Assembly (NCBI GenBank): GCA_027068485.1
Contig: JAMOSB010000006.1
Location: 1 to 34,600, forward strand
Origin: Sulfurovum sp.
GTDB taxonomy: Bacteria > Campylobacterota > Campylobacteria > Campylobacterales > Sulfurovaceae
Direction of reading: 5' to 3'
Length of the DNA stretch: 34,600 bases
Below, piece by piece: positions 1 through 34,600 of the stretch (its first letter is position 1; the number at the start of each line of letters is the position of its first letter). Under the pieces are notes generated by a model. The model did not search any database and had not been told where the DNA came from. It saw only the letters and a list, made by a program, of their open reading frames with translations. The position numbers and the translations under genes are program-made.

Positions 1-61
1 AAATTGGAGTCTTACAATCTCTCAACTAAATATTCATTTTAAGGAGAGATTGAAAGATGCT

Positions 62-90
62 GGAGTAAGCCCTAGAAGAGGCTATACTCC
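62..90 (-). terminator. Hairpin at the end of the metG-distal gene
   Basis: On the minus strand GGAGTATAGCC and GGCTTACTCC can pair (10 bp with one bulged T, loop TCTTCTAG), overlapping the stop codon of the gene ending at 72. Only a short CTTT follows, so as an intrinsic terminator it is weak; it may be a 3' processing or stabilising hairpin. Nothing else recognisable lies in bases 1-61. Confidence 0.3.
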
Positions 91-1052
91 TCTTTGATGG
101 TGTTGAGGATACTGCGGTCGGCATTGTAGATGAAAGCGTAGTTGAAGAGGGTGTTTTTGAGTATCTCTCTGACCTCCTCTTTGCTCTCAAACCAGTGGGG
201 ACGGTCGATCCCTGGGACTTTGGTCTTGGGGGGTGTGAGGACAATCCCTTTGACCCATGTGTTGCTTCGTTTGATATACTCACGGGCATTGACGATATCG
301 TCGATATTGTCCGTGAAGATCGCGACTTTATCACTCTTGCCTGCTTGGGTGCTGTTGAGCTTACCATCGATAAAGACAGGCATAAAGTGCTTGGTGTACT
401 TAAGCTTCTCTAGCGAGTAGGGTAGCTCTTGGGTATTACAGAAGTCTATGACGCGTAGAAGGGGGTCGAGGTGTAGAGGGATCAGCTCTTTCTCTTGGTA
501 GACATAGCCCCCTACCTTGAAGGTCGTCCGAAAGAGTGTATCGAAGACTGCGTAGCCATCCACTTCACTCTTGAGGCGTTTGACATCGGGCTTGATGAGT
601 TGCATCAAGGCTTTGTCACTCCCTACAAAGAGAGCATCATCGGAGTTGAGTATCTGCTCAAACGCCTTACGCCACTCATTGGAGATAAAAGAGATATTGG
701 TCTTGTGGGTGAGGATCATCTTCAAAAATGTAATCTCATGCTCTGAGAGCAGGAAGAAGTTTGCCTCTTTTTTGATGATGACATAGCGGACGAGTTTAAA
801 GGCTGCGAGTTTGATATCTGAGACTTTAATCCATGCGATCTCATCATCTTTTTTGATGATGTCGGGGTTGTCATAGAGGATACCGTAAGCACCTGCTTCT
901 ATGGCTTTGTCTATCTCCTCTTGGTTTGAGGAGATAAAGAGGTCACCATGCTCTACCTTGGAGAGGTAGACGGTAGCAGCGGTGATCGCTGTGACTTCTG
1001 GAGCGTTTCTAAGTACACCTTCTGTGAGGTTGATAATATCTTCGATTTTCAT
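72..1052 (-). CDS. Conserved hypothetical protein with MurE/MurF N-domain-like start
   Basis: A 326-residue cytoplasmic protein whose function I do not recognise. Residues about 20-65 (GDLFISS, then EAGAYGILYD) resemble the N-terminal UDP-MurNAc-peptide recognition domain of Mur ligases, where a gene product is presented and an 'AIEAGA' helix follows. No Mur ATP-binding GKT motif occurs later, so it is not a complete ligase. The ATG lies one base after the metG stop (TAA C ATG), which argues for translational coupling and a shared transcript. From memory, a hypothetical gene sits next to metG in Campylobacter too. The gene call is secure; the Mur resemblance is an inference from motif reading only. 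Confidence 0.85.
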   Translation of the reverse strand: MKIEDIINLTEGVLRNAPEVTAITAATVYLSKVEHGDLFISSNQEEIDKAIEAGAYGILYDNPDIIKKDDEIAWIKVSDIKLAAFKLVRYVIIKKEANFFLLSEHEITFLKMILTHKTNISFISNEWRKAFEQILNSDDALFVGSDKALMQLIKPDVKRLKSEVDGYAVFDTLFRTTFKVGGYVYQEKELIPLHLDPLLRVIDFCNTQELPYSLEKLKYTKHFMPVFIDGKLNSTQAGKSDKVAIFTDNIDDIVNAREYIKRSNTWVKGIVLTPPKTKVPGIDRPHWFESKEEVREILKNTLFNYAFIYNADRSILNTIKEEYSLF

Positions 1053-1053
1053 G

Positions 1054-3006
1054 TTAGCCTATTGGTGTGCCAGCAGTTTTTGGCGTTTCTGGACGGATGA
1101 GTGAGAGACCGTTGCTATCTTTGGCAGCAAGGAGCATCCCCTCACTCTTGAGTCCCATGAGCTTTGCGGGCTTGAGGTTGGCGACGACGCATGCTTGTGT
1201 ACCCACAAGGTCAGTGGCACTATACCACTCTTTGATCCCTGCGACTACCTGTCTTGGATTCTCCTCTCCTATATCGACCTGAAGGAGTAGGAGTTTTTTA
1301 CTCTTGGGTACCTCTTGGGCATCGACAATCGTTCCGACCTTCAATGAGGTCTGGAAAAACTGGTCAATCCCAATCATAGCAATCCCCTCACTCTTCTGAG
1401 TGGTTGCCTCTTTTTGGGTAGGCTTGGGTGCTTTGGATTGGGTATCGTTAGGGATTGCTTGTTCCAAGAGAGGCACTTCGATACGAGGGAAGAGTGGAGG
1501 GATCTTCTCGATGGTAAAGTGTTCGAGTAGTCCATGCTCTTGGATAAGGTGATTCCAGCTACTATTGTCTATGACAAACCCAAGTGCTGTAGCGATCTTG
1601 CTACAGACATCAGGCATTACAGGGTGGAGCATCACCGAGACTTTGGCAAGGATCGCGGCGATGAGACCATTGAGTGCCATTGCCTCCTCTTCGCGTCCCT
1701 CTTTCATCAGTCTCCATGGTTGATACTGATCGATCGATTTATTGGCGACGGTGAGGGGTCTCCAGAGCTCTTCGAGGTATTTGTGTATCTGCATCTCAAA
1801 GAGCATCGGCTCTAGCTTAGCGAGAGAGGCGTTGACTTCATCAAGCTCCTTTTGGTAGTATCGGCTCACAAGCTCTGAGTCGACACGCCCCTCAAAGTAC
1901 TTCCCGCTCATCCCGATAAGACGGTTGAGGAGGTTCCCAAGGTCATTCCCAAGGTCTGAGTTGATACGGTCGATAAGGGCTTTTTGAGAGAAGTCACCAT
2001 CACCACCAAAGGGTACCTCACGCAACATAAAGTAACGGAAGTTATCTAGCCCATAGGCATCAGCAACCTCGCGTGGGTTAACGACATTGCCTTTGGATTT
2101 GCTCATCTTCTCTCCATCGCGTGTCCACCAGCCGTGTGCTGCGATATGCTTGGGGAGGGGGAGGTCAAGACTCATAAGGAACGCAGGCCAGTAGATGGCA
2201 TGGAAGCGGAGGATATCTTTGCCTATGAGGTGTACCCGTGCAGGCCAGAAGTCCATATCTTTCTCATCTTCTCCATACCCTAGAGCAGTGATATAGTTGG
2301 TGAGGGCATCAAGCCAGACATACATAACATGCTTGGGGTCATTGAGGTTTTCAGGTATTTTCACTCCCCAATCAAAACTTGTACGGGTGATAGAGAGGTC
2401 TTGAAGTCCCCCCTCCACAAAGCGGATCACTTCGTTGCGTTTGTTTCGTGGGAGGATACAGTCTGGATTCTTCTCATACCACGCCAAGAGTCTATCTTGG
2501 TACTTGGAGAGCTTGAAGAAGTAGCTCTCCTCCTCGACGATGGTGGTACTCTTACCGCACTCAGGACAAAACTCATCATCGACAAGCTGTGTCACGGGGA
2601 AGAAGGTCTCACAGGAGATACAGTAGTGTCCTTTGTAGACATCTTTGTAGACATCCCCCTTGGCGTGCATCGTAGTGAAGGCCTTTTGCGCCCCTTTTTT
2701 GTGTGCCTCATCGGTGGTACGGATAAACTTGTCATAGGAGATATCGAAGTCATCCCAGAGGGTTTTGAAAGTAGCAGAGATCTCATCGGCATAGGCTTGT
2801 GCGGTTTTACCACGGGCTTTGGCAGACTCTTCTATCTTCTGTCCATGCTCATCTGTCCCCGTAAGGAAGAAGGTCTCTAACCCCGACATACGGGAGTAGC
2901 GTGCCAGTGTATCGGCGATAATCGTAGTATAGGCATGACCGATATGGGCGATGTCATTTACATAGTAGATGGGGGTGGTGATATAGGCTTTTTTGTGACA
3001 AGACAT
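1054..3006 (-). CDS. metG: Methionyl-tRNA synthetase
   Basis: Charges tRNA-Met with methionine in the cytoplasm. The 650 residues carry the class I signature HIGH (AHIGHAY, about residues 21-27) and KMSKSKGN (about 300). A zinc knuckle of the form CISC...CPEC lies between them. A C-terminal EMAPII/Arc1p-like tRNA-binding domain starts at about residue 545 (VGTIVDAQEVPKSKK), giving the long dimeric form usual in this phylum. The ATG is preceded by GGAAA about 10 bases upstream. A -10-like box on the minus strand lies at 3048-3053. It is probably cotranscribed with the hypothetical gene downstream. No irregularities seen. Confidence 0.97.
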   Translation of the reverse strand: MSCHKKAYITTPIYYVNDIAHIGHAYTTIIADTLARYSRMSGLETFFLTGTDEHGQKIEESAKARGKTAQAYADEISATFKTLWDDFDISYDKFIRTTDEAHKKGAQKAFTTMHAKGDVYKDVYKGHYCISCETFFPVTQLVDDEFCPECGKSTTIVEEESYFFKLSKYQDRLLAWYEKNPDCILPRNKRNEVIRFVEGGLQDLSITRTSFDWGVKIPENLNDPKHVMYVWLDALTNYITALGYGEDEKDMDFWPARVHLIGKDILRFHAIYWPAFLMSLDLPLPKHIAAHGWWTRDGEKMSKSKGNVVNPREVADAYGLDNFRYFMLREVPFGGDGDFSQKALIDRINSDLGNDLGNLLNRLIGMSGKYFEGRVDSELVSRYYQKELDEVNASLAKLEPMLFEMQIHKYLEELWRPLTVANKSIDQYQPWRLMKEGREEEAMALNGLIAAILAKVSVMLHPVMPDVCSKIATALGFVIDNSSWNHLIQEHGLLEHFTIEKIPPLFPRIEVPLLEQAIPNDTQSKAPKPTQKEATTQKSEGIAMIGIDQFFQTSLKVGTIVDAQEVPKSKKLLLLQVDIGEENPRQVVAGIKEWYSATDLVGTQACVVANLKPAKLMGLKSEGMLLAAKDSNGLSLIRPETPKTAGTPIG

Positions 3007-3047
3007 AATAGTGTGTTTCCTTAAACAGATGAGTTTTTCGTGGGGTT

Positions 3048-3053
3048 ATTTTA
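3048..3053 (-). promoter_or_regulatory. -10 box for metG
   Basis: The minus strand reads GGCTAAAATAA about 42-47 bases upstream of the metG ATG. The same TAAAAT-type box occurs before aroQ, the GIY-YIG gene and the lipoprotein gene, fitting the sigma-70 -10 style of epsilonproteobacteria, which often lack a clear -35. Start-site mapping is absent, so this is inference from position and motif. Confidence 0.45.
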
Positions 3054-3076
3054 GCCAAATAGTGCTGTGTAGTTGG

Positions 3077-3082
3077 TAAAAT
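3077..3082 (+). promoter_or_regulatory. -10 box very close to the GIY-YIG start
   Basis: TTGGTAAAATAG has its TAAAAT box ending only 6 bases before the ATG at 3089. Initiation at the usual distance would begin at or next to the start codon, so the mRNA would be leaderless or nearly so; no good Shine-Dalgarno sequence is seen. Confidence 0.4.
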
Positions 3083-3088
3083 AGCAGG

Positions 3089-3379
3089 ATGTATTTTGTC
3101 TATATTGTCCAGTGTGCAGATGGCACACTCTATACAGGAATCACCACAAGCCTTACGCGTCGTATCCACGAACACAACCACTCGACTAAAGGGGCGAAAT
3201 ATACCCGCACACGACGACCTGTGAGGCTCTGCTACAGTGAAGCGTGTAGGGATCGTGGGGGGGCAAGTAGGCGGGAGTATGCGATCAAAAAGAGGCTCAC
3301 CCGCACCCAGAAGCTAGCACTGATTAAAACTCAAAGCCACCACCCTCTCCTTTGCTCATACTCTCATAGACCGCTTTGA
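3089..3379 (+). CDS. GIY-YIG nuclease-fold protein (YhbQ/UPF0213 type)
   Basis: A 96-residue single-domain protein. YFVYIVQC and LYTGITTSLTRRIHEHN are the GIY-YIG core, with the second Tyr-Ile-Gly equivalent in YTGIT; KGAKYTRTRRPV and the Arg/Glu pair in SRREYAIKK follow as in UPF0213 proteins. Members are proposed to be structure-specific or repair-related nucleases, but the cellular role is poorly defined. The family normally ends near KLALI; here about 15 further residues are encoded in a 56-base tail-to-tail overlap with the minus-strand gene ending at 3324. It lies alone on the plus strand between minus-strand operons. The start is the only ATG before the domain. Confidence 0.85.
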   Translation: MYFVYIVQCADGTLYTGITTSLTRRIHEHNHSTKGAKYTRTRRPVRLCYSEACRDRGGASRREYAIKKRLTRTQKLALIKTQSHHPLLCSYSHRPL

Positions 3380-3548
3380 TATAGCTATCGCGGAGGTCGC
3401 AAGTGAGTAGTTGAGGGCAGGGCATACAGCTAGAGAGGTGTGATGTCTCTTGACACGCTTGGAGCTTGCTCTTTTGTTGCTCTAGGGCGATCTGCCACAC
3501 ATCGAGGATCGACTCCTCGGTGGGGTTAGGATTGGGTGTTGAGTGCAT
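3324..3548 (-). CDS. Small four-cysteine conserved protein
   Basis: A 74-residue protein with Cys32, Cys41, Cys44 and Cys50 (CxxC inside) and a striking C-terminus, [13 protein letters not shown] recall short proteins with this tail beside fbp/metG in epsilonproteobacteria; none has a known function. The cysteine spacing suggests a metal site (zinc or Fe-S), which is inference. The ATG lies inside the end of fbp (23-base overlap) and lacks a clear ribosome site, pointing to translational coupling with fbp. Its 3' end overlaps the opposite-strand GIY-YIG gene by 56 bases. Confidence 0.8.
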
Positions 3549-4383
3549 AAGCGGTTTTGAGTGCTTCTATCTCACTCTTGGAGCCAAAAAAGCAGGGGCT
3601 AGTGTCGTGTGGATGGGCAGGAATAAGTCTCATGAGTCGCTCCCCATTGGCATCGATCGCCTCTCCTCCTGCCTGCTCATAGATAAAGGCAAATGGAATC
3701 ACCTCAAAGAGCTGTCTGAGCTTGCCCTCTGGCTTGTCTGTGGTCGCAGGGTAGGAGAAGAGTCCTCCCCCTTTGAGGAGGATCTGATGGAGGTCGGGTA
3801 CCATTCCTCCAGAGTAGCGTAGGCGATACCCACTCGCAAAGAGTCCATCGATAAAGGTCTTGTGTACCGCACTCCAGTGCTGTTGTGTGCCTCCTGAGGC
3901 GTTGAGTTTGCCTTTGTGGTTGAGGGTGATCTCTCCAATAAAGTTGAAGAGTCCATTTTGGGCTCGGTAGTGCTGGGGTTTCTTGTTGTGGGTGGCGATG
4001 ACTAGCTCGATGCGTGGACCATAGACTACATAGGCAGAGGCGACAAGGTTCTCCCCTTTGAGTTCTCCCTCATAGATACCAAAGATAGAACCCACCGAGA
4101 GGTTGACATCGACAAGGCTAGAGCCATCGAGTGGATCGTAGCAGATGGTATATTTCCCCTCTTGATGGAGCTGTAGCTCCCCCTCTTTCTCTTCACTCAC
4201 AAGTGACTTGACGATAGAGATGTCTCTAAACGCCTCTTCGATGATATAGTCACTCTTAACATCGAGTTTGAGCTGATCTTCTCCTGAGGAGTTCTCACTA
4301 TCACTATAGCCGAGATCTTCGGTCTTGATGGCGTGGTCTATCTTGATAGCGACTTTTTTAATGGTTTCAAAAATGGTTAGCAT
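3526..4383 (-). CDS. fbp: Fructose-1,6-bisphosphatase, class I
   Basis: Hydrolyses fructose 1,6-bisphosphate to fructose 6-phosphate, the committed step of gluconeogenesis and needed for autotrophic sugar synthesis. The 285 residues show the family's metal-site signature [12 protein letters not shown], the upstream VSEEKE acidic motif, and the substrate-binding region [13 protein letters not shown] followed by [11 protein letters not shown]-terminal [12 protein letters not shown] fits the class I fold. The length suits the short bacterial class I form. The ATG lies 3 bases after the mobB stop, so mobB, fbp and the small cysteine gene form one transcript. Confidence 0.96.
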
Positions 4384-4386
4384 GGG

Positions 4387-4884
4387 TTATATCTCCTTAG
4401 CGTGGTGTTTGATCCAGTCGATGATCTGGACAGTATCATTGAGATCGAGTATCGCAACTCCCTCAGGGATAGTATAGTCAGCAATGTCGATACACTCATC
4501 AATCGCAATCGCTTCACTATGAGGGAGGTAGCTCGCTTCAATAGCCCCTCTAAAGATCGCAATACGAGGAAGTGGAAGGGTCTTGAGTCCCTCTACGAGT
4601 AGGATATCAAAGGGGTTGAGAAGCTGGACAATCTCCTCAAGGCTCTTGGAGCGTTGGGAGAGGTAGGTGGTGCGAGTGGGGGAGGTGACAACCACCTCTG
4701 CCCCCGTCTTGGAGAACTTGTCACTATCCTTGCCCGCTACATCGAAGTGTGCTTTGTCTTTGGGGTCATGCTTGATAATGGCAACAGACTCCTGAGCAAT
4801 AAGGCATTTGGCTACCTTCTCGATAAGGGTCGTTTTGCCACTGCCAGAGGGACCTGTAAATGCTACGGCAACGCGTTGTTTCAT
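4387..4884 (-). CDS. mobB: Molybdopterin-guanine dinucleotide biosynthesis adaptor
   Basis: GTP-binding helper of molybdenum cofactor maturation. The 165 residues begin with a P-loop, GPSGSGKTT (residues 11-19), and contain KHDPKDKAHFD and LLVEGLKTLPLPRI, both typical of MobB (the latter resembles the VEGFK motif). Another molybdenum cofactor gene, mog, lies at 12614-13147. First gene of the mobB-fbp transcript; AAAGG lies about 8 bases before the ATG, and a TATAAT box is at 4915-4920 on the minus strand. Confidence 0.93.
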   Translation of the reverse strand: MKQRVAVAFTGPSGSGKTTLIEKVAKCLIAQESVAIIKHDPKDKAHFDVAGKDSDKFSKTGAEVVVTSPTRTTYLSQRSKSLEEIVQLLNPFDILLVEGLKTLPLPRIAIFRGAIEASYLPHSEAIAIDECIDIADYTIPEGVAILDLNDTVQIIDWIKHHAKEI

Positions 4885-4894
4885 AACTAAACCT

Positions 4895-4950
4895 TTGGGA
4901 ATTGAAATTCTAAAATTATACTTAAATCTTTATTGAAACTATGTTAAAAT
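4895..4950. promoter_or_regulatory. Divergent promoters between mobB and the lipoprotein gene
   Basis: Overlapping boxes are visible. On the minus strand TATAAT (4915-4920) faces mobB. On the plus strand TTGGGA (4895-4900) lies 16 bases from TATACT (4917-4922), and an extended -10, ATGTTAAAAT (4941-4950), lies nearer the lipoprotein gene. The two directions would compete for polymerase. Motif-based only. Confidence 0.45.
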
Positions 4951-4978
4951 CACCCATTCTAGCCAAGGAGCTCTCTGG

Positions 4979-5500
4979 ATGCGTTATAAACTCCTCATAC
5001 CCCTTACTGTGACGCTTTTGGTGGGCTGTAGCTCCAAAGAGGAGCGACAACTGATGCAACACTACCACGCACAACAGCACTACCACAAACAGCTCCAAAA
5101 GAGTGAAAAGCTTCAACTCTATAACAATCAGGTCACTGCTGTGGTGATGAGTGCGACCTACCTCAATGGACAGGTGATCGATAGAGATCAGCATCCTCTT
5201 GAGCGTTTTGTTGTGGCGATCTATAGTGATGAGGAGCGAGAGCAGGGGGTACTAGAGGGGGAGGGGTATCGCCTCACGCTCAATGGCAAAGCCCCCCAAT
5301 CAATCGAGCCTATCGATACCAATGACTCTGTTGTGGCATCTCTCTCTTTTGTCTCAGAGTGGAGTGGACTCTATCGGGTGACCTTCCCCCATATCCCCAA
5401 AAAATCACTCACCTTAACACTTGAGAGTACAACCTATGGCAAGGGGAGTCTACACTTTGCCAAGGTCGCTAAGTATGTCTTGACCAAGAAGCCCTTCTAG
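4979..5500 (+). CDS. Predicted lipoprotein
   Basis: A 173-residue exported protein. The N-terminus is a lipoprotein signal: MRYK, a hydrophobic stretch, then the lipobox LLVGC with Cys17 as the lipidation site. A His/Gln-rich helix (HYHAQQHYHKQLQ) follows, then a beta-rich domain to the end. No enzymatic motif is seen. From memory, Campylobacter has a lipoprotein gene in the same position between mobB and the transglycosylase, so it may be an old resident of the locus. AAGGAG lies 8 bases before the ATG. It ends 12 bases from the convergent transglycosylase gene. Confidence 0.85.
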   Translation: MRYKLLIPLTVTLLVGCSSKEERQLMQHYHAQQHYHKQLQKSEKLQLYNNQVTAVVMSATYLNGQVIDRDQHPLERFVVAIYSDEEREQGVLEGEGYRLTLNGKAPQSIEPIDTNDSVVASLSFVSEWSGLYRVTFPHIPKKSLTLTLESTTYGKGSLHFAKVAKYVLTKKPF

Positions 5501-5512
5501 CCCTAATCGCTC

Positions 5513-6808
5513 TTAGAGGCGGAAGCTATCGGTCTGTGCGGGATTGGTCAGCATCGTCATAAGTGGTAGGAGTCTGGTGCGTACGCCAAGCTTGTTGAGG
5601 TAGATGACATAGTTGACAAGTACCCGCTTGCCATACTCTCTCGCTTCGACATTGGTCATCTTCTCCATACTGAGATAGGGTTCAAACGCCCCGCGTCTAA
5701 AGTACTCTTTTTTCTTGATGAGTCGCTTGGTGAAGCCAATCCCTCCATTGTAGGCGTAGGCGACAAAGAGTGGATGGTAGAGGTACTTACCCAAGTAGTC
5801 AAGGTGGAAGTTGGCATACTCGATCGCCTTGTGTGGGCTAAACATCATATCCAAGTCGATATACTCCCCCTTCTTTTTGGCGATATGCTCAATCAAAAAG
5901 GGCATAAACTGCATCATCCCCAAGGCGAAAGAGCGGGAGACGGACGCAGGGACAAAACGGCTCTCTTGGCGTGCAATCGCGTAGATGAGGGCTTGGCGTT
6001 GTTTGCTAAAGTGTTTCATCGTATCGCGGTAGGGCATCGGGAAGTAGGATTTGCGGTAGTTGCACGCTTTGGCTTTGAGGTAGCTATAGATACCGATGGT
6101 CTCTTCAGATTTACACGACTCAGCAAGGGCTTCGAGATTGGTGCCAGTCTGGTTCATCTTTGCTTTGATCTTCGCCCAGTCGATGGGGTTTTTGGCATCG
6201 ATACCAAAGAGGTGACGCTTGTGGATGGTTGGGGTGATGATCGTAGCAGGGTATTGCTGTTTTTTGAGATCGGCACCCAGCAGGGTGTAGAGGTTGATAT
6301 GGTAGCTCTTGAGTAGAGGTTTGAGGTAGGCATCATCCTCGGTGAGGAGGTAGAGCCAGAACAGGGTCTTATCCTTCTCCCACCGTTTGGTGTAGTGGTT
6401 GTGTGCTTGGTAGAAGAGAGTGGCTGCTTTTTGGAGTTGATTTTTGCCTACGAGTCGTATCCCCTCTTTGAAGAGTGTATTGGCTTTGGCATTGTTCTTG
6501 GTATGGGTTGGATTGACGATGGCTCCCCCTACAATGGGTGGTTTGGTGAGGAGTCTTGCGGGAAATCCTGTCTTTTTTTTGTAGGCGGTTTTGAGTTTTT
6601 TGTTGAGACGGCTAGCATCTTGGATGATGCGTCGAGCCTCTTGTGGGGTGGTACTAGGCTGAGTTAAAAACCGCCAGATATAGTAGTCCTTCTCGATACT
6701 CTGAGGCATTCTGTGTACCTCTAGGTAGGTGTAGCGTTTTGCCTCAAGGAGTGTGGTGCTTAGCAGAAGTGCCATCAGGAGGGTGACAAACCAAGGGGTG
6801 CGTCTCAT
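5513..6808 (-). CDS. Lytic murein transglycosylase (Slt family)
   Basis: Periplasmic enzyme cleaving the MurNAc-GlcNAc bond with formation of 1,6-anhydro ends. A signal peptide covers about residues 1-23 (MRRTPWFVTLLMALLL...LEA). A helical, mostly non-catalytic region follows. The SLT domain has the catalytic glutamate in ARQESRF (Glu282), then ALGMMQFMP (295-303) and AYNGG (352-356), the usual three motifs. At 431 residues it is shorter than full Slt70, so the superhelical part is reduced. It starts 3 bases after the yggT stop and belongs to the gltX-yggT transcript. Confidence 0.93.
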   Translation of the reverse strand: MRRTPWFVTLLMALLLSTTLLEAKRYTYLEVHRMPQSIEKDYYIWRFLTQPSTTPQEARRIIQDASRLNKKLKTAYKKKTGFPARLLTKPPIVGGAIVNPTHTKNNAKANTLFKEGIRLVGKNQLQKAATLFYQAHNHYTKRWEKDKTLFWLYLLTEDDAYLKPLLKSYHINLYTLLGADLKKQQYPATIITPTIHKRHLFGIDAKNPIDWAKIKAKMNQTGTNLEALAESCKSEETIGIYSYLKAKACNYRKSYFPMPYRDTMKHFSKQRQALIYAIARQESRFVPASVSRSFALGMMQFMPFLIEHIAKKKGEYIDLDMMFSPHKAIEYANFHLDYLGKYLYHPLFVAYAYNGGIGFTKRLIKKKEYFRRGAFEPYLSMEKMTNVEAREYGKRVLVNYVIYLNKLGVRTRLLPLMTMLTNPAQTDSFRL

Positions 6809-6811
6809 CGG

Positions 6812-7087
6812 CTACCCTAGGAGTGCGTGCATCATAAAGTTGTCTAGCATCTGTAGCCCCAATATCACCACAAGTGGAGAGAGGTCTATCCCTGAGAAGA
6901 CAACAAAGGGCATCTTGGCACGAATCCATGCAAGCAGAGGTTCGGTAAGACGGTAGAGGGTCTGTACGATAGGGTTGTAGGGGTCAGGACGCACAAAGCT
7001 TAGTAGCGAGGCGATAATGATAATCCAGATATAGAGATTGAGTACGGTGTGTAGTGTCTGTACGACAGCAAAGATTAGGGCATTCAT
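6812..7087 (-). CDS. YggT-family membrane protein
   Basis: A 91-residue integral membrane protein with two hydrophobic segments (about residues 15-31 and 62-80) separated by the family's conserved RPDPYNPIVQTLYRLTEPLL region. YggT proteins are found near division or envelope genes, but their molecular role is unclear. The ATG overlaps the gltX stop (ATGA), and the downstream transglycosylase follows 3 bases later, giving a tightly coupled gltX-yggT-slt operon. Confidence 0.93.
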   Translation of the reverse strand: MNALIFAVVQTLHTVLNLYIWIIIIASLLSFVRPDPYNPIVQTLYRLTEPLLAWIRAKMPFVVFSGIDLSPLVVILGLQMLDNFMMHALLG

Positions 7088-8391
7088 GATGCGACCTCCA
7101 GTAGGTAAGATTGGATAAAGGGGTAGATAGCAGAGAGTTTTGGACCGTGGGTTCTTCCTGTGAGTAGGAGTCTAAGCGGGTGTGCAAACGCCTCACCCTC
7201 CAGTTGGCTTTTGGTTTTGAGATAGGACTCAAAGGCATCATAGGTCGAAATCATCGGAGCATCTGCGATAATGTCTCGTAGGGTCTGCATCTCCTCTCCC
7301 CACGCCTCACAAAACTCCTTGGGGGCAAAGATCGGCTTGATGCAGGCTTGGAGTTCATTGATAGTGCTAGCCTTCTCTAGGTAGAGTTTGGCAAGCTTAC
7401 CAATATCTCTATCGGCAAAGCCAAAGAGTGTCGAGAGGGTACGATCATCCATCATCTCAAGGTGCTTACGGTTGAGAAAGCGGAGCTTGTTGATATCAAA
7501 CTTCACAGGCTCTTTGGAGAGCTTGGTGAGGTCAAACCACGCCAGTGCCTCAGGCATGGTGAAGATCTCCGTTGGCGTTTGATTGCCTAGGAGGATGAGG
7601 TAGTTGACGATAGCGTCAGGGATAAACCCCTGCTCAAAGAGCCACTTGACAGAACTTGCCTCCTCTCCCTCTACCATCGGTCGCCCCTCGGTATTGAGGA
7701 TACGCGGTAGGTGGGCATAGCGTGTCTCTTCACGGTAGCCTAAGAGGTTCTTGATGTAGTGCTGTTTGGGGGTATTGGCACGATGCTCCTCCCCCCGCAT
7801 CACGAGGCTTACCCCTGCGAGCATATCATCACACGCACAGGCAAAGTTGTAGCTAGGGGTGGCATCCTCTCGTAGGATGATAAAGCTATCGACTCCATCT
7901 GGGGGTGTGGGGATCTCCCCCTCGATCAAGTCATGGTAGCTTACGGGGGTCTCAGGGGTCTTGACGCGGATCACAAAGGGCTGTTTCTCCTCTTTGAGTC
8001 GGGCAAGCTCCTCTGCTCCGATGGTACTACAGCGTCCACTGTAGCGGTAGGGTAGATTTGAGGCATGGGCAGTCGCCTCCTCAGAGGCTATCTCCTCAGG
8101 GGTACAGAGGCAGACAAACGCCTTCTTCTCCTCTAGGAGTCTGATCGCGAGGGTCTGATGGATATGGAGGTTCTCACTCTGGTGGGATACACGGCTATGG
8201 GGGAGCGCAAACTTCTCTAGTATCTGGAGTATCTCGGTATCTTTCCCCTCAAGATTACGCATTTTGTCTCGGTCGTCGATGCGGACAATAAAGTTGACAT
8301 CTCTCTGTTTGGCGAGCATATAGTTTAGGATAGCTATACGCAACGCTTCTATATGCATCTCACCTGTAGGTGATGGGGCAAATCTTAGCAT
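7084..8391 (-). CDS. gltX: Glutamyl-tRNA synthetase paralogue with degraded signature motifs
   Basis: Class I GluRS by its overall sequence: MLRFAPSPTG at the start, RIDDRDKMRN, RYSGRC, VMRGEEHRANTPKQ, and the C-terminal part SSVKWLFEQGF...NYLILLGNQTPTEIF. From memory it resembles Campylobacter GltX1. Two motifs for adenylate formation are unusual: the HIGH-type site reads MHIEAL where HIGN is expected, and the KMSKR loop reads GRPMVEGEE (about residues 236-244), with the catalytic lysine gone. I rechecked both in the nucleotides. The enzyme may be inactive, use another chemistry, or be a second copy. ATG at 8391 was chosen: AAAGGAG lies 8 bases upstream. Downstream yggT overlaps by ATGA. Confidence 0.88.
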   Translation of the reverse strand: MLRFAPSPTGEMHIEALRIAILNYMLAKQRDVNFIVRIDDRDKMRNLEGKDTEILQILEKFALPHSRVSHQSENLHIHQTLAIRLLEEKKAFVCLCTPEEIASEEATAHASNLPYRYSGRCSTIGAEELARLKEEKQPFVIRVKTPETPVSYHDLIEGEIPTPPDGVDSFIILREDATPSYNFACACDDMLAGVSLVMRGEEHRANTPKQHYIKNLLGYREETRYAHLPRILNTEGRPMVEGEEASSVKWLFEQGFIPDAIVNYLILLGNQTPTEIFTMPEALAWFDLTKLSKEPVKFDINKLRFLNRKHLEMMDDRTLSTLFGFADRDIGKLAKLYLEKASTINELQACIKPIFAPKEFCEAWGEEMQTLRDIIADAPMISTYDAFESYLKTKSQLEGEAFAHPLRLLLTGRTHGPKLSAIYPFIQSYLLEVAS

Positions 8392-8426
8392 GGATTGGAC
8401 TCCTTTCAATCATTTGATAGGGTGTA

Positions 8427-8455
8427 ATTATAGGGGGTTTTTCTGAAAAGTTTAA
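8427..8455 (-). promoter_or_regulatory. Promoter for gltX-yggT-slt
   Basis: Minus strand TATAAT at 8427-8432 with TTAAAC at 8450-8455, a 17-base gap, 36 bases or so upstream of the gltX start. Good -10, weak -35. Confidence 0.5.
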
Positions 8456-8482
8456 AGTAGGCTTCCTCCTTAATACTATTTC

Positions 8483-8490
8483 GCTAAAAT
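8483..8490 (+). promoter_or_regulatory. -10 box for the aroQ operon
   Basis: TTTCGCTAAAATAATAG has the TAAAAT-type box seen before several other genes in this window, 32 bases before the aroQ ATG. No clear -35. Confidence 0.45.
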
Positions 8491-8521
8491 AATAGCCAAA
8501 ATAAACAATGAAGGTAGTACA

Positions 8522-9007
8522 ATGAAAATAGTCGTTATTCAAGGTCCAAATCTCAATATGCTTGGTCACAGAGAGAAAAATATCTATGGTCCTATGAAGT
8601 TAGAAGAGATCCATGCACAGATGAAACATTTCGCAGAGCAAAATAAGCTTGAGATTGAGTTTTTTCAGAGTAACTTAGAGGGTGAGATCGTCGATCGTAT
8701 CCAAGAGTGTCTGGGTGATGCCAATGGGATTATCATCAACCCTGCTGCCTATACGCACACCTCTATTGCGATTAGAGATGCGATTGCTGCGGTACAGATC
8801 CCTACACTTGAGGTACACCTCTCCAATATTCACCAACGAGAGGAGTTTAGACACACTTCACTCACTGCTCCTGTCTGTGCAGGTCAGATTGTCGGAATGG
8901 GTGCGTTTGGGTACCACTTGGCGATGGTAGGGATGACTCAGATCTTCTCTGAGATCTCTGCGATGAAACAAGCCCAAGCACAACAGAGTGTTCAAGCTCA
9001 GGCATAG
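8522..9007 (+). CDS. aroQ: 3-Dehydroquinate dehydratase, type II
   Basis: Converts 3-dehydroquinate to 3-dehydroshikimate in the shikimate pathway; acts as a cytoplasmic dodecamer. The 161 residues show QGPNLNMLG, the catalytic tyrosine in NIYGPM (Tyr22), the [15 protein letters not shown] helix and [15 protein letters not shown], all diagnostic of type II. A short Gln/Ala-rich tail ([11 protein letters not shown]) follows the family domain. First gene of a plus-strand run extending to 13519. The start follows AAGG within 10 bases. Confidence 0.96.
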
Positions 9008-9018
9008 ACCCCTTTGGG

Positions 9019-9039
9019 GAGGTTGCTTCGCGTAGCCTC
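9019..9039 (+). other. Hairpin between aroQ and pepQ
   Basis: GAGGTTGC and GTAGCCTC can pair over 8 positions (two G-T pairs) with a TTCGC loop. No T-run follows, so it is not a standard terminator; it could set relative expression of the two genes. Low certainty. Confidence 0.3.
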
Positions 9040-9083
9040 TCTCTCCTCTCCATGATAGGCTTAACAGCACAAAAGGTAGAACT

Positions 9084-10103
9084 GTGAACTTTATACTAAA
9101 CAATGAAAATGCCATCTATTATGCGTGTGGGTATAGTTGTGATAATGCACTCTATCTCTCACTTGGTAGTGAGGCGTACTTTATTACCGATAGTCGCTAT
9201 CGGCTTGATGCGATGGCAGGAGTTAAGGGGGCAGAGGTGCTGATCGATAGTGACCTCTATGGGTGTGCGGTGAAGTGTCTCAAGAAAACAGCCATCAAGA
9301 AGCTTCACTTTGACCCCAAAGAGTGGAGTGTTTATGGGTTTGAGTCACTCCAAAAAGCCAAGGGGATCACCTTGGTACCACGCCTTGATCTCTCGCATCG
9401 TCAACGCATCATCAAGAGTGAGCGAGAACTCAAACTCCTCAAAGAGGCAGCCATACGGGGTAAAAAAGCCTTTAACCGTTTTGCCAACTATCTGCGTGAA
9501 GAGGGGATAGGGAAGCGTGAAGAGCAGTTGGGGGCGATGGCGGAGCAGGTATTGATCAAAGAGGGGAAGTATGCGTTGAGTTTTGATCCTATTGTCGCCG
9601 TGGGTGCCAATGCGGCAAAGCCCCATGCGATGCCTACTAAACGACGCTTGAAGCGGGGAGATCTACTCCTTGTGGATGCGGGGATCAAGTACAAACGCTA
9701 CTGCTCAGACCGTACCCGTACTGTGGTGGCTGATGAGGCACTCCACTTTGGTATCTCACAGCACTTTAGCCATAAAAAGATCCAGAAAGCCTACGATGCA
9801 GTACACAAAGCCCATGACCATGCCATCGCCAAAGCCCGTTCAGGGATGCGAGCGAAGCAGGTCGATGCCCTAGCCCGTGATCTCATCACCAAAGCGGGAT
9901 TTGGAGAGTATTTTGTCCACTCGACAGGGCATGGAGTGGGGCTAGATATCCATGAGATGCCCTATATCTCCGCAAACTCTAAGACGCGGATAGAGGATGG
10001 GATGGTCTACACCATTGAGCCAGGTATCTATATCCCTGATGCTTTTGGTATCCGTATCGAAGATATGGTTGCGATGGTTGAGGGGCGTGCGGTTGTACTC
10101 TAG
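9084..10103 (+). CDS. pepQ: M24-family Xaa-Pro aminopeptidase
   Basis: Metal-dependent peptidase removing or cleaving residues next to proline. The creatinase-like N-terminal domain covers about residues 1-120 and the pita-bread catalytic domain the rest. Metal ligands are visible as VDAGIK (Asp), CSDRTRT (Asp), STGHGVGLDIHE (His), TIEPGIY (Glu) and RIEDM (Glu). The start is GTG at 9084, supported by AAAGGTAG 7 bases upstream; no ATG precedes the conserved MNFILNNENAIYYACGY region in frame. PepQ versus PepP cannot be separated from sequence reading. It precedes folK by 15 bases. Confidence 0.9.
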   Translation: MNFILNNENAIYYACGYSCDNALYLSLGSEAYFITDSRYRLDAMAGVKGAEVLIDSDLYGCAVKCLKKTAIKKLHFDPKEWSVYGFESLQKAKGITLVPRLDLSHRQRIIKSERELKLLKEAAIRGKKAFNRFANYLREEGIGKREEQLGAMAEQVLIKEGKYALSFDPIVAVGANAAKPHAMPTKRRLKRGDLLLVDAGIKYKRYCSDRTRTVVADEALHFGISQHFSHKKIQKAYDAVHKAHDHAIAKARSGMRAKQVDALARDLITKAGFGEYFVHSTGHGVGLDIHEMPYISANSKTRIEDGMVYTIEPGIYIPDAFGIRIEDMVAMVEGRAVVL

Positions 10104-10118
10104 TGCCAAGGAGCTTCC

Positions 10119-10616
10119 ATGCTAAGACGACCACTCTCAAACCCCCGTCATACCCTCTACTACACCCCTCACTTCCCCTATGCGACTGCGAGATGTGTGG
10201 AGGGGTATCGTGTGCTACTCGGTATAGGGGGTAATATCGGTGATGTGATGCGTCGTTTTAATCACCTCTTTTGCTATCTCCAACGCAGTCGGTGGGTGAC
10301 GATACTAAAGAGCTCCCCTATCCTCAAGAACCCACCCTTTGGCTATACGAAACAAGCGGACTTCTTGAATGCAGTGATCGAGATCGCAACCCCCTTGCGA
10401 CCTGAAGCACTCTTGAGGTATCTTCTGCGTGTAGAGAAGCGGTTTGGGCGGAGACGCTCTTTTCCTGATGCACCCCGTACGCTTGATATCGATATGATAT
10501 TTTATGAGGGGGTGACCCAAGAGCGTGAGGTGTTGACCCTCCCACATGCGGGGTGGCAGGAGCGTGATTCGGTCTTGATACCGCTACTCTGTCTGCAACA
10601 GAGGGGGCAGAGATGA
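10119..10616 (+). CDS. folK: HPPK, folate biosynthesis
   Basis: 6-Hydroxymethyl-7,8-dihydropterin pyrophosphokinase, which transfers pyrophosphate from ATP to the pterin before dihydropteroate synthesis. The 165 residues have GIGGNIGD (residues 36-43, the phosphate loop), FLNAVIEIAT, RFGRRRSFPDAPRTLDIDMI with the two metal-binding aspartates, and LPHAGWQERDSVLIPLL. The roughly 30-residue N-terminal extension is arginine/tyrosine-rich; AAGGAG 5-6 bases before the ATG supports this start. The stop overlaps the next ATG (ATGA), so flhF is translationally coupled. Confidence 0.92.
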   Translation: MLRRPLSNPRHTLYYTPHFPYATARCVEGYRVLLGIGGNIGDVMRRFNHLFCYLQRSRWVTILKSSPILKNPPFGYTKQADFLNAVIEIATPLRPEALLRYLLRVEKRFGRRRSFPDAPRTLDIDMIFYEGVTQEREVLTLPHAGWQERDSVLIPLLCLQQRGQR

Positions 10617-11578
10617 TCTATGAGACCTTTGTCTCCTCCACCCAACAGCGTGCCTATGAGCAGGCGGTGAAGAAGTATGGAGAGCCGATCTCTGTGGTGC
10701 GTGCCAAACAGTTAGAGCATCAAGATGGAAGCCTTCGATGTGAGGTGGTCATCGCTGTCGCTAAGGAGCGTTTTATGGCATGTTCGTTTGGAGAGAGTCT
10801 GATGCGTGAGAGTAGGGAGGAGGTCAAGAGAGCGTTTGTCGCGAGGGGGATTTCCCCTGCGTGGCTTGAGGGGTGCTTGGCATCACTCCCCCCCTCCCGT
10901 GATAGAGCCTCCCTTCTACAAGGTGTCATCGAGGCGATGGATCGGGGGATTCACCTCTATCCAGAGAGCCTAGAGCTACCCAAGGTGGTGATGTTTGTGG
11001 GGATGACAGGCGTAGGGAAGAGTACTGCGTTAGCCAAGATTACCGCACGCTACACACAGCACGCAGGGGTGCGTGTAGCACTGCTCAACCTCGATACCCA
11101 AAAGGCGGGAGCGGTGGAGCAGTTGGAGCAGTACGCAACACGCTTGAGGGTGCCTGTCTATGCGATTGACTCCATTGAGGCGTTTGAGAAGCAGTTGGAG
11201 CAACTCAACACCTATGATGTGGTCTTAGTCGATAGTGGGGGACTCTCCCCCTATGATACCCAACGCTTTATGGAGATTATCGGCTACCGTGTGGCACTCA
11301 AGGGCTACCGTATCGAGACCCACCTTGTCATCCCCGCAACGCTGAAGTATGAAGATATGCATGATATGTATCAGCACTTCTCATTTTTGGCGATCGATGC
11401 GTTGGTGGTGACAAAGTTTGATGAGACCAAACACTTCGGGGCGGTGTTGAGCTTTGTGTTGGAGTCGTCGCTTGCACTGAGCTACTTCTCTACAGGACAA
11501 GCCATCCCCCAAGATCTACGGATCGCAGACAAAGAGTACCTCTTGGAGGTATCTATAGGAGCAATAGATGAACAGTGA
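10613..11578 (+). CDS. flhF: FlhF-like SRP-family GTPase
   Basis: 321-residue SRP-GTPase of the FlhF branch, which in other bacteria places polar flagella with FlhG. The P-loop GMTGVGKST is at 130-138. [15 protein letters not shown] matches the FlhF DTYRIGAVEQLKTYA motif with two changes, and VVTKFDE supplies the G4 motif. The G3 motif reads VDSGGL rather than VDTAGR (207-211), which may reduce GTP hydrolysis. It is shorter than typical FlhF because the N-terminal basic region is reduced. No flhG or flagellar genes follow; mnmA does, overlapping by 11 bases. It may therefore serve another polar role or be a relic. Confidence 0.82.
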
Positions 11579-12593
11579 TAGACGCATACTTGTCGGGATG
11601 AGCGGAGGAGTCGACTCTACTGTGACTGCGATGCTCCTCAAAGAGGAGGGCTATGAGGTGGTAGGGGTCTATATGAAGCTCCACCACAAAGAGGGCTACC
11701 ATGAGGCCAACTACGCCAAAGCCCAACGGGTCGGGGAGTATCTAGGAGTTGAGGTGCATTTCCTTGATCTGAGTGAAGCGTTTGATACCGAGGTCTACCG
11801 CTACTTTGTCGAGAGCTACCGAGAGGGACTCACCCCCAACCCCTGTGTAGCGTGTAATCGGAGTATCAAGTTTGGCAAGATGATGGCGTTTGCCGATAGT
11901 TTGGGGATTGAAAAAGTCGCCACAGGACACTATGCCAAGTGTGATGGTGAGGCGATCTTTATGGCAGAAGATAAGAGTAAAGATCAGAGCTATTTCCTGT
12001 GTGAAGTCGACAAAGGGGTTATCCCTCGCCTTATCTTCCCTTTAGGGGAGTGGCTCAAAGAGGATGTCAAAGCCTACGCAAGCAAAGTGGGTATCCTCCA
12101 AGACCTCGCCACCCAAAAGGAGAGTACCGATATCTGTTTTGTAGAGAATGGTTATGATGAGATACTCGCAAAACATATGTCGATTGATATGCCTGGTGAG
12201 ACGATTGATAGTCGTGGCAAAGTGGTCGGGACACACAAAGGCTATATGCACTACACGATAGGGAAACGCAGAGGGTTTGTCGTCCATGGAGCCCATGACC
12301 CTCACTTTGTCTTAGCGATCAAGCCTGAGACCAATCAGATTGTCGTAGGCAAAAAAGAGCAGTTGGCGGTTGAGGCGTTTGAACTCAAGGCACTCAATCT
12401 CTTCGAACCCCAAACGCTACTACAGTGTGAGGTCAAAGTACGCTACCGTACCCAATCGATCCCGTGTGAAGTCACCATCAACGGGAGTGATGCTACCGTC
12501 ACGCTTCTTGAGCCTGTCTATGGTTTAGCCCATGGACAAATCGCGGTATTTTATGAGGGAGAGAAGCTACTCGGGGGTGGTACAATATGTTAA
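11568..12593 (+). CDS. mnmA: tRNA-specific 2-thiouridylase
   Basis: Adds sulfur to U34 of tRNA-Lys, -Glu and -Gln using ATP, with sulfur delivered through a relay. The 341 residues contain the PP-loop GMSGGVDST (10-18), NPCVACN with the first catalytic cysteine (Cys96) and TDICFVEN with the second (Cys190). [12 protein letters not shown] and a C-terminal beta-barrel complete the standard architecture. The ATG overlaps the flhF stop by 11 bases. Nothing unusual seen. Confidence 0.96.
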
Positions 12594-12613
12594 AACAATC
12601 AAAAGGAGCAGTA

Positions 12614-13147
12614 ATGGATAAGATAAAAATTGGAGTCGTCACTACAAGTGATAGAGCTAGTGAGGGGATCTATGAGGATATCTCAGGGGTTGCCATCATG
12701 GATACAATGAAGGCGTACCTACATAATGAGTGTGAGTACCTCTACCGCTGTATCCCTGATGAGCAGTCCTTGATCGAGACAACTCTCATCACTCTCGCAC
12801 GCGATGAGCAGTGTGACCTTATCGTCACCACGGGTGGGACGGGTCCTGCGATGCGTGATGTCACTACAGAGGCGACAGAGAATGTCTGTCAGAAGCTCCT
12901 TCCAGGGTTTGGTGAGCAGATGCGTGCGGTGAGCTTGCAGTATGTCCCCACGGCTATTCTCTCTCGTCAGACTGCAGGGATCTGTGATGGTGCGTTGATC
13001 ATCAATCTCCCTGGTAAGCCCAAATCTATCCGTGAGTGCCTCGATGCGGTATTCCCTGCGGTACCCTACTGTATCGATCTAATTGGTGGGGCGTATATGG
13101 AAGCAGATGAGAGCGTTATCAAAGTCTTTAGACCCAAAGCCAAGTAG
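12614..13147 (+). CDS. mog: Molybdopterin adenylyltransferase
   Basis: Activates molybdopterin with ATP before molybdenum insertion. The 177 residues show VVTTSDRASEG, the family's TTGGTGPAMRDVTTEA, and INLPGKPKSIRECLDAVFPAVPYCIDLIGG, as in MogA. The start at 12614 was chosen over an upstream ATG at 12587 because AAAAGGAG lies 5 bases before it, and the domain begins immediately. It and mobB (4387-4884) imply use of molybdoenzymes. A small gene follows 10 bases after the stop. Confidence 0.94.
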   Translation: MDKIKIGVVTTSDRASEGIYEDISGVAIMDTMKAYLHNECEYLYRCIPDEQSLIETTLITLARDEQCDLIVTTGGTGPAMRDVTTEATENVCQKLLPGFGEQMRAVSLQYVPTAILSRQTAGICDGALIINLPGKPKSIRECLDAVFPAVPYCIDLIGGAYMEADESVIKVFRPKAK

Positions 13148-13157
13148 AGGAGTTAGG

Positions 13158-13370
13158 ATGAATGTCTCAATGATAGAGCAGAAAATCACCGAGATCCTCA
13201 AAGAGCTAGAGGGGGAGGTGATGGAGATCTTGATGGATGAGAGCCTCGATAAGAAGCAGACCAACCTACGCATGAAGCCCCTCGCCTCCACCAAACAGAT
13301 CCTCACCAATGCCCTCGATAGTATCCGTATGGTAGAGAAGTTAGGGCAAGAAGCCCTAGAGGAGTCGTGA
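13158..13370 (+). CDS. Small helical hypothetical protein
   Basis: 70 residues, unrecognised, predicted almost wholly helical and acidic/charged (IEQKITEILKELEGEVMEIL; STKQILTNALDSIRMVEKL). No signal or membrane segment. AGAGGAGTTAGG lies 5-10 bases before the ATG. Its stop overlaps the start of the next small gene (TGATG), so the two are coupled. The hydrophobic periodicity suggests a bundle or partner-binding protein, which is inference only. Confidence 0.75.
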   Translation: MNVSMIEQKITEILKELEGEVMEILMDESLDKKQTNLRMKPLASTKQILTNALDSIRMVEKLGQEALEES

Positions 13371-13519
13371 TGGGTGGTACATTGATTTTAGTCATCTTCC
13401 TCACCACGCTTATCCTCTTTTTTTGGGGAGTCTACAAAGCCGTCAAGACCCAAAAGACCCTCTACGCATGGGCGATGCTCCCTTTTTTCTTAGCGATGGG
13501 TGGGATGTTTTTGATTTAG
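13370..13519 (+). CDS. 49-residue two-helix membrane protein
   Basis: Short gene starting with ATG at 13370 inside the preceding TGA (TGATG) and ending with TAG at 13517-13519. The product starts MGGTLILVIFLTTLILFFWG, has a positive loop (KAVKTQKTLYAW), and a second hydrophobic helix ending MGGMFLI. Two membrane segments with a basic loop between them are clear. Function unknown. It meets the response regulator gene tail to tail with a 4-base overlap. The coupling and consistent hydrophobicity argue that it is real. Confidence 0.7.
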   Translation: MGGTLILVIFLTTLILFFWGVYKAVKTQKTLYAWAMLPFFLAMGGMFLI

Positions 13520-14205
13520 TATTGGGAAACTAGCTGATATCCGCGTGAGGAGATGGTCTCGATGAGGCGGTGGTCTAGTTTTTGGCGTAGTCGTTTGACG
13601 AGGGTGCGGATGCTGTTGGCACTGGTAAATTTCTCAGGCCAGATGGTGTTTTCGATGGTGTAGAAGTCGACGAGACTGTTTTTGTGTTCGATGAGAAGTT
13701 CTAGGAGTTCACTCTCTTTTTTGGTGAGGTGTATGGGGGCTTCATCGGCGTAGAGTAGGTGGTTGGTCTGATCATAGGAGAAGCGGTCATCGAGTGGAGT
13801 GATGTGAGGCTGTAGTGGGGTAGAGGCTTTGCTTCGGCGGTGTTGAGCCAGACGCAAGGAGACCCGTAGCTCCTCTTGGTTGAAGGGCTTGTTGAGGTAG
13901 GCGACAGGGTCAAGCCCGATGGCTCTATCGACATTGTAGTTGTCCATATGTGCGGTGAGGAAGATGATCTGAAGTGTGGGGTGGGTGGCTTTGAGTCTAC
14001 TTGCTGTCTCGATCCCATCTTGCTCCCCTTTGATACAGATATCCATCAGTACGATGGCTACGGACTCTTTTTTTATGACACGGATCGCCTCTTGGGCGGA
14101 GGCACAGATGGCTACGACATCATAGCCTAGGGTGATAAGGTAGCTCTCGATATCCATCGCTACGATACGCTCATCTTCAACAATCAAAACGCTCTTTTCT
14201 CTCAT
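13516..14205 (-). CDS. Response regulator, REC plus winged helix
   Basis: 229 residues. A receiver domain covers residues 1-125: acidic pair Glu10-Asp11, phospho-acceptor Asp55 in VLMDICIKGEQDG, Thr in FLTAHMD, and Lys in YLNKPF. A C-terminal OmpR/PhoB-type winged helix follows from about 135: HLTKKESELLELL, then SIRTLVKRLRQKLDHRLIETISSRGYQLV. It should bind DNA when phosphorylated by the kinase whose stop overlaps its start (ATGA). Targets cannot be read from the window. Confidence 0.93.
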   Translation of the reverse strand: MREKSVLIVEDERIVAMDIESYLITLGYDVVAICASAQEAIRVIKKESVAIVLMDICIKGEQDGIETASRLKATHPTLQIIFLTAHMDNYNVDRAIGLDPVAYLNKPFNQEELRVSLRLAQHRRSKASTPLQPHITPLDDRFSYDQTNHLLYADEAPIHLTKKESELLELLIEHKNSLVDFYTIENTIWPEKFTSANSIRTLVKRLRQKLDHRLIETISSRGYQLVSQY

Positions 14206-16034
14206 AGTGTAAACCTTATGGTGTATTGGGTGTGGTGGGAGGTGTCACAGGACATCTCTCCGCCTAGCTGATCATAGACCAACGCCTCAACAAGCTTCAA
14301 CCCTAGCTTGGAGCGTTGGGTATCGCTATCAAACCCCGCTCCATTATCCTCTATGGAGAGTTGATAGCTCTGATGCTCTTGGGTGAGGGTGATCCCAATC
14401 GACCCTCCAGAGGTACCAAAGGCGTATTTGTAGGCGTTGGTGACGAGTTCGTTGATAATGAGTCCGACATAGACAGACTCCCGCAGGGGGATGGTCGCCT
14501 CTATCATCGTGTGGAGTTGGATAGGGATCTCCACCTGCCCCATACTCTTCTTGATATCAAGTAGAAGTCTCTGGACATACTCTGCCATATTGATCGCTTC
14601 GAGGTTCTCTTTGATTAGGAGCATACTATAGGTTTGTGCGATGGCATTGATACGGTTCTCTAGCTGTTTGAAGTGTTCGATTGTCTCAGGTTGCTGGAGT
14701 TTGTTGCTCTGGAGGCGTATGATGGAGAGGATCATCTGGAGGTTGTTTTTGACGCGGTGGTGTACCTCTTGGAGGAGTAGCTCTTTGGTCTTGAGGGTCT
14801 GCTGTAGGGCTTTGGTCTTGGCTTTGACCTCTGCTTCTATCAGACGGCTCTGTGCTTGGGTACTGGTCAAGATATTGGACTCGATGCGTGCTTTGTCCTG
14901 CTGTAGGATGATGTAGCGATCGGCAAATGCCAAGGAGAGGATAAGGGCTTCAAACGCTGTCCCAAACATCAAGATGTTTTGAAACTCCTGCATCAAGGAG
15001 CTGACCCCAATGGCGTTGAGAATGATAAGTAGGTAGGAGAAGAAGACGATACTGTAGCCTACCACAAAGAGCCGTGCTTGGCGTGAGCCTCGGAGGAAGG
15101 TGACGACTCCTGCGTAGAGGTTGAAGAGGATAAAGAGTGTCCCTGTAAAGATCACCACCCCCAAGCCGTAGCGATCCCACCATGAGAAGAGGGGCATCTC
15201 GATGAGGGCAAGGAGGATAAACCCCCAGTAGGTCTTGTGGAGTCTAGGACGCTGTTGGGTCTTGAGGAAGTGGATGGCAAAGAGTGATGAGGTGATGATA
15301 AGGGCATTGACCTTGATGACACTGATCTGTATATCGAGTGCTACCCAAAAAGAGGGGAGATAGATCTGTGTAAGCCCAAGGTAGGTCGCCTGCTGATAGA
15401 TCAGAAAAAAGAGATAGAAGCTATAGTAGCGGTAGCTTCGATCTTGGGTATAGAATGAGAGCAGAAAGCTATAGAGCATCAGTGCGAGGACACTCCCCAT
15501 CAAGAGTACATGGATCAACTGCTGTTGGGTATCGTGGGTGATAAACCATGCAGGGTTTTGGAGTGTGATGCTAAAGTCTATAGGGTTGTAGCGTGAGGTG
15601 GTGTGGAGGGTGTAGTGCTGTGTAGTATGGGGGGCTAGGGTGAGGGTGTAGTAGGGGAAGAGTGTGGTACGCCCTGTAGACGCAAAGAGGCTTTGTGTCT
15701 GGGGTACGGCTCCTTCTGGGTAGAGTGTGATGGACTCTAGCACCGCGGAGGAGAGTACCAGAAGCTTGGTAATGGAATGATCGGTAGGGTTACTCAGCTC
15801 AAACGCCACCCACGCACTCTTCTGGCTTGTCCCTAGGTTGATATAGCGGTGGTGGTAGGGACGATAGCCCACCGTAGGGATCGCCCCATCTTGGGGCCGT
15901 TGGTAGCTCTCTAGGTAGACCCTACTACGGGGTAGTACCTCTAGGGAGCAAGAGCTATCCACCACAATAGCCTCCGCCAACCCATCCGATAGCAACACTC
16001 CCACCCACAGTAGAACTCTCCAGAGGATACGCAT
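14202..16034 (-). CDS. 7TMR-DISM sensor histidine kinase
   Basis: 610-residue inner-membrane kinase. Signal peptide about 1-22, periplasmic sensor domain of the 7TMR-DISM extracellular type about 25-165 (SQKSAWVAFELSNPTD), then seven membrane segments about 170-370. A coiled linker leads to a HisKA_2-type dimerisation domain with LLQEVHHRVKNNLQM (His425 or His426), and a C-terminal ATPase with NELVTNAYKYAF and IEDNGAGFD. The sensor class often reads sugars or envelope metabolites, but the ligand here is unknown. It starts 3 bases after the sppA stop, so mqnF, sppA, kinase and regulator are probably one transcript. Confidence 0.92.
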   Translation of the reverse strand: MRILWRVLLWVGVLLSDGLAEAIVVDSSCSLEVLPRSRVYLESYQRPQDGAIPTVGYRPYHHRYINLGTSQKSAWVAFELSNPTDHSITKLLVLSSAVLESITLYPEGAVPQTQSLFASTGRTTLFPYYTLTLAPHTTQHYTLHTTSRYNPIDFSITLQNPAWFITHDTQQQLIHVLLMGSVLALMLYSFLLSFYTQDRSYRYYSFYLFFLIYQQATYLGLTQIYLPSFWVALDIQISVIKVNALIITSSLFAIHFLKTQQRPRLHKTYWGFILLALIEMPLFSWWDRYGLGVVIFTGTLFILFNLYAGVVTFLRGSRQARLFVVGYSIVFFSYLLIILNAIGVSSLMQEFQNILMFGTAFEALILSLAFADRYIILQQDKARIESNILTSTQAQSRLIEAEVKAKTKALQQTLKTKELLLQEVHHRVKNNLQMILSIIRLQSNKLQQPETIEHFKQLENRINAIAQTYSMLLIKENLEAINMAEYVQRLLLDIKKSMGQVEIPIQLHTMIEATIPLRESVYVGLIINELVTNAYKYAFGTSGGSIGITLTQEHQSYQLSIEDNGAGFDSDTQRSKLGLKLVEALVYDQLGGEMSCDTSHHTQYTIRFTL

Positions 16035-16037
16035 CGG

Positions 16038-16892
16038 TTAGAGTGATGCCTTGAGTCCGTAGAAGTAGCTCTGGAGGTGTAGGAGTGTACGACTCTCCAG
16101 CTTCTCAAAAAAGCTATCGATACGCCCCTTCTTTTGCCACTGAGGGTGGGAGACTTTGGCAAGGGTGGCGAGCTGTTGTTTGGCGAGTGATTTGGTCGCC
16201 ACTTCGTCTATCAGCCCGACCCGCTTGGCACGCCCCGCAGAGAAGATATGGGCATCGGCGTAGGAGAGGGAGGCGTTGATATCGAGTCCTCTAGCTGTGG
16301 CGACATCGTGGACAAAGAGATCATAGGTATCTTTGGTGAGTTGCTCTAGCTCTGCTCTCTCTTGGGGGCTCCACTCGCGTGAGGAGGTACCCGCCTCTTT
16401 ATAGGTGCCTTGTTTGACCACTTGGGGTTTGATGCCGATGGTCTTGAAAAGCTCTTGGGTATTCATACTCTGCATAATCACCCCGATAGAGCCGACAATT
16501 GACCCAGGGTTGGCGATGATCTTGTTGGCGTAGATGGCACTGTAGTAGCTCCCACTCGCCATCGTTCCTGAGGCGTAGGCAATGACGGGTTTGGTCGTAC
16601 GGAGGGCTCTGATCGCATAGGCGATCTCGATGGAGGGGGCGACGGCTCCACCAGGGGAGTCCACCGTGAGAAGCACCCCTTTGATTTGGGGGTTGTGTTG
16701 TGCTGCTTCAATTTGCTCTACGATACTATCTGCCTCCATGATCGCCCCTTTGAGTTGGATCTCTTGGAGATTGGCAGGGTGGAGGGATTGAGAGGAGTTG
16801 GGAAGCAAGAGTACAACGACAAGAAGCACAAAGAGCATCCCCAAGAAGTGCTGTCCAATCCACTTGAGTGTCTGACTGATGACTCTAAACAT
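16038..16892 (-). CDS. sppA: Signal peptide peptidase SppA, short form
   Basis: Membrane-bound serine protease that degrades cleaved signal peptides. A membrane anchor covers about residues 15-31 (FLGMLFVLLVVVLLLP). The serine nucleophile is Ser113 in TMASGSYYS and the general-base lysine is Lys165 in GTYKEAG; the 52-residue spacing equals that of Bacillus SppA (Ser147/Lys199). DSPGGAV forms the oxyanion loop. At 284 residues it is the short 36K type. The start at 16892 is preferred: AGGAG lies 6 bases upstream, inside the end of mqnF (8-base overlap). Confidence 0.94.
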   Translation of the reverse strand: MFRVISQTLKWIGQHFLGMLFVLLVVVLLLPNSSQSLHPANLQEIQLKGAIMEADSIVEQIEAAQHNPQIKGVLLTVDSPGGAVAPSIEIAYAIRALRTTKPVIAYASGTMASGSYYSAIYANKIIANPGSIVGSIGVIMQSMNTQELFKTIGIKPQVVKQGTYKEAGTSSREWSPQERAELEQLTKDTYDLFVHDVATARGLDINASLSYADAHIFSAGRAKRVGLIDEVATKSLAKQQLATLAKVSHPQWQKKGRIDSFFEKLESRTLLHLQSYFYGLKASL

Positions 16893-18099
16893 ACTGCTCT
16901 CCTGCGATATAGACTCCTGAAGCACTCTGGGTGTGGAGGATCGTCCAGAGTGCTAGCTCCTCGGGACGCTCTGGGGTATCGGGTAGGGTGACGAGGGTGA
17001 AGTCCGCCTCTTTGCCTACCGCAATCTCCCCTGCATTGAGATGGAGTGCGTCGGCTCCGTGTCTGGTGACACTCTCTATCAGTTGGTTTGCTAGGGTGGT
17101 CATATCCTCTTGGTGGTGGAGCATCATCGCAGAGCGAAGCTCATCAAAGAGGTTGAGGGAGTCGTTGGAGCTGAGTCCATCGGTGGCGACACTAAAGGGG
17201 AGTTTGAGTGACTCAATAGCGAGCCGTCCACACCCAAGGTAGCGGTTGGAGCGTGGGCAGTGGGCGATAGAGTGTCCTTTGGTCGCGAGGTAGTCTAGCT
17301 CACGCTGTGTGGCTTGGGTACAGTGGGTGAAGTGTGTCGGATAGGTATCAAACGCATGGATAAACTCCTCGACGCTACTCATAGGTATGCTACTCTTGAA
17401 GTACTGCTCAAAGAAGGGCTTAAATGCCCCCGCTCCCTCCTCTAGCCACTCTCGCTCAGCAGGAGACTCTAGGAGGTGGGCAGAGAGTGGGAGGTGCTGT
17501 TGTTTGGCGAGGGTGAGAGCCTTTTGGATGAGGATAGGGTGGACAGCATAGGGGGAGTGTATGGCGATAGCAGGGGTGATACGGCTAGAGTGGGCTTTGG
17601 CTTTGGAGGCGTTGAGCCGTTCGAGGAAGTCCCCATAGAGCATATCTGCCATCATCGCATTGGAGCCGATCAGCTCATTGAAGAAGACCACCCGTTGAGG
17701 ACTCTTCTGACACACCTCCAGCTCCAACCCAAAACTCGATATCGCCCCAAAAGAGGTGATGCCAGACTCTAGCATGGTGTTGCACGCTTGGTACATCATA
17801 CGGTTGTCACACGCCCCAACAAGATCCTCACGATGGGTGATCACCGAATCGAGCCACGGCATAAACTCCCCATACTTGAGGGTTGTTTTATTGGCAGAGA
17901 ACTCCAAGTGGACATGGGTGTTGATGAACCCTGGATAGAGAATGGTGTTGGGGGGTGTAGTGATGCGTGGGGCATTAGGGTAGCGAGCCTGAAGTACCGC
18001 AAGCGTATCGACCGCCTCAATCGTTGAGCCAAACGCCACGGCATGACCCGAGACAAAACCCTCAGGAGTATAGATAAAATCAGCAACAATAATCTGCAT
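16885..18099 (-). CDS. mqnF: Aminofutalosine deaminase-type amidohydrolase
   Basis: Amidohydrolase probably deaminating 6-amino-6-deoxyfutalosine in the futalosine route to menaquinone. The 404 residues have the metal motif INTHVHLEF (His62, His64), HSPYAVHP, SAHLLESPAEREW, THCTQAT...SIAHCPRSNRYLGCG and VATDGLSSNDSLN, matching the chlorohydrolase-like family assigned this role in epsilonproteobacteria. Distinction from other deaminases of the family is not certain. The start is the ATG at 18099, with AAGAAGG 7 bases upstream; a GTG one codon earlier is possible. First gene of the minus-strand operon that meets the plus-strand CRISPR locus back to back. Confidence 0.86.
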   Translation of the reverse strand: MQIIVADFIYTPEGFVSGHAVAFGSTIEAVDTLAVLQARYPNAPRITTPPNTILYPGFINTHVHLEFSANKTTLKYGEFMPWLDSVITHREDLVGACDNRMMYQACNTMLESGITSFGAISSFGLELEVCQKSPQRVVFFNELIGSNAMMADMLYGDFLERLNASKAKAHSSRITPAIAIHSPYAVHPILIQKALTLAKQQHLPLSAHLLESPAEREWLEEGAGAFKPFFEQYFKSSIPMSSVEEFIHAFDTYPTHFTHCTQATQRELDYLATKGHSIAHCPRSNRYLGCGRLAIESLKLPFSVATDGLSSNDSLNLFDELRSAMMLHHQEDMTTLANQLIESVTRHGADALHLNAGEIAVGKEADFTLVTLPDTPERPEELALWTILHTQSASGVYIAGEQYV

Positions 18100-18166
18100 C
18101 ACATAACCTTCTTCTTTTTAGGGGTATTTTATCTTAATGTCTTTAATATCAAAAACTTTAGGGGGT

Positions 18167-18232
18167 TTGACAACCTTTTGACTGTCAATACCATTGAGTG
18201 TCGCACTTATTAACTATTTATAGAGAGTTAAT
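18167..18232 (+). promoter_or_regulatory. Promoter and inverted repeats before cas6
   Basis: TTGACA (18167-18172) lies 16 bases from TACCAT (18189-18194). The odd palindrome TTGACTGTCAA (18178-18188) sits within this promoter. A second inverted repeat, ATTAACT/AGTTAAT with a 10-base gap (18209-18215 and 18226-18232), lies downstream and could be an operator. These fill most of the 194 bases between mqnF and cas6. Binding proteins are unknown; the WYL regulator at 26253 is a candidate. Confidence 0.4.
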
Positions 18233-18293
18233 AGATGTCTTTTGAGTATTTTTAGTTACAATTTTTATGAGTAGTTTAATTAAAGGTAGTCTT

Positions 18294-19121
18294 ATGAAGT
18301 ATCACGCTATTGATGTAAGAGTTTTGGATAGAGTAAAACCACCCTATTTTATAGGAGCGATGCTTCGTGGGGCATTGGGATATACACTCAAAAAGGTTGT
18401 CTGTATCAATCCCTCCTATCAGTGTGAGGGGTGTTTTGATACTTCTCGTTGTCTCTATTATGATTTTTATGAGCGAGAGAATGTTCAGCACCTTTTTCGT
18501 CTGGATCTCGTATTGGAGAGTGAGTGTTATCGTTTTGGACTCTATCTTTTTGGTGATGCGTGTGTAAAACTTCCCTATCTTCTCTTAGCTATAGAGAAGG
18601 CATTGAAGGAGAATGGTCTAGGAAGAGCGCGTCTGAAGTTTAACGCGGTAGAGATCTATGTCGATGGAGAACCCGTCTATCAAGAGGGTGCTTTCCTAGC
18701 AGACCTCACCTCCAAACCGCAATCATTAATCTCCTCTGGCTATTGTCCCAATCTCAAGATCCAGCTCCTCACCCCTCTGCGTATCAAACAGAGTAATAGC
18801 GTGGAATATAACGATATTGGCATCAAAGATATACTACGATCTATCCATCAAAGAGTACAACAGCTATTTCATCATCAAACATGCCATAGACTCCCCTATG
18901 AGCCAAGCTATACCACTGAGATTAAGACACTTACCTATAAGCCTTTGTATCGAAAGAGTAGTAGGCAGAAGCGTTCGATTGTGCTTGATGGGGTACTTGG
19001 AGAGATGGCAGTCATAGGGCTAGATCAAAGAAGCTATGACCTTCTAAAGATTGGAGAGGTGATTGGTGTAGGCAAACAGACAGTTTTTGGAATGGGGAAG
19101 ATAAAAGTAGCAAAAATTTAG
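18294..19121 (+). CDS. cas6: Cas6 pre-crRNA endoribonuclease
   Basis: 275-residue RAMP-fold nuclease that should cut the CRISPR transcript within repeats. The C-terminal glycine-rich loop GVGKQTVFGMGKI is typical of Cas6, as is the segment FIGAMLRGALGYTLKK near the start. A four-cysteine cluster (Cys37, Cys44, Cys47, Cys53) follows, a feature of one Cas6 subfamily (the PF10040-type), likely a metal site. Start 18294 was chosen because AAAGGTAG lies 4-5 bases upstream and the RAMP strand begins at once; an ATG 27 bases earlier lacks a ribosome site. It is unfused, unlike Cas6-RT-Cas1 proteins in some other RT-CRISPR systems. The expected cut leaves an 8-base handle, as in the array repeat. Confidence 0.86.
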   Translation: MKYHAIDVRVLDRVKPPYFIGAMLRGALGYTLKKVVCINPSYQCEGCFDTSRCLYYDFYERENVQHLFRLDLVLESECYRFGLYLFGDACVKLPYLLLAIEKALKENGLGRARLKFNAVEIYVDGEPVYQEGAFLADLTSKPQSLISSGYCPNLKIQLLTPLRIKQSNSVEYNDIGIKDILRSIHQRVQQLFHHQTCHRLPYEPSYTTEIKTLTYKPLYRKSSRQKRSIVLDGVLGEMAVIGLDQRSYDLLKIGEVIGVGKQTVFGMGKIKVAKI

Positions 19122-19127
19122 TGTGAG

Positions 19128-19133
19128 TAAAAT
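19128..19133 (+). promoter_or_regulatory. Possible -10 box between cas6 and cas10
   Basis: GAGTAAAATTAAT lies in the 89-base gap after cas6. It resembles the TAAAAT boxes elsewhere in the window and could give cas10-csm5 its own promoter. The gap also holds GATATC and AT-rich runs but no gene. Confidence 0.3.
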
Positions 19134-19210
19134 TAATTTGGCATTATGAGACGAGTTGAAATTGTAAGTTTTTTACGATATCAAAAAATTAAATAGGAGA
19201 GGAAAATGAA

Positions 19211-21043
19211 ATGGAAATAGAACACATATTTAATGCTGTATCTAAAAAGCCAAAGAATAATAAAGAGATAGCTTCACAAGAGTGGAAAGTGGGGTATTGG
19301 AAGAATGAAAATCTAATTTATGAAGCCCCTACAAGTATGGAGTTACTTAAACAAGATTTCTCTAAAATGTACTATAACGCATTGATTCCTACAGATGATA
19401 ATAAAATCATCTCTAAGTATGATGACGAAAAGTTAAAAGGTTTAGTTAAAACTTTAGGAGATGATTTACTTTTAATCAGTGGAGATTTCTGGGGAATTCA
19501 AAAGTTTATTTTTGATGGTGTTACTACCTCAAAAGCCTCTAAGATTTTAAGAAGTCGTTCGGCTATGGTTCAGCTTATTACTTATGCTGTGGTTGATAGA
19601 ATCAAAAAAGAGTTTAATGGAAGTGAAGCTCTGCTTTTTGGAGCAGGTAAATTTATGATTTTGGCTAAAAATGAGAATAGAGAAAAAATTAAAGTGATTC
19701 AACAAGAGCTAGATAGCTATTTTTTAAAGAATTTCTTTGGTCAGAATGGGTTTATCTTATCAAGCACTCTTACAACAGGAAAAAAGCTTTTAAATCAAGA
19801 GGATATGGAAGACGATTTAAAAGCATTGGGTGCAGATAATGAGAGTAAGAAGCTTAATAAATTTGACCTTTTAACTGTAGACGATGAGGAGATTTTGATT
19901 AATCCTTTTGAAGGTGCTTGTAGGGATGATGATATTTGTGAGTTTTGTAGTAAACGACTTAAAACGCATAATGTAGATGATACCAAAGCGTGTAAAATCT
20001 GTTTTAATGAGATTGAGTTGGGTAAGCATTTAACTAAAAAACCTTATGTGACTATTTTTGCTTCTTCTACGGAGAAGAGTAAAAAAGATATTTTGATTAT
20101 CTCCTTGGGTGGTCAAAACTACTATGCAAAGTTTGAAGATGCGGTAACACAAGAGGGAGATAGCTTTGATATAAGCTCTAAAGCCTATGTTGATTACCCT
20201 AAATGGTCATTGAACTCGTATGTTCCCAAAGATGAATTTGATGAAATTATTACCTTTGGAAATTATCTAAAAGAGGATAATCAAGAAGATGGAAAAGTGA
20301 TTAGCTCTGGATTAATGGCACTAAAAGCCGATATTGACAAACTGGGTGATACCTTTAGAGACCTCTATAAAGAAGACTTTAGAAAGTTTAATAGACTCTC
20401 ACGAGAGGTTGAGTTCTTTTTTTCGGATTATATTACGACCTTAGTTGCTAAACGAAAAAATCTCTATACCGTTTTTGCAGGTGGCGATGACCTCTTTTTG
20501 ATTGGAGAGTATCGAGAGATAGTTGCCATAGCCAAAGAGATAAGAGAGGAGTTTTATAGATTTTCACTAGAGAAGACTACCATCTCTATGGGGCTTGTGA
20601 TGTTTAAGCCCTCTACACCCATAACTTTTGTCTCTGATATGGCAGATAAGGCAGAGAAGAGAGCCAAAGGAGAGAGAGATAGTATTGATATTTTTGGTGT
20701 CTCTATGAAGTTTGAAGCGTTTTATCAGATAGAGAAAGATTTTAAAGAGGTTACCGATTTTTTAGAGAAAGAGGATGATGATAAAACAGCTCTCTATTAT
20801 AGACTTATTGAACTTTGTGATATGAAAGAGAATATAAAAAATGATATACGCAATGCGATGTGGAAGTCAAAGTTAAACTATCTTTTCAGACGCAATGTGA
20901 AGCGAGAAGATAACGACAGTAAGATTTTTACAAAGCTAAGTGATTTAATCGAGAAGGGAGAGAAGTTTAAATCTCTGCTTTTTTTGAAAATTTATAATAA
21001 TCGAGATAAAAATAAGGAGAAAAACAGTGAAAAAATTGGTTGA
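19211..21043 (+). CDS. cas10: Cas10/Csm1 lacking the HD domain
   Basis: Large subunit of the type III-A complex; on target-RNA binding it makes cyclic oligoadenylate. The 610 residues begin near the first palm domain (LLLISGDFWGIQKFIFDG, about 87-103). A zinc finger has Cys243/246 and Cys261/264, and the second palm has LKADIDKLGD (371-380) and VFAGGDDLF with GGDD at 424-427. The N-terminal HD nuclease domain of usual Csm1 is absent, and the 89-base gap upstream has no room for it. So DNA cleavage by Cas10 is not expected while cOA signalling is. AGGAGAGGA lies 9-13 bases before the ATG. Base composition is visibly more AT-rich than the host genes. It overlaps csm2 by 17 bases. Confidence 0.92.
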   Translation: MEIEHIFNAVSKKPKNNKEIASQEWKVGYWKNENLIYEAPTSMELLKQDFSKMYYNALIPTDDNKIISKYDDEKLKGLVKTLGDDLLLISGDFWGIQKFIFDGVTTSKASKILRSRSAMVQLITYAVVDRIKKEFNGSEALLFGAGKFMILAKNENREKIKVIQQELDSYFLKNFFGQNGFILSSTLTTGKKLLNQEDMEDDLKALGADNESKKLNKFDLLTVDDEEILINPFEGACRDDDICEFCSKRLKTHNVDDTKACKICFNEIELGKHLTKKPYVTIFASSTEKSKKDILIISLGGQNYYAKFEDAVTQEGDSFDISSKAYVDYPKWSLNSYVPKDEFDEIITFGNYLKEDNQEDGKVISSGLMALKADIDKLGDTFRDLYKEDFRKFNRLSREVEFFFSDYITTLVAKRKNLYTVFAGGDDLFLIGEYREIVAIAKEIREEFYRFSLEKTTISMGLVMFKPSTPITFVSDMADKAEKRAKGERDSIDIFGVSMKFEAFYQIEKDFKEVTDFLEKEDDDKTALYYRLIELCDMKENIKNDIRNAMWKSKLNYLFRRNVKREDNDSKIFTKLSDLIEKGEKFKSLLFLKIYNNRDKNKEKNSEKIG

Positions 21044-21440
21044 AGATATTTCTTTTAAAGAAGAAGATGGACAGTTAGCAGAGCTATTTAGTAGTAAAGC
21101 AGAAGAGATGGCAAAGTGTTTAAACAATAGAGAAAGAAAAGAGAGAGAAGAGAGATATAAACCTGATATATCAACAACCCAATATCGAAAATTTTATGAA
21201 AAAATTTTAGAGTTAAACGAAAAAGCAAAAGGGTTAGATGAGGTTGCTTTTAAAATCAAAGTTTTACCATTTGTCAAGATGTTGAACTCTAAAGTACAAT
21301 ATTCAAAAGAGAGAAAACACTCTGGAGCTAACTTTGTAGCGTTAATGGAGACCTCAATTAACGCCGTAAACTCTGCTCATGAGTTGCAAAATTTTAAGTA
21401 TCTGTTAGAGTCAATTATCGGTTATATGCCAAAAAAATAA
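21027..21440 (+). CDS. csm2: Csm2 small subunit
   Basis: 137-residue all-helical small subunit that lines the crRNA-target duplex in the Csm complex. TTQYRKFYEKILELNEKA and KVLPFVKMLNSKVQYSKERKHSGANF correspond to the Csm2 motifs (Ser/Thr-Gln-hydrophobic-Arg-Lys-Phe and MLxxKxxYxxxR). The start is GTG at 21027: AAGGAG lies 7 bases upstream, inside the cas10 end. The first 45 residues, rich in Glu, Lys and Arg, are probably disordered or helical. It sits between cas10 and csm3 as in other type III-A loci. Confidence 0.85.
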   Translation: MKKLVEDISFKEEDGQLAELFSSKAEEMAKCLNNRERKEREERYKPDISTTQYRKFYEKILELNEKAKGLDEVAFKIKVLPFVKMLNSKVQYSKERKHSGANFVALMETSINAVNSAHELQNFKYLLESIIGYMPKK

Positions 21441-21450
21441 GGAGAAGAAG

Positions 21451-22224
21451 ATGGAAATAGTAAAAATAGATGGTTTAGAGAAGTTAAAGTTAATAACAGG
21501 TCTTCATATTGGGGCGAGTGATGATAGCATGAAGATTGGTGGGGTTGATTCTCCTGTTATTACACGAGAGGTTTTAGCCGATGATGAGGGAGAGGTTAGT
21601 TTTGGTGGTAGAAACAAGATTATTGAACCTTATATTGCAGGAAGCTCTATCAAGGGTAAGGTTCGTTCACTCTTAGAACTCTACTTTAGATTGATTGACC
21701 CAACAGAGTCAGATGAGAAAAAACGGGGAATCCCAATTAATAGCAGAGCTACTTTTGGAGAGAAGAGAAAAAGAGATTTGATTATTAAGCTCTTTGGAGA
21801 GGGTTCGGAGTTTAAAGATTCAAGTGAAGCTTTTAATGTAACACGGGTTATCTTTAGAGACTGTTTTATTACCAATGAGATTAGAAAAGCAACCATAGAT
21901 AATAGAATAGAGCTGTTTGAAGAGAAGGCTGAAAATGTTATAGACCGAGCCACGGGAGCGACCAAAAATGGTGGACTACGACACATTCAACGGGTTGTAT
22001 CTAGTGTAGAGTTTGAGTTTGATTTGTCTATTCGAGTATTTGATGGAGAGGATAGAAAGCTATTTGAAAATACCATTCTCTTGGGGCTAAGACTCTTGGA
22101 GCTTGATGCACTAGGAGGAAGTGGAAGCCGTGGTTATGGTAAAGTTGAGTTTGTAAAGATTGAACACTCTATAGAAGCGTTAAGAGATGCGGTAGAAGAT
22201 GGGCTTAAAAATGAGACTCATTAA
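21451..22224 (+). CDS. csm3: Csm3 backbone RAMP, target-RNA nuclease
   Basis: Forms the helical backbone and cuts target RNA at 6-base intervals in type III-A. The 257 residues include the catalytic aspartate in KIGGVDSPVI (Asp33, the same number as in well-studied Csm3), the thumb/loop IAGSSIKGKVRSLLELY, and the C-terminal glycine motif GGSGSRGYGKVEF. This suggests full RNase activity. AAGGAG lies 6 bases before the ATG, 10 bases after the csm2 stop. AT-rich codon use like its neighbours. Confidence 0.95.
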   Translation: MEIVKIDGLEKLKLITGLHIGASDDSMKIGGVDSPVITREVLADDEGEVSFGGRNKIIEPYIAGSSIKGKVRSLLELYFRLIDPTESDEKKRGIPINSRATFGEKRKRDLIIKLFGEGSEFKDSSEAFNVTRVIFRDCFITNEIRKATIDNRIELFEEKAENVIDRATGATKNGGLRHIQRVVSSVEFEFDLSIRVFDGEDRKLFENTILLGLRLLELDALGGSGSRGYGKVEFVKIEHSIEALRDAVEDGLKNETH

Positions 22225-23098
22225 GCTAAAGATAACACCTCTTAGCTCATTTGTAACTTTTCCAAAGGGAGATACACTCTTTGGACATTTTGCTTATCTC
22301 TCCTTTTTGAAGAAAGAGAAAATATTTGAAAACTATACTACAGATAAGAAACCAAAAATTATCTTTTCTGATATTTTGCCCGATAACCATTTTTATAAAC
22401 CAACGCTCCCTTTAGATGCGTTTGGAGTAGATGAGAGCCAAAAGAAAGAGTTTAGAAAAAAGAGCTGGATAGGTTATGAAGATTTACAAAAAGGTGCGTT
22501 AAAAGAGTCTGTAGAGTTAACATTTATGAAAAAAGAGTTTAAGGTACGAAATACTTTAAACAGAGTCTCTTTTACTACAGATAGCAGTGGTATATTTGCT
22601 CCTTATGGTTTAGAAGAGACTACTTTTGTCTATCAACCTGTTATTTATGTAATGTTTGACAACACCTTTACAGACCAAGAGATTGAAGATAGACTCAATG
22701 AGATGGGAAGAAATGGTTTTGGTAAAAAAGGAAACATTGGAAAAGGGTATTTCAAAGCAAAAATTGATAAGCGTTTTGATGGATTTAAAAAGATAAAAAC
22801 CGAAAACTGCTATATGATGACACTCTCTCCAACACTCTTGCATAAATCTAAAGAGATGATAGCCGATAAAGAGGTTTACTATAACACTTTTAACCGTTTT
22901 GGAAAACATCATAGCTCTTCGACACCTTTTAAAAAGCCTCTGCTTATGGCAGATAGTGGAGCAGTGGTTAAACTAAAATCTTATGAACAATACATAGGTG
23001 GTGGAATAGACAATGGTATAGGTCGCCAATCATTGGTACAGGGTTTCTCTATTTTAGTACCCTTTGAGTTTGAAGGAGTCAATCGTGGCAAAGCGTAA
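22211..23098 (+). CDS. csm4: Csm4 RAMP, 5'-handle-binding subunit
   Basis: Csm4 caps the 5' end of the crRNA and contacts Cas10. The 295 residues begin MRLIKLKITPLSSF, a RAMP first strand, followed by GDTLFGHFAYL (the region where Csm4 has GDSLFGA). Later, NGFGKKGNIGKGYFKAK is the glycine loop. IGGGIDNGIGRQSLVQGF ends the second RAMP fold. The start at 22211 begins the first strand directly; an ATG four codons earlier is also possible. It overlaps csm3 by 14 bases and csm5 by 14. Confidence 0.9.
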   Translation: MRLIKLKITPLSSFVTFPKGDTLFGHFAYLSFLKKEKIFENYTTDKKPKIIFSDILPDNHFYKPTLPLDAFGVDESQKKEFRKKSWIGYEDLQKGALKESVELTFMKKEFKVRNTLNRVSFTTDSSGIFAPYGLEETTFVYQPVIYVMFDNTFTDQEIEDRLNEMGRNGFGKKGNIGKGYFKAKIDKRFDGFKKIKTENCYMMTLSPTLLHKSKEMIADKEVYYNTFNRFGKHHSSSTPFKKPLLMADSGAVVKLKSYEQYIGGGIDNGIGRQSLVQGFSILVPFEFEGVNRGKA

Positions 23099-24491
23099 GA
23101 TAAATATGGATTCACTTGTTAGCTCTTATGGTAAAACACAACAGCAGAAGAGTAAAAAAGCCGATGAATCAAAGAAAAAAAGAGAGCAAGAGCAGAGAGA
23201 AGCCAAAGCTTTAAAAGAGAAGCACGAACAAGAGGAAAAGGAGAGAGCAGAATCCGAAAGATTGGCTAAAATTGAAGCCAAAAAAAGAGAGTTAGAAGCC
23301 AATGAATTAAAAACTTTTAAGCTAAAGCTTACAGCACTCTCTCCGATTCATATTGGAAGTGGAGAGGAGTATGAGCCGACAAACTATGTGATTAAAGAAG
23401 ATAGACTCTACGCTTTTAATGAACATGTTGTTATTGAAAAGCTTTATGAACGAGATAAAAAACTTCCAAGTGATGATAAGCTCTCTGATATGTATGCTCT
23501 TGTGGCTTTTTTTAGAGAAGAGGCTAATTTTATTATTGATAATAAGCTTTATATTCATAGTGTCTCTATCTCTAAAGATATATCAAAACTCTATAGCAAA
23601 GATTTTGGTATAAGTAACAATAATGATGAGTCGATGAATCAGATGCTTATATTGAAACATATCTCAACTTTTAACCCTTATAGTGGCAATTTTGAACCCT
23701 ATATTGCAGGAAGTTCAATTAAGGGAGCGTTACAGAGTGTATTGGAGCTGTCTGTAGAAGAGAGTCAAAAATTAAAAGTTTCTGATGCCATAGGAAAAGA
23801 GGTTAAAAATCATATTGCGTGGAGTGTTAGAAAAACATCCAAAGGAAGTATTGCTCAAAAACTTGAAATTATTCAAAAAAATTCAAGCTTTGAGGCTCTT
23901 TTAACAAAAGTTAATGCTTTAGAGATAGAGACCATTAAAGAGAAACTGCATACTTTTTATCAAAATGCAGATATGGGACTTTTTTTAAATTATAAAAAAG
24001 ATTTGAAATCAAATGAGGGTTTGTTGCGAGTAGGTCGGTATTGTGGTAAAGCGTTTATAGTAAAAGATTTAGCAGAGAGTGAAAAACCTAAAACCAAATC
24101 TATCTTTAGAATGAGCGAAAAAGGTAGCCGTGTTGATGAGGTCTCTTTTGGTTGGCTTAAGTGGGAAGTGATGGAAGATGACGCTAATAAAAAAGATAAA
24201 ACTGTAGAGAAAAAAGATTTAACTTTAAAAGAGGAGATAGAAGAGCTTATAGCCAACAATCCAAACAGAAATGATACAGATGATATTGTTATTTTTAATG
24301 CTATTAAGAGTGGAAAGTTTGATAGCTTTAAAGCCGAAGCTTTAGACTGGTTAAAAAATAAGATGCAAGAGTTGGGTAAATGGGTGGAGAAATCTAAAAA
24401 CCCCACGAAAGATAAAAAGTATAAACGGACTTTGGATGTTTTGGAGATGATGAAAGAATGTAAATACAATAAAAAAGAAACTCTAAACTAG
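23085..24491 (+). CDS. csm5: Csm5 RAMP with charged N-terminal extension
   Basis: Csm5 binds the 3' end of the crRNA and is implicated in its maturation. Of 468 residues, the RAMP domain begins at about 77 (FKLKLTALSPIHIGSGEEY), contains AGSSIKGALQSVLEL, and closes with a long variable C-terminus. Residues 1-76 form an unusual extension: a short lead (MAKRKINMDSLVSSYGK) then an almost purely Lys/Glu/Arg helix (about 20-75) predicted to be a single alpha helix or coiled coil. Csm5 usually starts at the RAMP strand. The start is GTG at 23085; AAGGAG is 6 bases upstream, whereas a TTG 21 bases earlier has none. Last gene of the compact csm run. Confidence 0.88.
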   Translation: MAKRKINMDSLVSSYGKTQQQKSKKADESKKKREQEQREAKALKEKHEQEEKERAESERLAKIEAKKRELEANELKTFKLKLTALSPIHIGSGEEYEPTNYVIKEDRLYAFNEHVVIEKLYERDKKLPSDDKLSDMYALVAFFREEANFIIDNKLYIHSVSISKDISKLYSKDFGISNNNDESMNQMLILKHISTFNPYSGNFEPYIAGSSIKGALQSVLELSVEESQKLKVSDAIGKEVKNHIAWSVRKTSKGSIAQKLEIIQKNSSFEALLTKVNALEIETIKEKLHTFYQNADMGLFLNYKKDLKSNEGLLRVGRYCGKAFIVKDLAESEKPKTKSIFRMSEKGSRVDEVSFGWLKWEVMEDDANKKDKTVEKKDLTLKEEIEELIANNPNRNDTDDIVIFNAIKSGKFDSFKAEALDWLKNKMQELGKWVEKSKNPTKDKKYKRTLDVLEMMKECKYNKKETLN

Positions 24492-24498
24492 AGAGAAG

Positions 24499-24538
24499 AT
24501 CAACTGTGATGATTACAGGAGCAAACGGGTATTGAAAC
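24499..24538 (+). repeat. Possible degenerate CRISPR-repeat remnant
   Basis: The gap after csm5 holds a 40-base stretch starting ATCAA and ending CGGGTATTGAAAC. The array repeat starts ATCAA and ends AGGGGATTGAAAC, so both ends match (11 of 12 at the 3' end) while the middle does not. The 8-base handle ATTGAAAC also occurs at 4932 and 23651 by chance, so this is weak. No second copy or spacer is seen. Confidence 0.15.
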
Positions 24539-24584
24539 TCAAATAGTAAGAGCTATTGAGAAAGTACCCTTAAGTAGTCATCTT

Positions 24585-24612
24585 TTGTCTAGGTAATACT
24601 CTATCATACGAT
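24585..24612 (+). promoter_or_regulatory. Possible promoter for the accessory block
   Basis: TTGTCT (24585-24590) and TACGAT (24607-24612) are 16 bases apart, 29 bases before the next ATG. The 149-base gap and a return to host-like base composition both suggest a separate transcript from csm5. Confidence 0.3.
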
Positions 24613-24640
24613 TATCACTATCGAAAGAAGGAGAGAGTAT

Positions 24641-25177
24641 ATGAAGTATGAGCATCTAGTAGAGTTGGAGAGACTCCATATGGAGGAGGTACGCACGGTA
24701 GCTCAAAGAGCGTTTCTCGTCGATGAGGTCTATGACCTGCTTCACGATGCCTATGCCAATGTCAAAGGGGGATTGCACTTCCAAGATCCTGATGATCTCT
24801 TGCGTAGCACTACACTCTGGAAGGTGATCTACTTCAATGCGACGATTGTAGGGGTGGTAGTCTACAAAGCGAAGCGAGGGCTCAAGATGGTCGCACTGGG
24901 GATTGCCACTATGGATAGTACGATTAGCCAATATACCAAGAGTATGCTCTCCTATCTCTTTCGTGTCACATTCCAAAATACTTGGATGGAGGTGAGTGAG
25001 GGAGCTGAACGATTCATTATCAAAAATGGAGGTACACGCTATTTTGTCTCCAATAGCCTAGCACAGAGACTCACAGGCAAAGAGATCGTCTCTCTGTCTG
25101 AAGATGGCTACCACTACCAACGCAGGATCAATGGAGTCCTTAAAACTAAAGTGATTGTGGGAACCCCTCGATTTTAA
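24641..25177 (+). CDS. Unknown 178-residue protein, perhaps GNAT-like
   Basis: Not confidently recognised. The middle (ATIVGVVVYKAKRGLKMVALGIA) has the strand-strand pattern and positively charged turn seen in some acetyltransferase folds, but no clear acetyl-CoA R/QxxGxG/A motif is present. Later segments are WMEVSEGAERFIIKNGG and LAQRLTGKEIVSLSEDGYHY. It is probably cytoplasmic: no signal or membrane segment. AAGGAGAG lies 6-8 bases before the ATG. It starts a three-gene group (with the zinc-ribbon and MYG1-like genes) with higher GC than the csm genes, sitting inside the CRISPR locus. Could be a passenger rather than part of the immunity system. Confidence 0.7.
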   Translation: MKYEHLVELERLHMEEVRTVAQRAFLVDEVYDLLHDAYANVKGGLHFQDPDDLLRSTTLWKVIYFNATIVGVVVYKAKRGLKMVALGIATMDSTISQYTKSMLSYLFRVTFQNTWMEVSEGAERFIIKNGGTRYFVSNSLAQRLTGKEIVSLSEDGYHYQRRINGVLKTKVIVGTPRF

Positions 25178-25206
25178 TGACTAAATGATGATAAGGAGTC
25201 TATACT

Positions 25207-25401
25207 ATGCCGATAAAACCCCCGATCTATAAACTCAGTTGTCCACTCTGTGGATATAGTAAGCTAGTTGAGATCAAGAGTGATCTACTTTGTTCAGAGG
25301 ATCTCCAAGCACTCTCCACCACCTGTCCTAAGTGTGGAGAGACGATGCAAAGGGTACCCCTTGGGCTGATTGAACAGCTCATTATTAAACTCAAACCCTA
25401 A
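25207..25401 (+). CDS. Small zinc-ribbon protein
   Basis: 64 residues with two CxxC knuckles, CPLCG (12-16) and CPKCG (40-44), which should bind one zinc. Flanking parts are short: a proline/isoleucine lead and a hydrophobic helix, LIEQLIIKLKP, at the end. Function unknown; such ribbons often bind nucleic acid or a partner. AAGGAG is 9 bases before the ATG. It follows the 178-residue gene after 29 bases and precedes the MYG1-like gene after 45. Confidence 0.75.
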   Translation: MPIKPPIYKLSCPLCGYSKLVEIKSDLLCSEDLQALSTTCPKCGETMQRVPLGLIEQLIIKLKP

Positions 25402-25446
25402 TAGGGGATAGCGTAAGAGTAAAATTTTATACGATAAAGGAAATAG

Positions 25447-26220
25447 ATGAATATAGCCACACACAATAAGATATTTCATGCAGATGAGGTGACAGCAGTT
25501 GCACTACTCCATGTATTTACCCAAGAGACGATAACCGTTACACGCGTGGATCATGATACAGAGGATTTCTCTGCCTATGATATGGTGATCGATATCGGAA
25601 AGCAGTTTGATGGTATCAAACGCTTTGATCATCATCAGTACAAAGGAGGAAAAAGTAGTGCAGGACTGATCTGGGACTACTTAGGCTTGGAGAAATCCTA
25701 CCCCAAGATATCCAAGCTCATCAAGCGTGTCGATGATAACGATACAGGTATAGCCAAGGCAGAGCCGTTTGAGTATTCGAGTCTGATTCGATGCTACAAT
25801 CACCAAGCGATCCATAGCCAAGCCCAAGAGAAGCAGTTTGAAAAAGCAGTGAAGTTTGCGATGACAATACTCATCTCACTGGCAGAGGCACAAGAGGCGA
25901 TAGAAGATGCCAAATCTATCGTAGCCAACTCATTTTTGTTTGATGGAAATCCTGCTATCCTTGAGCTGGAGCATTTTACGCCTCACTGGACGAGTTATAT
26001 CAATGGGGAGTTGACACCCCATATCAAAGCTGTCGTCTGGGAGGATGAAGAGGAGTCAAACTACAAAGTCAAGATCCCACCCAAAAAGCTAGGTTCATTT
26101 AAGCTCAATGGCAAACCCTTGCTAGCAGATAGTAGAATGACATTTGTTCATAGTGCAGGATTTTTTGCGATTGCTCCAGATGAAGAGACAATGAAGCACT
26201 ACCTTAAGCAATCGGTATAG
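25447..26220 (+). CDS. MYG1-family DHH-like phosphoesterase
   Basis: 257 residues of the MYG1/UPF0160 family, related to DHH phosphoesterases; eukaryotic MYG1 is a 3'-5' RNA exonuclease. Metal-site motifs: THNKIFHADE (His6, His11, Asp13), VIDIGKQFD (Asp49), RFDHHQY (Asp61, His62, His63) and RVDDNDTG (Asp96/97). The C-terminus has the family's substrate motif ADSRMTFVHSAGFFAIA. It is a little shorter than eukaryotic members. DHH relatives cleave short RNAs and cyclic nucleotides, so a role in removing cOA or trimming RNA here is conceivable but pure inference; MYG1 also occurs in genomes without CRISPR. A TAAAAT box lies at 25420-25425, with AAAGG before the ATG. Confidence 0.88.
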   Translation: MNIATHNKIFHADEVTAVALLHVFTQETITVTRVDHDTEDFSAYDMVIDIGKQFDGIKRFDHHQYKGGKSSAGLIWDYLGLEKSYPKISKLIKRVDDNDTGIAKAEPFEYSSLIRCYNHQAIHSQAQEKQFEKAVKFAMTILISLAEAQEAIEDAKSIVANSFLFDGNPAILELEHFTPHWTSYINGELTPHIKAVVWEDEEESNYKVKIPPKKLGSFKLNGKPLLADSRMTFVHSAGFFAIAPDEETMKHYLKQSV

Positions 26221-26252
26221 TAAACTATCTAATAAAAAACAGTAGGAAGAGA

Positions 26253-27500
26253 ATGATGCAACAGACTAAGATGACAAAAGAGATGAAATTTAAGATGCTA
26301 TTAGAGTACCTAGAGGATTCTAGGAGTATTTTGGAGCAAGATAAGAAGAAATTAATGGAGAAAGTTAATTTGAAAGTGAAAGAATTTTCACTCTATCTTG
26401 GAGCATTATGCCATATTTTTCCAGACTATTTAGTCTGTACTCCTACCCACAATAATGAGTTGGAGTGTAGACAAATACAATCACTCTCCAATATCGATAA
26501 GATGATAAAAGAGAATCTCAAAAAACTTACAGCAGAGGTAAAGCTCTCCAATGATAAAGCCCTTAGAAAATATCGGATTATTTTAGAAGCATTTCACAAT
26601 AAAAAGGTTTTGGATAGTTATGATAAAGCCCTCCAAGAGAGCTTAGGGGAGATGTCGCAACGCAATTTGGATAAAGAGTTGAAGAAGTTTGTAGAGGTGT
26701 TTGATAATATAAAAGAGGTAAAAGAGGGTAAAAAAAATACCTATAAACTGATAAAGCCATTAGATATCTTTATTGAGTCCTTTGATCACGCTAATGAGAT
26801 AGGGTGGTTTTTCAATATGGCTCACGAGAGTGATCCCGAGTTCTTTGCAGGGTTGGAGCAGTTTACTCGTAAAGATAAAGATCTCTATCTCTTTAAAAAC
26901 ACACCTTTTGAAGATACTTCTACAATAGAGTCAAGTCAAAACTTCCAAAGACTCAAGAGAAACATAGAGGCAAGAGAGTATACAAAGATTAAATATCTCT
27001 ACGATACAAAAGAGTATGATAATCTTAAGCCTATCAAGCTAGTATTTGTAGATAATAACTGGTATGTTGCTCTGGTTGATACTGATAATATTCTTAGATT
27101 TGGTCGACTTAGTTTTATTGAGAGAGTGGATTATGGGTCTAAGAGGGGACACTTTCAGCCATCATCTATCGCGAAACAAAAGGAGTTTTTACTTCAAGAA
27201 CTTCAAAATGCGATGACACTATATGGTCAAGAGAAGCAAGTGGCCAAACTCAAAGCCTCGCCAGCCATAGCGAGGTACTTCCAAAAAGATATGAAAAAGT
27301 TTCTCTCCTCTCAGCAGTTTATCCAAGAGCTTGAGGATGGAAGCATCGAGTTTAGTGTAGAGTATACACAATACTTAGAGGTTCTCCCTTTTGTTCAGAA
27401 GTGGTTGCCTGATTTAGTTATATTAGAGCCACGAGAGTTGAGAGATGTCTACACTATGAAATTAACTACAATGCTACAAAATATGAAGGGTATCAAATGA
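26253..27500 (+). CDS. WYL-domain regulator coupled to a CARF-HEPN RNase
   Basis: 415 residues. The centre, IKLVFVDNNWYVALVDTDNIL then FGRLSFIERVD (about 260-295), matches a WYL domain, and the C-terminus (ARYFQKDMKKF, LEDGSIEFSV, VILEPRELRDVY) matches the WCX extension. WYL proteins are usually ligand-binding transcription regulators and several act on CRISPR operons. The N-terminal 180 residues are helical, Lys/Glu-rich, and lack a readable HTH of the usual kind, so DNA binding is uncertain. Its stop overlaps the next ATG (ATGA), so it is made with the CARF-HEPN RNase. AT-rich like the csm genes. Confidence 0.82.
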   Translation: MMQQTKMTKEMKFKMLLEYLEDSRSILEQDKKKLMEKVNLKVKEFSLYLGALCHIFPDYLVCTPTHNNELECRQIQSLSNIDKMIKENLKKLTAEVKLSNDKALRKYRIILEAFHNKKVLDSYDKALQESLGEMSQRNLDKELKKFVEVFDNIKEVKEGKKNTYKLIKPLDIFIESFDHANEIGWFFNMAHESDPEFFAGLEQFTRKDKDLYLFKNTPFEDTSTIESSQNFQRLKRNIEAREYTKIKYLYDTKEYDNLKPIKLVFVDNNWYVALVDTDNILRFGRLSFIERVDYGSKRGHFQPSSIAKQKEFLLQELQNAMTLYGQEKQVAKLKASPAIARYFQKDMKKFLSSQQFIQELEDGSIEFSVEYTQYLEVLPFVQKWLPDLVILEPRELRDVYTMKLTTMLQNMKGIK

Positions 27501-28969
27501 AAAAGGCAGTTATCACGATGTTAGGACTATTGAGTCATACGCAACCAAAGTATATCTGTAATAATGGAGAAGTAGAGAGGAGTTTTGAAGAGATGCAATT
27601 AGAAGATAGAGCCAACTATCTATTCTCAGAAGAGTTGAGTGGTTTTGCTCAGAATTTAACACAAAATCATTATATCAATACACTTCCCCTACTTATTGAT
27701 GTATTTAAAGATAGGGATATTATCCCTATCGCTACACCAAAAGCAAAAATGATTCAGGAACAATCATTAAAGTTTTTAGCAGTAGATGGGAGTTGTTTAG
27801 ATCATACTGTATTGATTAGTGAGTCTAATTATGAAGAGATTTTTCAAAAAATCTCTGAACTCCTACAAAATGAAACCTATGAGAGTTTTATTATAGATTT
27901 GACTCATGGGTTTAGGCATCTTCCCATTTTGATGATTGTCAATCTTATTATTGCATCGATTAAAGATGTAGAAAAAATAGAACATATCTTCTTTGCTAAA
28001 GAGATTGTTCCTTTTAAAGAGTATAAGATTATTGATCTACTTGATTATATTGATCTAGCCAAACTCTCTTTTGTATTAGAGAATTTCAATACAAATTATA
28101 CTGTTGGGAACAAGCTAGTTTTTAGAAAACCAGAGTATCAAGGTCTGGTAAATAGCCTTCAGGAGATCTCTGAACATATCTTGGCAAACTCTATTAAAAG
28201 ATTGCTTAAACCTGATGAAAACCTGATTCAAAGTACTATAGATAAGCTACAGGTCTTACAAAAAGAGGATACCTATATCGCTACTTTTTCCCACTCTATT
28301 GGTAGTATCATAGAGCATCTAGGAAAAATCGAAATCCTCAAAGATGAAGAGGAGTACATCAAGCTCTTTAAGTTTGCAGAAGTTATGCAAAAAAGAGATT
28401 ATCTCCTGAACTCTATCACACTCTTAAATGAGTCAATAGGGATGTTTTGTATTAAGCAGTTGATGAATATGGGAGATTCTATCGAACCTTTTATCAAAGC
28501 GTATCAAATCAAGATAGATCAAGCAGAGACTAACAAAGATAAGAAAGAGTTTAATATCTATAAGCTATCTCATCAATCTAAAAATATTATTAAGTTAGGC
28601 AATGGATTTAAGGGTGAGTTCCTCTCTAGTGATTCCATGAAAAGGAAAATCCTCGATAAGTTAAGAGAACAACATAATCAAAAGTTAATAGACTTAATCG
28701 ACAGAGTAGGAGATTTGAGAAATAATTTAGCTCATGGAAATAGTTCAGATGAGAGACAGGATGTTGAGTCGGAGATAAATAGTCTCTTAAAAGAGTATCA
28801 AACAATAGCTCGAATCCCTAATACTATTGATCTCAAAGCAAAAGAGAAGGAGCTACGAGAAAAAGCATTGAAAAAGCAAAAGATGAGAAAACCAAAAGCC
28901 AAACCAACAGGTATAGATGCACCTAGAGAGGAGATCGATAAACTTCAAAATATTTTTAATGGTAGATAG
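27497..28969 (+). CDS. CARF-HEPN ribonuclease, Csx1/Csx2 (TM1812) type
   Basis: 490 residues, type III accessory effector expected to be activated by cyclic oligoadenylate. The CARF-domain motif IIDLTHGFRHLPI (about 132-144) corresponds to the DxTHGFR loop in the TM1812/Csx2 family. The C-terminal HEPN domain has the RX4H motif in DLRNNLAHG (Arg408, His413), the RNase catalytic pair. A highly basic tail (EKALKKQKMRKPKAK) follows from about 455. It is the only evident cOA effector in the window and is coupled to the WYL gene through ATGA. No separate ring nuclease is recognised. Cognate cOA ring size cannot be inferred. Confidence 0.88.
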   Translation: MKKAVITMLGLLSHTQPKYICNNGEVERSFEEMQLEDRANYLFSEELSGFAQNLTQNHYINTLPLLIDVFKDRDIIPIATPKAKMIQEQSLKFLAVDGSCLDHTVLISESNYEEIFQKISELLQNETYESFIIDLTHGFRHLPILMIVNLIIASIKDVEKIEHIFFAKEIVPFKEYKIIDLLDYIDLAKLSFVLENFNTNYTVGNKLVFRKPEYQGLVNSLQEISEHILANSIKRLLKPDENLIQSTIDKLQVLQKEDTYIATFSHSIGSIIEHLGKIEILKDEEEYIKLFKFAEVMQKRDYLLNSITLLNESIGMFCIKQLMNMGDSIEPFIKAYQIKIDQAETNKDKKEFNIYKLSHQSKNIIKLGNGFKGEFLSSDSMKRKILDKLREQHNQKLIDLIDRVGDLRNNLAHGNSSDERQDVESEINSLLKEYQTIARIPNTIDLKAKEKELREKALKKQKMRKPKAKPTGIDAPREEIDKLQNIFNGR

Positions 28970-29000
28970 TGATTACATAGGAGTACAGAGCATCACGATC

Positions 29001-29032
29001 GGAGTCTCCCCCGCTATTGGGTGAGATTCTCC
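29001..29032 (+). ncRNA. Strong hairpin after the CARF-HEPN gene
   Basis: GGAGTCTCCCCC and GGGTGAGATTCTCC pair over 11 positions (one mismatch, two bulged T, loop GCTATT), 32 bases after the CARF-HEPN stop. No T-run follows, so it is not a classic terminator. It sits in a 170-base region without a gene and may be an attenuator or structured leader RNA for the small-gene block. A possible promoter, TTGACG (29089-29094) with TACTGC (29111-29116), follows. Low certainty of function. Confidence 0.35.
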
Positions 29033-29139
29033 AAAAGTGGATATACCCCAACGGTCACCTGCCAAACCCTCCGTTAGTTAGACTATTTTTGACGACTTCT
29101 TACTCTATACTACTGCTATCAATACTAGAGGAGTTGTGG

Positions 29140-29235
29140 ATGTTTATATTTCTGATTATTAACCTTGTTATCTTTATCTTAGAGATGATTTTTGATTTGG
29201 TTGTCGATATCTTGAGTTTTGGGTGGTTGTTTTGA
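29140..29235 (+). CDS. 31-residue membrane peptide
   Basis: ATG at 29140 with AGAGGAG 6 bases upstream. The product is almost wholly hydrophobic, starting MFIFLIINLVIFILEMIF and ending DILSFGWLF, one membrane helix with a few acidic residues. A longer in-frame TTG start at 29017 exists but lacks a ribosome site. The stop overlaps the next ATG (TGATG). Function unknown; could be a toxin-like or complex-stabilising peptide. Confidence 0.5.
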   Translation: MFIFLIINLVIFILEMIFDLVVDILSFGWLF

Positions 29236-29372
29236 TGGTAGTGAGTCGACCTAAAATACGCGATTTTCATAAGCTCAAGATCTTGCGAGGTGAGGCGCGT
29301 GGGTATACCAGTGTCATCGCCTCTAAAAAGTCCTATCGCCGAACGCCAAAGCATAAAAAGCCTCTCTATTAG
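29235..29372 (+). CDS. 45-residue basic peptide
   Basis: ATG at 29235 inside the preceding TGA (TGATG). The product begins MVVSRPKIRDFHKLKILRG and ends RRTPKHKKPLY, very rich in Lys and Arg and therefore likely to bind nucleic acid or membrane surfaces. No known family recognised. Coupled to the membrane peptide just upstream, so the pair could work together; whether it is a toxin-antitoxin pair cannot be told. Confidence 0.45.
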   Translation: MVVSRPKIRDFHKLKILRGEARGYTSVIASKKSYRRTPKHKKPLY

Positions 29373-29432
29373 ACTTTTTGTGTCGAGTTAAATGGCTATA
29401 GTTATACTAATCTATTACTAAAAAGGAAATCT

Positions 29433-29840
29433 ATGTTACCAGTAACTTTGATCGCACCAATTGTCAAATCTCTTCCCCTAGCGGAGATCGTCCCTTTTGT
29501 CAATACCCTACTCAACCACTCTGCCAATATGGCACGCATTGAGAAGGAGTATCAGTATAAGAGACAAGAGCTGAAGTACCACTACAAGCTAGAGTCTCAG
29601 CGGATAGAGTCTCAGCTCAAAGCCTTTAAGGTGATGGCAAAACACCAACAGCATCGCTTTGAGATAGGTCATAAAGAGCGTAAAGAGATCCTCAAAACGA
29701 TGCGAAGCCTTGCCACGAATCCGATACCTGCAAACCAACAGTTGATGGCACGACTGATGGAGGGGTATGAGCAGAGCCTACAAGACTCTGTGGGGCTTGC
29801 ACTTCCTAGTACCAATCAGATGATTGAAGGGGGGAGATAA
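29433..29840 (+). CDS. Coiled-coil protein, unknown
   Basis: 135 residues. A hydrophobic amphipathic N-terminus (MLPVTLIAPIVKSLPLAEIV) precedes a long charged helix (about 35-100: ARIEKEYQYKRQEL, ESQRIESQLKAFK), then a loose C-terminus. No recognised family. AAAAGG lies 6 bases before the ATG; possible -10 boxes (TATAGT 29397, TATACT 29403) lie just upstream. Its stop overlaps the next ATG (TAATG). Both proteins begin MLP and share a hydrophobic-then-coiled-coil layout, suggesting partners. Confidence 0.7.
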   Translation: MLPVTLIAPIVKSLPLAEIVPFVNTLLNHSANMARIEKEYQYKRQELKYHYKLESQRIESQLKAFKVMAKHQQHRFEIGHKERKEILKTMRSLATNPIPANQQLMARLMEGYEQSLQDSVGLALPSTNQMIEGGR

Positions 29841-30199
29841 TGTTACCATTTCTTATCGCTGGAGCAGCACTACTTTTGGTCGGAGGGGCAGTCCTTGAGG
29901 AGCGTGAGAGCAGTGCCAAACGACGCAGTACCCAAAAGCTAACAAAGCAAAAAAAATCCTATGAGCAGATGCTTCATCGACAATATCACAAGAGTCAAAA
30001 GAGTAAGAGCCACATACTCTTCAGGCAAATCAAAAATGAACAGACCAAGCTCAAAGCAGAGCGTCGTAAGCTCTATGGTATCCTCAACTCCCTCAAACGA
30101 GGCTCTCAACCCTATCGTAATCTTGAAGAGAAGATCGGGTATCTCAGTCAGCTGATCGAAGGGAAGCAACGCGATGCGGATAGGGTGCGTCAGGTCTAA
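29840..30199 (+). CDS. Membrane-anchored coiled-coil protein, unknown
   Basis: 119 residues. N-terminal membrane segment (MLPFLIAGAALLLVGGAVL, 1-19), then a strongly basic coiled coil (SSAKRRSTQKLTKQKKSYEQ onward) to the end. The membrane helix followed immediately by positive charge predicts a cytoplasmic body. Translationally coupled to the preceding gene (TAATG, GGGGAGA as ribosome site). No recognised family; part of a small-gene run before cas2. Confidence 0.7.
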   Translation: MLPFLIAGAALLLVGGAVLEERESSAKRRSTQKLTKQKKSYEQMLHRQYHKSQKSKSHILFRQIKNEQTKLKAERRKLYGILNSLKRGSQPYRNLEEKIGYLSQLIEGKQRDADRVRQV

Positions 30200-30260
30200 A
30201 CGATGCCCCCAAAGAGGGTTTTAGAGAAAATGTGTTAGGATAAAAATCAGAGGAGAGGTG

Positions 30261-30446
30261 ATGGCATTATCATTGATTGGTTTTGGGTGTATAGGAGAGA
30301 TAGGTATAGGGGTGGCGGTGATACCTACAGCTATAGTCGTGACAAGCGTCGTGGCGGGTAGTGCGATCGCGATAGGAGCATGGTATGGACTCTATCGTAT
30401 GGTAATAGCACAGCACAATAGTCCCCACTCCATAGATCTAGACTAG
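30261..30446 (+). CDS. 61-residue glycine-rich membrane protein
   Basis: Product starts MALSLIGFGCIGEIGIGVAV with a long Ala/Gly/Ile/Val hydrophobic region (about 1-50) that can form two helices joined by a short turn, ending HNSPHSIDLD. AGGAG lies 5 bases before ATG 30261 (a GTG one codon earlier is possible). It ends 13 bases before cas2, so it may be cotranscribed with the adaptation genes. Family unknown. Confidence 0.6.
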   Translation: MALSLIGFGCIGEIGIGVAVIPTAIVVTSVVAGSAIAIGAWYGLYRMVIAQHNSPHSIDLD

Positions 30447-30459
30447 GCTAGTGTGTAAG

Positions 30460-30735
30460 ATGAAACTACTACTCACCTATGATATTCAAGAGACCAAGGT
30501 AAGAACCCGACTCTCTACACTGCTAGAGAGTTATGGGAGACGGGTCAACTACTCTGTCTTTGAACTCGATATCAAACAGCACAAGCTCAAGGAGCTTCTC
30601 ACGGATATTGAGCAGTTTGGTACAGCACAAGACTCAATCCGACTCTATTACTTTTGTGAAGAGAGTATTGCCAAGTCGATAGAGCTTCGAGCCAGACCAC
30701 AACCTTTTGTTAAAGAGCGTGCCTATGTTGACTAA
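30460..30735 (+). CDS. cas2: Cas2 adaptation subunit
   Basis: 91-residue ferredoxin-fold protein that bridges Cas1 dimers in the spacer-integration complex. It begins MKLLLTYDIQETKVRTRL, with the conserved Asp8 after the first strand, and contains YGRRVNYSVFELDI (family motif: R-V-x-x-S-V-F-E) and DSIRLYYFCEES. The start is ATG 30460; a GTG 9 bases earlier is less likely. It overlaps RT-cas1 by 11 bases, showing that the two are made together. Composition is closer to the host than to csm genes. Confidence 0.95.
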   Translation: MKLLLTYDIQETKVRTRLSTLLESYGRRVNYSVFELDIKQHKLKELLTDIEQFGTAQDSIRLYYFCEESIAKSIELRARPQPFVKERAYVD

Positions 30736-32929
30736 ACGATTTGATCAGCTCTTTAGCTCTAACATACTTTTGGAGTATCTTGAATACTATAGAGAAGAGA
30801 GAGACTACCCTTTGATTAAATCCTCGATTAGGTCAGGGAAGTTTATCCAAATACTCTCAAAGGGGTATGTCCCAGATCCTTTAGTAGGATTTGATATCCC
30901 CAAATCCAATGGCGAGCGTAGGGGATTGGTCAAAGCCTCTATCGCAAGCAAGATAGTCCAAAAGTGTATCGCACACGCCCTTGGTGATGCGATCAATCTC
31001 AATGATAAAAGCTACGCCTTTCGTAAAGGCAAAGGAACACTCAAGGCGATTGGAAGAACCAGTGATTTTCTCAGAACCTACCCCTATGTAGCCAAAGGAG
31101 ATATTGATAACTTTTTTGATACGATCAATCAAGAGAAGCTTATGCTCCTCCTTAAGCGTATCATTGTAGATCCTAAGATTCTCTCTCTTATCGCACTTTT
31201 TCTCAAAAATGGAATGTTAAAGTCACACCAGTGGGTCGATAAACATCAAGGAATCTATCAAGGTGATAGCCTCTCTCCGCTTCTCTCCAATATCTATCTC
31301 CATCCCTTTGATATGGCACTAGAGAGACGGGGGATCACATTTGTACGATTTGCGGATGATATGCTCTTCTTTGCTCAGACCAAAGAGGAGTCAAAAGAGA
31401 TACTCAATACCGCACAAGCACTGCTCTCTACGCTTGATCTCTCTTTGGGAGAGGAGAAGAGTTATCTCTCTAGTCGAGCTAAAGGCTTTGAGTTTCTAGG
31501 GCTCTTTTTCCGTGAGAAGTCTATCCTTATGGATAGAGATCGACTTCTCAAAAAGCTCACGCTTCTTTCTGAAAAAAGTCGTAAAAAAAGCTTGGAGGAG
31601 AGGGTAGCCTTCTTTAATACCTATCTTGTCAATATCAAACGCTACTATCTCAAACTCCTGACCACCAATCATCAGCTAGTTTTGATCGATGAGCATATCG
31701 ATGCGATACTTATCCACAAAATTATCCAAGATAAGCAGACTAAAATCATCAACAATAAGTCAAAGTTTGTACAGATACTCACAGAGTTAAATGACCTTGA
31801 ACACCATACCACCCAAGAGAGAGTCCTACATGCCAAAGCACTAGTAGCTAAAGCGTATGAGGCGATTGCCCTCGCCAATCCAATGGATACAGCGACCAAA
31901 ACAATAGCAAAGAAGAAATCTTCCTTCCTCAAAGATGAGATTAAAAGCTCAGAAATCATCCTCAATGGGTTTGGTCTCTATGTCACCCTAAGTCGTGGTA
32001 AAGTCATCGTCAAAGAGTATGGTAAAGTGGTCAAAAGCCTTCCACTCAATTGGCTCACTCGTATAGTAGTCATGACAAAGAGGGCTTCACTCTCTACCGC
32101 ATTGATCTATGAGTGCAGTAGACGCAAAGTAGATATAGACTTTATCGAAAAACAACAACCCTACGCACAGATCACCTACTATACGACGATTAGCCATGCA
32201 CTTCACCTTAAACAGATGGAGATCAAAAAAACCCATAAAGGCTTTAAGATAGCCAAGTCTCTTATCAAGGCAAAGATCAAAAACCAGATTAATCTTATCA
32301 AATACCATGCACGCTATAGAGAGAAGCATAATACTGGGGAGTTTGAGCAACTACAACAAGCAATCACACTCATGGAGAAGATCTATAGTCGATGTAGTAG
32401 TGCCAAGAAGATCCCCACACTGATGGGGTTTGAGGGGAGTGCTTCGGTTGCTTACTGGGGTGCATTTGGACTTCTCATAGGTGTAGAGTCATTTCATCGA
32501 GAGACCCACAATGCTCCAGATAGTATCAATCAGGCACTCAACTATGGATACGCCTTTATCTATCACCGTATGCAATCAGCCCTACAAAAAACAGGAGTCA
32601 ATATCTATCACTCTTTTTTGCATACCACCCAAGCCAATAAACCTACTCTGGTATTTGATATGGTAGAGCCATTTCGTCAGCCCGTAGTCGATAGAGAGAT
32701 CATCTCTATACTCAACCGTGGGACACCTATTGCTTCTTCAAAAGGTAGACTAACCCAAAAAAGTATCAAGGTTATTACTCAGCATATCCAAGAGCGATTA
32801 GCCACACCCACACGATGGAGAAAAGGAAAATATAAGATACTTACCATCATTGAGGAACAGGCATTAGAACTTGCTCATGTCATTGGAGGAACCAAGAGTA
32901 GATATAAGGCGTTTGTAGTGAGATATTAG
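30725..32929 (+). CDS. Reverse transcriptase-Cas1 fusion
   Basis: 734-residue fusion, the central feature of the locus. The RT domain (about 1-300) is group II-intron-like: GDIDNFFDTI (motif A, Asp126), QGIYQGDSLSPLLSN, and the catalytic FADDM (Asp211/212). A linker follows, then Cas1 (about 405-734) with the three catalytic residues: Glu570 in GFEGSAS, His633 in YHSFLHT and Glu648 in VFDMVEPFRQP. All RT and Cas1 active-site residues appear intact. No Cas6 domain is fused; cas6 is separate at 18294. In characterised RT-Cas1 systems this enzyme with Cas2 acquires spacers from RNA. The start is ATG 30725 (TTG 30707 is weaker), overlapping cas2 by 11 bases. Confidence 0.97.
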   Translation: MLTKRFDQLFSSNILLEYLEYYREERDYPLIKSSIRSGKFIQILSKGYVPDPLVGFDIPKSNGERRGLVKASIASKIVQKCIAHALGDAINLNDKSYAFRKGKGTLKAIGRTSDFLRTYPYVAKGDIDNFFDTINQEKLMLLLKRIIVDPKILSLIALFLKNGMLKSHQWVDKHQGIYQGDSLSPLLSNIYLHPFDMALERRGITFVRFADDMLFFAQTKEESKEILNTAQALLSTLDLSLGEEKSYLSSRAKGFEFLGLFFREKSILMDRDRLLKKLTLLSEKSRKKSLEERVAFFNTYLVNIKRYYLKLLTTNHQLVLIDEHIDAILIHKIIQDKQTKIINNKSKFVQILTELNDLEHHTTQERVLHAKALVAKAYEAIALANPMDTATKTIAKKKSSFLKDEIKSSEIILNGFGLYVTLSRGKVIVKEYGKVVKSLPLNWLTRIVVMTKRASLSTALIYECSRRKVDIDFIEKQQPYAQITYYTTISHALHLKQMEIKKTHKGFKIAKSLIKAKIKNQINLIKYHARYREKHNTGEFEQLQQAITLMEKIYSRCSSAKKIPTLMGFEGSASVAYWGAFGLLIGVESFHRETHNAPDSINQALNYGYAFIYHRMQSALQKTGVNIYHSFLHTTQANKPTLVFDMVEPFRQPVVDREIISILNRGTPIASSKGRLTQKSIKVITQHIQERLATPTRWRKGKYKILTIIEEQALELAHVIGGTKSRYKAFVVRY

Positions 32930-33068
32930 CCTAAACTATTTACAGACTTTTTAGTTAAGATTAGATTCAGCAAAAAAGCTCTTACGGTCGCTAAATAGGG
33001 GATCTGCTCTCCTGCTAGGGGTAAATCAAATGTTGGCAAATCATCTCTTTGTCTCTAGGTATGGTATG

Positions 33069-33279
33069 GTTTGCAAACATTTAGATTGACTTCAGTTTTA
33101 AGCTCCCCTGTAGAGGGACTTTCTCATCTTAATCTTAACTGAATCTTTGTAGATCGATTCAAATCGATATCATCGTGAGGAGTTTACAAACTTTTTAAAG
33201 GAGTCAACTGCCCATACTATGGGCATCTTAAGTCTTATATAAGCCAAATCAGACTATTCTTCAAATGTAGTTTGCAAAC
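33069..33279 (+). repeat. Three palindromes of the GTTTGCAAAC family in the leader
   Basis: GTTTGCAAAC at 33069-33078, GTTTACAAAC at 33182-33191 and GTTTGCAAAC at 33270-33279. The third extends to the perfect 12-base palindrome AGTTTGCAAACT. The second and third are followed by TTTT. A weaker relative, TTTACAGACTTTTTA, lies near 32940. They look like binding sites for a regulator or integration host protein. Confidence 0.6.
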
Positions 33280-33357
33280 TTTTGCATAGGCTCCTTAACA
33301 TCGTACTGTTAAGTATAGATGATTGGAGAATACTGTATCGATTTCCCATACTATGGG
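33210..33357 (+). repeat. Two copies of CCCATACTATGGG in the leader
   Basis: GCCCATACTATGGGC (33210-33224), a perfect odd palindrome around a central C, recurs as CCCATACTATGGGC (33345-33358), which ends directly before the first array repeat. The terminal copy is where a leader-anchoring site would lie; the upstream copy is about 135 bases away. Confidence 0.6.
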
Positions 33358-33359
33358 CT

Positions 33360-34508
33360 ATCAATACACTACTACCCCGACATAGGGGATTGAAACACTG
33401 GCACGGATCTTACGATATCACCATCACTATTTGTATCAATACACTACTACCCCGACATAGGGGATTGAAACATGATCATGGAGACTACCTCTTCGCCTTT
33501 GACAAATCAATACACTACTACCCCGACATAGGGGATTGAAACGAAGGACCAAATTTATCCCATTTAGCTTTTTGTGTTGATCAATACACTACTACCCCGA
33601 CATAGGGGATTGAAACCCTATCATTGGCGTGATAACCATTGTCTTATCTTTATCAATACACTACTACCCCGACATAGGGGATTGAAACTCTTTTGTTGCT
33701 TTATCTAGACCGTTTAAGTCTGTTAATCAATACACTACTACCCCGACATAGGGGATTGAAACTCTGTATTCATTTTGTTTTCCTTATTTGGTTGTTTGTT
33801 ATCAATACACTACTACCCCGACATAGGGGATTGAAACACTAACTCTTCATTGTTGATATAACCACATAGTTGGTGTATCAATACACTACTACCCCGACAT
33901 AGGGGATTGAAACTTATATTGGTTGAAGTTACCACCGCCAACATATGGGTTCATCAATACACTACTACCCCGACATAGGGGATTGAAACATGAAGTCGTT
34001 GTTTTTTCTGTCGTATTTATTACATTTATCAATACACTACTACCCCGACATAGGGGATTGAAACATAAACGCTTCACATTTTCTCTGCCCCGCCTCGCTG
34101 AAATCAATACACTACTACCCCGACATAGGGGATTGAAACATGCTTTTCTACCGTAATTAATCTTACCTTGTACGGTACATCAATACACTACTACCCCGAC
34201 ATAGGGGATTGAAACGACTTCCCCCCCGGTCCATACGAAGTCCTTCGGACTTCATCAATACACTACTACCCCGACATAGGGGATTGAAACACAAACTCCA
34301 ATATTTGATTTAGGGCGTCAGAATTATCAATACACTACTACCCCGACATAGGGGATTGAAACTGGTTCGCTTGTCAAATCATTCAACGGGTTGAGTATAT
34401 CAATACACTACTACCCCGACATAGGGGATTGAAACATTTCCCCCGACTCTCTGATGGCTTCTTTAGTCGCCATATCAATACACTACTACCCCGACATAGG
34501 GGATTGAA
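33360..34508 (+). CRISPR. Type III-A array, 16 repeats and 15 spacers
   Basis: 37-base repeat, starting ATCAATACACTACTACCCCG and ending ATAGGGGATTGAAAC. Fifteen copies are identical; the sixteenth (34474-34508) lacks the final AC, marking the trailer end. Repeats begin at 33360, 33435, 33506, 33580, 33652, 33726, 33801, 33877, 33953, 34028, 34103, 34179, 34254, 34326, 34399 and 34474. Spacers are 34-39 bases. Inside the repeat CCCC-GACATA-GGGG can form a small stem; Cas6 cutting at its base would leave the 8-base handle AUUGAAAC. Transcription is plus strand from the leader. No repeat interruptions. Confidence 0.99.
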
Positions 34509-34531
34509 GAGAGTTTTGAACCATTACGCGA

Positions 34532-34537
34532 TATAAT
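34532..34537 (+). promoter_or_regulatory. TATAAT box after the array
   Basis: GCGATATAATACGCC, 24 bases past the last repeat. It precedes a possible gene start (34585) by 47 bases and probably belongs to the next gene beyond the window. No clear -35. Confidence 0.4.
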
Positions 34538-34584
34538 ACGCCTACTTCAACTACAAAGGCTACAATCGGTGAGGACGATCCAAG

Positions 34585-34600
34585 ATGAGTTTTCTCAAAA
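34585..34600 (+). CDS. Possible start of a further gene, cut by the window end
   Basis: ATG AGT TTT CTC AAA, with GAGGA 9 bases upstream and a TATAAT box 47 bases before it. Only five codons (MSFLK) are visible, so no function can be given. Confidence 0.3.

Follow-up and report, generated by a model that had tools for sequence, protein, structure and literature searches.

Pyrimidine-rich, apparently mRNA-antisense spacers in a Sulfurovum type III-A CRISPR array with RT-Cas1, with spacer retention as the probable main cause of the skew

The spacers of a CRISPR array within a 34,600-nt stretch of Sulfurovum sp. DNA (the window) are pyrimidine-rich on the crRNA strand and, on statistical evidence, behave as antisense pieces of protein-coding genes. 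We consider it probable (roughly 0.7) that the main cause of this skew is retention of the spacers that are effective when defense is triggered by RNA, and not directional acquisition by the reverse transcriptase–Cas1 fusion (RT-Cas1) of the same locus. Nearly all spacers would be antisense to protein-coding sequence with a purine-rich sense strand, which would make the spacers themselves pyrimidine-rich. Type III effectors are activated only by pairing of the crRNA with a transcript; only antisense spacers would then protect the cell and be kept, while sense spacers would be useless and either lost or never enriched. We infer that retention during infection, over directional acquisition, would do most of the sorting. 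Orientation by RT-Cas1 at acquisition may add to the skew, although it is not needed to explain it.

The system is of type III-A, has RT-Cas1 in its adaptation module and comes from a Sulfurovaceae-like member of the Campylobacterota. Cas10/Csm1, Csm2 to Csm5 and Cas6 are all encoded, and RT and Cas1 share a single open frame with an intact active-site motif and a nearby cas2 (Table 1). RT-Cas1 is the sole Cas1 found in the genome; its closest relatives, ∼60% identical, come from Sulfurovum and other Campylobacterota MAGs. A gene for a MYG1-like exonuclease (PF03690; 25447-26220) lies inside the cas region between csm5 and the gene for the WYL regulator. Three short open frames (135, 119 and 62 aa) occupy 29433-30446, between the CARF-HEPN gene and cas2, and gave no confident Pfam match.

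Table 1. Features of the type III-A locus and its array (coordinates are positions in the window).
Feature	Coordinates	Strand	Remarks
Cas6-like crRNA-processing endoribonuclease	18267..19121	+	PADLOC E 2.4e-45; NCBIfam 31.6 bits, under the 58.65 cut-off
Cas10/Csm1	19211..21043	+	TIGR02578, E 1.9e-102
Csm2	21027..21440	+	above cut-off
Csm3 (Cas7)	21451..22224	+	above cut-off
Csm4 (Cas5)	22199..23098	+	above cut-off
Csm5-like	23064..24491	+	NCBIfam 37.2 bits, slightly under the 38.3 cut-off
WYL/WCX-domain regulator	26253..27500	+	
CARF-HEPN (Csx1/Csm6-like) accessory RNase	27497..28969	+	
Cas2	30451..30735	+	PF09827, E 1.6e-16
RT-Cas1 fusion, 740 aa	30707..32929	+	RVT_1 residues 64-266, FADD motif intact; Cas1 (Cas_Cas1) residues 419-695
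Leader region	32930..33359	+	three GTTTRCAAAC sites, two CCCATACTATGGGC palindromes
CRISPR array	33360..34508	+	16 repeats (37 nt; last 35 nt), 15 spacers; crRNA strand is +
15 spacers	33397..34473	+	559 nt, 38.3% purine; codon-like signal on reverse complements

A script recount of the array found 15 full copies of the repeat ATCAATACACTACTACCCCGACATAGGGGATTGAAAC followed by the shortened final copy, with spacers of 34–39 nt. The 8-nt handle ATTGAAAC stands at the 3′ end of the repeat in this crRNA-bearing array, and the plus strand is the crRNA strand, as shown by this repeat end, by a degenerate repeat at the far right and by the leader, with RT-cas1, on the left. Contig C36 opens with a further copy, which is this shortened repeat again, within a 127-nt contig overlap; apart from this overlap no further array copies were found elsewhere in the genome, and the array is therefore complete. 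Purines made up 214 of the 559 spacer bases (A 120, C 126, G 94, T 219), such that the pyrimidine excess resides in T more than in C, and 14 of the 15 spacers fell below one half, the exception being spacer 13 at 0.51. These figures reproduce exactly the hand count of an earlier sequence-only reading of this DNA (38%; 14/15), and the four peptides quoted there are all true reverse-complement readings. Spacer 12 (34216-34253) holds a 7-bp perfect hairpin, GAAGTCC-TTC-GGACTTC, and folds mildly better than its shuffles (z −1.7); it may derive from a structured RNA instead of plain coding sequence.

Chance or a miscount might be suspected in an array of only 15 spacers, and we regard this as a negligible explanation. 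The recount was exact, a purine fraction of this kind had P ∼5e-5 among random-strand fragments of the window of equal lengths and P ∼1e-4 among 15-spacer samples from the phylum's non-type-III arrays, and mean purine content below one half recurred in 25 of 26 RT-Cas1 arrays and in all 17 plain-Cas1 type III arrays. The window array lies at the pyrimidine-rich end of the type III arrays of its phylum without being an outlier (P = 0.04), and among RT-Cas1 arrays of four or more spacers it is third lowest in purine.

The leader carries motifs of its own. The GTTTRCAAAC sites are found at 33069-33078, 33182-33191 and 33270-33279, two of the three being perfect GTTTGCAAAC palindromes, and a search for GTTTRCAAACWTTT with at most one mismatch returned three occurrences against 0.06 expected, all in the leader and none elsewhere in the window. 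The first two sites are spaced 113 nt apart, and the same GTTTGCAAAC spacing recurs in the leaders of two other RT-Cas1 loci (L072 and L102). As a guess, GTTTRCAAAC could be a putative binding site of an array regulator, e.g. the WYL protein. The two CCCATACTATGGGC copies, within 33204-33224 and 33338-33358, lie 134 nt apart, and the second nearly touches the first repeat.

A signal beyond base composition was sought by scoring each spacer and its dinucleotide shuffles with a codon model built from local genes, the tables thus describing host genes and not invader genes; antisense fractions were calibrated with gene fragments whose strand is known. For the window spacers the codon signal reached z = 3.6 on the reverse complement and z = 0.0 on the crRNA strand, with composition-corrected codon gains of 0.125 and −0.015, respectively. 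All 15 reverse complements contained an open frame, and in a pool of RT-Cas1 arrays holding 410 spacers the reverse complement was open in 393, where 331 were expected. These results, and an implied antisense fraction of 95% for the 26 RT-Cas1 arrays taken together, support the earlier claim that the spacers are mRNA-antisense in a fixed orientation. The Campylobacterota stretches that were fetched have coding strands averaging 0.555 purine, and fully antisense spacers are therefore predicted to be ∼44.5% purine. The window's own genes are 0.526 purine, from which antisense host genes would predict 0.474, yet the array is lower at 0.383; this excess reflects either invader genes unlike those of the host or a further pyrimidine preference.

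Arrays were gathered throughout the Campylobacterota from the surroundings of genes for RT-Cas1 and for plain Cas1, and were oriented by the repeat end; of the 46 cases that the degenerate distal repeat could decide, 42 gave the same orientation. The plain-Cas1 type III set comprised nine arrays at first and was later enlarged to 17, and genomes with both kinds of Cas1 were kept apart as mixed. Mean crRNA-strand purine content was 0.428 for RT-Cas1 (26 arrays, 432 spacers; arrays from related species are not fully independent samples, here and in the other groups), 0.420 for plain-Cas1 type III (17 arrays, 372 spacers; a stand-alone RT elsewhere in these genomes is possible) and 0.493 for non-type-III (32 arrays, 1371 spacers). 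For seven of the 17 plain-Cas1 arrays the assignment to type III comes solely from repeat family and Cas1; the other ten, whose stretches contain cas10 or csm3, averaged 0.428. The RT-Cas1 and plain type III groups did not differ (p = 0.85; 95% CI of the difference −0.016 to 0.032), whereas both departed from the non-type-III arrays (p = 1.3e-7 and p = 9e-7, respectively), all p-values being descriptive since the group boundaries were drawn mid-analysis, when some of the arrays had already been inspected. Codon gains on the reverse complement versus the crRNA strand were 0.147 versus 0.034 with RT, 0.118 versus 0.035 in plain type III and 0.102 versus 0.086 in non-type-III arrays, and the implied antisense fractions were 0.95 (0.86–1.03), 0.83 (0.75–0.93) and 0.56 (0.50–0.64), respectively. 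One five-repeat RT-Cas1 array (L091:5711-6047) has four purine-rich spacers (0.546), and another array at the same locus stands at 0.373; in the final set, the former alone exceeds one half among RT-Cas1 arrays of four or more spacers. RT-Cas1 and plain Cas1 with type III-like repeats occur within one genome at L058 and L142 (genome G062) and at L196 (genome G039), and these genomes offer natural comparisons, inside a single genome, of adaptation with and without an RT.

Arrays reached through one Bacteroidota genome extended the comparison. The 20 RT-Cas1 arrays obtained in this way averaged 0.471 purine (p = 0.002), and the 13 of them scored first had a purine content of 0.469, coding strands of 52.6% purine and an implied antisense fraction of 0.98 (0.84–1.12). 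These data bear on the proposal that the adaptation or Cas6/Csm machinery simply favors pyrimidine-rich spacers, independently of mRNA. The repeat family common to type III arrays makes a shared machinery preference conceivable, and the window array is indeed more pyrimidine-rich than antisense host genes predict. Even so, we judge such a preference very unlikely as the cause of the skew: dinucleotide shuffling preserves composition yet removes the codon signal, the signal in the window is confined to the reverse complement, and a lower purine content of coding strands goes with a weaker skew (0.469 at 0.526 in the 13 Bacteroidota-derived arrays versus 0.428 at 0.555 in the Campylobacterota).

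Directional acquisition, in which RT-Cas1 reverse-transcribes mRNA and the cDNA is inserted one way so that spacers are antisense from the start, is a rival cause; the sequence-only reading had the array either filled from mRNA or selected against it, as RT-Cas1 acquisition would predict. The locus has the required parts, namely an RT-Cas1 with intact FADD and an adjoining cas2; the skew extends to the Bacteroidota-reached RT-Cas1 arrays; and the codon-based antisense fraction is nominally highest with RT, but this gap (0.95 vs 0.83) was non-significant by permutation (p = 0.10). The youngest spacers are as skewed as the old ones, with no age trend along the array and the newest three spacers no different from the older ones, but the trend is likewise missing in the plain arrays. 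Skew in the newest spacers is expected from unoriented acquisition followed by selection alone only where that selection acts quickly, in which case it is compatible with either cause. Against the proposal stands the equal purine skew of plain-Cas1 type III arrays. The comparison with arrays lacking RT-Cas1, which that reading had itself put forward as a check, found the purine skew neither absent nor weaker without RT and missing only from non-type-III arrays; its appeal to RT-Cas1 acquisition is thus not supported as the cause. A Marinomonas RT-Cas1 system without interference, moreover, gave only a moderate antisense bias, termed marginal (PMC5576922). We therefore find directional acquisition an unlikely main cause.

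Searches for protospacers produced no usable match. With blastn against phages and plasmids, the 15 spacers gave chance-level matches only, all to the T-rich spacer 6, which also accounted for the best match outside the array among 150 related genomes (E 4e-4, about chance over 150 genomes). No spacer matched the organism's own genome beyond the array at E 0.05 or better, and two other RT-Cas1 arrays searched against phages, and one against plasmids, had no match. Spacer cores, exact or codon-degenerate, had zero matches in scans of IMG/VR; the codon-degenerate patterns presuppose an antisense frame, so that a match to them would be no unbiased strand test. As none of the collections searched yielded a protospacer, the strand evidence is statistical. 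A more ambitious reading would have RT-Cas1 insert mRNA cDNA in a fixed orientation here, render RT arrays nearly all antisense from acquisition onward (above the ∼80% that selection gives plain-Cas1 type III), and draw the untraceable RT-linked spacers mainly from protein-coding transcripts of unsampled invaders; we hold this combination to be unlikely.

Retention of functional spacers is the simplest cause of the skew because plain-Cas1 type III arrays are equally skewed and because studies of Thermus and Marinomonas point the same way. In the RT-less type III system of Thermus thermophilus (PMC7515739), strand bias is not strong before selection, whereas the spacers that protect are strongly antisense; retained spacers are thus strongly antisense there as here, in that case through selection during phage infection, although that system has no RT and its spacers came from an infection experiment and not from natural arrays. 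Marinomonas mediterranea MMB-1 (PMC5576922) resembles the Sulfurovum system in having an RT fused to Cas1, a cas2 and a type III effector, such that the crRNA must be antisense to a transcript. It differs in being III-B, and its fresh spacers, acquired with interference removed, were only marginally antisense, whereas the retained spacers of the III-A Sulfurovum system look almost wholly so.

A coding-strand bias of type III spacers has already been published. Vink et al. 2021 (PMC8482600) reported that mapped type III spacers average ∼65% coding strand, and are thereby able to pair with mRNA, while several DNA-targeting types have no such preference or the opposite one; our results agree in direction, but theirs came from mapped protospacers, whereas ours are match-free, imply 83–95% and compare RT with non-RT arrays within one phylum. 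In Arthrospira, the spacers of an RT-linked III-B system are almost never traceable to protospacers (PMC5513706), as was the case here; a term search of that report gave no antisense, purine or orientation analysis, and in the present study coding origin and strand were inferred without matches. The contribution here is the match-free composition and codon test, together with the comparison of arrays with and without RT. The literature searched held no example of base composition or codon signal serving to infer the strand of spacers that lack a match.

RT-linked CRISPR spacers hardly ever match a known sequence. Base composition and codon signal provide a strand and coding test for them that requires no match. 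By this test, RT-linked spacers resemble antisense pieces of protein-coding genes, as do the spacers of type III systems that lack an RT. The claim that the RT explains the orientation can now be compared on any set of genomes, and in the Campylobacterota the RT is not favored as the explanation.
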